Shown here in pieces: positions 1-64,000 of a DNA stretch of 64,000 bases; positions within the stretch are counted from its first letter, which is position 1, and each line of letters begins with the position of its first letter. The notes beneath the pieces are model-generated. The model had not been told where the DNA came from, searched no databases, and worked only from the letters and a program-made list of their open reading frames with translations. The position numbers and the translations under genes were made by a program. The stretch covers positions 1-64,000 of the forward strand of contig JASKLO010000004.1 of the NCBI GenBank assembly GCA_030153605.1, in the 5' to 3' direction. The stretch is from Thermosipho sp. (in: thermotogales) (GTDB lineage Bacteria > Thermotogota > Thermotogae > Thermotogales > Fervidobacteriaceae).

Positions 1-208
1 ATGTGAATATGAATATTTAATCCTCAAAAGCCATATTATATGACTAAATATTTTTGTTTTTCTCTCTATCTCTTACTTGACTAATTACCGGAAATCTTAA
101 GAATGATTTATCGAGCAAAATTTCACAATGAAATTAGTAATGATTTTCAATTATATAATAGCATACTAAAGAATAATTTCAATAATCAAAAATATTTTGT
201 AAAATTTT

Positions 209-790
209 TTACTTATTATTATTTTTCAGTTTTTTATATAAACATTCTATTAAATCCTTTGTATCTATATTAAATTTTTTGGCTAACCTTTCATTTGTAA
301 AGGCATTAAAATCTTTAACTTCAAAATTTTCTAAACCATATTCTTTTTCTATTTCTTCAAAATCAAATTGAGATTCAACTTCCAATAAATAATTGATATC
401 AAATTTTACACCACAATTATTTAAAAATTCATCTAAAACAATTTCAGGATCAGAATGTGGTTTTGTTATAAAATACCTTATTTTAGCTGTTAATCTAAAA
501 TTTTTCAACTCTTTTAATTTTATTATTGAATCATCAATTCCGAATTCTATTTCTTCTCTTTCAAATTTTCTTAAATCCTTTTTGATAGCAATAACCCAAT
601 TTTTATTTAATTTATCATCAAATGTTAATCTTAATCTAAATTTTTTAAAACCCAATAATCTTTCATCAGTTATAAAACCTGGTTTATCAATATACCATTG
701 AATTACACCGATTTTTAGAATACTACTTCTTATTAATTTTTCAACTAAATCTTTGGGGATTAAATATTTCTTTTCTCTTTCAATTTTCAT
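209..790 (-). CDS. CYTH-domain (triphosphate tunnel metalloenzyme / class IV adenylate cyclase-like) protein
   Basis: 193 aa ORF; N-terminal ExExK signature (MKIEREKKYLI) and charged alternating beta-strand pattern. Confidence 0.65.
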   Translation of the reverse strand: MKIEREKKYLIPKDLVEKLIRSSILKIGVIQWYIDKPGFITDERLLGFKKFRLRLTFDDKLNKNWVIAIKKDLRKFEREEIEFGIDDSIIKLKELKNFRLTAKIRYFITKPHSDPEIVLDEFLNNCGVKFDINYLLEVESQFDFEEIEKEYGLENFEVKDFNAFTNERLAKKFNIDTKDLIECLYKKLKNNNK

Positions 791-1271
791 TTTTCACCTT
801 TTTTGTTAAGATAAATTTTTTAAATTCTTGTGTTAAAGAATAAAAAAAGTATAATGAATATATTCCCAATGTAATCAATGAAAAAAAGATCATTCTTAAA
901 ATTGATTTTTTAGAACCAATTATTATCAACAACAACTTCAAATAAAATAAGGTTAAAATAAAAGAAAAAATCTGAGCTAATATCCATGTTAAGTAAGAAT
1001 TTGTCAAATATAAAGGAAGAAGAGAAAACAAATCAATTGCTAATATTCCAAAGAATATTGGAAACAAATTAGCTATTTTTGATTGTTTTAAATAAAAAGA
1101 AAATAAAAAGAGTAATAGGTTGAAAAATATCACTGAAAGACCTATAAAAATATCAGAAATTGTTAAATTTACAAAATATAAAACGTTGCCTAATACAGAA
1201 AACAAAATAAAAATTATTACCGTAAAATCGAGTATTTTTATAATATCACCTTCCATAAATACTTTATTCAT
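780..1271 (-). CDS. small integral membrane protein of unknown function
   Basis: 163 aa hydrophobic ORF with several predicted TM segments; true start uncertain (AGGTGA lies inside the called ORF). Confidence 0.5.
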   Translation of the reverse strand: MNKVFMEGDIIKILDFTVIIFILFSVLGNVLYFVNLTISDIFIGLSVIFFNLLLFLFSFYLKQSKIANLFPIFFGILAIDLFSLLPLYLTNSYLTWILAQIFSFILTLFYLKLLLIIIGSKKSILRMIFFSLITLGIYSLYFFYSLTQEFKKFILTKKVKNEN

Positions 1272-1302
1272 CTATCTTATACCATAAATTTTAGATTTTT
1301 TC

Positions 1303-1338
1303 AAAAAAAAAACCACCCCTGAATTTTTAAAGGGTGGT
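1303..1338 (-). terminator. Rho-independent terminator after fabD
   Basis: Minus-strand hairpin CCACCC...GGGGTGG followed by a long T run. Confidence 0.8.
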
Positions 1339-1368
1339 ATAATCAATCAAGATAAAATAAAATTTAAA

Positions 1369-2256
1369 CTATTTAACACTTTCAAATTCCAAACTTGAAA
1401 AATGTTTAATATTTAACCCTTCTCTTTTTAACATATTTGATAGTACATTTTTAGGTCCAACCTCAATAAAACTTGACACACCTAAATCAACCATTCTTTT
1501 AATTGATTGATACCAATAAACGGGACCAGAAATTTGTTCAAGCAGATAATGCTTCAATTCAACAGGATCAGAAGTTTCACGGCCAGTACTATTTAAAACA
1601 ATTGGATATTTTGGGGTTTTAAATCTAATTTGTTCAACTTCACGGGCCATTTTTTCTTTAGCACTTTCTAAATACGGCGTATGAAATGGTCCGGAAACAA
1701 CTAGTTCAGTTGCTCTTATACCATTTATTTTACAATCCTCAATAAATTTCAATATTGAATTTTTTAGTCCACTTACAACAGTTTGAGTGGAGGAATTGTA
1801 ATTTGCAACATATAATCCTTCGTAATTTTTTACAATTTTTTCAACTTCCTCGGGCTTTACTTTTAAAACTGCAGCCATACTTCCTTTTCCAGGTTCAATA
1901 GCTTCAGAAATGTATTCTCCTCTTTTGCGTACCAAATAAATACCCGTTTCAAAATCATAAACACCTGCAACAGCAAAAGCTGTATATTCGCCTAAACTGT
2001 GTCCTGCAACAATGTCCGGAAAAATCCCATTACCTTCTAAATACTTATAAGCCACAAAACTTGCCAAAAATATTGCAGGCTGGGCATTTTTAGTCAATTT
2101 TAAAAATTCCTCATCGCCATCCATAATATTAACTAAATCCAAATTCAAAATTTTTTGTGCTTTTTCGCTATATTCTTCCCAATCAGGATATGTTGAAAAA
2201 TCTTTTGCCATACCTGAATATTGAGAACCTTGCCCTGGAAATAAAAATGCTTTCAT
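1369..2256 (-). CDS. fabD: malonyl-CoA:ACP transacylase
   Basis: FPGQGSQYSGM and GHSLGEYTA motifs; FAS operon context. Confidence 0.97.
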   Translation of the reverse strand: MKAFLFPGQGSQYSGMAKDFSTYPDWEEYSEKAQKILNLDLVNIMDGDEEFLKLTKNAQPAIFLASFVAYKYLEGNGIFPDIVAGHSLGEYTAFAVAGVYDFETGIYLVRKRGEYISEAIEPGKGSMAAVLKVKPEEVEKIVKNYEGLYVANYNSSTQTVVSGLKNSILKFIEDCKINGIRATELVVSGPFHTPYLESAKEKMAREVEQIRFKTPKYPIVLNSTGRETSDPVELKHYLLEQISGPVYWYQSIKRMVDLGVSSFIEVGPKNVLSNMLKREGLNIKHFSSLEFESVK

Positions 2257-2759
2257 TGTTTCACCTCCAAATTGTATAACTTTTCTGAAACTAAAATTCC
2301 AATAATCATTTTTAGAAAATCAATTCCAATAAAAGGTAAAACACCAACCACTATTGCTTTTTTTAAACTTTCCAAGTAGAAAGATAAGAACAATGCTCCA
2401 AAACAATAAATAACTAATAATCCTAAGGTTCCCAAAAATACTTTTAAAACAAAATTATTTTTAGAAAACGCTACTATCATTGCAGTCAAAGGAAAAGATA
2501 ATAAATAACCTCCTGTTGGGCCTAATAAATGTGCTAAGCCACTTGTAAAATTGGTAAAAACAGGAAAGCCAATTATACCCATTAAAAGATAAATTAATTG
2601 AGTAAAAAAAGCATTTTTAGGTTCAAGATAATAACCTGTCAAAAAAATCATTAAAACTTGCAAAGTTATTGGAACATTTCCAATTGGAATCGAAATCTGT
2701 GCTCCAACAATTGTTAATGAAACAAAGATAGCAATTTTTGCTATATCCTGAGCTTTCAG
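2253..2759 (-). CDS. bioY: biotin transporter BioY (ECF S component)
   Basis: The track starts at an internal TTG (2663). The frame stays open upstream (LKAQDIAKIAIFVSLTIVGAQISIPIGNVPITLQVL...) to a CTG at 2757-2759, 6 nt after AAAGGAGGT. GPTGGYLLSFP is BioY-like. Confidence 0.85.
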   Translation of the reverse strand: MKAQDIAKIAIFVSLTIVGAQISIPIGNVPITLQVLMIFLTGYYLEPKNAFFTQLIYLLMGIIGFPVFTNFTSGLAHLLGPTGGYLLSFPLTAMIVAFSKNNFVLKVFLGTLGLLVIYCFGALFLSFYLESLKKAIVVGVLPFIGIDFLKMIIGILVSEKLYNLEVKQ

Positions 2760-3706
2760 AAACTTACCTCCTTTAATTTTATTACTGTTTCTTTAAATTC
2801 TTGAATAATATCCTCAATGATTTCTTTTACACTTTTCAATTGTTCAATTAACCCTGTAGATTGACCTGCCATAAAAGAACCTTCATTTATATTTCCTTCT
2901 AAAACAGCTTTTCTTAAACTACCAACTAATATATTTTCAGCCTCCTCAGGACTAGAAACTTCTAATTCCCTTACCTTTTTAGCAAATTTAGTTTTTATAA
3001 CCCTAGCTGAATGTCCTAAACTTGCTCCAGTTACAACTGTATCTCTTATCCCAGATTTTAATATAAGCTGTTTGAAATTTTCATGAGTATCAGCTTCTTT
3101 ACTTGCAATAAATCTGGTGCCCATTTGAATTCCCTCGGCTCCTAATGCAAAAGCTGCAGCCATACCTCTTCCATCAACAATTCCTCCAGCTGCTATTACT
3201 GGCACACTAACTTTTCTTGAAACTGCATTAACTAAAACAAAAGTTGTTATTTCACCGATATGTCCTCCTGATTCCATACCTTCAGCAATAATTGCATCTG
3301 CACCACTTCTTTCTACCATTCTAGCCAAATTATCTGAAGCAACCACTGGAACAACTTTTATTCCACTTTCTTTTAAACTCTTGATATATTTTGTTGGATT
3401 TCCGGCACCAAATGTAACAACAGGTACTCTTTTTTCTATTACCGTCTCAACCAATTCATCCGCATATGGTGAAACAAGAATTATATTAACACCAAAAGGT
3501 TTATCAGTTAAATTTCTTATTTCATCAATTGCCTTTTCAAGATCTTTTTTTCTCATAGGCCCTGCACCAATAATTCCCAATCCACCAGCTTCAGAAACAG
3601 CAGCTGCTAATTTTGGAGTACCTGCCCAAGACATTCCTCCCATAATAATTGGGTATTTTATTCCAAATAATTCACAAATTCTATTCATTTTTTCACCCCT
3701 TAACAC
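2756..3706 (-). CDS. fabK: enoyl-ACP reductase II (FMN type)
   Basis: GIKYPIIMGGMSW N-terminus; FabK/nitronate monooxygenase-like motifs; between fabZ and fabD. Confidence 0.92.
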   Translation of the reverse strand: MLRGEKMNRICELFGIKYPIIMGGMSWAGTPKLAAAVSEAGGLGIIGAGPMRKKDLEKAIDEIRNLTDKPFGVNIILVSPYADELVETVIEKRVPVVTFGAGNPTKYIKSLKESGIKVVPVVASDNLARMVERSGADAIIAEGMESGGHIGEITTFVLVNAVSRKVSVPVIAAGGIVDGRGMAAAFALGAEGIQMGTRFIASKEADTHENFKQLILKSGIRDTVVTGASLGHSARVIKTKFAKKVRELEVSSPEEAENILVGSLRKAVLEGNINEGSFMAGQSTGLIEQLKSVKEIIEDIIQEFKETVIKLKEVSF

Positions 3707-4118
3707 CCAACATTAACTGAGCTTTTGCAACTAATTTATCTTTCACAAAAGCTTTTGCATCTACCCAAACAACGTTTTGCCTCTTATCTTTTAATTTTAT
3801 CTCATACCTAAGAACGCAATCAGGTCTTACTTCAGCTTTAAACCTTGCAGAATCTATTCCTAAAAAAAGTGGTATTTCGTTTCCTTTCAATAACATTAAG
3901 CCGGCTGCCTGTGCCATACCTTCTATAATATACACTCCAGGATAAATTGGATAATCTGGAAAATGACCTTTAAATACCGGATTATCAATTTCAATCTTTT
4001 TTTCTGCAATTATGTAATCTTCACCTTTTTCAATAACTCTATCAACCAAAAGTATTGGATCACGATGTGGTAAAATCTTTTTTATTTCTTCAATGTCCAT
4101 ATTATTCATACCTCCCAA
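3693..4118 (-). CDS. fabZ: 3-hydroxyacyl-ACP dehydratase
   Basis: LPHRDPILLVDRV, GHFPDYPIYPGVYIIEGMAQAAG. Confidence 0.97.
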   Translation of the reverse strand: MGGMNNMDIEEIKKILPHRDPILLVDRVIEKGEDYIIAEKKIEIDNPVFKGHFPDYPIYPGVYIIEGMAQAAGLMLLKGNEIPLFLGIDSARFKAEVRPDCVLRYEIKLKDKRQNVVWVDAKAFVKDKLVAKAQLMLGVKG

Positions 4119-5328
4119 TAACTACACTTGCATTATGTCCCCCAAATCCAAATGAGTTTTTAATGAAGTTTTTTATACTTGCTTCTCTGGTTTCCTTTAC
4201 TAAATTCAATTTTGATGCAAATTCATCTGGTTTAATCAAATTTGGCATTCCGTGAACAAAGTTTTTATTCATTTCAATAACTGCAGCTACTGTTTCAACA
4301 GCTCCCGCTGCCCCAAGAAGATGACCTGTTAAAGATTTTGTAGAATTAACTAATATTTTACTATCACCAAAAACCTTAAGAATAGCTTTTGCTTCAAGTT
4401 CATCACCAACTGGAGTACTTGTAGCATGACAACTAACAAGGTCAATATCTTCAGGAGATAATCTAGCATCTTCTATAGCCATCTTCATAACATCTGATGA
4501 GCCGTTAGCCTCTGGGTCAGGAGCACTAAAATGGTAGGCATCGTCATTCATTGCAAATCCCTTAACTTCGCCAAAAATATTAGCTTTTCTATTTTTTGCA
4601 AATTCATCAAACTCTAATACCAAAGCACCTGCACCTTCAGACATTACAAATCCATCTCTATCTATATCAAAAGGCCTAGAAGCTTCTTTAGGACTATCAT
4701 TTCTCGTTGAAAGGGCTCTCATAGAAGCAAAACCTGCGATTGGCAATGGAGCAATTGTAGCTTCACTACCGCCAACTATGGCAACATCTGCATATCCATG
4801 CCTGATTAACATTGTTCCTATAGCAATGGCATGTACAGAACTTGCACAAGCACTTACAGGTGTAAAATTAGGACCCTTTAATCCATATACCATTGAAATA
4901 ACTCCACTTGCCATATTAGCTAAAAGCATAGGAATCATAAATGGACTTACCCGAGAAGGGCCTTTTTCCCTTAAAACTTCATCTTGTTCCTTAATAGTTA
5001 AATATCCACCCATTCCTGATGCAAAAATAACAGCAACTCTCTTTTCAATACCTTCAAAATTTATCTCGGAATTTTCTATAGCTTCTTTGGCAGCAACTAA
5101 TGCAAATTGAGTATACCTATCAATTCTTTTTGCAAGTTTTCTGTCAATATAATCTGAAGGATTAAAATCTTTTACTTCACCTGCAATTTTCACTGGAAGT
5201 TCTTCAGGATTAAAACTTGAAATTTTATCAATACCTATCTTCATATTTTTCAAAGAATCCTCAAATTCTAACACATTTTTTGCAATAGGATTAATCGTAC
5301 CCAAACCAGTAATTACAACTCTCCTCAT
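4102..5328 (-). CDS. fabF: beta-ketoacyl-ACP synthase II
   Basis: MRRVVITGLGTINP, SACASSVHAI, CHATSTPVGD, SLTGHLLGAAGA. Confidence 0.98.
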   Translation of the reverse strand: MRRVVITGLGTINPIAKNVLEFEDSLKNMKIGIDKISSFNPEELPVKIAGEVKDFNPSDYIDRKLAKRIDRYTQFALVAAKEAIENSEINFEGIEKRVAVIFASGMGGYLTIKEQDEVLREKGPSRVSPFMIPMLLANMASGVISMVYGLKGPNFTPVSACASSVHAIAIGTMLIRHGYADVAIVGGSEATIAPLPIAGFASMRALSTRNDSPKEASRPFDIDRDGFVMSEGAGALVLEFDEFAKNRKANIFGEVKGFAMNDDAYHFSAPDPEANGSSDVMKMAIEDARLSPEDIDLVSCHATSTPVGDELEAKAILKVFGDSKILVNSTKSLTGHLLGAAGAVETVAAVIEMNKNFVHGMPNLIKPDEFASKLNLVKETREASIKNFIKNSFGFGGHNASVVIGRYE

Positions 5329-5359
5329 TTAATCACCTCCAAAAAATACCCTCTTAAAA

Positions 5360-5388
5360 ATTATATCAATTTAACTTTCTTAAGTCAA
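5360..5388 (-). promoter_or_regulatory. sigma70-type promoter for the fab operon
   Basis: Minus strand TTGACT - 17 nt - TATAAT upstream of fabF. Confidence 0.75.
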
Positions 5389-5466
5389 GTAAACTTTTTC
5401 TTGTGCTAAAGTACTACTTTTTAATGATATAATATTTTTGAGAAATAACAAAAAGGAGGTAATAGA

Positions 5467-6786
5467 ATGAACATAAAACGAAGTGATTTCCCTAAAGATT
5501 TTATTTTTGGAACAGCTACTGCTGCTTACCAAATCGAAGGAGCAGTAAACGAAGATGGTAGAGAACCATCTATTTGGGATGTATTTTCACATACGCCAGG
5601 AAAAGTCAAAAATATGGAAAATGGTGATATTGCTTGTGATCATTATCATAAATATAAAGAAGACATTGAAATAATGAAAGAAATTGGTTTAGATGCTTAC
5701 AGATTTTCCATATCATGGCCTCGCGTTCTCTCAAAAGGAAAAATTAAAAATCACAAAGGAATTGATTTTTATAACCGATTAATTGATGAATTATTAAAAA
5801 ATGATATTATCCCATTTATTACTCTTTATCACTGGGATTTACCATACTACCTTTATGAAAAAGGAGGTTGGCTAAATCCCGATATAGCTCTTTATTTTCA
5901 AGACTATGCAGCCCTTGCTTTTGAAACATTTGGTGATAGAGTAAAAAATTGGATAACATTAAATGAACCTTGGTGCTCTTCTTTTTTAGGATATTATATG
6001 GGAACACACGCACCTGGACACAAAAATATTAACGAAGCTTTTATTGCGGCTCATAATCTTTTACGAGCTCATGGTTATGCAGTAAAAGTTTTTAGAGAAA
6101 TTATTAAAGATGGTCAAATTGGAATTACAAACGTCGTATCCAAAATAGAACCTGCTGAAGAAAATGAAGAAGATTTTCAGGTTGCGATTTTGGTGGATGA
6201 ATTTGTTAATGGATGGTTCCATGATCCAATAGTATTTGGAAAATATCCTGAAAATGCTAAATCGCTTATTAAACAATTAGGAATTAATATACCTGAAAAT
6301 GATATGGATGTTATTTCTCAACCTATTGACTTTTTTGGAGTAAATTATTATTCAAGACAATTAGTTAAATACTCTCCTTATAATCCTCTCATGTTTAAAC
6401 ATGTTGAAGGTGAGCTTCCAAAAACTGAGATGGGTTGGGAAATATATCCAAAAGGATTATACGATATGCTTAGAAAATTGAATCAAAGATATGGTTTGCC
6501 ACTTTATATTACAGAAAATGGAATGGCTGGTCCTGATCAATTAATAAATAATACTGTAAACGATTATTACAGAATTGATTATCTAGAAAAACATTTTCAA
6601 CAAGCATTACTGGCTATAAATAATGGAATTAATTTAAAAGGCTACTTTATTTGGTCATTACTTGATAATTTCGAATGGGCCGAAGGATACTCTAAAAGAT
6701 TTGGAATAGTATATGTTGATTACGAAACACAAAAAAGGTACCTCAAAAAAAGCGCATTGTGGCTAAAAGATTTCCTTAGTAAATAA
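5467..6786 (+). CDS. bglA: beta-glucosidase, GH1 family
   Basis: FPKDFIFGTATAAYQIEGA, TLNEPWC, YITENGMA; SD AAAAGGAGG. Confidence 0.97.
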   Translation: MNIKRSDFPKDFIFGTATAAYQIEGAVNEDGREPSIWDVFSHTPGKVKNMENGDIACDHYHKYKEDIEIMKEIGLDAYRFSISWPRVLSKGKIKNHKGIDFYNRLIDELLKNDIIPFITLYHWDLPYYLYEKGGWLNPDIALYFQDYAALAFETFGDRVKNWITLNEPWCSSFLGYYMGTHAPGHKNINEAFIAAHNLLRAHGYAVKVFREIIKDGQIGITNVVSKIEPAEENEEDFQVAILVDEFVNGWFHDPIVFGKYPENAKSLIKQLGINIPENDMDVISQPIDFFGVNYYSRQLVKYSPYNPLMFKHVEGELPKTEMGWEIYPKGLYDMLRKLNQRYGLPLYITENGMAGPDQLINNTVNDYYRIDYLEKHFQQALLAINNGINLKGYFIWSLLDNFEWAEGYSKRFGIVYVDYETQKRYLKKSALWLKDFLSK

Positions 6787-6831
6787 CTATGTAAAAAAAA
6801 TAAATAAGATGTACATAAAGGAGGGATACGT

Positions 6832-7704
6832 ATTCTCAAAGTAGTTATCTCAGGTATTGTTATGTCATTTATATTCGGCTTGTCATTTCTTTTTACAAAA
6901 AACGCTCTTGATTATACTAGTCCAATGAATTTTATTGCTATTAGATTTACATTTGCAAGTTTATTCATGATTATATTGTATTTTTTTAATCTAATTAAAC
7001 TTGAAAAAAAGCATTACTATAAATTATTCATTGTTGCACTTTTTCAACCTATTTTATATTTCATCTTTGAAACTTCTGGATTGGTATATGTGCCTTCATC
7101 TGAAGCAGGTATTTTAATTGCAACAATTCCTATTTTTATAACATTTCTTTCACCAATAATTCTAAAAGAAAAAACACCCAAAATTAATTTGTTATTTGTT
7201 ATATTTAGCTTTTTAGGAGTCGCATTAATAGTTGGATTTAATAGTTTTAAAGGAAATTTTAAGGGAGATTTGTTAATATTAGGTGCGGTTATTTCAGCGG
7301 TATTTTATAATTTTTCTTCTAAAAAACTTTCTTCAGAATTTAAACCTCACGAAATTACTTTTTTTATGATGATAATTGGAGGTGTGTTTTTTAATATAAC
7401 TGCATTAATCAGAGGTGAATTAAATTACAAGGTTTTATTTAACCCCAGTGTTTTTATTTCTGCAATTTATCTTGGAGTTTTATCTTCTTCAATAGCTTTC
7501 TTTTTAGTAAACTTTATGCTGTCAAAGGTTTCACCAGTTCAATCTTCAATTTTTGCAAATCTTACTACGGTAATATCAGTCCTAGCAGGGGCAATTTTTA
7601 GAAAAGAAATTATTACAATAAATCATATTATTGGAATGATACTCATAATTTTCGGAATCTGGGGAGTTAATTATTTTAACTACCGTTTTTCAATAGAAAA
7701 ATAA
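6832..7704 (+). CDS. EamA/DMT-family transporter
   Basis: 10-TM EamA-like protein. AAGGAGGG at 6818-6825 is 6 nt before ATT at 6832 (ILKVVISGIVMSFIFGLSFLFTKNAL); the in-frame stop TAA is at 6805 and the first ATG is 6862, inside TM1. Confidence 0.8.
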   Translation: MLKVVISGIVMSFIFGLSFLFTKNALDYTSPMNFIAIRFTFASLFMIILYFFNLIKLEKKHYYKLFIVALFQPILYFIFETSGLVYVPSSEAGILIATIPIFITFLSPIILKEKTPKINLLFVIFSFLGVALIVGFNSFKGNFKGDLLILGAVISAVFYNFSSKKLSSEFKPHEITFFMMIIGGVFFNITALIRGELNYKVLFNPSVFISAIYLGVLSSSIAFFLVNFMLSKVSPVQSSIFANLTTVISVLAGAIFRKEIITINHIIGMILIIFGIWGVNYFNYRFSIEK

Positions 7705-8384
7705 ATATGTTCGGCTTCTTTAACCTTTATTTTTGAATACCGAATTTCTTTTTCAAAATCTTCAGAAATTCCACAACCTCTTATCTCTAATATTTTAAAG
7801 CCAAACTCTTCTAATGCTTCAATATCTTCTATTGAAAAGCATCTGGATTTAAAAGTTCCATATTGCGACCCAACAGTTGTAATGTGGCTTCTATCAAAGT
7901 TTTCAAGTTCTTCTTTTGTACCATATTTTTTTATTAGACGCCTCATATAATAATAACTATCAACCGTTGCAAACAAAAATCCATTTTTTGTCATCAATTT
8001 ATTTAATTTTTTAATTGTAATTTCAAGATCATCAACATAGCTCAAGACGTCGCCTTGAGCATTTATAATATCAAACTTTTTTTGTTCAGGAAATTCTTCA
8101 ATTTTTAAATTATAGTAATCAACTTTATTACCAAATTTTTCTTTAGCATAAAATAGCATTTTTTCAGAGGGTTCAACAGCCGAAACCTTATAACCCTTAT
8201 TAATGAAGAATTCTATCCAATAACCCGTACCAGTACCTACATCAAGAACCGTTTTAAAGTTTTTATCTTGAAAAGTCTCTTCCATATAAACTCCAACAGC
8301 TTTTCTTAGTGTTTTCCATAGAGGTTCATCATACATCTGATCATAAAAATGAGCTATCTTATCATAATATTGATATGATTTCAT
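7680..8384 (-). CDS. class I SAM-dependent methyltransferase
   Basis: VLDVGTGTGYWIEFF motif I. Confidence 0.85.
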   Translation of the reverse strand: MKSYQYYDKIAHFYDQMYDEPLWKTLRKAVGVYMEETFQDKNFKTVLDVGTGTGYWIEFFINKGYKVSAVEPSEKMLFYAKEKFGNKVDYYNLKIEEFPEQKKFDIINAQGDVLSYVDDLEITIKKLNKLMTKNGFLFATVDSYYYMRRLIKKYGTKEELENFDRSHITTVGSQYGTFKSRCFSIEDIEALEEFGFKILEIRGCGISEDFEKEIRYSKIKVKEAEHIYFSIEKR

Positions 8385-8392
8385 TCTTTCAC

Positions 8393-9823
8393 CTAACTCA
8401 ACCTTTTGTATTGATCATATCCTTTGACAACTTTACTTTTTACTTTTAAAATCCCAAAGGATCTACCAGATAGTTTCAGCTTTAAAGTTCCACTTAAAAC
8501 ATAAAATTCTTCGTAAGTAAATAAATCAACAAATGAAGTCCCACTAAGTAATCTGTTTTCTGGTATAGAAACAGAAATTTCAGTTTCTTCATTTTTATTA
8601 ACATAGACAATTATATTGTCAAGAACATAAGGAGTTTTTCTCATAAAAATCAAAGGTTCATTAGATAACAATTCAAAACTTCCATATCTTAATGCTGGTT
8701 CCTTTTTTCTTAAATAGATTAATTTTTTGTAAAAATCAAGCAAGTCTTTATTCCATTTATTAGAATCCCATTCCATAGTTTTCCTACATTCAGGGTCATT
8801 CCCACCTGAAATTCCAATTTCAGTTCCATAATAAATTACAGGAACTCCTGGATAAGTAAATTGTAATAATATCGCTGATTTTCTAAGAAACTTATCTTTT
8901 AAAACACTTGCTAACCTTTCAGAATCATGACTATCTAGCATATTCCAGCATCCATAAATATTTGATGTTTCATTAAAAGCTCTTTGTAAATAATAGCCGG
9001 CATTAGGATTTTTATCTAAAAGATAATCTATTACAGTTTCACGGAAATGATAATTCATTATTCCATCAACCATATCCCAACCAGCAGGATAAGTCCACAA
9101 TTCACTTACTAAGTATTTTTCTGAAGAGTATTCCTTAACCTTTGCATTTATAAATCTATTTATTTCTGGGCCAAGATCTTGACCACAATCCAATCTCCAA
9201 CCATCAATTCCTAACTCCAAATATTTTCTTAAAACAGAAAAAATATATTCTTTAACTTTCACTTCTTCTAAATGAAGTTCTGGGAGAGAAGATGTACCCC
9301 ACCAACCTCGATAATTTTCTTTGTAAAATACAAACATATTTTTATAGTTTTTGTCTCCCTTTAATGCTTTTTTAAAAAGAACATGCTCTTTACCAACATG
9401 ATTAAAAACTCCGTCAAGAATTATTTTAATGTTATTTTTGTGAGCAGATTTAATAAGATTTTTTAAAGCAGGAAGGCCTCCAAACTGAGGGTCAACTCTG
9501 AAATAATCAATAGTATCATATTTATGATTTGAAGAAGCATAAAAAATGGGAGTTAAATAAATTGCATTGATTCCGAGATCTTTCAAATAATCTATTTTTT
9601 CAGATATTCCCCACAGATCGCCACCATAAAAAACATTAACATGATCATTATTTTTTGATTTTTTTGGAGGAACTCCCCAATCTTCAATTTTACCTTTACG
9701 TTTTTCATATAAATCTCTTTTATCATATATACTTTTACCTTTTCCAATAAAAAATCTATCTGGAAAAATTTCATAAATAACTGTATCATATACCCAACTT
9801 GGCAATGGGAATTTACTATTCAT
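8393..9823 (-). CDS. alpha-amylase family glycosidase (GH13, neopullulanase-like)
   Basis: IILDGVFNHVG, GWRLDCG, LDSHDSERL; start moved to the ATG with AAGGAGG SD. Confidence 0.92.
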   Translation of the reverse strand: MNSKFPLPSWVYDTVIYEIFPDRFFIGKGKSIYDKRDLYEKRKGKIEDWGVPPKKSKNNDHVNVFYGGDLWGISEKIDYLKDLGINAIYLTPIFYASSNHKYDTIDYFRVDPQFGGLPALKNLIKSAHKNNIKIILDGVFNHVGKEHVLFKKALKGDKNYKNMFVFYKENYRGWWGTSSLPELHLEEVKVKEYIFSVLRKYLELGIDGWRLDCGQDLGPEINRFINAKVKEYSSEKYLVSELWTYPAGWDMVDGIMNYHFRETVIDYLLDKNPNAGYYLQRAFNETSNIYGCWNMLDSHDSERLASVLKDKFLRKSAILLQFTYPGVPVIYYGTEIGISGGNDPECRKTMEWDSNKWNKDLLDFYKKLIYLRKKEPALRYGSFELLSNEPLIFMRKTPYVLDNIIVYVNKNEETEISVSIPENRLLSGTSFVDLFTYEEFYVLSGTLKLKLSGRSFGILKVKSKVVKGYDQYKRLS

Positions 9824-9836
9824 TTTATCCTCCTTT

Positions 9837-12249
<2,413 letters not shown>

Positions 12250-12277
12250 TTAACCACCTCATTTAAAGCAAAATTTT

Positions 12278-13546
12278 TTAGAAATATCTAATTTCAACGT
12301 AAATAATAGCAACCATGAGCGAAATAATTGAAGGGACTAAAGAAAACTTCATGTAATCCGAAAAAGTAACTTTTTTATTTGAATATTTTTGAAGCATAGT
12401 TATTGCTACAATATTAGCAGAAGCTCCAATTGGAGTAAGATTTCCACCAAAACATACACCTAATGATAATCCCCACCAGAAAGGAGTCAAATTAGACAGA
12501 GATGTGTTAATTGTAGGAAGCATTTTTATTACCGGAATCATTGTCGCTGTAAAAGGAATATTATCAAAAAATCCACTAATTATAAAAGACATAACTATTA
12601 AAACAAGTCCAAACAATCTCGGAGAACTTCCAAATTCCCTGCTGAAGAACATTGCTACCTGTTTTAAAATTCCCGTGTCCTCCAAAGCACCAGTAATAAT
12701 GAAAAGTCCAATAAAGAAAAATATTGTACCCCATTCTACTTCAGTAAAATGTTTTTCAACATTTTTAGGATCAATAATTAAAATAGAAATAAATCCCATT
12801 CCAAAAGCTATTACAGAGCTATGAATACCCAAATTTTCTTGAAAAACAAATAAAATTAATACCGAGATAAGGATTAAAATAGACTTTATAAGATTACTTT
12901 TTGAAATTGAAATTTCTTCAAACGAGAAGTCTAATTTTTTAAAAAATAATTTTCTTTTAGTTATAATTAAATATCCCAAAACAAGCAAAATTGTAATAAA
13001 AGCAGGTAATGAGGTGTTTAAAATAAAATCATTAAAATTTAATCTTGCAGCATTACCAATCAAAATGTTAGGAGGATCACCTATTAGAGTCGCAGTACCA
13101 CCAATATTTGAACTTAAAACTTCTGAAAAAATGAGTGGAATTGGAGAAATTTCAGCTGCATCTGCAATGGCAAGTGTAATTGGAATAAAAATCATAATAG
13201 TTGTAACATTATCTACAAATGCAGAAAATAGCCCTACAAAAATATTCAACAAAATGAAGATTTTTAATAAAGAATTTTTTGAAAATTTTATAATTTTAAA
13301 AGCAACATAATCAAAAAATCCCACATCTTTAATTGTTGAAACTAGTAGCATCATTCCAATTAAAAGAAATATTGTGTCAAAATCAACATAATTTTTAAAC
13401 AAATAATCTGGATCTTCAAAAATTCCGAAAAAAGTTAGAATAAAAGCTCCAACAACTACAGCAATAGATCTATGAACTTTTTCAGAAATTATTAAATAAT
13501 AAACAATGACAAATACAACCAAGGCAATTAGAGCTTCTGTTGACAA
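12278..13546 (-). CDS. ArsB/NhaD-type (SLC13/IT superfamily) anion/cation permease
   Basis: 12-TM-like protein; DNVTTIMIFIPITLAIAD and IGDPPNILIG motifs; TTG start after GGGGGT. Confidence 0.82.
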   Translation of the reverse strand: MSTEALIALVVFVIVYYLIISEKVHRSIAVVVGAFILTFFGIFEDPDYLFKNYVDFDTIFLLIGMMLLVSTIKDVGFFDYVAFKIIKFSKNSLLKIFILLNIFVGLFSAFVDNVTTIMIFIPITLAIADAAEISPIPLIFSEVLSSNIGGTATLIGDPPNILIGNAARLNFNDFILNTSLPAFITILLVLGYLIITKRKLFFKKLDFSFEEISISKSNLIKSILILISVLILFVFQENLGIHSSVIAFGMGFISILIIDPKNVEKHFTEVEWGTIFFFIGLFIITGALEDTGILKQVAMFFSREFGSSPRLFGLVLIVMSFIISGFFDNIPFTATMIPVIKMLPTINTSLSNLTPFWWGLSLGVCFGGNLTPIGASANIVAITMLQKYSNKKVTFSDYMKFSLVPSIISLMVAIIYVEIRYF

Positions 13547-13560
13547 AAAAATACCCCCTA

Positions 13561-13588
13561 TTAAAAAAAACGGGCTTTTTAGCCCTTA
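13561..13588 (-). terminator. Rho-independent terminator after tRNA-Gly
   Basis: Minus strand GGGCT-AAAA-AGCCC followed by a T run. Confidence 0.85.
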
Positions 13589-13590
13589 AA

Positions 13591-13666
13591 TGGAGCGGGC
13601 GACGGGATTCGAACCCGCGGCCCTCAGCTTGGGAAGCTGATGCTCTACCAACTGAGCTACGCCCGC
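13591..13666 (-). tRNA. tRNA-Gly (anticodon CCC), CCA encoded
   Basis: GCGGGCG TAGCTCAGTTGGTAGAGC A TCAGC TTCCCAA GCTGA GGGCC GCGGG TTCGAAT CCCGT CGCCCGC T CCA cloverleaf. Confidence 0.97.
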
Positions 13667-13711
13667 TAGAAACTAATACTATTATAACAAAAGCATTTAA
13701 TCAATTCAAGA

Positions 13712-14287
13712 TTATAACTTAATCATACCTTGAAATCCCATAAAAGCAAGAGAAAGTAGAGATGCAATAATTAATGCAATTGGTAACCCCTCAAATGGCT
13801 TTGGAAGTTCGTACAGCTCTAATTTCTCGCGTATAGCACTGAAAATGATTAAAGCCAACAAGAATCCTAAACCTGCACCCAAAGCATTAAATATTGCCTC
13901 TAAAAGATTGTAATTACTCATACTATTTATAATTGCAACACCTAAAATGATACAGTTAGTTGTAATTAAAGGCAAAAAAATGCCCAATGATTCATACAAA
14001 TTTGGATTGTTTTTCTTTAAAAATAATTCCACAAACTGCACAAAGGATGCAATAACTAATATAAAAGCTATTGTCCTTAAAAATTCCAACCCCATAGATA
14101 CTAACAATTGATCAATTAACCATGAAATCATTGAAGACATTACCAAAACAAAAGTTACTGCAAATCCCATTCCTACAGCTGTATCAGTTTTCTTAGAAAC
14201 TCCTAAAAAAGGACAAATACCTAAAAATCTATTAAAAACATAGTTATTTGCCAGCATTGCGGATAGTAAAATCAAGAAAATCTTCAT
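13712..14287 (-). CDS. rnfA: Rnf complex membrane subunit RnfA
   Basis: NNYVFNRFLGICPFLGVSKK; 6-TM; cluster context. Confidence 0.95.
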   Translation of the reverse strand: MKIFLILLSAMLANNYVFNRFLGICPFLGVSKKTDTAVGMGFAVTFVLVMSSMISWLIDQLLVSMGLEFLRTIAFILVIASFVQFVELFLKKNNPNLYESLGIFLPLITTNCIILGVAIINSMSNYNLLEAIFNALGAGLGFLLALIIFSAIREKLELYELPKPFEGLPIALIIASLLSLAFMGFQGMIKL

Positions 14288-14898
14288 TTATTATTCCCCC
14301 TTTCTTTTCTTTTCATTCCAATAAAAGCAAAGAAAGCAGCAAGTAATCCAAGGGTTAAATATGCTCCAGGGGGAAGAATCATAATAAACACGTTAAAAGC
14401 TTTTCCCCAAATAGTGATATCAAATAATGTTCCACTTCCTAAAAGTTCTCTAACAGCACCTAATAATGTCAAACTAGCTGTAAACCCTAAACCCATTCCT
14501 AAACCATCTAAAAAAGAGTACCAAACATTATTTTTTGAAGCAAATGCTTCTGCTCGACCCATAATAATACAGTTCACAACTATTAATGGTATAAACAAAC
14601 CAAGTGTTTTCCACAAATCATAAACATAAGCATGCATAAGAAGATCAACTATTGTAACAAATGATGCAATTATAGTAATAAAAATAGGAATTCTAATTTT
14701 TTCTGGAACAGTTTTTCTAAGTAAAGAAATTACTATATTTGACATAACAAGAACAGCTGTAGCAGCTAATCCCATTCCAAAACCATTTTTGGCACTTGTG
14801 GTAGTTGCTAAAGTTGGACACATACCAAGGGCCTGAACAAAAGTAGGATTTTCAACAATAAAACCTTTGGAAAATTCTTTCCATGATCTATTCGACAT
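14284..14898 (-). CDS. rnfE: Rnf complex membrane subunit RnfE
   Basis: NPTFVQALGMCPTLATTTSAKNGFGMGLA. Confidence 0.95.
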   Translation of the reverse strand: MSNRSWKEFSKGFIVENPTFVQALGMCPTLATTTSAKNGFGMGLAATAVLVMSNIVISLLRKTVPEKIRIPIFITIIASFVTIVDLLMHAYVYDLWKTLGLFIPLIVVNCIIMGRAEAFASKNNVWYSFLDGLGMGLGFTASLTLLGAVRELLGSGTLFDITIWGKAFNVFIMILPPGAYLTLGLLAAFFAFIGMKRKERGNNK

Positions 14899-15568
14899 TG
14901 CTTACCACCTCCGTTTTTAAATACTCAAACATTGCTTGTATAGAATTTGCTACAGCTCTAGGAGTTATGGTAGCACCAGTCATTACATCACTTATTTTAA
15001 CCACACCAATTTTTTTAGCTTCTTCTGGATCCAAATTTGATTTTCCAGCATCTTTATCAACTTTTACACCATTTTCTAAACCTTCATATGGAATAGGATA
15101 AAATCTTTCTTGTGAATTTTCTTCAGCTATCTTTGCTCCTAAACCAGGTGTTTCCTGAGAATATTCGATTACCTTTATTGCATGGAGATCTATCCTACCA
15201 TTTTGAACTATAAAAGAAGCAATAGTTATTACTTTGCCACCGTATCCTATTCCATAGGCTTTTAAAACATAAATTGTTTTATCATTAAAATCAAATTTTA
15301 AAACAGGAGTAAGTACAGCAGCTTTGTCAGTTTTAAAAATTTCTTTTTCTGTTTCTGAAACAGATTCATTAATTTTCTTACTAATTAAATCCTTATCAAC
15401 CATTAAATTTCCGTTATCAGTCAAAACGAATTCAACCGCATTTAAAACATTTTGAAGTTCTGCATCTTGTATAGGTTTCTCAGTAATTTTGTATATTAGA
15501 CCTAATGCTAAACCGGCAACTAAAGTAAAAATCATTAAAATTAAACCAGTTTTTATAATTTCTTTCAT
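14888..15568 (-). CDS. rnfG: Rnf complex FMN-binding subunit RnfG
   Basis: TPGLGAKI; SDVMTGATITPRAV flavinylation motif. Confidence 0.95.
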   Translation of the reverse strand: MKEIIKTGLILMIFTLVAGLALGLIYKITEKPIQDAELQNVLNAVEFVLTDNGNLMVDKDLISKKINESVSETEKEIFKTDKAAVLTPVLKFDFNDKTIYVLKAYGIGYGGKVITIASFIVQNGRIDLHAIKVIEYSQETPGLGAKIAEENSQERFYPIPYEGLENGVKVDKDAGKSNLDPEEAKKIGVVKISDVMTGATITPRAVANSIQAMFEYLKTEVVSNVE

Positions 15569-16530
15569 GATTTCACCTCACCAAATATACGAGGTTGAGT
15601 ATATCTATCAATTAGAGGAACGAAACCATTCATTAATAAAATAGATAAAGATACTCCTTCTGGATATCCTGCAAAATATCTAATAAGTAATGTCATAATT
15701 CCCGCACCAATTCCAAAAATTGCTTGACCTTTTGGAGTCATTGGGCTGGTTACCATATCAGTAGCCATAAAGAGAGCACCTAACATTAGTCCGCCACTTA
15801 AAATATGGAAAAGAGGTGTTCCGAATCTTTCGGGGTTAATAAAATAAAAGATACTTGATAATAAAAATACAGTGCCAATATATGAAATTGGAATCATTAA
15901 TTTAATCCTTCCTCTAATAACTAGATAAATAAAACCAATCAACAATAAGAGGACACTAGTTTCACCAATTGAGCCAGCTCTATTACCAAAAAATAAATCA
16001 GCATAGCTAACATCAATTTGAGAAAAACCCTTTTCTTTAAGTATAGCAAGAGGAGTTGCCGTTGTTTGAACATCAATCCATTTAGAAAAACTCAAAGCTG
16101 GTCTGTACCAGGTTGTCATAGTTACAGGGAATGAAACAAGTAAAAACGCTCTTCCAGCAAGAGCTGGATTAAAAATATTCATTCCTAAACCACCAAAAGC
16201 ATGTTTTGCTACGCCAAGAGCAAAAATTAAACCTATTATCATTATCCACCATGGAGTTGCTGGACTAACATTCATAGCTAATAAAATACCTGTTACAGCT
16301 GCACTTCCATTTGGCACAAAACTTTTATCTTTTCTTAAATATTTCATTATAAACAATTCAAATAACTCACCAAAAATTGCTCCTAATATTGCTAAAAAGA
16401 AAGCATAGAAACCAAAGAAATACCAAGCTCCTATAAGAGCTGGAATTAAAGCAATAATTACATCTATCATTACTTTTGCAGTTGTATCATTATTTCTTAA
16501 GTGTGGTGCATTACCTGTAATCAATTTCAT
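15565..16530 (-). CDS. rnfD: Rnf complex subunit RnfD
   Basis: NIFNPALAGRAFLL; MATDMVTSPMTPKGQ. Confidence 0.95.
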   Translation of the reverse strand: MKLITGNAPHLRNNDTTAKVMIDVIIALIPALIGAWYFFGFYAFFLAILGAIFGELFELFIMKYLRKDKSFVPNGSAAVTGILLAMNVSPATPWWIMIIGLIFALGVAKHAFGGLGMNIFNPALAGRAFLLVSFPVTMTTWYRPALSFSKWIDVQTTATPLAILKEKGFSQIDVSYADLFFGNRAGSIGETSVLLLLIGFIYLVIRGRIKLMIPISYIGTVFLLSSIFYFINPERFGTPLFHILSGGLMLGALFMATDMVTSPMTPKGQAIFGIGAGIMTLLIRYFAGYPEGVSLSILLMNGFVPLIDRYTQPRIFGEVKS

Positions 16531-17846
16531 TATTTTCTCCCCCCTCTCAGGGCTCTATAAACTTTCTTAGCTAGCTTTATCGTTTTTACATGTTCAACTT
16601 TTGCTGGACAAATATACGTACAAGAACCACATTCAATACAATCCAATAAACCAATTTGAGCTGCTTCATCATATCTTTTCTTTTTCCCAAGCAAATCTAA
16701 TAAATATGGTTGTAAACCCATCGGACACACATTAACACAATAGGAACATCTTATACAAAAAGTTCCTTTTTGCTCTTCTGGTATTAAACTTGTTATACCA
16801 TTATTACCTTTTACAATAGGAGTGTCAATTTTATTAATCGGAATACCCATCATTGGTCCACCCATAAGAACCTTTACGTTTTCAATTCCATCCTTAAATC
16901 CTTGCCCAAGATTATCAATAATCCAAGAAATTGGAGTACCAATTCTGACCCACCAATTACCCGGTTTATTTATCGCTTCACCTGTTACAGTTAGCCCACG
17001 CTCAATTAAAGGCTTTCCATCAATTATCGCTTCTTTTATTGCAAACATTGTACTTACATTTTGGACCACTACTCCTACATCCATTGGCAAACCGCCTCTA
17101 GGAACTTCTCTTCGAGTAATAGCATAAATTAATTGTTTTTCTGCTCCTTGAGGATATTTTGTTTTTAATGGAACAACAATTACTTGGCCTTTCCATTTTT
17201 CTTTTAGCAGATCTATTGCATCTTTTTTATTTTCTTCAATTCCAATATAAACATTTTTGACACCCGAAATTTTCTTAACAATTTTAATTCCCAAAAGTAT
17301 TTCTTCATATTTTTCAAGCATCATCCTATGATCTATAGTTAAATATGGCTCACATTCTGCACCGTTTATAATCAAAGTATCTATTTTTTTGTCTTTGGGA
17401 GGTGTTAACTTAACATGAGTTGGAAACATTGCACCTCCAAGACCCACTATTCCTGCCTTTTTAATGTTTTCTATTAATTCTTCATTACTAAATTTTTCAA
17501 AATCGCCATGTGGAAGTAATTCCCACTCATCTTCTCCTTCTCTTTGAATAGTTACTGCTTCTACTGCTGCACTAAAAATTACATTAGAAATCTTTTTTAC
17601 CTCCACAACAGTTCCGGTTACTGGTGAATGAACATATGCTGAAATAAAACCTCCAGGTTCTCCTATTATTTGACCAGTCTTTACTCTTTGACCTACTTCA
17701 ACAACTGGTTTAGCTGGAGCACCTGCATGTTGTTGCATAAAAACTATAACCTTTTCCGGAAGCGGAGCTTTTTGGATAGGAATATCTTTAGAAAGTTCTT
17801 TTCTTTCAGGAGGATGGACTCCCCCCTTAAATGTAGCAAGTCTCAA
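16530..17846 (-). CDS. rnfC: Rnf complex subunit RnfC (NADH-binding, 2x 4Fe-4S)
   Basis: GGVHPPERKELS; CIRCSYCVNVCPMG and CIECGSCTYICPAKV. Confidence 0.96.
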   Translation of the reverse strand: MRLATFKGGVHPPERKELSKDIPIQKAPLPEKVIVFMQQHAGAPAKPVVEVGQRVKTGQIIGEPGGFISAYVHSPVTGTVVEVKKISNVIFSAAVEAVTIQREGEDEWELLPHGDFEKFSNEELIENIKKAGIVGLGGAMFPTHVKLTPPKDKKIDTLIINGAECEPYLTIDHRMMLEKYEEILLGIKIVKKISGVKNVYIGIEENKKDAIDLLKEKWKGQVIVVPLKTKYPQGAEKQLIYAITRREVPRGGLPMDVGVVVQNVSTMFAIKEAIIDGKPLIERGLTVTGEAINKPGNWWVRIGTPISWIIDNLGQGFKDGIENVKVLMGGPMMGIPINKIDTPIVKGNNGITSLIPEEQKGTFCIRCSYCVNVCPMGLQPYLLDLLGKKKRYDEAAQIGLLDCIECGSCTYICPAKVEHVKTIKLAKKVYRALRGGRK

Positions 17847-18052
17847 TTACTACACCTCCTATCATATAATCAAAATTTTCAAAACTATCAAAAAAAATTA
17901 TAACATATAAAGTTCACATAACTAAACTTTTAGCAGTTTTATTTTTGTGATATAATTTTTATAAAAACCGGCTAATATGAATAATTTTTTTTAATTTTTG
18001 CAAAATAACTTAAAAAAATAAATAATTAAATAAATTTTTAGGAGGTGCTAAG

Positions 18053-20656
18053 TTGATGAATAACGAAATTGGTACACGATATGACCCACAAAAAATTGAA
18101 ACAAAATGGTACAAATTTTGGCTTGAAAAAGGATACTTTACACCTAAAAATGAGGATAGTCGTCCTAAATATTCTATTGTGATTCCACCACCAAATATTA
18201 CAGGAAAAATTCATATGGGACATGCTTTAAATATTACATTACAAGATATTTTAGTTAGATTTAAAAGAATGAATGGTTTCAAAACTCTTTGGGTGCCAGG
18301 AGAAGATCATGCTGGTATAGCCACACAAACAGCTGTAGAAAAATTTTTGGAAAAGAAAGGCCAAAAAAGAGAAGAGTTGGGAAGAGAAAAATTTTTGGAA
18401 ATAGTTTGGGATTGGGCTAATACTTACAGAAAAACAATAAAAAACCAAATAATGGCTATAGGAGCTTCTGTTGATTGGACACGAGAAAGATTCACTTTAG
18501 ACGAAGGACTTTCAAAAGCGGTAAGAAAAGTATTTGTTTCTTTGTATAAAAAAGGATTAATTTATAAAGGAAAATATATAGTCAATTGGTGTCCACGCTG
18601 TAAGACAGTACTGTCAGATGAAGAAGTTGAATATCATGAACATGATGGAAAATTATATTACATTAAATATCCTTTTGCTGATAGTACTGGAGAAATTGTG
18701 ATTGCTACTACTCGACCCGAAACTATGCTAGGTGATACTGCTGTAGCTGTTCATCCTTCCGATGAAAGGTATAAAGATTTAATTGGAAAAGAAGTTATTC
18801 TTCCATTAGTTGGAAGAAAAATAAAAATAATAGGTGACGTTCATGCTGACCCAAAATTTGGAACTGGTGCTTTGAAAGTTACTCCGGCACATGATCCAAA
18901 TGATTTTCTCATTGGGCAAAGACATAATTTGGAATTCATAAACATTTTTAATGAAGATATGACAATTAATGAGAATGGTGGAAAATATAAAGGACTTGAT
19001 AGATATGAAGCAAGAAAAGCAATTGTTGAAGATTTAGAAAAAGAAGGTTATCTTTTAAAAATCGAAAATATAAAGCACTCTGTTGGACATTGCTACAGAT
19101 GCGATACAGTTATTGAACCTTTGTTAATGGACCAATGGTTTGTAAGTATGAAATCATTAGCTGAAAGAGCAATTAAAGCTGTTGAACATGGTGAAATAAC
19201 TTTTTATCCAAAAAGATGGGAAAAAGTTTACTTAAATTGGATGTATGAAATAAGAGATTGGTGTATCAGTAGACAACTTTGGTGGGGACATAGAATTCCT
19301 ATTTGGTATTGTCAAGATTGTGGACATATTAATGTTTCAGAAACTGATGTACAAAAATGTGAAAAATGTGGAAGTAATAATCTCAAACAAGATGAAGATG
19401 TTCTAGATACATGGTTTTCTTCTGCTCTCTGGCCATTTAGCACGCTAGGCTGGCCAGAAGAAACAGAAGATCTTAAAACTTTTTATCCAACAGATGTACT
19501 TGTAACTGGTTTTGATATTATCTTTTTCTGGGTTGCAAGAATGATCATGATGGGATATGAATTTATGGGGGAAAAACCTTTCAAAGATGTTTATATTCAC
19601 CAATTAGTTAGAGATAAATACGGTCGTAAAATGAGTAAATCTTTAGGAAATGGTATAGACCCACTTGAAATCATTGAAAAATACGGAGCTGACCCCATGA
19701 GATTTACTCTGGCATTAATGGCTGCACAAGGAAGAGATATAAACTTAGATATAAAATACATTGAAAATAATAAAAAGTTTGCTAATAAAATATGGAATGC
19801 TACAAGATTTGTTATTTTAAATCTTGAAGACTTCAAGGAAGTTCCTCTTGAAAATCTTAAACTTTCAGATCAATGGATTTTATCAAGAACTCAAAAAACA
19901 ATAAAAACTGTTACTGAAGCTATTGAAAATTATGAATTTAACATTGCAGCCAAAGAAATTTATAACTTTTTCTGGGATGAATTATGTGACTGGTATATAG
20001 AAGCAGCTAAACCAAGATTGAAAACCGAAGAAAAAAATCTTGTACAAAACATTTTAGTTTATGTACTTGATAAAAGTTTGAAGCTTCTTCATCCATTTAT
20101 GCCGTTCATTACTGAAGAACTTTGGCAAAAATTACCTTTATCAGGTGAATCAATAACCGTTTCTGAATGGCCAAAAGTTGAAAACAAATTTATTTTTGAA
20201 GACTCTGAAAGTCATTTTAATCTTTTAATGTCAATAATTAGAGGAATTAGAAATATTAAAGCAGAAGTAAACATTCCACAAAGTACAAAAGTTAATATAT
20301 CAATCAATAAAGACCTTTCTGACGAAGAAAAATTGTATATTGAAACCCTTGCAAATGTTGAAAAAATAAACATCACAAATTCCAAACCTGAAAAAAGTGC
20401 AAGTGCATATATAGACAATGAAATTGAAGTATATGTGGAACTTGGGGAGTTAATAGACATAGAATCTGAAATAGAAAGACTTTCCAAAAAGATCGAAAAA
20501 CTTGAAAAAGATGCAGAAAAATTTAGGAATAAATTGTCCAATAAAAAATTCCTCGAAGGAGCTCCTGAAGAAATTATTAATGAAACCAAAGAAAAGCTAA
20601 ATAATATTGAAGAACAAATTAACAAAATCAGAACTGTTGTTGATTCATTAAAATAA
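18053..20656 (+). CDS. valS: valyl-tRNA synthetase
   Basis: PPPNITGKIHMGHAL, GRKMSKSLGNGIDP; SD AGGAGG. Confidence 0.98.
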   Translation: MMNNEIGTRYDPQKIETKWYKFWLEKGYFTPKNEDSRPKYSIVIPPPNITGKIHMGHALNITLQDILVRFKRMNGFKTLWVPGEDHAGIATQTAVEKFLEKKGQKREELGREKFLEIVWDWANTYRKTIKNQIMAIGASVDWTRERFTLDEGLSKAVRKVFVSLYKKGLIYKGKYIVNWCPRCKTVLSDEEVEYHEHDGKLYYIKYPFADSTGEIVIATTRPETMLGDTAVAVHPSDERYKDLIGKEVILPLVGRKIKIIGDVHADPKFGTGALKVTPAHDPNDFLIGQRHNLEFINIFNEDMTINENGGKYKGLDRYEARKAIVEDLEKEGYLLKIENIKHSVGHCYRCDTVIEPLLMDQWFVSMKSLAERAIKAVEHGEITFYPKRWEKVYLNWMYEIRDWCISRQLWWGHRIPIWYCQDCGHINVSETDVQKCEKCGSNNLKQDEDVLDTWFSSALWPFSTLGWPEETEDLKTFYPTDVLVTGFDIIFFWVARMIMMGYEFMGEKPFKDVYIHQLVRDKYGRKMSKSLGNGIDPLEIIEKYGADPMRFTLALMAAQGRDINLDIKYIENNKKFANKIWNATRFVILNLEDFKEVPLENLKLSDQWILSRTQKTIKTVTEAIENYEFNIAAKEIYNFFWDELCDWYIEAAKPRLKTEEKNLVQNILVYVLDKSLKLLHPFMPFITEELWQKLPLSGESITVSEWPKVENKFIFEDSESHFNLLMSIIRGIRNIKAEVNIPQSTKVNISINKDLSDEEKLYIETLANVEKINITNSKPEKSASAYIDNEIEVYVELGELIDIESEIERLSKKIEKLEKDAEKFRNKLSNKKFLEGAPEEIINETKEKLNNIEEQINKIRTVVDSLK

Positions 20657-20670
20657 AAAGAGGGATTGAA

Positions 20671-21975
20671 ATGAATTTTATTGAAGCATTAAAATACCTT
20701 TATTTTAATAGACCTTATGGAAAAATAAAGCTTGGATTATACAGAATCGAAGAACTTTTAAAAAGGCTAAATAATCCGGAAAAAAGTTTCAAAAGCGTTC
20801 ATATTACTGGTTCTAATGGCAAAGGAAGTGTAACAACCTTTACTCACTTTTTGATGAAAGAACATAATTACAAAACTGGCGGATATATTTCCCCACATTT
20901 ATCTTCTATACTCGAAAGATTTCCAATAAACGGACAAATGGTTTCTAAAGAAAGATTTCTTGAAAGTTTTATTAAAGTAAAAAATGAAGCAGAAAAGATG
21001 GATAAAAAAGGAATTGATTATTCTCCAAGCTTTTTTGAATTTGCTACTGCACTAGCGTTTCAAATTGATAAAGATGAAGAAGTAGATGCTGCTTCTGTTG
21101 AAGTTGGTTTAGGTGGGCGATATGACGCAACAAATGTTATTAAACCTGAAGTTTCATCTATCGTTACAGTTTCTTTAGAACACACCAAAATTCTAGGTGA
21201 TACAATTGAAAAAATTGCTTATGAAAAAGCTGGAATTATTAAAGAGAATTCTCCAGTTGTTATTGGAAACGTAATTGAACCAGCAAAAAGAGTAATTTAT
21301 GAAATTGCAAATCAAAAAAATTCAAAAGTTTATGAATTAAAAAAGGATTTTGATTTTGAAATCGTAGACTTTAAATTTAACCAAAACATCATTAATTATT
21401 ATGGTGATAATACAATTAAAAACATTGAGATTAAACTAAATGGCACACACCAACCTATTAATGCAGCTATTGCTATTAAAATTTTTGAACTTTTCAATGG
21501 TAAATTAGATGAAAAAAGCCTAAAGAAAGCTTTCAAAAATGCTTTTATTCCTGGACGTTTTGAAATGTTTAAAGGTTTTCTTCTAGATGGTTCTCATAAC
21601 CCACAAGCTGCTGAAAAATTTGTTGAAAACCTTAACATATACTTTAAAGATAAATCTAAAGTTGGTATAATAGGCATTTTAGATGATAAAGATAAAAAAC
21701 AAATCTTATCAAAAATATGCCCATTATTAGATGAAGTAATAATAACCGTTCCGCCTTCACATAGAGCCACTAATTCGATCGAAACTTTCGAAATTGCAAA
21801 AAAATATTCTAAAAGGGTTGGTTTTATAGAAAATCCTATTGAAGCAGTCGAAAAAGTTAAAAATATTGATGCAGACTTAAAAATTGTAGCTGGCTCCTTT
21901 TATTTAGTTGGTTATATTAGAGACTATCTTGATAAAGGCTATTTAAATGAAGAATGGGAAATTATGCGGAGGTGA
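20671..21975 (+). CDS. folC: folylpolyglutamate synthase / dihydrofolate synthase
   Basis: VHITGSNGKGSVTTF, VGLGGRYDATNV. Confidence 0.95.
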   Translation: MNFIEALKYLYFNRPYGKIKLGLYRIEELLKRLNNPEKSFKSVHITGSNGKGSVTTFTHFLMKEHNYKTGGYISPHLSSILERFPINGQMVSKERFLESFIKVKNEAEKMDKKGIDYSPSFFEFATALAFQIDKDEEVDAASVEVGLGGRYDATNVIKPEVSSIVTVSLEHTKILGDTIEKIAYEKAGIIKENSPVVIGNVIEPAKRVIYEIANQKNSKVYELKKDFDFEIVDFKFNQNIINYYGDNTIKNIEIKLNGTHQPINAAIAIKIFELFNGKLDEKSLKKAFKNAFIPGRFEMFKGFLLDGSHNPQAAEKFVENLNIYFKDKSKVGIIGILDDKDKKQILSKICPLLDEVIITVPPSHRATNSIETFEIAKKYSKRVGFIENPIEAVEKVKNIDADLKIVAGSFYLVGYIRDYLDKGYLNEEWEIMRR

Positions 21976-22319
21976 AATCGATCAAAATGGAAATTATAGA
22001 AAAAATTTGGGAAAAATTAATTGAAAAAGAAGCAATTGAGCCTATTATATTAGACATGTCATCAACTAATGTACCTACTGATTTCTTTGTAATATTAACA
22101 GCAAATAGTTCTACTCACATGAAAAGTTTAAGAGAAGCTATGCTTGAATTACTACACGAATTTGGAAAAGAAATAATATATTTTGATAAAGGTGAAAATT
22201 ATGATTGGTTAATAATAGACGCAGGAGATATTGTTATTCACATATTCACAGAACAAGGAAGAGAATTTTATGATCTTGAAGGCCTTTGGATTGATGCAAA
22301 AAGAATCAAGGGGAAATAA
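21954..22319 (+). CDS. rsfS: ribosomal silencing factor RsfS
   Basis: DMSSTNVPTDFFVILTANSSTHMKSLRE, DAGDIVIHIF. Confidence 0.92.
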   Translation: MGNYAEVKSIKMEIIEKIWEKLIEKEAIEPIILDMSSTNVPTDFFVILTANSSTHMKSLREAMLELLHEFGKEIIYFDKGENYDWLIIDAGDIVIHIFTEQGREFYDLEGLWIDAKRIKGK

Positions 22320-22321
22320 AA

Positions 22322-23560
22322 ATGATTATTAAAGGCGCATATGTTTTGAAAAGTTATAAGGATGAACCACAAAAGTTAGATTTGAAGATTTCTAACGGAA
22401 AAATTTCTAAAATAAGTGAAAATTTAATTGAAAATGATGAAGAAATTTACTTTTTTGATAACAAACTAATTACTCCTGGTTTGGTTAACACGCATACACA
22501 TGTTGCAATGTCAATTTTTAGAGGTATAGCTGAAGATTTACCGTTTAATGAATGGTTATTTAAAACAATAGAACCTCTTGAAACAAAATTAAATGATGAG
22601 ATAGTTTACTGGGCAACTTTATTATCTTTAATGGAAATGGCATCAAATGGTATTGTGGCTTTTTGTGATATGTACATGTTTGAAAATTCCGTCGCTAAGG
22701 CAGTCTCTGAATTTGGAATGAAAGCTCTTTTAACTAGAGGTTTAGTTGACTTAGATGGTAATGGTAAAGGAAGATTAAAAGAAACATTTGAATTAATAGA
22801 AAAATGGAATGAACATGATAACAGAATATTTGTTGGACTTGGCCCTCATGCCTCATACAGTTGTTCAATTAACTATTTAAAGGAAATTGCAAATATCTCA
22901 AAAATAAATGACTTAGTTGTAACAATGCATTTATTTGAAAACCATTGGGAAAAAGAAAGGTATAACTTAAAAGAAATTCTAGATACAGGAATAGCCGACA
23001 ATCACTTTCTTGCAGTTCATTGTGTACATGTAGATAGTGATGATTTAAAGCTTTTATCAAAATTTAACACTTTTATTTCTCACAATCCAACAAGTAATTT
23101 AAAACTTGGAAATGGAATTGCTCCCATCACTGATATGTTAAAAAATGAAATCAATATTTCTTTTGGTACCGATGGTCCAGCAAGTAATAACTCTTTGAAC
23201 GTTTTGTTTGAAGCTAGGTTAGCTACACTTTTACAAAAAAAAGATAATCCTCAACATATGAAAATTGAGGATGTTCTTAAAATGCTCACAGTTAACGGAT
23301 ATAATGCATTGAAATTAGATGGAGGATTAATTCAAGAAGGGAAATACGCTGATTTAACGATATTTGATTTAGATACTCCTTCGTTTTTCCCTACTAAAAA
23401 CATGAAAAAACACCTACTTCATTCCACTCCTAAAGTTTATGCAACTATGGTAAATGGAAAGTTTATTTATATTGATGGTAAATTTCCAACTATTGATTCA
23501 AAGGAGGTTTACAGACAATTTACGAATTCTTACAAAAAGGTTATAGGTATAGAAAATTAA
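22322..23560 (+). CDS. mtaD: MTA/SAH deaminase-type amidohydrolase
   Basis: TPGLVNTHTHVAMSIFRGIAEDLPFNEWL; HNPTSNLKLGNGIAP; GTDGPASNN. Confidence 0.92.
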   Translation: MIIKGAYVLKSYKDEPQKLDLKISNGKISKISENLIENDEEIYFFDNKLITPGLVNTHTHVAMSIFRGIAEDLPFNEWLFKTIEPLETKLNDEIVYWATLLSLMEMASNGIVAFCDMYMFENSVAKAVSEFGMKALLTRGLVDLDGNGKGRLKETFELIEKWNEHDNRIFVGLGPHASYSCSINYLKEIANISKINDLVVTMHLFENHWEKERYNLKEILDTGIADNHFLAVHCVHVDSDDLKLLSKFNTFISHNPTSNLKLGNGIAPITDMLKNEINISFGTDGPASNNSLNVLFEARLATLLQKKDNPQHMKIEDVLKMLTVNGYNALKLDGGLIQEGKYADLTIFDLDTPSFFPTKNMKKHLLHSTPKVYATMVNGKFIYIDGKFPTIDSKEVYRQFTNSYKKVIGIEN

Positions 23561-24471
23561 GTGAAGAACTGAAAAAAAAGTATGGTACAAAAGTTTATAG
23601 ATTACCAATAAATGCTGGCTTTACCTGTCCAAATCGAGAAAACGGTCTTCCAGGGTGCCTTTTTTGTGATGAAACAGGTAGTGGATTTACCACTTTTGGA
23701 GAAATAGATATTAAATCACAAATAAAAGAAATGAAAAAGCGTTATATTAAAAAAGGGGCCAAAAAATTTATTGCATATTTTCAGAATTTTTCTAATACAT
23801 ATGCCCCTGTTGAAAAATTAAGAGAAATATATCTTCAGGCTATCGATGAAGATATTGTTCAAATTTCCATCTCAACTAGACCCGACTGTATTTCTGACGA
23901 AATTCTTGACTTGCTTGAAGAACTTAAAAACCAAATAGATATATCTATTGAAATGGGATTACAAACTGCAAATTATCACACACTTGTAAAAATGAACAGG
24001 GGACATACGCTCGCAGAATATATAAAAGCTGCCATTGAAATTAAAAAAAGAGGTTTTGAATTGGTTTCTCATGTTATTTTGAATTTTCCACAAGATAATA
24101 TTTTAGATGTAATTGAGACTGCTAAAATTCTTTCAGTTTTAGGAGTAGATGGAGTAAAAATCCATTCTTTATATTTTGTTGAAAATACATTGTTGGGGAA
24201 AATGTACAAGGAAGGAAAAATAAAAGCTAGCAGTTTAAATGAATATGTAGAGCGAACTATTAGATTTCTTGAATATCTTTCTCCTAATATTGTAATCCAC
24301 AGATTAGTCGCTGATCCTCCTAGAGAAGGTACTCTATTTGGAAATTGGAACTTGCCAAAAATTCAGATAATTAATCTCATTGAAAAAAGTTTAAAAGAAA
24401 AAGATACTTATCAGGGAAAATATTTTTTCAAATGGTTTAACCCTAAAACAAAGAAGTTTGAAAAGAAGTGA
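23518..24471 (+). CDS. YhcC-like radical SAM protein (TIGR01212 type)
   Basis: Track start (23731) misses the Fe-S cysteines. The open frame upstream encodes YGTKVYRLPINAGFTCPNRENGLPGCLFCDETGSGFT. No in-frame ATG/GTG/TTG exists between stop TGA 23494 and 23731. AAGGAGGT at 23501-23508 precedes ATT 23518. Confidence 0.78.
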   Translation: MYEFLQKGYRYRKLSEELKKKYGTKVYRLPINAGFTCPNRENGLPGCLFCDETGSGFTTFGEIDIKSQIKEMKKRYIKKGAKKFIAYFQNFSNTYAPVEKLREIYLQAIDEDIVQISISTRPDCISDEILDLLEELKNQIDISIEMGLQTANYHTLVKMNRGHTLAEYIKAAIEIKKRGFELVSHVILNFPQDNILDVIETAKILSVLGVDGVKIHSLYFVENTLLGKMYKEGKIKASSLNEYVERTIRFLEYLSPNIVIHRLVADPPREGTLFGNWNLPKIQIINLIEKSLKEKDTYQGKYFFKWFNPKTKKFEKK

Positions 24472-24477
24472 TTATTA

Positions 24478-25191
24478 ATGTTTTACATAGGAACTTCTGG
24501 TTGGAGTTATAACCATTGGATTAAAATTTTCTATCCTGAAAATCTTGAAAAGAATAAGTGGCTTAGTTTTTATTCTAAATATTTCAACACAGTAGAAGTT
24601 AATTCAACTTTTTACAGAATACCATTTGAAAACATAGTGAAAAGTTGGTACAAAAAAGTTCCTGACAATTTCTTTTTTTCGATTAAAGGCCCTAAAGTAA
24701 TTACTCACAAGATGAAATTAAAAGGTGGTAATGAATATTTTAAAAAGTTTTTCGAAAGAGTTTCTCTTCTAAATGAGAAATTAAAATTAATTCTTTGGCA
24801 ATTACCTCCTTCTTTAAAAAAAGACATTCCACTTCTAGAAAATTTCATAAGTATGCTTCCAAATAACTATAAACATGCAATTGAATTTAGAAATAATTCG
24901 TGGTTTGTTGATGAATTATTTGATCTATTACAAAATCACAATATAGCCTTTTGTATTAGTGATTCTTCAAGATTTAAAAGTCTCTGGATAAAGACTGCAA
25001 ATTTTGTTTATATAAGGTTTCATGGGCCTAAGAATTTATATGCTTCTGAATATGGAGATAAACTTATAGAATATGCAAAAAAGATCAAAGAATTTAATTG
25101 TGAAGCCTACATTTACTTTAATAATGATTTCAACGGATATGCAATTAAAGATGCTTTAAAACTTAAAAAATTATTGAAAGAAAAATTATGA
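24478..25191 (+). CDS. DUF72 family protein
   Basis: YIGTSGWSYNHW, EVNSTFYRIP, YIRFHGP. Confidence 0.93.
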   Translation: MFYIGTSGWSYNHWIKIFYPENLEKNKWLSFYSKYFNTVEVNSTFYRIPFENIVKSWYKKVPDNFFFSIKGPKVITHKMKLKGGNEYFKKFFERVSLLNEKLKLILWQLPPSLKKDIPLLENFISMLPNNYKHAIEFRNNSWFVDELFDLLQNHNIAFCISDSSRFKSLWIKTANFVYIRFHGPKNLYASEYGDKLIEYAKKIKEFNCEAYIYFNNDFNGYAIKDALKLKKLLKEKL

Positions 25192-25206
25192 GAATTAGGA
25201 GTTGTT

Positions 25207-25881
25207 ATGAAGTACAAAAATCTTCATGAATGGTTATTGGAACCTAAAAAAGCTATAGAAGTACAAAAAAGTCTAAAAAATTCATTAAAAATCCAACCTT
25301 TCGAAAAAGAAGTAAACATCGTTGCTGGTGTAGATATAGCTTTTAAAGGAAATTTTGGTGTAGCTGTAATAATAGTAATTGATAAAAATTTTCAAATTTT
25401 GGAAATAAAATATCATTTTGAAAAAGTAAATATGCCCTACATTCCTGGACTTTTAGCTTTTAGAGAGGGACCTATATTTCTTAAAGCATGGGAAAAGATT
25501 GAAAATAATGTAGATATTGTTTTTTTTGATGGTCAAGGAATCGCACATCCAAGAAAACTTGGAATTGCCAGTCATATGGGTTTGTTTATTGATAAACCCA
25601 CTATTGGAATTGCAAAAAGTAAACTAGTAGGGGAATATGAAGAACCAGCGGAGAAAAAGGGAAGTTTTACAAATTTAGTATATAAAAATGAAACAATTGG
25701 AATTGTTTATAGAAGTAAAGATAAAACAAAACCAATTTTTATATCTCCCGGACATATGATTGATATCCCGAGCAGTTTAAAATTCACTCAAATGTTTATT
25801 ACAAAATACAGACTACCTGAACCTACAAGATTAGCACACATTTATACACAAAAAATAAAAAAAGAAAAATTAATCGGTTAA
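25207..25881 (+). CDS. nfi: endonuclease V
   Basis: VAGVDIAFKG, PGLLAFREGPIFLKAW, FFDGQGIAHPRKLGIASHMGL. Confidence 0.96.
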   Translation: MKYKNLHEWLLEPKKAIEVQKSLKNSLKIQPFEKEVNIVAGVDIAFKGNFGVAVIIVIDKNFQILEIKYHFEKVNMPYIPGLLAFREGPIFLKAWEKIENNVDIVFFDGQGIAHPRKLGIASHMGLFIDKPTIGIAKSKLVGEYEEPAEKKGSFTNLVYKNETIGIVYRSKDKTKPIFISPGHMIDIPSSLKFTQMFITKYRLPEPTRLAHIYTQKIKKEKLIG

Positions 25882-27036
25882 AATTACAATAAAATCAATA
25901 GGAAACTCAAAATATTTTCTTTCAGATGAAAGGGTATGAACTAATAAATAATATTTTTCTAAATCCTCTTTTGCTAATTTTATTCGAAAATTCCTTTTTG
26001 GATGAACTACACTAACTATTTCACGCACACTTTTAACATCAATCTTTTCATTCAAAATAAACACAGTATCTTCTTCAAATTTTACTTTATCTAAATCAAA
26101 AATTCCTAAAGGTTCAAAACCTGCCGCATGCCACATGTAATATAAATTAACATTATAAGTTCTTGTTTGATTGTTGGTATTGTTCAAAATATAAAATCTA
26201 TAAGTTTTTTCGCTTTGTTCATTTGAAATTTTTAAGAACTTTTTCTTGTATTCTTCCAACTTTCCAGGGTAAATATTACCTTTTGAATCATATTGTAAAG
26301 GAAATGAAACACTGATAATATTTAATGATTTTCTGAATCTTGATGCTAAATAAACCAATTCAGATGTTTTAATATTTGTATCAATCATTTCATAAACATT
26401 TTTATATACATTAGCTATCTCAAATATATTTTTTTTGAAAGCCGCTTTTGCTAATTGTTCAATAACATATTTCTCTCTTTCAATCCTTCCAATATCACCT
26501 TTGCTGTCTTTTCTAAATCTCAAATATGCAAGAAGCTGTTCCCCATTTAAGTAATGTAATCCTGGATCAAAATCAATAAATAAATTTTGTGAATAATCCT
26601 GGTACTTCATGGGTTCCTCAACATAAATTTCAACAGGTCCTAAACTGTCTCCAAGATATTTAATAACATCGTAATCAACAATTGCATATTTGTCAATTTT
26701 TTGGCCTGTGAATTTTTCTATCAAATTTTCTAACTTTTCTAGACCTTCTGTTTGGTAATAAGAATTAATTTTTCTACCATCCACAATTAAATCTCTTGGA
26801 ATGTTACTAATTTTTATTAAACCATCTTTTAAATTTACATTTGCAAATATAATAACATCTGTCCGTCTTGTACCTTGAATATCTTTATCAAGACCTAACA
26901 CCAAAAAATTAGTGACCTCTGGTAGAGGTGAAAACATAACAGAATATAAAATTTTTATCCAGGGCAAAAAAAATATTATTGTAGCAAAAAAAGCAACAAT
27001 CACAGCTATTAAAAGCAAAAATATTACTCTTTTCAT
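25870..27036 (-). CDS. LytR-CpsA-Psr (LCP) family protein
   Basis: N-terminal TM; NFLVLGLDKD..RRTDVIIFANVNLKDG; YLNGEQLLAYLRFRKDSKGDIGRIEREK. Confidence 0.92.
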   Translation of the reverse strand: MKRVIFLLLIAVIVAFFATIIFFLPWIKILYSVMFSPLPEVTNFLVLGLDKDIQGTRRTDVIIFANVNLKDGLIKISNIPRDLIVDGRKINSYYQTEGLEKLENLIEKFTGQKIDKYAIVDYDVIKYLGDSLGPVEIYVEEPMKYQDYSQNLFIDFDPGLHYLNGEQLLAYLRFRKDSKGDIGRIEREKYVIEQLAKAAFKKNIFEIANVYKNVYEMIDTNIKTSELVYLASRFRKSLNIISVSFPLQYDSKGNIYPGKLEEYKKKFLKISNEQSEKTYRFYILNNTNNQTRTYNVNLYYMWHAAGFEPLGIFDLDKVKFEEDTVFILNEKIDVKSVREIVSVVHPKRNFRIKLAKEDLEKYYLLVHTLSSERKYFEFPIDFIVILTD

Positions 27037-27551
27037 TCTAAATACCCTATATATGGAATATTTCTGAATTTTTCATCAAAATCTAGACCATACCCTATTA
27101 CAAATTTATCTTCTATATCAAAACCCACAAAATCTGCTGAAACTGCAGGATTTCTTCCTTGTTTTTTCAATAGTGTGGCTACCTTTAAATCTTCTGGATT
27201 GTACCTTCTTAAATAACCTAATATATATGACAAGGTCAGTCCTGTATCAAGTATATCATCAACTACTAATACGTATTTCTTTTCTATGGGTTCATCAATC
27301 CAGCTTTTAACCCGTATTTTCCCCGTAGATTCAGTACCAGAGTAACTAGAAACATGTATAAAAGAATATTCTACATTTAAATCTATGTGTTTTACAAGAT
27401 CCGTAAAAAAGTGAATCGCACCTTTAAGAACACAAACAGCATGTATAGAGTCTGTCTTATCTTTGTAATAATCTGTAATTTCTTTTGCTAATTCCTTTAT
27501 TCTACTTTGAAGTTCTTCTTCATTAATAAGAATTTTTAAATTCAATTCCAT
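27033..27551 (-). CDS. hpt: hypoxanthine phosphoribosyltransferase
   Basis: VLVVDDILDTGLTL PRPP motif; family architecture. Confidence 0.95.
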   Translation of the reverse strand: MELNLKILINEEELQSRIKELAKEITDYYKDKTDSIHAVCVLKGAIHFFTDLVKHIDLNVEYSFIHVSSYSGTESTGKIRVKSWIDEPIEKKYVLVVDDILDTGLTLSYILGYLRRYNPEDLKVATLLKKQGRNPAVSADFVGFDIEDKFVIGYGLDFDEKFRNIPYIGYLE

Positions 27552-28600
27552 CCCTCCTTATCAATTACACCAGAAACCATTACTGCTCCTTCTTCATCGT
27601 ACACAACAGCTATTTGACCCGGAGTAACAGCAAAGATAGGTTCTAATGATTCAACAAACATTTTATTATTTTCAATAAAAATGTTGCAGGGCACTTCTTT
27701 AAACTTTTTTCTAACTTTTACATAACCTTTTGCTTTTTTTGGTATTTCTTGAAGAAAATTTAAATCTGTAACCACAAATTTTGAAGAGTAAAGATCATTT
27801 TTATTTCCAACAATTAAAAGATTTTTATCAACATTTTTGCTTTTAACATACATCCTACTCCCTGTAGCAATTCCAATTTTTCGCTGTCCTATTGTATAGT
27901 TAAACAAACCTTTATGTGTTCCAATAACGTTTCCAGAAGCATCAATAATTAATCCATTTTTCTCTTGTACTCCATTCTCTTTTAAAAACTCTGAAATATT
28001 ATTGTCAGGGATAAAACATAAATCCTGAGAATCTTTTTTTGAATGAACATGTAACCCTAATTCTTTAGCAATATTTCTTATTTCTTCTTTGTCATACTCT
28101 CCATTTGGCAACAATATTTTATTTAACTTTTCTCTTTTAATTGAAGCAAGAAAATAAGATTGATCCTTTTCGACATTTTTTGCTCTAAACAATTTACCAT
28201 CAATTATTCGAGCATAATGTCCAGAAGATATGTAATCCATTCCATCTTTAACCATGACATCAAATAAAAGACCAAATTTAATCCAATCATTACAAAAATA
28301 ACATGGATTTGGTGTTCTTCCTCTCTTGTACTCATCTATAAAATATCTTATTATTGTTCTTCTAAATTCGTCTTCTAAATGAACTATTTTAAACTCTACT
28401 CCGAAAAAATGTGCAATTTTTTTTGCATCAAAGGTATCTGAAGGGCTACAGCAAACTTTGTGAGTTATTTTTTTTGTTAAAAAAACTTCATCGGGAACTG
28501 TTTTCATATGATATGCAACAACCTCATAACCTTTTTTTAATAATAAATACAATGCAACAGCACTGTCAACTCCTCCACTTAGACCAATCCCTACTTTTAT
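27542..28600 (-). CDS. mnmA: tRNA-specific 2-thiouridylase MnmA
   Basis: GRTPNPCYFCND, DSQDLCFIP, GQRKIG. The open frame upstream adds IKVGIGLSGGVDSAVA (PP-loop), starting at ATA 28598-28600, 8 nt after AAAGGAGG. Confidence 0.93.
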   Translation of the reverse strand: MKVGIGLSGGVDSAVALYLLLKKGYEVVAYHMKTVPDEVFLTKKITHKVCCSPSDTFDAKKIAHFFGVEFKIVHLEDEFRRTIIRYFIDEYKRGRTPNPCYFCNDWIKFGLLFDVMVKDGMDYISSGHYARIIDGKLFRAKNVEKDQSYFLASIKREKLNKILLPNGEYDKEEIRNIAKELGLHVHSKKDSQDLCFIPDNNISEFLKENGVQEKNGLIIDASGNVIGTHKGLFNYTIGQRKIGIATGSRMYVKSKNVDKNLLIVGNKNDLYSSKFVVTDLNFLQEIPKKAKGYVKVRKKFKEVPCNIFIENNKMFVESLEPIFAVTPGQIAVVYDEEGAVMVSGVIDKEGWN

Positions 28601-29040
28601 TTTGTTTTCCTCCTTTCAAATTCTTCACATTTCTTTAAATATGACTCTTTTAATTGATCTAAAGTTACTGATTTTAATGATTCTTCAAACTTTTCCATAA
28701 CAATCTCCCAAACTTCATTAATTGAACAAATTTCTGGAAAAACTACCTCTGAAGGTTCAACAAAACAGGTTATTGTTGTTTTCATATCATCAACAGCATT
28801 TACAACATCATAAATAGTAATTTCTTTAGGCTCCTTTGCTAATACATATCCTCCAAATTTTCCTTTGTATGATTTTAAAATACCATTTGAAGCTAATTGA
28901 GACAATATTTTTTGAGCAAATTCATAAGGAATTTGTGTTCTACACTTTTTGACAAGTTCGCTTGTACTTAATCTTCTTTTTTCTATGGAAAGAAGTAACA
29001 ACAACCTTAAAGCATAATCACTTTTCATAGTTATTGCCAT
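28597..29040 (-). CDS. Rrf2-family transcriptional regulator
   Basis: MKSDYALRLLLLL...; GGYVLAKEPKEITIYDVV. Confidence 0.9.
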   Translation of the reverse strand: MAITMKSDYALRLLLLLSIEKRRLSTSELVKKCRTQIPYEFAQKILSQLASNGILKSYKGKFGGYVLAKEPKEITIYDVVNAVDDMKTTITCFVEPSEVVFPEICSINEVWEIVMEKFEESLKSVTLDQLKESYLKKCEEFERRKTK

Positions 29041-29042
29041 TT

Positions 29043-30647
29043 TTATGTACCTCCATTTCTAAGAACATAAATTTCATATTCTTTAATACTATTCTTCCGG
29101 GCAGCATAAACGTCTTCAATGTAAATATCTATCCTATTTCCTTTAATAGAACTTCCAGTATCTTCTGCTATAAATATCTTCTTAAATGCAGGAATATAAA
29201 TTAAAGAACCTAGTGGAATTATTGATGGATCTACTGCCGCAGTAACCCATTCTCTAGCTACTTTACCAGTTCTTGTTAATTTAAAAGTAGGGTGTTCAGG
29301 AATTTTCCCATCATCCCATGGTGTATAAAATGTTATTTTAAAACTGCCTTTTAAAGAAAAAAGCAATCTGAAAGGATCTCTTGGTTCGCCATCAATCCAT
29401 AATTCAAAATGAAAAACATTTATAACTTTTCCAATTTTTTCATTTACTGAAACCCAATCTTCTTCTTCAAGTTTTGTTTCTATTCCCTTGTAAATTCCAA
29501 GAATACCATTCCCGTGATCTATAAATAAAATGTCATTACCTTTTACAGTAACTCTACCTGGAAGAATAGGATAAACATCCTTTCCAGGTGCAATAACATC
29601 TATTCCTAAATTTGTAATACCATTAATTGAATCACCAAAATAACTTAAAATATCATCGGGGTTAATTTCTTTCAAAGGAACATTTAAAAAGGTTTCAGGA
29701 TTATCAATAGGTATTTTTATTATTTGTCCAGGTGTAATCTTTTTAGGATCTTTGATATTATTAAAACTTATTAATTTTTGTACTCCTTCATTCCCCAAAC
29801 CATATTTTTTACTAATTTCATATAAAGTATCTCCTGGCCTTACTATATAATTAATATAGCCCGTCCTTAATTTTAAAAGTTCTATAATATCTTTTTCGCT
29901 AAACCTTTGTTTTAAAAAACTCAACTCCTCATTGATCTGTCTAATCAAAGCCAAATCTCTTTGTAATGTTTCTTCACTAGTTAGTGAATCAATTTTTCGA
30001 GCTAAAACATTTAAATTTTTCTCAATTGATTCTAGTTTTTCAAAATTATAAGTAATTTGATTAGTAGAGACCACATAATTTACATTAGTAGCTTCCTTAA
30101 TAACTTCAATCTCTTGAATAGTGTTTTTAAGAGCATTAAGGGATAACTCTAATTCAGAAAGTTTTTCTTCGATTTTTGAAATTTCCAAATATCCATTTTC
30201 AAATTTACTTACTGCTTCATTAACAATACTTTTAACATCATCAAGATTCAAATTTCTAGCTAGTGTTTCTACCTCATTTAGTCTGTAAATAATTGTTTTC
30301 AAACTGTATGCAGTTAATTCTGCAGTAACCTTATTTAATTGATTTTGAAGATTTGAAACTTCTAAAGCAATTTGTTTTACATAGTCTTCTAAATAACTAT
30401 AATCACTTTCTTTTTCTAAATCAGAAATTTTTTTCTCCAAAATTTTAATTTTATTATTTGTATTCGTCTTCAAAGATTCAACATTTTCTTCTAAACTTTT
30501 CAAACGCGATTCATGATTTTTTACAATCTCCTCCAACGATTCTACTCTTAATTGGAGTTTATTAAAATCATTATAAGAAACATAATTACAAGAAAATAAA
30601 AATATTAAAACAAAAAATAAAAGAAGTATATTCAATTCTTTTTTCAT
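29043..30647 (-). CDS. predicted lipoprotein: coiled coil + LysM + degenerate M23/LytM + 3D domain
   Basis: Lipobox LFSC; YIVRPGDTLYEISKKYGL (LysM); NLGIDVIAPGKDV...FHFELWIDGEPRDP (M23-like); TAAVDPSIIPLGSLIYIP..AEDTGSSIKGNRIDIY (3D). Start set at MKKEL after GGAGG. Confidence 0.85.
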   Translation of the reverse strand: MKKELNILLLFFVLIFLFSCNYVSYNDFNKLQLRVESLEEIVKNHESRLKSLEENVESLKTNTNNKIKILEKKISDLEKESDYSYLEDYVKQIALEVSNLQNQLNKVTAELTAYSLKTIIYRLNEVETLARNLNLDDVKSIVNEAVSKFENGYLEISKIEEKLSELELSLNALKNTIQEIEVIKEATNVNYVVSTNQITYNFEKLESIEKNLNVLARKIDSLTSEETLQRDLALIRQINEELSFLKQRFSEKDIIELLKLRTGYINYIVRPGDTLYEISKKYGLGNEGVQKLISFNNIKDPKKITPGQIIKIPIDNPETFLNVPLKEINPDDILSYFGDSINGITNLGIDVIAPGKDVYPILPGRVTVKGNDILFIDHGNGILGIYKGIETKLEEEDWVSVNEKIGKVINVFHFELWIDGEPRDPFRLLFSLKGSFKITFYTPWDDGKIPEHPTFKLTRTGKVAREWVTAAVDPSIIPLGSLIYIPAFKKIFIAEDTGSSIKGNRIDIYIEDVYAARKNSIKEYEIYVLRNGGT

Positions 30648-30648
30648 T

Positions 30649-31536
30649 TTAACCCTCCAATAAAGCATTAACAAAATCTTCAGGGTCAAAAGGCTTTAAA
30701 TCATCAGCTTTTTCACCCAGACCAACAAATTTTATTGGAATACCCATTTCCTTAGCAATCGCTATTGCAATTCCACCTTTTGCCGTCCCATCTAATTTTG
30801 TTAATACTATGCCTGTTACATCAACAAATTTTTTGAAAATTTTTGCTTGCTGTAAACCATTTTGTCCAGTAACAGCATCTATAACAAGTAGCACCTCATG
30901 TGGAGCATCCGGAATTTTTTTCTTAATTACTCTATTAATTTTCTTTAATTCTTCCATTAAGTTTGTTTTTGTATGTAATCTACCTGCAGTGTCTAAAATA
31001 ACCACATCTTTTTCCTTTGCAAGAGCATGACTAACCGCGTCAAAAGCAACTGCAGCTGAATCAGAACCTTCCTGATGGGATATGAAAGTTGAATTTGTTC
31101 TTTCAGCCCAAATTTTTAGCTGATCAATTGCTGCTGCTCTAAAAGTATCACAAGCTGCTAATACTACTGATTTTCCAGAATTTTTAAAATACTCTGCTAA
31201 TTTACCTGCAGTTGTGGTTTTTCCTGAACCATTTACCCCTACCATACTAATAACAAATGGAGGTTTTTCTGGAAAATTTAATTTGTTATTTCCTGATAAA
31301 ATTTCAATTAATACTTTCTTTAAAGCTTCAAAGGAATCTTCTTCATTTAACTGTTCTATTTTTTCTAAAATATACTCTGTCGCTTCGATCCCTACATCAG
31401 ACAATATAAGTAATTCTTCTATTTCTTCCTTAATTTCTTCGCTGAGTTTTTGACCCTTAAGAATATTTTTTATTTTAACAAAAAAAGTTTCTCTAGTTTT
31501 TTTTAAACCTTCCTTAAATTTTTCAAAAAAACCCAC
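30649..31536 (-). CDS. ftsY: signal recognition particle receptor FtsY
   Basis: GVNGSGKTTTAGKLA, DTAGRLHTKTNLMEEL; GTG start 8 nt after GGAGG. Confidence 0.97.
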   Translation of the reverse strand: MGFFEKFKEGLKKTRETFFVKIKNILKGQKLSEEIKEEIEELLILSDVGIEATEYILEKIEQLNEEDSFEALKKVLIEILSGNNKLNFPEKPPFVISMVGVNGSGKTTTAGKLAEYFKNSGKSVVLAACDTFRAAAIDQLKIWAERTNSTFISHQEGSDSAAVAFDAVSHALAKEKDVVILDTAGRLHTKTNLMEELKKINRVIKKKIPDAPHEVLLVIDAVTGQNGLQQAKIFKKFVDVTGIVLTKLDGTAKGGIAIAIAKEMGIPIKFVGLGEKADDLKPFDPEDFVNALLEG

Positions 31537-31550
31537 CTTTAGCACCTCCA

Positions 31551-32327
31551 CTACTTTTTCTTAATAACTCCATATACTACACCTGATTTTCTTGACAAAT
31601 ATTCTTCATCAAACAAAAATTTTATATTTTTGTACAAAGAATCTTTTATATTAGTCTTAATAACAACTCTTTCTTTTGTTATCCTAAGCATTTGTTCAAT
31701 ATCGCCAATATTTAAATTTTCATATACGGCAAAATTTCTCAAAGGATTTAAACTGTTACTCTGGTATATCGGATTTTCAAACATCGGGTCACAATAAACA
31801 CGATCAAAAAAATTATCTTCCACTTGACGAATATATTCCTTATAATTTGCAAAAATCAATTCTATTTTCTTTTTTGCTTTATTTATCCAATCTTCATTCG
31901 AATTATATCTTTCAAGTCCCCATTTAACAACTCTATAAATATGTATAGATCCCTCAGTAGCTATAACCTTTTTTGAAAAATGTGCTAACAATAATGCTTC
32001 TGAAGCTAGACCACAAGTGGCATCATAAACTACAGTTTCTTCTGTTGGCTTAACAGATTCTATTAAATAATCTTTTTCTCCATGTTTAATGTTTTCCATT
32101 CGAATTTTTGCAATTCCCTGATGAAAGAAAAACTCATTATTTCCCCATTTAATCGAAAGCATTAAATTTTTATCAACAACATAATAAAAATCAATTTTCT
32201 TATTCTTCAATTTTTCAGATAAATGTCTTCTATTTACATAACTAACGTTATATTCTCTAGCCAATTTTTTGGCAAGCTCTACCATCTCTTTTGTTGGGCG
32301 ATACGATGTTGTAACAACATACCTCAT
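31551..32327 (-). CDS. class I SAM-dependent methyltransferase (RsmJ-like)
   Basis: VVYDATCGLASEALLLA; DRVYCDPMFENP. Confidence 0.75.
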   Translation of the reverse strand: MRYVVTTSYRPTKEMVELAKKLAREYNVSYVNRRHLSEKLKNKKIDFYYVVDKNLMLSIKWGNNEFFFHQGIAKIRMENIKHGEKDYLIESVKPTEETVVYDATCGLASEALLLAHFSKKVIATEGSIHIYRVVKWGLERYNSNEDWINKAKKKIELIFANYKEYIRQVEDNFFDRVYCDPMFENPIYQSNSLNPLRNFAVYENLNIGDIEQMLRITKERVVIKTNIKDSLYKNIKFLFDEEYLSRKSGVVYGVIKKK

Positions 32328-32563
32328 TATTTTTCATCACTACTTTCTTTGTAATTTTTTAAGGTATTATATAAATCAATTTTCTTGTCATATTCAAATT
32401 TCAGTTCATTATACTTTGCTTCTAAATTTTTAACCTCTTTTAAATTCAGATTGTACCTTATTATTGAGCTTATTAATGTAACAAAAAGAAAAAGAGATAA
32501 TACAATTATAAAAGCAGAATAAATAAATAAAGGTAATTTCTTTTTTCTTTTATATGTTCTCAT
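32327..32563 (-). CDS. FtsB/DivIC/FtsL-like short membrane coiled-coil protein
   Basis: Single TM plus coiled coil; ATG 6 nt after GAGGAGG; among division genes. Confidence 0.5.
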   Translation of the reverse strand: MRTYKRKKKLPLFIYSAFIIVLSLFLFVTLISSIIRYNLNLKEVKNLEAKYNELKFEYDKKIDLYNTLKNYKESSDEK

Positions 32564-32578
32564 GAAAGACCTCCTCAA

Positions 32579-33319
32579 TTAATATGGGTAAGGAGAATCA
32601 ATTTTATTCCAAGAATTTGGATAGTAAATAATTGAAGTAGAATCGCCAAGCGATAGCGTGGAATAAAAAATGTTTTGATTGGTAACATAATATATTCCTT
32701 CATCTAATGATGCATCTACAGAATAAAAATTATTATTTTTTAGTAAATCATACACCAAATTTCCAGAACTATCAAGCCCTATTATCAATTTCAAACTCGA
32801 TACATCAGCTGTATTCGTTGAAATAGTTATAAAATTATTGGGAAAAGCTAAAGTTAAATCTGTCGATATTTTTTCTTCATTAATGGTTGCTTCGTATGTT
32901 AATTTTACCTTCAAATCTAAATTTAAAGTTATACTAGCTTGCTCTTCAATAATTAAATTAAGTGGTGTAATTATATTTTTATAAAATAAATCGTTTCTTG
33001 AATATACAATTAAAGATTCGTCGTTGTTTGAAAAATAAAAGGTTTTGTCTTTAAAAGTTAAAGTACTTGTAGGTTCAATACTTACTGAAATCAAATCACC
33101 AAAATTAAAATCATTTCCAAAAATCCTATTTCCATCAAATTCATAGTAAAATCCTTGATAAATTATCTGAAAATCTATTGTTTTAGTAGTTTCAGAATTT
33201 TCTAATAAATCATTTAATATTAATCCACAACCTGATAATATGAAAACTAAAACTAAAATAAAAATTATTTGAAATTTATGTTTGTAACTATAATCACGTA
33301 ACCATCTTGCTCTTGACAA
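32579..33319 (-). CDS. predicted lipoprotein of unknown function
   Basis: Hydrophobic stretch ending in LSGCG lipobox; start ambiguous. Confidence 0.5.
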   Translation of the reverse strand: MSRARWLRDYSYKHKFQIIFILVLVFILSGCGLILNDLLENSETTKTIDFQIIYQGFYYEFDGNRIFGNDFNFGDLISVSIEPTSTLTFKDKTFYFSNNDESLIVYSRNDLFYKNIITPLNLIIEEQASITLNLDLKVKLTYEATINEEKISTDLTLAFPNNFITISTNTADVSSLKLIIGLDSSGNLVYDLLKNNNFYSVDASLDEGIYYVTNQNIFYSTLSLGDSTSIIYYPNSWNKIDSPYPY

Positions 33320-33534
33320 TCAACTTTCACCCTTTCCAATGGGACATTGAATTTTTGAGAAACTATCCTTACTACTTCTCTCTTTATTTCTTCTGAATTT
33401 TTTGAAAAATTTTCAACTGGAATTTTGTGAACAGTTTCTCTTCTCCTACTCATCATATTTTCCAATCTTTTTAATGCTTCATCCTTAGAGCTGTGCTTCC
33501 TTGAATTCTTCTTGAATATATCTAAAAGCCACAC
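33265..33534 (-). CDS. minE: cell division topological specificity factor MinE
   Basis: WLLDIFKKN...ALKRLENMMSRRRETVHKIPVENF; next to minD; GTG start at 33534 by SD spacing. Confidence 0.8.
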   Translation of the reverse strand: MWLLDIFKKNSRKHSSKDEALKRLENMMSRRRETVHKIPVENFSKNSEEIKREVVRIVSQKFNVPLERVKVDCQEQDGYVIIVTNINFK

Positions 33535-33539
33535 ACCAA

Positions 33540-34349
33540 TCACCTCTTTTTAAACAAAGAAACAAATTTACCTAACAAATTATTCTTACTTACAGTTATT
33601 AAATCATTTTCAATTGGCACATTTTCTCCTCTTAATCTTCTTGCAATATTATCAAAACTTTTTGCTATACCATTTTCGTTTTCAAGAACAAGAGGTAGTC
33701 CTTTATTAGTTGAAATTATTACTTCATCGGATTCCGGAATAACTCCTAATAATTTTATTGCTAGAGCCTTTTTTACATCTTCCTCTGTAAGCATTTCACC
33801 TTTTTTAGCCATATGAAATTTATATTTATTTAAAATTAGCAAAATATTATCTTCCGAAAAGCCAAAATTTTCTAACAAACCAATTACTCTATCAGCATCT
33901 GAAATTGCGGGAAGTTCAGGAGTAGTTACTATTATAGCTTGTTCAGAAGGAGCAACAGCATTTCTAAATCCTCTTTCAATGCCCGCAGGTGAATCTATAA
34001 TTATATAATCGAAATCAGACTTTAATTCATTAACAATATTTATCATATCTTCTGGAGAAACCATTTCTTTTGTGGCAATTTGTGATGCTGGTAATAAATA
34101 CAAACTTTTTATTAACTTATGTCTTACTAATGCCTCATGTGGGGATACATTACCCTTAATAACATCAATCAAAGTATAAATAATTCTATTTTCCAAGCCT
34201 AAAACCACATCTAGGTTTTTAAGACCAACATCAGCATCTATTACACACACTTTTTCTCCATACTTTGCCAGTGTACAACCTAAATTTGCAGAAACTGTTG
34301 TTTTACCAACGCCACCTTTCCCAGAAGTAACCACAAAAACTTTACCCAT
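33540..34349 (-). CDS. minD: septum site-determining ATPase MinD
   Basis: VVTSGKGGVGKTTVSANLG deviant Walker A; C-terminal amphipathic tail LGKFVSLFKKR. Confidence 0.97.
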   Translation of the reverse strand: MGKVFVVTSGKGGVGKTTVSANLGCTLAKYGEKVCVIDADVGLKNLDVVLGLENRIIYTLIDVIKGNVSPHEALVRHKLIKSLYLLPASQIATKEMVSPEDMINIVNELKSDFDYIIIDSPAGIERGFRNAVAPSEQAIIVTTPELPAISDADRVIGLLENFGFSEDNILLILNKYKFHMAKKGEMLTEEDVKKALAIKLLGVIPESDEVIISTNKGLPLVLENENGIAKSFDNIARRLRGENVPIENDLITVSKNNLLGKFVSLFKKR

Positions 34350-34367
34350 ATTTACCACCTCTAAATA

Positions 34368-35471
34368 TTATTTTTTACCCCCTGCAAAATAAATTAACTC
34401 AGCTTCTATAAACATATCTATATCTCCATCCATCACAGCATCTATATTCCCTGTTTCTACATTAGTTCTATGATCTTTAACCATTGTATAAGGTTGAAAA
34501 ACATAAGATCTAATCTGATTACCCCAAGAAATATCTTTCAATTCACCTTGAATTTCTTGGATTTCTTTTTGACGCTTTTCTAATTCCAATTGATATAACC
34601 TAGCTTTCAATACCTTCATTGCAGTTTCTTTATTTTGAAGTTGAGAACGTTCAGTTTGACATGTTACAACAATTCCAGTCGGTATGTGAGTAATCCTAAT
34701 AGCGGACTCCGTTTTATTTACATATTGACCCCCAGCTCCAGAAGCTCTATATGTATCAATTCTCAAATCATCTGGATTAATTTCAATATCTATATCATCT
34801 TCTATTTCTGGCAAAACATTTACAGAGGCAAAAGAAGTATGTCTTCTTTTATTAGCATCAAAAGGTGAAATTCTTACAAGTCTATGTACGCCTTTTTCAT
34901 ATTTTAAATAACCATATGCAAATTCACCTTTAATAAATAATGTAGCACTCTTAATTCCTGCTTCTTCACCAGGTTGATAATCAACAAGTTCTACATCAAA
35001 TCCTTTTCTTTCAGCCCATCTCATGTACATTCTGAGAAGCATAGAGGCCCAATCTTGAGATTCTGTACCACCTGCTCCAGGATGTATAGTGAGATAAGCA
35101 TTATTTGCATCAAACTTTCCGTTTAATATGAGTTCCAGTTCAAAATTCCTAACTCTTTTTTCAATATCTTCAATCAATTCATTAACCATTTCCATCATAC
35201 TTGGATCTTCTTCAGATAATTCGATTCCAGCTTCTAAATCTCCAAATTTCTCTTCTATTTCTTTCATGTCATCAATAATTTTCCTTATTCTTTGGGCTTT
35301 TTGAGATATTTCTTTCGCTTTTTTTGGATCATTCCAAAAATCTGATTGGCCCATAATATTCTCAAGTTCTTTTAATTCTTTTTCCTTTTCTTCAGGATGA
35401 AAAACCTGAATAATATCTTCATACTTTTTTTTAACTTCTTCTATTTTTTGCTTTAACTCGAATGCTAACAC
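34368..35471 (-). CDS. prfB: peptide chain release factor 2
   Basis: GAGGQYVNKTESAIRITHIPTGIVV; no in-frame stop; GTG start after GGAGG. Confidence 0.97.
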   Translation of the reverse strand: MLAFELKQKIEEVKKKYEDIIQVFHPEEKEKELKELENIMGQSDFWNDPKKAKEISQKAQRIRKIIDDMKEIEEKFGDLEAGIELSEEDPSMMEMVNELIEDIEKRVRNFELELILNGKFDANNAYLTIHPGAGGTESQDWASMLLRMYMRWAERKGFDVELVDYQPGEEAGIKSATLFIKGEFAYGYLKYEKGVHRLVRISPFDANKRRHTSFASVNVLPEIEDDIDIEINPDDLRIDTYRASGAGGQYVNKTESAIRITHIPTGIVVTCQTERSQLQNKETAMKVLKARLYQLELEKRQKEIQEIQGELKDISWGNQIRSYVFQPYTMVKDHRTNVETGNIDAVMDGDIDMFIEAELIYFAGGKK

Positions 35472-35484
35472 TGAAACTCCTCCT

Positions 35485-36396
35485 TTATAAACCTAAAATT
35501 GCAAGAAATAAGATAGCTAACATTGATGCAAAGAAAATTTGTTTAATATACACATATTTTTGTCTATTAACTGTTACGGTAATATTTCTTTCAACCTTTT
35601 CTTTTCCATTGTCTGCTGTAACTCTGACTAAATAATCACCATCATTTGCATTTTCACCTTTCCAGGTAAAATAATTATTGTATGGTCTACCCTCAAATGA
35701 CCTTTCAAAAATTAACTCACCAGTATTTTTATTAAAAATTTCAATTTTTACATTTGCATAAGTAGATAAATATATTTTTAAATTCCAGCTATCTCTATAC
35801 CAATCTCCGTTTGGCGAAAATTCAGTATAATTAGTTTGAATGTTCATTACCAACTCTCTAGGCTTAAAATCTAATTCAAATATTTTCACTTCTTTAAAAT
35901 CTAAAAATATTTTTTCTGTAATAGTTTCAAATCCAGGTGATGAAAAAGTAATTTGGTTAACTCCTGCAGGAATTTTTAAAGCCTCTGTTTCATTTTTAAT
36001 AGTTCCAAAATAATCTCCATTAACATATACATTTACAGGGTAAACATTCGAAAAAACCATAATTTTTCCTGCTTTTTGTAAATTAATATAAATTCTTAAA
36101 CCTTCTTTATCTATATACAAAACCTTTGAAAAAGGCATAAAATAATCGGCTTCTACTTTTAAAGTATGATACCCTTCCTCTTCAAATGCAATAATCAAAT
36201 AGCCGAATATATTAGTTTGACCTACTAAGTATCCATCAATATAAACATTAGCATAAGGAATACCCGTTTCTACCCACAAACCATACTCTGGTAATTTAGG
36301 AACATAACCAATATAAAGTGAAAAACTTAAATTTCCCGCAAACGTTAAAAATGCAGTGAAAATAAACATTAGAATAAAAAGTTTTTTTAAACTCAT
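35485..36396 (-). CDS. secreted/membrane PEGA-like domain protein
   Basis: Signal peptide; ANVYIDGYLVGQTN and VNVYVNGDYFGTIKNE PEGA-like repeats; C-terminal TM. Confidence 0.75.
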   Translation of the reverse strand: MSLKKLFILMFIFTAFLTFAGNLSFSLYIGYVPKLPEYGLWVETGIPYANVYIDGYLVGQTNIFGYLIIAFEEEGYHTLKVEADYFMPFSKVLYIDKEGLRIYINLQKAGKIMVFSNVYPVNVYVNGDYFGTIKNETEALKIPAGVNQITFSSPGFETITEKIFLDFKEVKIFELDFKPRELVMNIQTNYTEFSPNGDWYRDSWNLKIYLSTYANVKIEIFNKNTGELIFERSFEGRPYNNYFTWKGENANDGDYLVRVTADNGKEKVERNITVTVNRQKYVYIKQIFFASMLAILFLAILGL

Positions 36397-36414
36397 TTTT
36401 TCACCTTCTTAAAA

Positions 36415-37020
36415 TTATTCTTCAAAATCCATTGATGCAAACAATTCTGATAAAACACTGTGAATTTCCGCATCATATTTCATTGTTCTATAAAAAGCTT
36501 TCAAGGCGAATATTCGCCTCATATGCAGTGTTACATCTCCACATTCATCCAAACTTTTAATTACCTTATCATAATCATCCGGATCAGTTAACACAATTAC
36601 GTCTCTATAATTCTTAGCTGCTGCTCTTAATAAAGCAACTCCACCAATATCTATGTAATCAATAAGTTTTTCTTCATTTCTAGATTTTTTTGCAATTTCT
36701 TCAAAAGGAGACAAATTTACAACAACCATATCTATAAATTTAATATCATTGTCTATTAAATCCTTCATGTGTTTTTGATTGCCAAATTTTGCAAGAATTG
36801 CTCCAAAAATTTTAGGATGCAAAGTTTTTACCCTACCATCTAAAATTTCTGGAAAACCTGTCAATTCAGAAACTTTAGTAACTTTTATTCCCTGTTTTTC
36901 AAGATAGTTAGCTGTTCCACCAGTACTAATTATTTCAACATTCCTTTGTTGAAGATTTTTTGCAAATTCCACTATTCCTCTTTTATCAGAAACACTTATC
37001 AATGCTCTTTTAACATTCAT
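36415..37020 (-). CDS. purH: stand-alone IMP cyclohydrolase domain (N-terminal half of PurH)
   Basis: RALISVSDKRGIVEFAKNL, ISTGGTANYLEKQG, LTGFPEILDGRVKTLHPKIFGAIL; ends at 201 aa, no AICAR transformylase domain. Confidence 0.9.
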   Translation of the reverse strand: MNVKRALISVSDKRGIVEFAKNLQQRNVEIISTGGTANYLEKQGIKVTKVSELTGFPEILDGRVKTLHPKIFGAILAKFGNQKHMKDLIDNDIKFIDMVVVNLSPFEEIAKKSRNEEKLIDYIDIGGVALLRAAAKNYRDVIVLTDPDDYDKVIKSLDECGDVTLHMRRIFALKAFYRTMKYDAEIHSVLSELFASMDFEE

Positions 37021-37046
37021 TTTTCTTCCTCCTTAATTTTAACATA

Positions 37047-37865
37047 TTAAACAACTATTCCAAAAATTGTGCGCAAAATAAATCCAATTAAAAAGGCAAC
37101 TGTAGCAGATAGACCACCAACAAGAAGCATCTCAAGACCACCCAAATACCATTTAACATCAGTAATTAGTTGTCTTAACGCACCGACAACAAATAAAGTT
37201 ATACCGGTTATTACACTTGCAGATAAAAAACTATGAGCCTTAAATAAAGGAACAAAGCTAGCAAAAACATAAGCAATTAATGGCATAAAACCAGCTATAA
37301 CAAAAGATAAAAACGTTACAACAGCACTTTTCAAAGGAGATGTCTCTTGATCAATCATTAAACCTAACTCGTCTTTCATCATAGTTTCAACCCATAATTC
37401 CTTATTCGAAGTTATGATATCAACAAGATTTTTTAATTGTTCACCTTTAAGCCCTTTTTTCCTATAAATTTCCTCGACTTCTTTTCTCTCTGCCTCAGGG
37501 AAATTTTCAATTTCCCAATATTCTCTTTTTCTTTCACTTTCAATATATTCCCTTTCTGATTTTTCAGACAAATAATCGCCAATTGCCATAGAAAAACCAT
37601 CAGCAAACAAATTAGCAAAACCTAAAATTAATACTATTTTAGGATCAAGCTGTGCACCTGCTACACCTGCTACAACTGCAAATGTAGTAACAATTCCATC
37701 ACTTGCACCATAAATTGCTGGACTTATGTATTTCCCTTGTTCAGTTTTATGTGGTTCTTCTTTAATATAATTAGGATCATGGACTTTTTTATGAGTTTCA
37801 AAATCACCCTTTTTAAAGGCTTCTCTTGCAATCTCAACTCTAGATTTCTTCTTTTTAAAAAACAC
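37047..37865 (-). CDS. VIT1/CCC1 family transporter
   Basis: YGASDGIVTTFAVVAGVAGA, ANLFADGFSMAIGDYLSEKSE. Confidence 0.9.
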   Translation of the reverse strand: MFFKKKKSRVEIAREAFKKGDFETHKKVHDPNYIKEEPHKTEQGKYISPAIYGASDGIVTTFAVVAGVAGAQLDPKIVLILGFANLFADGFSMAIGDYLSEKSEREYIESERKREYWEIENFPEAERKEVEEIYRKKGLKGEQLKNLVDIITSNKELWVETMMKDELGLMIDQETSPLKSAVVTFLSFVIAGFMPLIAYVFASFVPLFKAHSFLSASVITGITLFVVGALRQLITDVKWYLGGLEMLLVGGLSATVAFLIGFILRTIFGIVV

Positions 37866-37870
37866 TTTTA

Positions 37871-39199
37871 TCACCTTTTCTGTTTTAAAATCGTTATAGA
37901 TTCAATATGATATGTTTGAGGAAACATGTCAAAAGGTTTTACAATTTCAAGTTCATATATACCTGAGTCCAAAAAAGTTTTTAAATCTCTAGCCAATGTA
38001 GAAGGATTGCAAGAAATGTATCCTATTTTTCTCGGCCTCATCTCAATTATTTTAGAAATCACTTCTTTACTAAGACCACTTCTTGGAGGATCAACAATAA
38101 CAACATCAAAGCTTTCTTCATTTGATATTAAAAATTCTTCAACATCAGACTCAATAAACTTTATATTTCTAATATTATTTATATTTGCATTAGCTTTTCC
38201 TGCTTTTACTGAAACATGATTTCCTTCTATAGCTACCACATATTTTGTCAAAGCAGCTAATCTTATAGAAAAGGTACCTAAACCACTATATAAATCTAGT
38301 ACAGTTTCATTTCCTTCTAAATTTAGACTTTTTGTCAAAAATTCAATCATCTTACCTGTTATAAAATAATTGTTTTGAAAAAATGCTGTTGGGGGAACCT
38401 GAAATTTTTCCCAATCAAACTCGTAATTAATTACACCTTCCCCTTTTAAAACTTTATAAGGCCCTCTTAATACTATTTTATCACTGCTATTCATAACATG
38501 GACAATAGATGTAATAAAAGGAATTTTTTTAAAAAGCACATTTGCAATATTTTTAGCTTCTAAAAATTTTTCTGTTTTTGTAACAAAAATTGACATAACG
38601 GAATTTTCTGTAGGAGAATATCTTAAAACTAAATGTTTTAAAATTCCATTTTTATTTTTGTAGATTGGAACTTTATACATATCAACAATTTCAGGGACAA
38701 ATTCTAAAATTTTATTAAACTGTTTTGGAGCCAATAAACAATTTTTAATTTCTACAATTTTATTAGAATTTCTTTTTTTCAAACCTAAAATAGTTTTTTT
38801 CTGAAAATCAAATGCAAATTCCATTTTGAGGCGATATTCATATTCGTTTTTGCTCTCCTGAATTTTTCCAACAAATTCTTCAGGAACTTTTGCTATTCTA
38901 AAAAGTTGATCTTTAACTATTTCTTCTTTAAATTGAAGCTGCTTTTCATATTTCAAATCTAGAAAATCACATCCTCCGCAAACTCTATAATAAGGACATT
39001 TAGGTATTCTTCTCTCTGGGATCTTTTCGATAATTTTTTCTACTTTTCCAATATTAAAATCTTTCTTTTCAGAAATAATATTTACTTCAACTAATTCCCC
39101 CGGATAAGCACCAGAGACAAATACAACCTTTCCACCAGGCAATTTACCTATACTTTGCCCTCCAAATGCTAACTTTTCTATATATACTAATTCACCCAT
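37871..39199 (-). CDS. 23S rRNA (uracil-5-)-methyltransferase, RlmD/TrmA family
   Basis: TRAM domain; CPYYRVCGGCDFLDL Fe-S cysteines; DLYSGLGTFSIRLA; YISCNPSTLARDL. Confidence 0.93.
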   Translation of the reverse strand: MGELVYIEKLAFGGQSIGKLPGGKVVFVSGAYPGELVEVNIISEKKDFNIGKVEKIIEKIPERRIPKCPYYRVCGGCDFLDLKYEKQLQFKEEIVKDQLFRIAKVPEEFVGKIQESKNEYEYRLKMEFAFDFQKKTILGLKKRNSNKIVEIKNCLLAPKQFNKILEFVPEIVDMYKVPIYKNKNGILKHLVLRYSPTENSVMSIFVTKTEKFLEAKNIANVLFKKIPFITSIVHVMNSSDKIVLRGPYKVLKGEGVINYEFDWEKFQVPPTAFFQNNYFITGKMIEFLTKSLNLEGNETVLDLYSGLGTFSIRLAALTKYVVAIEGNHVSVKAGKANANINNIRNIKFIESDVEEFLISNEESFDVVIVDPPRSGLSKEVISKIIEMRPRKIGYISCNPSTLARDLKTFLDSGIYELEIVKPFDMFPQTYHIESITILKQKR

Positions 39200-39239
39200 A
39201 TTTCTTCCTCCCACTTTTCAAAAATTTTATCATATATAT

Positions 39240-42200
39240 CTAAAATAGGCCTATGCTTGGTTCATTATTTTTGAAATCCCATCCAAAAAACTTCTCACTA
39301 AATTCCATAACATAAAAAAGTATTGATAATTTCTGGACATCATCAAAATTAAATACTCCATCATCATTAAAATCAAATTCACTTTTAAAATTAACTACCC
39401 AGTGATGCATTTTCTTAGAAATTGAAAATTGAAAATTAGTTATCTTTTCTAAATTAAAATTATATTTCGCTCCAACTACAAATGAAGGATCCAATGAGTT
39501 AACATTTAATAAAAGTTCTAAAATTTTATTGCTACTACCATATGAGAAAGATAACGAATCTTTATTAGTTTCTAATTTATAATTAAAACTAAATTTTGCA
39601 TCATCATACTTTGAAGATTTATAGAAAGAAAAAGAAAGAGAATTCTTAAAATTATTTAAAATAAAGCTACCTTTGAAATATGCATTTTTCACATAACCAT
39701 CTTCTAAAGATTGAGTTAAAGATCCTTTTAAGTTTTGATATTGCAAATTATGATTTATCTCCTTTATTGGAATCTCATCTCCATGATAAAATTTAAAACT
39801 TGATTTATAATTTAAACGAAGTTTAGAATTTTTGATATTAACACTAATATTCGATGGTAGTAAAAGCATTTTTTCATTATCGTATTCAGAAGAGCTAACA
39901 ATTAAAAAATTAAAATCATTCCTAGAAAATTTTAAATTATAATTTATTTTATCATTTAGATTTTTCCCCCTTAAGAAATCCCAACCTCTTGAAACGCTCA
40001 TGCTTGAAAAATTGTTAATATAAGTCATAACAAAGGAAAAATTGGATACATTAGTAGATGTTGATGCATCCTTAAAATTAGCTCTATAATTATAATTTGC
40101 TTCAAATTTTAGTGGAGAAATATTATAAATAACTGAAAAGTTATAATCATCAAACAAGGAAATTTTAGAATATGATGAATCTGTAAAAGCATTATAAACA
40201 TTCATCCCAAACTCATATTTTGCTTTAAATTGGAAGTTATTAAAATCAAATGTGTATGGAAAAACAAATTTATGATTTATTTTGCTAGAATATTGATTGT
40301 TTAAATAAATAACATCAAAGCTAGTATTAAAATATTTTTCATTATAAAAACTAAAATTGTATCTAATATTTTCATTCACATTCCAGGTTGAATCATCCAA
40401 AAAAAATCCATCTTTGAAAATACTTATATTAGATGTTAGATTTATAACTTTAAACTTCAAAAAATCATTCAACGGTACATTTAAGTTATTTAATAATAGA
40501 GAATTATTTATTAATGATCTTTGACCATTATAATCCAAATAAAAATTGAAAATACTTTTTGGTAATTTTGTACTAAAAGTACGTTTAAAACCAATCCTCT
40601 TATTCCAATTTAAACTTGTTACATAATTTTCCTCAAAATAAAAATCATTAAAAACTAATTTCATCGACGTATTTAATGTGTCCCAATTTGTTTTATAAAT
40701 AAAATTTTTAGTTTGTAAACTCAGTATACTTTTTCCAAAATCTATAGAAAACTTTTCATTTGTGTTTAATTTATTTACTAAAAAACTCAAATTAGAACCA
40801 TTTTTAAAAGTTTCAATATTTGTTTCAATAACTAAATCATTTATATGTGAAATATAACTTTGGTTAGTTATAAAGCCATTGTAAGGAGACCAAGAAAATG
40901 AAAAAGAAAAAGGTGACTTTTCTTTTTCAGAAATACTAGTAAAATAAATGGGATAAGGAAAAATTGGGATATCTAGAATAAACATTATGGAATTCTCAGC
41001 TACAATATATTTTCCTTCATAAACATAAACTTTTAATGATTCTATTTTATAATGAGGATGTTCTAATTCACAAGTAGTAATATATGCTTCATTTAATAAT
41101 GAACTTGAAGGAAAAGTTATAGCACTTGAAGCTCCAAAATATAAATTTACATTTTTATCTTTGTTTTTGTAATCAAAACTTCCTCTAACCTTTAAAACAT
41201 AAGCCTTATCTTCCTCAAAAGTGTATTTCAAATATTTTGCATGATAAATTCTATCTTTGTATTTATATTTTACATTTCCTTCTGCCTCTAAAAATTTCGC
41301 ATTTTTGTTTTCAAGAGTAACTGTAGCAAAATCAGACAAAACATCATTTTCATTCCATTGAATTTGTACATTTCCACTAGCAAATACTGTATCATTAAAA
41401 AATAATATTTCTGATGCATCTAACGTGATTTCATTAGTAAAAGCCTGAGAATTAAAAAAAATTACAACAAAAACAGTAATAATGAATATCTTTGACAAGA
41501 ATTCTCTCATTTTGTAGGCAAAAGGAGTATCTAAAATTGCAAATAAAAAAAGGCCTAAAAATCCAAAAGTAATGTTTGGAATCCAAGCAGATAAATAAGG
41601 TTCGATTAAATTTTCCTTTCCCATTGCCGCTAGCCAGGCTCCAGAACCTTGGTAAAGAACAACAATACCAAAGGTTAATATTACGCTCCAAGATTTACTT
41701 TTTAAACCGAATAAAAGAGACAATGGTACTCCTAACAATGCTATTATAAAAGGACCTACAGAATTAGCATATCTTGAATGAAGTTCAACTATCCATGGAG
41801 AAGGGTCTATACCCAATTTAGAAAAAGTTGCAATTTTACTTTTCAATTCCTTTCCAGTCATATCTCTAGGAGATTTACCAAACCTCATTAAATTTTCAAG
41901 ATCTTCTTTTAAATCTAATTTTATTTTTACATAATTCATGTCAAGCTTTAGAAAACCAGAATCATCAGTAACATACATTCTTCCATTTACCAAATACCAG
42001 GAATTATTTTCTTTAATAACTCTATCAGCTGTAACTATCCTTCTTTCATTTGGAAAATTTTGAAATAAAACTACATCATATAAAATTCCTTTTTCTTGAT
42101 CATATTTTTTGACAAAGAAATATTGTTCCTCATCAATTTTTGTTAAAACATTTTCACGAATAGTCATTTCTGGTTTTTTATAAACATATCTTGAAATAAC

Positions 42201-42593
42201 TTGAACTGCTTTTTGATTGAATTCAGGTACAATTTGATCATTTAAATAAAATGCGAAAGCTCCAAAGATAATTGCAAGAAAGAAAAAAGGATAAACCAAT
42301 TTTTTCGATGGTATACCATGTACTAACAAAGCTGTTATTTCTTTAGAATTATAAAGTTGTGAAAGTACCCAAAAAATTGAAAATAAAATTCCTACAGGAA
42401 TACCCATTGAAATAAAATATGGCAAATTATAATAAATTAATTCAAACAACTTCAAAATCCCGACACGATGTCTCACAATTAAGTCGGAAAGTTGATATAA
42501 TAGCTCAACACTTGCAAAAACAACAAAACCAAACAATCCCATTAAAAAAGGGCCAATTGAAAGTTTTAAAATATATTTTGTTAAAACTTTCAA
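39240..42593 (-). CDS. fused LptF/LptG-type permease and OstA/LptA-LptD-like envelope protein
   Basis: Single 1117 aa ORF; residues ~1-375 resemble YjgP/YjgQ; then LDASEILFFNDTVFASGNVQIQW OstA-like repeats; then Asn/Ser/aromatic-rich beta-strand-like region; DFNDDGVFNFDDV; C-terminal Phe. Confidence 0.85.
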   Translation of the reverse strand: MKVLTKYILKLSIGPFLMGLFGFVVFASVELLYQLSDLIVRHRVGILKLFELIYYNLPYFISMGIPVGILFSIFWVLSQLYNSKEITALLVHGIPSKKLVYPFFFLAIIFGAFAFYLNDQIVPEFNQKAVQVISRYVYKKPEMTIRENVLTKIDEEQYFFVKKYDQEKGILYDVVLFQNFPNERRIVTADRVIKENNSWYLVNGRMYVTDDSGFLKLDMNYVKIKLDLKEDLENLMRFGKSPRDMTGKELKSKIATFSKLGIDPSPWIVELHSRYANSVGPFIIALLGVPLSLLFGLKSKSWSVILTFGIVVLYQGSGAWLAAMGKENLIEPYLSAWIPNITFGFLGLFLFAILDTPFAYKMREFLSKIFIITVFVVIFFNSQAFTNEITLDASEILFFNDTVFASGNVQIQWNENDVLSDFATVTLENKNAKFLEAEGNVKYKYKDRIYHAKYLKYTFEEDKAYVLKVRGSFDYKNKDKNVNLYFGASSAITFPSSSLLNEAYITTCELEHPHYKIESLKVYVYEGKYIVAENSIMFILDIPIFPYPIYFTSISEKEKSPFSFSFSWSPYNGFITNQSYISHINDLVIETNIETFKNGSNLSFLVNKLNTNEKFSIDFGKSILSLQTKNFIYKTNWDTLNTSMKLVFNDFYFEENYVTSLNWNKRIGFKRTFSTKLPKSIFNFYLDYNGQRSLINNSLLLNNLNVPLNDFLKFKVINLTSNISIFKDGFFLDDSTWNVNENIRYNFSFYNEKYFNTSFDVIYLNNQYSSKINHKFVFPYTFDFNNFQFKAKYEFGMNVYNAFTDSSYSKISLFDDYNFSVIYNISPLKFEANYNYRANFKDASTSTNVSNFSFVMTYINNFSSMSVSRGWDFLRGKNLNDKINYNLKFSRNDFNFLIVSSSEYDNEKMLLLPSNISVNIKNSKLRLNYKSSFKFYHGDEIPIKEINHNLQYQNLKGSLTQSLEDGYVKNAYFKGSFILNNFKNSLSFSFYKSSKYDDAKFSFNYKLETNKDSLSFSYGSSNKILELLLNVNSLDPSFVVGAKYNFNLEKITNFQFSISKKMHHWVVNFKSEFDFNDDGVFNFDDVQKLSILFYVMEFSEKFFGWDFKNNEPSIGLF

Positions 42594-43294
42594 GAATTCT
42601 CCTCCTTGGAGTTTTCTAAAGAATCAATTGTATAAAGTTTGTCATTAAAACACCTATATTGTTTTCCAGTAATTATATAAGATGTAGTTTCAGCAATCTT
42701 AGTAGCTTGATCTGCAATTTCTTCTATATTTTGAGAAATCTCAAGTAAGATCAATGCTCTTTTAACATATTTAGAATTTTCCATCATATAGACCAACAAT
42801 TCATTTCTAATTTCTTCTAAAAAATCATCTATTTCTTGATCTCTCTCACAAATTTCTTCAGCACCATTCATGTTTTGATCCGCAAACATTCGCATACTTT
42901 CTCTTAGCATTTTTAAAACATGTTTAGCCATTTCAGGAATTGTAATCAAAGGTTTTAATTGAGGTTCTTTTATTAATTCTAAAGTTTTCTTTGCTATTTC
43001 CAATGACTTTTCAGATATCATTTGAAAATAACTTGATATAACAAAACTACCTGTTACTATCCTCAAGTCCATTGACATTGGCATCATGGTAGATAAAATA
43101 ACTAGTGCTTTTTCCCTGATTTTCATATCCATTATATTTATTTCATTTTTCCTTTCAAGAACATTTTTGGCTGAATTTTCATCTCTTTCTTTTAACGAAT
43201 TCAAAGCCTGATTAAATAATGTTTCAGCAAGCCAACCTTCTTTTAAAACCATTTTTTTTAATTCCTCAATACTTTCCTTCAAAATCCAATCCAT
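42590..43294 (-). CDS. phoU: PhoU-family phosphate regulator
   Basis: PhoU helical repeats, DLRIVTGSFVISSYFQMISEKSLEIAK. Confidence 0.85.
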   Translation of the reverse strand: MDWILKESIEELKKMVLKEGWLAETLFNQALNSLKERDENSAKNVLERKNEINIMDMKIREKALVILSTMMPMSMDLRIVTGSFVISSYFQMISEKSLEIAKKTLELIKEPQLKPLITIPEMAKHVLKMLRESMRMFADQNMNGAEEICERDQEIDDFLEEIRNELLVYMMENSKYVKRALILLEISQNIEEIADQATKIAETTSYIITGKQYRCFNDKLYTIDSLENSKEENS

Positions 43295-43303
43295 ATTATC
43301 ACC

Positions 43304-44074
43304 TTACTTAAAATAATTTTTTCCATAACCCATTTTCTCTTTTATAGACTTTGAAAAATCATAATCAAAAGGTCTTAAAATAACTATACTTTTTTCTGAT
43401 TTTTCAACTGAAAATCTTTCAATTTTCCCACAATCTATACCATCTACAATTAAATGCGTTTTAAAACTTGTTTTAACAACTATTTCTTCATATTCAGGTA
43501 AAATCACACTTCTAGAAGCTAGAAATTGTGGTGCAATAGGAGTAATAACAAATGCTCTAACATTAGGTAATAAAATCGGACCACCCAATGAAAGCGAATA
43601 TGCAGTTGATCCTGTGGGCGTACTAATAACTAAACCATCTGCATGGAAATAGAAATTACCATCATTAAATGAAACCTCAATATCGACCATTTTTTGGTGA
43701 GGCTCTTTAAGTGCAACAACATCATTTAAAAACAAAGCATTATTTTCTTTTACTTTAAAAAACTGTCTCTTGTCTTCTTTAAATTGTTTTTTTTCAAGAT
43801 CTTTCAAAAATTTATCAAATTCATCAATAGTGTAACTTGAAAGGAAACCCAGTCTTCCTCCTTTGAAACCTATTATAGGCGAGGAAACAAATTTTGCAGC
43901 TTTTAAAACTGTACCATCGCCACCAATTATTAAAGTAACGTCAGTATTATCTACAATATCTTTTACTTCTGATGAAAAAAAACTTATTTTTAAGTTTTTT
44001 TCTTTTAATTTTTCAGCAAATCTTAAAGCAATATTACGTAAATCAGGTTTGAAAAAAACTCCTATATTTTTCAT
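43304..44074 (-). CDS. nadK: NAD kinase
   Basis: LIIGGDGTVLKAAK, DGLVISTPTGSTAYSLSLGGPIL. Confidence 0.97.
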   Translation of the reverse strand: MKNIGVFFKPDLRNIALRFAEKLKEKNLKISFFSSEVKDIVDNTDVTLIIGGDGTVLKAAKFVSSPIIGFKGGRLGFLSSYTIDEFDKFLKDLEKKQFKEDKRQFFKVKENNALFLNDVVALKEPHQKMVDIEVSFNDGNFYFHADGLVISTPTGSTAYSLSLGGPILLPNVRAFVITPIAPQFLASRSVILPEYEEIVVKTSFKTHLIVDGIDCGKIERFSVEKSEKSIVILRPFDYDFSKSIKEKMGYGKNYFK

Positions 44075-44361
44075 TTTAAATAAAACCCCAAATCAATTAT
44101 ACTTTGTACCAAAAATTTATCTAAAAAAACTAATAAAACTATTGCTAAAATAGGTGAAATGTCTACAGGACCAATCCTTGGAATTACCTTTCTTATAGGC
44201 CTTTCCACTATATCGGCTAACGATTGAAAATAATAGTACAAACTTCTTGCATCTGGAATCCAACTCAACAACGCTGAAATAACAATAATAACAATTTCAA
44301 TATTTAATAAAACTCTTAGCGCAAAGCCTATTCCAATCAAAAAATTTGCAATTATAAACAT
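44071..44361 (-). CDS. YggT family membrane protein
   Basis: ALLSWIPDARS, ERPIRKVIPRIGPVDISPILAIVLL. Confidence 0.93.
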   Translation of the reverse strand: MFIIANFLIGIGFALRVLLNIEIVIIVISALLSWIPDARSLYYYFQSLADIVERPIRKVIPRIGPVDISPILAIVLLVFLDKFLVQSIIDLGFYLK

Positions 44362-44401
44362 AGGCTACCTCCTTTACAAAAATATTTCTTTAATATTCAA
44401 A

Positions 44402-45094
44402 TTAATTGTCATACTTTCTTTCACCAAAAATTGCAGTACCTATCCTTAAAATAGTTGCTCCTTCTTCAACGGCAATTTGATAATCATTACTCATGCCCAT
44501 TGATAAATGTCTAATTTCTGGAAAATCTTTTATCAAATCATCTCTTAATTTTCTTAAATCAGAAAATACTTTTCTAATTATTTTTTCGTCATCAGTAAAA
44601 GGAGCCATAGTCATCAAACCAACAATTCTAATATTTTTAAAATCCTTTGATTTATAAATAAAATCTCTTATTAACTCTGGTTTCAATCCCGATTTTGTTT
44701 CTTCACCAGAAATGTTAACTTGTATCAATATTTCCTGAATTTTATTAAATTTTTCAGCTAATAGATCTATTTTTTCAAGTTCTTCTAATCGTGAAACGGA
44801 GTGTATTAAATCACTTACAGGCACAATATATTTTAGTTTGTTTAATTGGATTCTTCCAATAAAATGCCAGCTAATATCATAATCTTTTAAAAACTTTGAT
44901 TTATCTCTCAACTCTTGGGCATAATTTTCACCGAATATTCTTATACCAGCTTCATATGCTTCTTTTATTACTTCAACGGGAAAGGTTTTACTGACAGCTA
45001 CAACTGTAATTTCTGAAATATCTCTATTTACTCTGTTACAAGCCTTTTCTACATTTTCTAATACCCGTTGATAATTTTCATAAAACCTGGTCAT
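44402..45094 (-). CDS. PLP homeostasis protein (YggS/PROSC family)
   Basis: [35 protein letters not shown]; start at ATG after AGGAGGG. Confidence 0.95.
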
Positions 45095-46091
45095 CAAATA
45101 ACCCTCCTGTATATTTGTAACCAAGATGTTTATATGCTTTTTGAGTGGCTATTCTACCTCTAGGAGTTCTTGCTAAAAATCCACTTTGCAACAGATAGGG
45201 TTCATAAACTTCTGAAATACTATCCTCAGCTATACCCACAGATGCAGCTAATGATTTCAATCCAACAGGGCCTCCGTTATAAACTTCAATAATAGTTCGA
45301 AGAATTTTTCTATCCATTTCATCTAAACCATTTTCATCTATTCCCAATAACTCCATAATTTCTTCCACCATTTTTATATCAATTACTTTTTTCTCATTTA
45401 CAGTACTCATATCCCTAACTCTTCTCAACAAACGCAAGGCTATCCTTGGTGTACCCCTGGATCTCTTAGCTAATAACAAAGCAGCTTCATCGTTTATCTC
45501 AACATCAAGTATGTTTGCAGCTCTTTTAAGAATAATCTTTAATTCTTCTTCAGCATAAAAATCCAATTCCATAATTAAACCAAATCGATTTCTCAATGGT
45601 GAACTTAAAAGACCACTTCGAGTTGTAGCACCAACTAAAGTAAACGGTTGTAAATCAATTCTTATAGATCTAGCTGATGGTCCTTTACCAATCATTATAT
45701 CTATCTGAAAATCTTCCATAGCAGTATATAAAATCTCTTCAACTGATTTATTCATTCTGTGAATTTCATCAATAAATAGAATGTCACCAAATTCAAGATT
45801 GGTTAATATTGCAGCAACATCACCTTGTTTTTCAAGAACTGGTCCACTAGTAACATGGATATTTGTACCCATTTCATTAGAAATAATGTGCGCCAATGTA
45901 GTTTTTCCTAGGCCTGGAGGTCCTACTAATAAAACGTGGTCCAATGCTTCGTTACGAATCTTAGCCGCATTTATAGCAAGAGATAATCTTTTCTTTATCG
46001 TCTCTTGGCCAATGTACTCTCTTAAAGACTGAGGCCTTATAGTCAGATTATCTATTGGAGTTCTTTCTGGATCAAATATTCTTTCGGAAAT
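45078..46091 (-). CDS. ruvB: Holliday junction branch migration helicase RuvB
   Basis: [26 protein letters not shown]. Open frame upstream gives [36 protein letters not shown]..., starting at ATT 46089-46091, 6 nt after AAGGAGGT; stop TAA just upstream; no canonical start before TTG 45944. Confidence 0.95.
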
Positions 46092-46269
46092 AATTACACC
46101 TCCTTAGCTATATTAAATGATACCATAAAAAACAATTGAAATAAATAAAAATTCATTGTTTACTTTTTCAAAAATAATTTATTATGATATAATTCTTTAA
46201 AAATAAACTTGACAATAAGTAAATTTTATGTTTAATCTAATATGAAAAAAAAACATGAGGAGGGTTAAA

Positions 46270-46527
46270 ATGGATAGAAAAGAACTTTTTAGACAACTAA
46301 GTAAGATTTTGGCGGAAAAACTTGATATTCCAATTGAAGATATCGAAGAATCATCTCTTATTATTGACGATCTTGGAGCAGATTCCTTGGATGTTGTAGA
46401 TCTTATAATGATTCTAGAAGATGAATATGGAATAAGAATTGAAGATGATGAATTAGAAAGCATTCTTACTGTTGGAGATGTTCTAGATATTATTGAAAAA
46501 AAATTAACCAATAAAGAGGAGGAATAA
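46270..46527 (+). CDS. acpP: acyl carrier protein
   Basis: LGADSLDVVDLIMILEDEYGI phosphopantetheine site; SD GAGGAGGG. Confidence 0.97.
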   Translation: MDRKELFRQLSKILAEKLDIPIEDIEESSLIIDDLGADSLDVVDLIMILEDEYGIRIEDDELESILTVGDVLDIIEKKLTNKEEE

Positions 46528-46528
46528 T

Positions 46529-47410
46529 TTGAAATCGACAAGTGCATGTCTAACTTGTCATGTTCAACAAGCTCAAAGAATTTTAAACAAATTTATAGAC
46601 AACGAAGAAGAAAAGTGGGTCATTTTATCAAAAATCCTAAATGATTTATCAAAAACAAAATATGGATTAAAGCCCATTGATATTTCTGAAGAAATGTATA
46701 CCAAAATAGAAACATACCTCAAGATAAATGATATTTTCTATTATGAAAAGAAAAAATCTAATGAAATTGCTTTAAAACTATACGATACTTTTAAACTAAG
46801 AATTTTAGAATCTTCTGATCCATTATATGAAGCTGCTAAATTGGCTGTTTCAGGAAATTTAGTTGATTTCGGTGCTATGCCTGACTCTTTAGGATTTTTA
46901 ATATCAAAAGTTTCAGAAATTTGGAATGAACCATTTTCAATTGATGATTTCGAAGATTTTAAATTTAAACTTTTAAATTCTAACACTCTTTTATATCTGG
47001 TTGACAACGCTGGTGAAATTGTTTTTGATAAATTATTTATTGACATTATGAAAACTTTTAATAAAAATTTACATATAGCAGTAGCTGTAAAAGGAAAGCC
47101 AATAATCAACGATGCAACTCTTGAAGATGCTAAACAAATCGAAATAGACAGATTTGCAAAAATAATAGATACTGGTTTAAAAACACCAGGAACTTCAATA
47201 AGTAAAGCTACTGAAGAGTTTAGAAAAGCTTTTTTTGAATACGAAATTGTGCTCTCCAAAGGTCAAGGAAACTTTGAAGGGTTATCAGATGAAAAAAGAG
47301 AAAATCTATATTTTGCCTTGGTAGCTAAATGTGATGTTATTTCAAAATTCATAGGCGTAGAAAAAAATTCAAAAATCTTCATGAATTCAAAAAGAATTTT
47401 CCAAGATTGA
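46529..47410 (+). CDS. DUF89 family (damage-control phosphatase/ARMT1-like)
   Basis: CLTCHVQQA; YLVDNAGEIVFDKL; KGKPIINDATLEDA. Confidence 0.88.
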   Translation: MKSTSACLTCHVQQAQRILNKFIDNEEEKWVILSKILNDLSKTKYGLKPIDISEEMYTKIETYLKINDIFYYEKKKSNEIALKLYDTFKLRILESSDPLYEAAKLAVSGNLVDFGAMPDSLGFLISKVSEIWNEPFSIDDFEDFKFKLLNSNTLLYLVDNAGEIVFDKLFIDIMKTFNKNLHIAVAVKGKPIINDATLEDAKQIEIDRFAKIIDTGLKTPGTSISKATEEFRKAFFEYEIVLSKGQGNFEGLSDEKRENLYFALVAKCDVISKFIGVEKNSKIFMNSKRIFQD

Positions 47411-48170
47411 TTACTATTGAATTTTCAACCTTTTCTAACTCGTTTTTAGGAATCAAAAATGCTGCAAAATCCCTTTGTATATTTTTGGGAACTATTATTG
47501 AAAAACCAGAAACTTTATCATTTAAAACTTCTTTCATTGAAAAATATTCTGTGTTAACATGTGAAACTAGTAAATCTTCAAATTTAATTGGTTTTGCAAC
47601 TTCTAATGCTTTTTTTATATGAGTTTCTCTTTTTCTTCCCCAATCATAAATTCTATAAGTTAAATCTGATGACTGCTGAACTTCAATTACAGTAGAGCCA
47701 GGACCTAAAGCATGTATTGTTCCTGCTGGAATGTTAACAAACGTTCCAGCTTTTATTTTTTCGATCCTTAAAACATTATCCCACTTACCATTTTCAAGAG
47801 CATTTAAAATTAATGAAGGATTTTCACATATTGCTACAATTCCATCATTTAAAAAATACCAAGCCTCGTTTTTCCCCCAAGGTTCATTTTCAACATTTTT
47901 AGCGTAATCATCATCTGGATGGACTTGAACTGAAAGCCAGGAAGATGAAGATATTAACTTAACTAATAACGGAAATCTTTCAAAATTCTTCCCACATAAC
48001 TTCATAGAAGCTTCATTTATAGTACTGCCATCACTCAATTTTGAAAAATGAAAAGGATGCCCTGAAACCAACCAAATTTCACCAATTGGATCTCCATCCA
48101 TTTCAAATATTTTATTTAATTCTGGGTTGCCCCATACCATTTTCCTAAAAAACGGTTCAACCTTTATCAA
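47379..48170 (-). CDS. manA: mannose-6-phosphate isomerase, class I
   Basis: SVQVHPDDDYAKN, GKNEAWYFL, IPAGTIHALGPGSTVIEVQQSSDLTYRIYDWGR. Confidence 0.95.
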   Translation of the reverse strand: MIKVEPFFRKMVWGNPELNKIFEMDGDPIGEIWLVSGHPFHFSKLSDGSTINEASMKLCGKNFERFPLLVKLISSSSWLSVQVHPDDDYAKNVENEPWGKNEAWYFLNDGIVAICENPSLILNALENGKWDNVLRIEKIKAGTFVNIPAGTIHALGPGSTVIEVQQSSDLTYRIYDWGRKRETHIKKALEVAKPIKFEDLLVSHVNTEYFSMKEVLNDKVSGFSIIVPKNIQRDFAAFLIPKNELEKVENSIVINLGKFFLNS

Positions 48171-48184
48171 TTTTCAAAACCTCC

Positions 48185-49387
48185 TTAAAAAGCCAATGCA
48201 GTTAAAATAGAAATTATAGCTATTAAAATTGACCCGCCTGCTATAATAGTTAAATAATTAACTTTCGAATCTATAGTTTTTATTTTGGAATTTAATTCAT
48301 CAACACTTTTTGATGTTTCTTCAATGAAATTTGCAAAATTTTCAATATTTTTCGAAATTTCACTTAATTTAGAACCATCTAAATCCAACTTTTCAATTTT
48401 CTCTATCCTGTTTTCTAAATTCGAAATTTCGTCTGACAAAGATTCTAATTTCAAAATTTTATCATCAATATAATTCATTTTTGATTCAAATTCACTATAG
48501 CTTTTTTCCAAAGTTTCTAACTTTTGTTTCAACGAATCCAAGCTTAAATTAACTGAGTCAATTTTGTTATTCAATTCATCTAATTGATTAACTTTTTCAT
48601 TTACTGAAATAAAAGAATTTTCTAAGCTTTCAACCTTAGATTCCAAATTCTGAAATTTGTCCAAAGATTTAATTTTATTATTAATTTCTTCAAAATTCAC
48701 TGTAAGATTTTGTATTGAATTTTTAAAATTTTCAAACTGCGCATTTATTTCAGAATGTTGAGATAAAAATTCGTTTTTTAAATTTTCAATTTCAACATCA
48801 ATTATAGAAATTTTTTGGGAAAAATCTTTGTTTAAGTTTAAAAAAGAATTTTCCAGAGTTGAAACCTTGTTTTTAATAGAATCAAATTCTTCCTTAAGAA
48901 CCATGTTTTTTTCTAAATTAGAAACTTTTTCTGCAATATTTAATAAATTATTGTCTTCTATTTTCTTTTCTAAATTAGATAAATTAGCTATCATATTCTC
49001 AAAATCTATTGAAATTTTTGCAAATTTCTCATTAATATCTTTTTGTTTGTTTTCTACTATGGTAATTCTTTCGTCCATGCCAGAAATTAAACTTTTTGTT
49101 AATTTTGTATCATTATTAATCTGGTTTAATTGAGCTTCCAACTTGTTAATCAATTCAAGATTATATAGTTTGATAATTTTATATACAATTCTAGCAATAT
49201 CTATTTTGGTCATTAATAAATTAGGTTTGAAATTTCCATTTTCATCAAGTTCCATTATCCTATTTTCAACTAAATATTTTACAACACTATAATCAGTGGA
49301 AAAAGAGGAAACATCAGTTATTACAACTTCTATAGCAAAAAAAAGAACTGAAAAAATTAATAGAATAATTATTAGAATTTTTTTCAT
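48185..49387 (-). CDS. Omp-alpha-like rod protein (SLH-like N-terminus, long coiled coil, C-terminal TM)
   Basis: Signal peptide; SLH-like segment (DVSSFSTDYSVVKYLVENRIMELDENGNFKPN); ~270 aa coiled coil; hydrophobic C-terminus. Confidence 0.8.
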   Translation of the reverse strand: MKKILIIILLIFSVLFFAIEVVITDVSSFSTDYSVVKYLVENRIMELDENGNFKPNLLMTKIDIARIVYKIIKLYNLELINKLEAQLNQINNDTKLTKSLISGMDERITIVENKQKDINEKFAKISIDFENMIANLSNLEKKIEDNNLLNIAEKVSNLEKNMVLKEEFDSIKNKVSTLENSFLNLNKDFSQKISIIDVEIENLKNEFLSQHSEINAQFENFKNSIQNLTVNFEEINNKIKSLDKFQNLESKVESLENSFISVNEKVNQLDELNNKIDSVNLSLDSLKQKLETLEKSYSEFESKMNYIDDKILKLESLSDEISNLENRIEKIEKLDLDGSKLSEISKNIENFANFIEETSKSVDELNSKIKTIDSKVNYLTIIAGGSILIAIISILTALAF

Positions 49388-49411
49388 AAAATCCCTCCAT
49401 AAAACACTTTT

Positions 49412-49831
49412 CTATTTCTTAATCATAGAATCATTAAATTTTTCAAGTAGATTTATTAATTCATCTTCAAAATGTTCTGGCATACTTTCCAAAACATTTC
49501 TTATAAACTGAACTCTTTCATTAATAACTTCATCTATTACTTTTTTACCTTTTTCAGTTAATGAAACAGTAATTACTCTTTTATCATCATTTGATTTAAT
49601 TCTTTCTAAAAAACCATCCTTTTCCAACCTATTAACAAGTCCAGTTGTTGTACTTTTTGCTATTCCCAAATTTGTGCTTAATTCTCCCATTGTTTTAGGA
49701 CCTGTAAAATAAATCTTCTGCATCAAATCAAATTGGGCTGGAGTTATAGGGTATTTTTTCAAAACTTCTCTTCCTTTTACTTTAATTCTGAAACATATTT
49801 CTCTTAAAATTCTTTCTAATCTTTCAGCCAT
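49412..49831 (-). CDS. MarR-family transcriptional regulator
   Basis: Winged HTH: MGELSTNLGIAKSTTTGLVNRLEKDGFLERIKSNDDKRVI. Confidence 0.93.
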   Translation of the reverse strand: MAERLERILREICFRIKVKGREVLKKYPITPAQFDLMQKIYFTGPKTMGELSTNLGIAKSTTTGLVNRLEKDGFLERIKSNDDKRVITVSLTEKGKKVIDEVINERVQFIRNVLESMPEHFEDELINLLEKFNDSMIKK

Positions 49832-49835
49832 GTTT

Positions 49836-51173
49836 TCACCTCTTCGATAAAAGCTCCTTAAATGCCAAGTATGTCTCATATAAATCAATTTTTGAAACTA
49901 ATTCATATGGGGAATGCATACTGATTAAACCCGGGCCCATATCAATTACACTAAAACCTTCTTGTGCTAGAAATTTAGCAACTGTTCCTCCACCACCTAT
50001 TCCAACTTTTCCAAGAGTAGACACCTGCCATTTTATACCTGCTTTGTTAAGAATCCTTCTAACATGAGCAACAATTTCTGCATGTGCTTCACTAGCTCCA
50101 GATTTTCCTCTAGAACCTGTATATTTTACTATTGCTACACCATTTCCTGCTCTAGCAGCATTATATTTATCATGGACATCCTTAAAGGTTGGATTAATCA
50201 ACGCGGCAACATCAGCAGAAACAACAAAGGAATTATCAATAAGCTCATCAAAAGCGAGTTCAGTATCATTTTCTCCATGAATCTTTAAAAGCTTTCTAAA
50301 AAACTTTTTATAAAATCTTGCTTTTGCACCAACGTCTCCTTCACTTCCTATCTCTTCCTTATCAAACAAAATTACAGCTGATGATTTCTCTAAATTTTTT
50401 GCGTCTATTAAAGCTCTTATTGATTGATAAGAGCATATTCTGTCGTCATGGCCATACGCCCCTATGAAACTTTTATCAAAACCAACATATCTTGCCTTAA
50501 CTGCAGGTACTAATTCTAAATCAGCACTCACAAAATCTTCCTCTTCAATATTGTATTTTTCTTTCAAAATTTTTAATATGTTTTTCTTCACAGATTCTTT
50601 TTCCTCACCTTTTAAAGGAATTGATCCGACAATTAAATTCATTTTTTCACCTTGAAATTTTTCGCTTAATTTTTCATCTTTTCTGTCCAAATGCGGTAAA
50701 ACATCTGGCAGAACAAAAACAGGATCATTTTCGTTTACACCAATTTTTACATTAATTTTTGTTCCATCTTCCTTTACTACAACACCTACTAAACCTAAGG
50801 GGATATTATACCATTGATAGAGCTTTACACCACCATAGTAATGTGTTTTCATTAAAGCAATTCCCTCATCTTCATAAAGAGGATTAGGTTTTAAATCAAT
50901 TCTTGGAGCATCAACATGTGAAGCTATTATGTTAAAACCATACTTAGGATGTTCAATTACTCTTGCAGCAATCAAAGACTTATTTTTATTAACATAATAT
51001 ACTTTTTCTTCACGACCAGTATATTCATCTAATGAAATGAAACCATTTTTTCTCAATAATTCTTCATAAAACTCTATTGCAAGCCTTTCTGTAAGTGCAG
51101 AATTGATAAAGTTAATATATTCTTCACTAAATTTTTCTACATTTTCAAGTTCTCTTTCATACCATAAACTCAT
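49836..51173 (-). CDS. M18 family aminopeptidase
   Basis: IIASHVDAPRIDLKPNPLYED, FDKEEIGSEGDVGAKA, GSRGKSGASEAHAEIV. Confidence 0.95.
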   Translation of the reverse strand: MSLWYERELENVEKFSEEYINFINSALTERLAIEFYEELLRKNGFISLDEYTGREEKVYYVNKNKSLIAARVIEHPKYGFNIIASHVDAPRIDLKPNPLYEDEGIALMKTHYYGGVKLYQWYNIPLGLVGVVVKEDGTKINVKIGVNENDPVFVLPDVLPHLDRKDEKLSEKFQGEKMNLIVGSIPLKGEEKESVKKNILKILKEKYNIEEEDFVSADLELVPAVKARYVGFDKSFIGAYGHDDRICSYQSIRALIDAKNLEKSSAVILFDKEEIGSEGDVGAKARFYKKFFRKLLKIHGENDTELAFDELIDNSFVVSADVAALINPTFKDVHDKYNAARAGNGVAIVKYTGSRGKSGASEAHAEIVAHVRRILNKAGIKWQVSTLGKVGIGGGGTVAKFLAQEGFSVIDMGPGLISMHSPYELVSKIDLYETYLAFKELLSKR

Positions 51174-51187
51174 AAAAAATCACCCCT

Positions 51188-52084
51188 TTACCATATTTCA
51201 ATTTCAGTTTCAAGATCAACATTAAATTCCTTTTTAACTTTATTTTTTATTATCTCTATGATTTCTTTCACGTCTTTTGATTTTGCATCACCTAAATTAA
51301 TAATAAAACCAGCATGCTTCTTAGAAACTTGTGCACCACCAATAGTAAAACCCTTAAAACCTAATTTTTCAATAGCTGTTCCCACATAAAAGTCAGGTTT
51401 AGGCCTTTTGAAAACACTACCAGCACTTGGAAATTCCAATGGTTGTTTTTGATATCTCTTCTTAATAATATCTAGCATTTCATCTCTAATTTTTTCTTTT
51501 TCACCTTTCAATGCTCTAAAAGAAGCTTTTAAAATTATTAAATCCTCTCTTTTTTTAAATATACTACTGCGATATGATAGATCAAGTTCATTAACACCCA
51601 ATTTAATTAACTTATTACCATCAAAAGCTACTACATATTCTAAATTCTCAGCTGTTTCCCAACCATACGCTCCTGCATTCATATAAATCGCTCCACCAAC
51701 ACTACCTGGTATACCATATGCTTTTTCAAAACCAGATAAACTTTTATCCATTGCTTCTATACAAAGTTTTTTTAATAAAACCCCACTTTCACAAATGATT
51801 CTATCTTCTTGAAAATCAATATTATTCAGTCTTTCTGTAGAAATAACCGCAATTTCCATTTTCTCATCTTTTGGAAGTATATTTGTACATTTTCCAACAA
51901 CCTTTACCTGAATCTTTCCACTTAAAAATTTATACGTTTCTATAAAAGCATTTATAGAATTTGGAACAACAAACAAACTTACAGGACCGCCAATTCTGAA
52001 ACTAGTATGATATTCCATCTTTTCATTTAAATAAACGTCATTACCTATTTCTAATAATTTTTCAAAAATCTTTTCCAAAAACAA
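51188..52084 (-). CDS. murB: UDP-N-acetylenolpyruvoylglucosamine reductase
   Basis: HTSFRIGGPVSLFVVP, GIPGSVGGAIYMNAGAYG, PSAGSVFKRP; TTG at 52084 or 52078. Confidence 0.96.
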   Translation of the reverse strand: MFLEKIFEKLLEIGNDVYLNEKMEYHTSFRIGGPVSLFVVPNSINAFIETYKFLSGKIQVKVVGKCTNILPKDEKMEIAVISTERLNNIDFQEDRIICESGVLLKKLCIEAMDKSLSGFEKAYGIPGSVGGAIYMNAGAYGWETAENLEYVVAFDGNKLIKLGVNELDLSYRSSIFKKREDLIILKASFRALKGEKEKIRDEMLDIIKKRYQKQPLEFPSAGSVFKRPKPDFYVGTAIEKLGFKGFTIGGAQVSKKHAGFIINLGDAKSKDVKEIIEIIKNKVKKEFNVDLETEIEIW

Positions 52085-55000
52085 TCACCCTATTCCTTCC
52101 AAGTTCTTTGGCTTTGTATAATGCATCATCAGCAAATCCAATTAATTCTTCAGGAGTTTTTGCTTTTACTTCAGGATAAGATGCTACTCCAAAACTCATT
52201 GTAATTTTTTGAGGAAATTTATCAATCCTTTCTATTTCTTTTCTCAATCTTTCTGCAACAGTAAAAGCAACTTCAGAATTTGCAGTAGGTAAAATTATTA
52301 TAAATTCCTCTCCTCCAAACCTTCCAACAATATCTTCTTTCCTCAATAATTTAAGAAAAATTTTGGAAATCTCTTTTAAAACTTCATCTCCTAATAAATG
52401 CCCATATTTATCATTCAGCATCTTAAAATGATCTATATCAGACATTATTATTGAAAAATCTGTTTTGAAAGTTTTACTTTTATCAAAAATTTCATTTAAT
52501 TTTTCATTGAAATAATATCTTGTATAAAGTTTTGTCAAAGGATCTATTAAACTCCTAAGTTTGGCAAAAATTCCTTTCATTACGGTAACAAAAGCATACT
52601 CAACTAATTCAAATTCTTCAATTAAATCGTTAAATTTTTTTTCATTCAAATTTAAAGATTTATTTTTCATTATTATTGTATAAGATAAAAATCTGTCAAT
52701 CTTATCAGATATTTTTATTAACAAAGGAGAACTATTTAAAACATCTTCTTTTAAATTCATAACAGAGGCATCTTCCAAGGTTGAAAATAAAAATTCTCTT
52801 TGTGAGCGTTCATCATATAAATATAGTGCAACTTCTTCAATTGGAAAATTATCAAAAAGTTTTCCAGCAAAATAATTTAAAATATAATATGGATCTTCTA
52901 TAACTTCTATTGCTTTTAATTCTTCTAAAATCCTCATTACAAAATTATATTTTTCTGCAATCTTAATAAATTCATGAGGAATACGCTCACTTTTTAAATC
53001 TTTTTCTAAAGTTTTTATCCTCTCAAACTTTTCAGCTAAAAATTCATTATTATTTTTTAGAATGATGCTGTAATTGTTAAAATTCAAATCATTATATAAA
53101 CTAAACGCTTTAGACAGATAGTTTTTAAATCTATATTTTTTATTGAGAACTTTATAATACTTAGAAAAACCTTCATATACTAAAGATAATGATAATCTAA
53201 GGTTTTGTGTAGCATAATTACTTTCAAGTATCTTTAACTGTTCAAAATAAGAATCTGGATCAACAGCAGCTATTTTTTCTCCTACTAATGCATATGCTTC
53301 TTCACGCCACAAAAATGTGGTTGAATTTTTAAATTTTTCCCATTTTTCTTTCAAATCATCTTTTTTAGAAAGGACAAGTTCAGCAAACAAATCAAAATCA
53401 AGGGTTTTAATAAAACTTTTATTTTTATTTTCTTCATAAATTTCTCTTGCTTTATCTTTCTTGTCACAGAATAGGTACAATAAAATTAAGGTTCTTAAAT
53501 AAGTCTGACTTGTCCCTAAAGTTTCTTGGATTTCTTTGGCTTTATTTATTGCTTCAAAGCCTTTTTGAAAATCCCTATCATAAGCATAAAATAATGCTTC
53601 TAAAATATAAGAATTAGCAAGATGATGTTTTAAGTTTTTTAATTCCAACTCTTCTCGTATTTTAAACAATTGAGCAAAAAATTCTTTTGTTTCTCCCATA
53701 TACAATAAAAGTCTAATTTTATTTAACTTGGCATCTATTGAAAGGCTAGGAATTGCACATTCATAAGAAGCTTGAATTGATTTATCATAATAAGTATTTG
53801 CAATAACTGTATTTTCGGTTAAATGTGCTATTTCACTATAAATCAGAGGCAAAAAATGTAATAATTTATATTTTTTTGCTAATTCTTTTGCATGATTCAA
53901 ATATTCTAAAGCAAATCTAATATCTCTATATACTAATACCCTTGATAAAAGTATTGCAGCTCTTACTTTAACATCATTAACAAAAGAAGAAAAAGCATTT
54001 ATACTATTAAAAATTTCTTTTAAGTCTTTTATTTTTATTTTTTCCATTTTTTCTTTTTCGTATAAAGCAGAATAATATAATAATTTTCTTCTATAAGTAC
54101 CAATTTTTCCATATCCTATTAACCTTGATTTGTCTTTTTCAAAATAGTTAATAACTTCTTCGTACTTTTTGTCAATAAAATCTAAAGAAACTTTCCAATA
54201 TTCAAAAATTTTTTTATTAGGGATTTCAAAGTCTATTTTTTTATTTAATCTATAATATAATTCTGCTTTAAAACGTAAAAGAGCATATGAATACCTATTA
54301 GAAGGCATTAACATTTCAACTTTATTTATTAAACTCAACAAATAACTTGGAGAATAATAATTTTCTAATCCTTTTTTAATCAAATTTAAATACAAACATA
54401 TAGCTTTTATATATTCACCAATCATTGTATAATGCCAAGCTTGTTTTAAAATTAAATCATCCTCATAAATATTAACAAAATTAAATGCATTAATCAATTT
54501 TAAATGCATTTCTCTTCTTTTGTTCTCGCTCAATGAATAATATAGTTTTTCCCAATATTCCTTTAAAGTAAATCTATATGTATGATATTCTTTATAAATA
54601 AATCCTTTAAACCTTAAACGTTTTAAACTATCAGAAAAACTAGAATTAATAGACATTTCAAGAACTTTTAAATCAGTTTCTGTAAATTTTTCACCTAAAA
54701 TTGATAAAAATTTAAATTTTTCAAGTTCATCTTTGCTAAATCCTTCAAATATATTAAAGAGATTTTCAAACCCCAATTTGTTAGTAATTTCCTTCTTGAA
54801 ATACCATGAGCTTTTTTCTTCCTTCTTTTCTAAGATATTTTTTTCTATTAACAATCTTAATATTTCAATAGCTAACCCCGGAATGCCTTTACTTAAATCA
54901 AAAATGAAATTTACTAATTCTTTTTCATTTTCTATACGTCCTAGCATTTTTTTTATTAAATCTTCTAATTTATCTAAATTAAAAGGTTCTAACTCAACAA

Positions 55001-56123
55001 CTTTATCAAAAACATAGAAATGGTATGTTGAAGCAGCAATAATTAAAAATCTATTTTTAAAATTTAAAGCTTTTAAATTTGATAAAAGAGTTTTAAAATC
55101 TTCTTTTATTTCATTATAATTATCAACAATAATTATTGTATTTTTAAAAGCATTTATAATTTTTGCTACATAAGAAAGCATTGTTACAATCTTACATTCT
55201 TTATCAAGGACGCAATTAAAAAGAGAATAATAAATCTCACTATCAAAATTATCACTATTTCTATAATAACTAAGAAGATTCAAAATAAAGTTTTCTAATG
55301 AATAGGCTCTTAAAACAAGAAAACCACTATGATTATATTTGGATTGAATATTATCTAAGAAAGTTGTTTTTCCAATTCTCTTTGAACCTACTATACCTAT
55401 CATTTTTATATCTTTATCCTCTATATAACTTTCTAAAATTTTTTCTTCATTTCTTTTTAATATAGGAATTAACAATTTTTCTTTTGTAAAAATTTCTATA
55501 GAAGAAGACAAATCAAAATCGAATGTTCTTTTTTTAAAATCTTCATTTAACAAATTTTTAATTCTATTTTTTAAACCTTCAGAAGGATTTATATCGTATA
55601 TAACTTTTCCAATTACATACAATATTGATTCAGGAGTAGTAAACTTATTATTTTTAAATTCAGGGGCAATATAAATATTTGCATTATTGTTATTAATATT
55701 TAACTTTTCAGGATCTATAAAAACGGGAGGAAAAATTTTAAAATCATTATCTTTTGTAACATAAACATCTTCCAAAGAAAAAAAGGGTAGTTTATAATTA
55801 TAAATTTGAAAAACTCTCTTAGCAAATTCTAAAAGTATATAAGATAAATGGTCTTTAGAAGGATCGTCAAGTTTATTCAAATCTAATGTTTTTTCATCAC
55901 CAAACGGATAGATTAGCTCTAAATTTTCATTATTGTAAGAAAAACTTTCGGGAAGTATAACATCACTCAATTTGCTCAATGCATTAATATTTATAACCAG
56001 TAAATCTTCAGGAACACATATTTTTTTATCAACTATTTTTAATCTTTTAAAACTTTTCTCACTATCCTTTACTAAGTATTCTTCCCCTGAGTATGTTTTT
56101 CTCAATAACTTAACTATTTCCAC
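52062..56123 (-). CDS. multidomain diguanylate cyclase: N-terminal kinase-like region, STAND/AAA ATPase, TPR-like helical region, GGDEF
   Basis: IGIVGSKRIGKTTFLDN (Walker A), IIIVDNYNEI (Walker B), long helical repeats, RKEDIVGRFGGEEFIIILP (I-site plus GGEEF). Confidence 0.85.
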   Translation of the reverse strand: MEIVKLLRKTYSGEEYLVKDSEKSFKRLKIVDKKICVPEDLLVININALSKLSDVILPESFSYNNENLELIYPFGDEKTLDLNKLDDPSKDHLSYILLEFAKRVFQIYNYKLPFFSLEDVYVTKDNDFKIFPPVFIDPEKLNINNNNANIYIAPEFKNNKFTTPESILYVIGKVIYDINPSEGLKNRIKNLLNEDFKKRTFDFDLSSSIEIFTKEKLLIPILKRNEEKILESYIEDKDIKMIGIVGSKRIGKTTFLDNIQSKYNHSGFLVLRAYSLENFILNLLSYYRNSDNFDSEIYYSLFNCVLDKECKIVTMLSYVAKIINAFKNTIIIVDNYNEIKEDFKTLLSNLKALNFKNRFLIIAASTYHFYVFDKVVELEPFNLDKLEDLIKKMLGRIENEKELVNFIFDLSKGIPGLAIEILRLLIEKNILEKKEEKSSWYFKKEITNKLGFENLFNIFEGFSKDELEKFKFLSILGEKFTETDLKVLEMSINSSFSDSLKRLRFKGFIYKEYHTYRFTLKEYWEKLYYSLSENKRREMHLKLINAFNFVNIYEDDLILKQAWHYTMIGEYIKAICLYLNLIKKGLENYYSPSYLLSLINKVEMLMPSNRYSYALLRFKAELYYRLNKKIDFEIPNKKIFEYWKVSLDFIDKKYEEVINYFEKDKSRLIGYGKIGTYRRKLLYYSALYEKEKMEKIKIKDLKEIFNSINAFSSFVNDVKVRAAILLSRVLVYRDIRFALEYLNHAKELAKKYKLLHFLPLIYSEIAHLTENTVIANTYYDKSIQASYECAIPSLSIDAKLNKIRLLLYMGETKEFFAQLFKIREELELKNLKHHLANSYILEALFYAYDRDFQKGFEAINKAKEIQETLGTSQTYLRTLILLYLFCDKKDKAREIYEENKNKSFIKTLDFDLFAELVLSKKDDLKEKWEKFKNSTTFLWREEAYALVGEKIAAVDPDSYFEQLKILESNYATQNLRLSLSLVYEGFSKYYKVLNKKYRFKNYLSKAFSLYNDLNFNNYSIILKNNNEFLAEKFERIKTLEKDLKSERIPHEFIKIAEKYNFVMRILEELKAIEVIEDPYYILNYFAGKLFDNFPIEEVALYLYDERSQREFLFSTLEDASVMNLKEDVLNSSPLLIKISDKIDRFLSYTIIMKNKSLNLNEKKFNDLIEEFELVEYAFVTVMKGIFAKLRSLIDPLTKLYTRYYFNEKLNEIFDKSKTFKTDFSIIMSDIDHFKMLNDKYGHLLGDEVLKEISKIFLKLLRKEDIVGRFGGEEFIIILPTANSEVAFTVAERLRKEIERIDKFPQKITMSFGVASYPEVKAKTPEELIGFADDALYKAKELGRNRVIVFGKDF

Positions 56124-56133
56124 GTAACCCCCC

Positions 56134-57117
56134 CTATTTTAACTCATCTTCCAAAGCAGCTTTTGTTATTTTTACAACTTCATTAACAACCTCTTCTATA
56201 TCACCCTTTAATGTAGCACCGGCTGCTCTTGGATGGCCCCCACCACCAATAGAAACAGCTATTTTACTTACATCAAACCAGTCTTTTGATCTAAAACTTA
56301 CATGGATTTCTCCTTTTTCAAACTCCGATATAAATATAGCTACTTCAACATTTTTTATTGATCTAATTTCGCTAACAAATCCACCACTGTCTTCTTCAGT
56401 GCAATTATACGTTTCATAATCTTCTTGCGAAAGATAAGAGTAAGCTAAGAGTCCATCACATTCGATTTTTAATTTTTCTATCATTCTAGAAAGCAACTGA
56501 AATTGTTCTAATCTCTTATTTTCTAAAATCATCTTTGCAATCTTATCAGGTCTTGCACCATAGCTAATTAATTCTGCAGCGTCTCTAAAAACTCTTTCAT
56601 CAGCATTAGAATATCTAAAAAATCCTGTATCAGTTTCTATCCCCATCAAATTTACATGAGCTAATTTTTCGTCATATTTTACACCTAAAGCTTTATTTAA
56701 TCTTAGAATCATTTGGGCAGCAGCACCAAATGTCGGATCAACCCAATTATAATTTCCAAAATAAAGATTTGTTGCATGATGATCAATCACAATAGACTTT
56801 AACCTATTTAAATGTTCTGAAAATCTACCTATTCTATCAGGGCTTGATGCATCAACAATAATTAATAAATCTGCTTCAAAATTATTTATATCTTCATATG
56901 TTTTAATAAGATTTACTTCTTCAAGCTCTGAAAAATAACTGGGTATTTTCCAATCAATTGCCATAGAAACTTCTTTATCCAACTTTTGTAAACCCATACC
57001 CAGGGAAAGTACTGAACTAATGTCATCGCCATCGGGCATTATATGACCAACAACAAAAATTTTTTTCGCTTCATTTATTAAACCAACTATATTTAAAAAC
57101 TCATTTGCGGCTGTCAA
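56134..57117 (-). CDS. DHH/DHHA1 phosphoesterase (NrnA-like)
   Basis: VGHIMPDGDDISS, VIDHHATN, GGGGHPRAAGAT-like end. Confidence 0.93.
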   Translation of the reverse strand: MTAANEFLNIVGLINEAKKIFVVGHIMPDGDDISSVLSLGMGLQKLDKEVSMAIDWKIPSYFSELEEVNLIKTYEDINNFEADLLIIVDASSPDRIGRFSEHLNRLKSIVIDHHATNLYFGNYNWVDPTFGAAAQMILRLNKALGVKYDEKLAHVNLMGIETDTGFFRYSNADERVFRDAAELISYGARPDKIAKMILENKRLEQFQLLSRMIEKLKIECDGLLAYSYLSQEDYETYNCTEEDSGGFVSEIRSIKNVEVAIFISEFEKGEIHVSFRSKDWFDVSKIAVSIGGGGHPRAAGATLKGDIEEVVNEVVKITKAALEDELK

Positions 57118-57918
57118 TTAAAGCACCTCCAAAGATTTTAAAACTATATTAGAAAAATCATTTTTAACTTTATTAGCAATTTCAAGCACTTCAATATGTG
57201 AAAGAGGCTGATCTAAAATTCCTGCAGCCATATTAGTAGCGCAAGAAAAAACTAAACAATCAATACCACAATGCTTTGCTGCGATAATTTCTGGAACTGT
57301 TGACATCCCTACTAAATCTGCTCCAAACTTTCTAAAAGCCTTTATTTCAGCAGGTGTTTCATAACTAGGTCCTAAAACTGCTAAATAGACTCCTTCTTTC
57401 AAATCCGGAAAATATTCCTTAACCTTGCTAGCCCAAATCTTATCATAAATTTGAGACATATCAGGAAATCTTGGACCAAAATCTTCTTCATTTGGCCCTC
57501 TCAAAGGATTTCTAAATTGTAAGTTTATAATATCCTTTACTAAAACAATATCTCCCGGTTTAAAAGTCTTGTTAATTGCCCCAGCAGCATTAGTAATTAA
57601 TAATTTTTCAACTCCTATCATTTTTAATGTATATATCACAAATTTAATAATTTCTGGCGACCAACCCTCATATAAATGAAATCTTCCTTTTAAAGCAACC
57701 ACACTTTTCCCTGAAAGTTTTCCAAATACTAGCTTACCCTCATGCCCTGGTGCAGTTGAATTGGGAAAATATGGAATCTCTTCATAATTTATTTCAATTT
57801 TATTTTCAATTTTATCAGCCAAAAAACCTAATCCAGAACCTAAAATTAAACCAACTTTTGGGCTTTCAGTTATCCTGCTATTTATAAATTTCAAAGTTTT
57901 ATTTAATTTTTCCTTCAC
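57118..57918 (-). CDS. purine-nucleoside phosphorylase
   Basis: LGSGLGFLADKI, GRFHLYEGW, LLITNAAGAIN, GPSYETPAEIKAFRKFGADLVGMSTVPE. Confidence 0.96.
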   Translation of the reverse strand: MKEKLNKTLKFINSRITESPKVGLILGSGLGFLADKIENKIEINYEEIPYFPNSTAPGHEGKLVFGKLSGKSVVALKGRFHLYEGWSPEIIKFVIYTLKMIGVEKLLITNAAGAINKTFKPGDIVLVKDIINLQFRNPLRGPNEEDFGPRFPDMSQIYDKIWASKVKEYFPDLKEGVYLAVLGPSYETPAEIKAFRKFGADLVGMSTVPEIIAAKHCGIDCLVFSCATNMAAGILDQPLSHIEVLEIANKVKNDFSNIVLKSLEVL

Positions 57919-57988
57919 TTTTAGCACCTCCTCTGATAAAATAATTATAGCATAACTTAAAAACTTTATTTAAAAAGGAGGAAAAATT

Positions 57989-58630
57989 ATGATAAAATTC
58001 AGTGCGTCAATATTAGCAGCTGATTTGTCAGATTTAAAGTCAGAAATCAAAAGAGTTGAACCATATATAGATGAAATTCACCTTGACATTATGGATGGTC
58101 ATTTTGTCCCTAATCTTACTTTTGCTTATCCAATATTAGATGCAGTTAAAAAATGCACAAAACTACCTATTGATGCTCATTTGATGGTTACTAATCCCGA
58201 ATTTCATGTTGAAAAACTAGTAAAATTAGGTGTAGATAGAATTACTATTCATGTTGAAACAACTAACCATATTAACAAATTAATCTCCCAAATTAAAGAA
58301 AATAATATTGAAGCCTTTGTTACTTTAAATCCCGGAACACCCTTATACTCAATTGAAGAAGTTATAAGTGATGTTGACGGTATTTTAATAATGAGTGTTA
58401 ATCCTGGATTTTCTGGTCAAAAATTTATTGCAAAATCTCTTGAAAAAATTAAAAAATTAAAAGAATGGAAAACAAAATTTGGAATGGACTACATGATAGC
58501 AGTTGATGGTGGAATAAACGAAGACAATATTCAAACAGTTGTTAACGCTGGGGCTGAAATTCTAATTATGGGGTATGGTATATTCAGAAATGATAATTTA
58601 GAAAATTTAAGCAAAACTTTCAGAACATGA
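57989..58630 (+). CDS. rpe: ribulose-phosphate 3-epimerase
   Basis: SASILAADLSDL, HLDIMDGHFVPNLTFA, MSVNPGFSGQKFI; SD AAGGAGG. Confidence 0.97.
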   Translation: MIKFSASILAADLSDLKSEIKRVEPYIDEIHLDIMDGHFVPNLTFAYPILDAVKKCTKLPIDAHLMVTNPEFHVEKLVKLGVDRITIHVETTNHINKLISQIKENNIEAFVTLNPGTPLYSIEEVISDVDGILIMSVNPGFSGQKFIAKSLEKIKKLKEWKTKFGMDYMIAVDGGINEDNIQTVVNAGAEILIMGYGIFRNDNLENLSKTFRT

Positions 58631-61092
58631 TTACTGCGATTGTTTCTCCTTATTCATTTAAAGGTTCTATTTTAAAACTTAATGAAGTTATTAACTATGC
58701 GAAAGAAAATAACGCTAAATCGTTGTTTTTATGCGATACCAATTTTCATGCAACCGTTGAATTTATTGATTTATGCAAAAAAAATAGCATAAAACCTATA
58801 ATTGGATTTCAATATAATGAAAAGGTATTTTATGCCAAAAATACAACTCAGTTGTATCAACTTTTTGAAGCTTATAATACAAATAATTTTGAAAATTTAA
58901 ATGTCGAATACATTGAATTAGATGATGTATATTTTGCTTATTATTTGCCAGGTTATAGACAATTATATGAAATTTTTTCTGAATTTTTGGGAGTTAAACC
59001 TGTTGAAAAGGGTGTTTTAAAAAAAATTTTTTGTGATTTAAATGTTGATGACTATAAATTAACCTCAAATCAAACCTTACCCAAAGCGCCTCCGAATTTT
59101 TTAGATATCAAGGTATCATCCAATGAATTTAAGAGACTAAAAAAGGAAATTCAACTAATTAAAGAAAAAGATTTTGTTGACTATTTCTACACAATATATG
59201 AAATAGTAAAAACTGCTGAAAAACTAAACATAAAAGTAGGCCCAGGTAGAGGAAGTGCTGTAGGTTCTTTGCTTTCTTATAAATTGGGTATAACAAAGAT
59301 CAATCCCTTAAAATATGATCTAATGTTTGAAAGATTTTTAAACCCTGGAAGAAATGATTTACCTGATATTGACCTAGACATTGAAGATATTAGAAGAAAA
59401 GAATTAATTGAAAATTTACGGGAAAAATTTAAATACGTTTATCACATATCGACATTTTCTACTATTGGTGAAAAAACGTTAAAAAAATTAGCTTCTCAAT
59501 TCAGAATTTCATCTAAAAAGTTGGAATACCTTCTTAATCTACCCACAAATAAAAGTGTTCATGCTGCAGGAATTATAATTTCAACTAATAAGATCAATGC
59601 GCCCATTAAAGAAAATGTTATTGAATGGGATATGAATTCTTTACAAAAACTTGGATACATAAAATTTGATATTCTTGGCTTAAGAACTCTTACAATTCTT
59701 TCAGAACTAGAAAAAAATCTTGGTAAAGCTTTAGAAAACGATAAAAAATCATATAATTTAATTTCCAAGGGCTATACTACAGGTATTTTCCAATTGGATA
59801 GTCCAATTGGTAAAAGAGTTTCACGTCTGATTAAACCTAATAATATAAATGAACTTTCAATAGTATTATCAATTAATAGACCAGGTCCTTTAAATGCTGG
59901 GCTAGACAAAAAATATGCTGAAGCAAAATGGAAAAATAAAAAATTTCTAGATCTTGAACCCTTAAAAGAAACAAAAGGTGTTCTAATTTATCAAGAACAA
60001 ATAATGAAAATTGCCATGGAACTTGCAGATTTTTCTTCAGAGGAAGCTGATCTATTGAGAAAAGCTGTTGCTAAAAAAGACAAAGAATTAATGGAAAAAT
60101 TATTGAACAAATTTGAAAAAGGTTTGTCAAAAAAATTGACAAAAAACACTGTTAAAGAAATTATTGATATAATTAAAGAATTTTCCGAATATGCTTTTAA
60201 TAAATCTCACTCTGTTGCATATGCTCATATCACTTATTACCTTGCTTATTTTAAAACAAATTTTCCTAAAGAATTTTACAAAACTCTCTTGAAATTTGAT
60301 ACTTCAAAAAAAGAAAGTATAATTTTTGAACTACAAGCTCTTGGATTTGATGTAAAATTACCGAGTGTGAACCAAATTGAAGAGAAAGAAAACGAATTTG
60401 TAATTCCACTTACTTTAATTAATGGAATCACTGAAAAAATTAAAAACAAAATTATTCAAAATGGACCTTATGATTCATTTGAAAGTTTTTTTGAAAAAAA
60501 TTCAGAATTAAACTTTTCAGTTGTTGAATCATTGATTAAAGCAGGAGTATTTGATAATTTTACTGACAGTAGAAGGAAGTTATTAGAAAAATTAAAGGAA
60601 ATTAGAAGTGGAGTAAACAGCAAATTATTAGAAATTTCTAGTAAGTTGTTTGGCAAAAAAATTGATCTTAACTACAAACCCGAACAATTATGGGAAAAGT
60701 GTGATATGGAATATTCTGTTTTGGGTTTCTCGATAACAAAACCTGTAAATGAATTTAAAAATTACTTATCTCCATATGCTATTTCAATAACTAGAAATCA
60801 AAAATTAGCAACTCATATAATAATTAAAGGTGGATACGCTACTGATGGAATATCAACATTTAAATTAAATGCTCCTGATAATACTTATACTTTAATTAAC
60901 GGACGAAAACCTAAACTAATTGATGGAATTAAAAAAATAAATTATGTTCTTAATTACATCAACACACATAAAGATATTGAAAAAGGAAATTTATATGAAA
61001 GCGTTTCATTTGAAAAAAATGGGAAAAAAATTAAAATATTAAAATCAAGACCTCTTATTGATGAGTATGAAATTAAAATTGAAGAGGTGTAG
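58627..61092 (+). CDS. dnaE: short DNA polymerase III alpha subunit (DnaE)
   Basis: VGPGRGSAVGSLLSY, LPDIDLDIED, RPGPLNAG, LIYQEQIMKIAMELADFSSEEADLLRKAVAKK, FNKSHSVAYA. Confidence 0.93.
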   Translation: MITAIVSPYSFKGSILKLNEVINYAKENNAKSLFLCDTNFHATVEFIDLCKKNSIKPIIGFQYNEKVFYAKNTTQLYQLFEAYNTNNFENLNVEYIELDDVYFAYYLPGYRQLYEIFSEFLGVKPVEKGVLKKIFCDLNVDDYKLTSNQTLPKAPPNFLDIKVSSNEFKRLKKEIQLIKEKDFVDYFYTIYEIVKTAEKLNIKVGPGRGSAVGSLLSYKLGITKINPLKYDLMFERFLNPGRNDLPDIDLDIEDIRRKELIENLREKFKYVYHISTFSTIGEKTLKKLASQFRISSKKLEYLLNLPTNKSVHAAGIIISTNKINAPIKENVIEWDMNSLQKLGYIKFDILGLRTLTILSELEKNLGKALENDKKSYNLISKGYTTGIFQLDSPIGKRVSRLIKPNNINELSIVLSINRPGPLNAGLDKKYAEAKWKNKKFLDLEPLKETKGVLIYQEQIMKIAMELADFSSEEADLLRKAVAKKDKELMEKLLNKFEKGLSKKLTKNTVKEIIDIIKEFSEYAFNKSHSVAYAHITYYLAYFKTNFPKEFYKTLLKFDTSKKESIIFELQALGFDVKLPSVNQIEEKENEFVIPLTLINGITEKIKNKIIQNGPYDSFESFFEKNSELNFSVVESLIKAGVFDNFTDSRRKLLEKLKEIRSGVNSKLLEISSKLFGKKIDLNYKPEQLWEKCDMEYSVLGFSITKPVNEFKNYLSPYAISITRNQKLATHIIIKGGYATDGISTFKLNAPDNTYTLINGRKPKLIDGIKKINYVLNYINTHKDIEKGNLYESVSFEKNGKKIKILKSRPLIDEYEIKIEEV

Positions 61093-61096
61093 TAAT

Positions 61097-61546
61097 TTGT
61101 TCATAAATGAATCGATATGCAAAAAATGTGGAGGCAAATGTTGTAAATATTATCCTGGAACAACTCTTCCTAAAGACTTTGGAACTTCAAAAAAAGAAAT
61201 ATTTGATAATCTTGTAATTGCTTTTAAAAGTCAGAGGTGGGCTATTGATTGGATAGATAAAAATAAAAACCTTTATTTTGTCAGACCAGCAATAAAAGGA
61301 AAGGAAGGCTCCACCTTTGACCATTCTTTAAACGGGGAATGTACTTTTTTATCTGAAAATGGTTGTTTACTTTCAGTTGATAAAAGGCCCTCTGGTTGTC
61401 TTTTATTAGAACCATTAGAACAAAAAACTTGTATTCCTCACCTAAGTAAACTTGAGGCTTCAAAACAATGGCAGAAATTTTTAGATTTATTATTTGAAGC
61501 TGCTATTGAAGCTGAAAAAATTGATGAGGAAATTTGGGGTGAATAA
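61097..61546 (+). CDS. YkgJ-family cysteine-cluster protein
   Basis: CKKCGGKCCKYYPG; CTFLSENGCLLSVDKRPSGCLLLEP; TTG start. Confidence 0.82.
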   Translation: MFINESICKKCGGKCCKYYPGTTLPKDFGTSKKEIFDNLVIAFKSQRWAIDWIDKNKNLYFVRPAIKGKEGSTFDHSLNGECTFLSENGCLLSVDKRPSGCLLLEPLEQKTCIPHLSKLEASKQWQKFLDLLFEAAIEAEKIDEEIWGE

Positions 61547-61548
61547 TA

Positions 61549-63579
61549 ATGAGAAAATTCATTCCTTATTTAATTCTATCTATTTTTATTTTTGTTTCAC
61601 TAATTATTATTTTTACTAAAGGAAACATTTATACTGGACCAGAAGTTTTCTTACCTGGCTACAAATATGGGGTTGAATTAGAAAAAGTTGAAAATGAAAA
61701 TGTTAAAAACTTTGTGCGCATTACCAAAGATTTTGGGGATGGTTCAAATGTTCTTATAATATTGCATGAAAAAGAAGGTTTTTTTAATAAAAATTCTACT
61801 GAAAAACTAATTAGTTTACAAAATAGACTCATTGATAAAGATTATATTATTAACATATTAAGTCCTATAAACCTAGTAAAAATTACCGGATTCTCAAAAT
61901 CATATTATGTATCAAATGGAGTTTTGCAAAAAGAAATTTTGAAAGATAAAAACTCTCATAGCCTTATTAGTAGTGATGGAAAATATGTTATTCTTAACTT
62001 AATATTTGATCCAAATGTTGATGCTAGAAAATATATTTCTGAAATTGAAAATATAACTAAAATGTATTTTGAAGATTTTTATCTATTTGGAGAACCAGTA
62101 ATTGATAGTGAATTATTTAAAGAGTTGATAAATCAAACTTACATTTATCCTATTTTTATGTTTATTTTAATTGTTTTATTCTTCTATATTCAGGTCCGTT
62201 CTTTTAAAGTAGCACTATTGATAGTTTTTACTCCAATAATAGCTGCAATAATTACAATGGGATTATTTTTCATCACTGAAAGGCCATTAAATACATTAAC
62301 TGTAATGACTATTTCTTTTTTACTAATAATAGGTTCGGGTTATGGATTACACTATTACAATGCATTTCATAGACTTGAAAACATAGAAGAAACCAGAAAA
62401 CATATTTCTAGACCAATTTTGTTTTCAATGCTTACAACCGTAGCTGGTTTTATGTCCTTTTTATTCGTAGAAATAGAAGCCTTTAGAGAGTTAGGAATAT
62501 TAGTTTCAATTGGACTAATAATTACTGTAATCTTAGTATTCACAATTGGAGAACACTTTCTAAAAAATTTAAATTCAACAAAAAAACCTTCATCATTAGG
62601 CGTAAAATATCTTGGAAATAAAATAGCCATAATTTCATTAATTATTTTCTTATTTATAGGTTCAATTTCACCTTTTTTAATTAAAAACATATCAGTTAAA
62701 TCTGATATGGTCTCATATTTTTCAAAGAAATCTAAAATTTCAATCGCTTATAATCTGATGGAAAATGTTTTCAATTTTAGAGAACCCATATATGTTGTTC
62801 TAGAAAAAGATTCACCATTTTTAGCAACTGATAATATTAAAATCAAAGAAATTAAAAATGCCCTTTTAGAAAATGAATTAATCTCAAGTGTTGATTTTCC
62901 TGATGATATTCCCTTACCAATTTTATATAATTACTCAAAAAGTACTCCTAGTCTTAAATACTTTATCTCCTCACGCAATAAAATTAGACTTGTTATAAAT
63001 CTAACAACAAAGGGATATTACAACGTTGAAACAGTTAAAAAATTTGTGGATTCGATAGTATCAAAAGAAGGTTATAGATATTATATAGCTGGAAGTGCCT
63101 TAATTTGGAATGATATTAATAAAAACGTTAGGAATACCCAAATAAAAAGTTTGAGCTTTGCTGCAATTTTAATATTTATAATGGTATTAATAATTTTTAG
63201 AAAAATTCGATCAACATTAAGTGTTATGATCCCCATCTTTTTTACAACAATAATGAACTTTGTTTTCATGTCTATTTTTAATATTAAACTTGATATCTCA
63301 ACATCAATTACTTCAAGCATTCTTATGGGATTAGTTATTGACTACTCTATTCATCTTGCTAGTGAAGAAAAAAGAATAGGAGATCCAAAAAAGACTGTTA
63401 TAAACGTTGGACCCCCTATTCTAGCAAATGGTTTAGGTTTAATTTTAGGATTTTCTGTGCTTTTGTTTTCTAGCTTAAAATTATTCCAATCAATCTCAAT
63501 ATTACTAATTTTAGGAATTGGTATAGGACTTTATTTCACGTTAATAATCCAACCTTTTTTACTGAAAAAAAGAAGATAA
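61549..63579 (+). CDS. MMPL/RND-superfamily exporter-like membrane protein
   Basis: Two repeated multi-TM halves; GSGYGLHYYNAFHR and MGLVIDYSIHLASE. Confidence 0.85.
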   Translation: MRKFIPYLILSIFIFVSLIIIFTKGNIYTGPEVFLPGYKYGVELEKVENENVKNFVRITKDFGDGSNVLIILHEKEGFFNKNSTEKLISLQNRLIDKDYIINILSPINLVKITGFSKSYYVSNGVLQKEILKDKNSHSLISSDGKYVILNLIFDPNVDARKYISEIENITKMYFEDFYLFGEPVIDSELFKELINQTYIYPIFMFILIVLFFYIQVRSFKVALLIVFTPIIAAIITMGLFFITERPLNTLTVMTISFLLIIGSGYGLHYYNAFHRLENIEETRKHISRPILFSMLTTVAGFMSFLFVEIEAFRELGILVSIGLIITVILVFTIGEHFLKNLNSTKKPSSLGVKYLGNKIAIISLIIFLFIGSISPFLIKNISVKSDMVSYFSKKSKISIAYNLMENVFNFREPIYVVLEKDSPFLATDNIKIKEIKNALLENELISSVDFPDDIPLPILYNYSKSTPSLKYFISSRNKIRLVINLTTKGYYNVETVKKFVDSIVSKEGYRYYIAGSALIWNDINKNVRNTQIKSLSFAAILIFIMVLIIFRKIRSTLSVMIPIFFTTIMNFVFMSIFNIKLDISTSITSSILMGLVIDYSIHLASEEKRIGDPKKTVINVGPPILANGLGLILGFSVLLFSSLKLFQSISILLILGIGIGLYFTLIIQPFLLKKRR

Positions 63580-64000
63580 AGTTTTAATTTCCAAAATTTC
63601 TGCTTCTTTTTTATCATCATAATCAATATACATCAAAAAAAGTCCTCTTTTATCAAAAACATATGGCAGAATTTTTTTATCAATCTCTGAAAGATTACTA
63701 AAATATAAGTTTTCTTTTTTTACCCAGAAAAGTTCTCCTTCTGATGAATGAATTACTGGTTGTTTTTTTACAAATGCTTTATAGATAAACAATATCCAAT
63801 TATAATTTGCTGGACCAATTTCAGTCGTAATAACTTTCAGTACATAATTGTTTGTGATTTTTAAACCTGTTTCCTCAAAAATTTCTCTTTTCATTGTTTG
63901 AGAAGGGGTTTCGTTTTTTTCTATTTTCCCCCCTGGTGGAACAAGCTTATCTTTAAAAGGTTCTTTATTCCTCTTTAAAAATAAAACTTCGTCATATTCA
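63559..64000 (-). CDS. NUDIX hydrolase (5' end outside window)
   Basis: Open frame to window edge; PPGGKIEKNETPSQTMKREIFEETGLKI Nudix box. Confidence 0.9.
   Translation of the reverse strand, partial: EYDEVLFLKRNKEPFKDKLVPPGGKIEKNETPSQTMKREIFEETGLKITNNYVLKVITTEIGPANYNWILFIYKAFVKKQPVIHSSEGELFWVKKENLYFSNLSEIDKKILPYVFDKRGLFLMYIDYDDKKEAEILEIKTLSSFFQ

Follow-up and report, generated by a model that had tools for sequence, protein, structure and literature searches.

The mostly heat-loving phylum Thermotogota has an outer membrane and no lipopolysaccharide (LPS). Among described lipid exporters, E. coli LptB2FGC-A-DE resembles the system reported here in its permease fold with a coupling-loop glutamate, its LptB-type ATPase, its OstA-type bridge protein and an LptD composed of a beta-taco domain, cysteines and a barrel; it differs in that here LptF and LptD share one open reading frame (ORF), one permease gene stands in place of LptF and LptG, no separate LptC was found, and LpxC and LPS are missing. 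Bacteria are known to fuse a membrane protein to an exported one and to cleave the product at an internal signal peptide, as in the cytochrome b/c1 precursor encoded by Bradyrhizobium fbcH, which belongs to a respiratory complex and not to an envelope lipid exporter. Borrelia burgdorferi, likewise a diderm that lacks LPS, has an Lpt system too, but its six Lpt proteins are all separate and include both LptF and LptG as well as LptC (PMC10353723). A statement in that paper, citing Putker 2015, places Lpt orthologues in Thermotoga maritima, and a glycolipid cargo has been proposed for the Lpt systems of LPS-less diderms, T. maritima included (PMC10353723). The Lpt cluster of Negativicutes and Halanaerobiales also encodes just one LptF/G homologue, alongside LptB and OstA proteins; however, those bacteria make LPS, no LptD is recognised there, and the permease is not reported as fused (PMC5007114). 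In a 2022 survey of 903 genomes, bamA was nearly the only outer-membrane gene found in Thermotogae, and lptD was confined to LPS diderms (PMC8871954). None of the titles and abstracts in the literature that we searched points to the fusion described below, which may already have been noted in Putker 2015.

We analysed a 64,000-nucleotide window (the whole stretch of DNA under study, from contig JASKLO010000004.1 of the Thermosipho sp. assembly GCA_030153605.1), in which a stop-free ORF of 1117 aa at 39240–42593 of the minus strand begins with TTG and overlaps by 4 nt the upstream gene for a PhoU-domain protein (42590–43294, minus strand; Pfam, relatives' loci). This overlap is kept in many relatives, and the NAD kinase gene lying further upstream (43304–44074, minus strand) is likewise a conserved neighbour, in the gene order YggS-YggT-NADK-PhoU-fusion. 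An AlphaFold2 model of the full protein (mean pLDDT 80.7, pTM 0.40) comprises six transmembrane helices with a periplasmic beta domain (149–226), a seventh helix (357–380), a beta-taco (389 to roughly 540) and, up to residue 1115, a strand-rich, barrel-like domain. When this model was compared with the PDB using Foldseek, LptD filled ranks 1–14 (best E = 1.8e-20), and LptG and LptF came next (4.3e-14). Sequence comparison and structure prediction thus confirmed that the ORF joins a predicted complete LptF/G-type permease (6–351) to a predicted complete LptD (about 389–1117), a union of permease and OstA/LptD-like part that a preliminary description had proposed and on which Pfam, motif, profile and Foldseek evidence agreed. 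The supposed Thermotogota origin was also borne out, with homologues of the fusion found in that phylum and Thermosipho MAGs as the nearest named relatives (76% and 62% identity). Elsewhere in the window, a short PurH-like ORF of 201 aa (36415–37020, minus strand) carries an MGS domain and the first 59 positions of AICARFT_IMPCHas, and is perhaps no simple truncation, since ORFs of similar length occur in several relatives. A further ORF (48185–49387, minus strand), with an SLH domain, a long coiled coil and a C-terminal hydrophobic segment, resembles a homologue of the toga spacer Omp-alpha.

The permease half (residues 1–356, 41526–42593, minus strand; Pfam, AlphaFold2, hydropathy) matched the Pfam LptF_LptG model (PF03739) over residues 6–351 with E = 1.7e-73 and 248 bits against a cut-off of 27.9. 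Hydropathy, AlphaFold2 and alignment placed all six transmembrane helices, the periplasmic beta domain and the coupling-loop glutamate in this half. The glutamate, E85 (42339–42341, minus strand), is invariant in the family and aligns with E84 of E. coli LptF and E88 of LptG, whose loop we take to couple to LptB. Scores from NCBIfam fell below the equivalog cut-offs for both LptF and LptG (TIGR04407, 133.7 against 230 bits; TIGR04408, 125.2 against 240 bits), and the permease is therefore a member of the family assignable to neither F nor G; a sequence search of the PDB with the single full protein returned LptF matches only. As the fusion is the sole PF03739 gene of its own genome, a homodimer is implied. 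Separately, the column of E. coli LptF R212, residue 214 in the window protein, is mostly Phe, Leu or Met here, in an unsure alignment. The substitution R212G in E. coli LptF bypasses LptC (PMC9972910), and a hydrophobic residue at this column would fit an LptC-free machine, which given the alignment is a lead only.

The C-terminal part consists of a beta-taco/OstA domain (residues 389–540, 40974–41429, minus strand; Pfam, profile comparison, AlphaFold2) and a barrel (residues 541–1117, 39243–40973, minus strand; AlphaFold2, Foldseek, motifs), whose last residue is indeed the Phe pointed out earlier. The Pfam LptD_N model scored 15.2 bits on residues 392–474 of the window protein, under its 20.4-bit cut-off, and was matched by 14 of 25 relatives (best 1.9e-8). 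Hallmark LptD motifs appeared in the alignment of homologues, namely TTCxxxxPHY with an invariant cysteine, PxxYxPxYF and a near-C-terminal LHCW. The invariant cysteine, C508 (41070–41072, minus strand), is equivalent to C173 of E. coli LptD by alignment and by hhalign, which matched the homologue profile to the E. coli protein with E = 4.7e-6 and placed TTC on TSC173. A second cysteine, that of LHCW, is present in most members, and the two positions are those of the LptD disulfide partners (C173–C725 in E. coli); both cysteines occur in 25 of 33 comparable relatives, whereas in the window species C508 is kept and residue 1064 is His, giving HHW at 1063–1065 against HCW in most relatives. The C-terminal cysteine is replaced by His or Lys in several genera, with C508 invariant throughout.

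Profile and fold comparisons pointed the same way. NCBIfam LptD models were matched directly by some members (best 6.8e-11), and a profile search reached LptA and LptD, weakly. Modelled alone, as the preliminary description had advised, the C-terminal part gave a mean pLDDT of 83.4 and a pTM of 0.45, and in its Foldseek comparison with the PDB LptD took ranks 1–15 (best E = 1.9e-18) with other barrels far lower. About 39 strand segments follow the taco domain in the model, compared with 26 strands in E. coli LptD, a count that, like barrel closure, is provisional because TM-scores to LptD structures are low (0.3–0.44) and pTM is 0.40–0.45. The low TM-scores would also suit an unrelated porin-like barrel that had acquired an OstA domain, as would the null result for PF04453, the proteobacterial LptD core model, which matched in 0 of 61 genomes; this model is narrow, its control search being positive in just 2 of 14 genomes, and LptD identity accordingly rests on motifs, profile comparison and fold. 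With the TTC/PHY, P-Y-P and HCW motifs occurring together with the disulfide-pair positions, with direct NCBIfam LptD matches and with LptD so far ahead in Foldseek, we regard a porin-like origin as hardly credible. A viral library gave only noise, and matches to glycerol kinase and FAD synthetase inside the barrel were rejected as chance.

Hydropathy resolved seven hydrophobic segments in the protein, one more than the permease has helices. The permease extent of about 1–375 suggested earlier was correct as to the permease itself and too long at its end, which lies near residue 356; residues 361–384 (KMREFLSKIFIITVFVVIFFNSQA; 41442–41513, minus strand) form a predicted internal signal peptide outside both domains, as indicated by hydropathy, homologue junctions and split homologues, with a predicted signal peptidase I cut after residue 384 (SQA↓FTNE). 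In nearly all members, the stretch from the sixth helix to the taco shows a basic n-region, a short hydrophobic core, small residues at about -3/-1 and then polar residues, and AlphaFold2 pLDDT falls below 50 at residues 377–386. Junctions across homologues end in SQA↓FT, VYA↓NE, GFA↓GD, LFS↓SQ, TFG↓AQ and VWA↓AE, and the N-terminal signal peptides of the clade end alike, both in LptA (SYA↓KT, AFS↓KT, YFA↓KT, LYA↓GV) and in other secreted proteins (IFA↓KI, GFA↓QL). Of 47 distinct junctions, 36 carry the clade motif [FYHW][ASG], where shuffling gives 19.2 on average and 0 of 10,000 shuffles reached that number, in a crude test whose rows are related to one another and whose shuffling disrupts the order of core and tail; the strict aromatic-small motif is missing from the window's own junction (best cut SQA↓FT) and from 10 other distinct junctions. 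Core length proved no guide to whether the segment is cleaved or stays as an anchor: its median is 13 at the junctions, compared with 10–21 in real transmembrane helices and 14.5 in N-terminal signal peptides. Judged by its sequence, the junction is a signal peptide, and its preservation there points to cleavage of the protein into two pieces once it has been made.

Two proteins could also arise if translation started internally, close to the junction, with no cut of a precursor. M362 of the window protein lies immediately ahead of the hydrophobic segment and would begin a good signal peptide; however, this Met is not conserved, being absent there in most relatives, yet the frame is kept fused in the great majority of genomes, making an internal start very unlikely. 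PF03739 was found in 100 of 103 Thermotogota genomes (38 genera), and in 89 of these 100 the permease lies within one stop-free frame of at least 900 aa, ruling out an assembly or frameshift artefact. Genomes with apparent frameshifts (G050, G027, G089) or with frames running off contig ends (G038, G044, G053) were left out of the split count, and G071, G080 and G083, also below 900 aa, were left out of the sorting. One genome scan for the fusion returned Thermotogota only, using patterns that reach close relatives alone.

True splits were found in two lineages, G051 and G101 (locus L089), and both fall exactly at the signal peptide. G051 has separate lptF and lptG genes and a free LptD whose N-terminal signal peptide begins MVIKKFKKNQIFHILILIILLIPLMAFTQDEN / MVIKKFKKNQIFHILILIILLIPLMAFT↓QDEN, and the split is unambiguous since this LptD is on another contig. 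The loci of this genome (L047, L131, L156) hold tandem lptF and lptG, a 603-aa repeat-bearing LptA-like protein and the free LptD, resembling a re-expanded Lpt set. In L089, the LptF stop is followed after 4 nt by an LptD with its own signal peptide, beginning MHLRYKSFSPVLFIISLFFIILSGTKVFSA↓TA, which has gained a Met and a basic n-region that are both missing from fused relatives; a shift of one base in reading frame at this split may point to an assembly error. These splits weigh most in reading the junction: both free LptDs start at this point, and in a broken gene the segment looks like any normal signal peptide. Trees of both halves nest the split forms in fused groups (G051 LptD with G045/G057; L089 with G060/G050), and the deepest branches of the permease tree, with E. 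coli LptF/G as outgroup, are fused, in a rooting that is soft at depth because of the long branches leading to the outgroup and to the G051 permease. The simplest account, given these sequence trees and their soft deep rooting, is that the fused state is ancestral and the splits arose by fission.

The preliminary description had further imagined a single polypeptide bridging the envelope for another lipid or glycan. In such a bridge an uncut seventh helix would anchor the chain, and pump and barrel, in the inner and outer membrane respectively, would make up one covalent path for lipid across the envelope where the membranes are in contact. A single open frame preserved phylum-wide, the hydrophobic segment modelled as a helix by AlphaFold2 and a core length compatible with an anchor all accord with such a bridge. 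We nevertheless consider it unlikely, given the signal-peptide features and clade cleavage motif at the junction in almost every family, the gene splits at precisely this point and the retention of separate LptA genes. Moreover, helix and barrel are separated by a single taco domain (about 150 aa), too short for the Thermotogales periplasm, which is large at the poles; in the spheroids of Thermosipho globiformans the outer membrane is inflated and stands far off from the cells it encloses (PMC5487896).

The partner genes that a cleaved LptF and LptD would use were largely present. Exactly one LptB scored over the equivalog cut-off in 11 of 11 genomes tested, including the window's own (299 against 240 bits), where lptB adjoins an OmpH/Skp gene. 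A separate LptA gene was found in every genome whose LptA locus was read; that of the window's genome encodes 208 aa with a signal peptide beside patatin-family genes. The search for LptB and LptC partners advised earlier thus succeeded for LptB, whereas LptC matches, in the genomes that gave any, fell on the LptA gene, and we claim no separate LptC. Signal peptidase I and Omp85 were each found in 10 of 11 genomes tested. LpxC was missing in 61 of 61 genomes, with control genomes positive, in keeping with the expectation that classical LPS is not made; by gene content, Thermotogota have an Lpt pathway without LPS. On contig C29 of the window's genome (L130:9514–11649), lptA shares 4 nt with the second gene of a patatin-family pair, a gene that scores weakly, and the neighbours of lptA are similar in L132, L135, L139 and L140; this link between a lipase and lptA may bear on the cargo.

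We therefore favour, as a likely reading, a gene that encodes a two-protein Lpt precursor, or polyprotein, cut by signal peptidase I to yield LptF, a homodimer in the inner membrane, and LptD in the outer membrane, with cleavage, dimerisation, transport and cargo all inferred. The first six helices would insert as an LptF/G-type ABC permease, most likely a homodimer powered by LptB2, and the seventh hydrophobic segment would enter the translocon as a signal peptide, taking the LptD part to the periplasm, where signal peptidase I would cut after about residue 384. The Omp85/BAM machinery would then fold the freed LptD (about 733 aa) into the outer membrane. From the inner membrane LptF would extract a non-LPS lipid, probably a glycolipid; the separately encoded LptA would ferry it across, and LptD would insert it into the outer membrane, or toga. 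Counting against the precursor is its stoichiometry, as a 1:1 precursor with a homodimeric permease would yield two LptD per pump.

These observations bear on the view of Thermotogota as a test case for the diderm-first origin of bacteria. Standard LptD models miss the Thermotogota LptD, so that the 2022 survey scored lptD as absent from the phylum, which divergence would explain; the predicted exit gate would be present after all, hidden inside the permease gene and accompanied by LptB, LptA and Omp85. This raises the testable question of which lipid leaves through an Lpt machine without LPS. The gene is also a rare candidate for a bacterial polyprotein whose halves would be bound for different membranes, with the natural split versions as internal controls.
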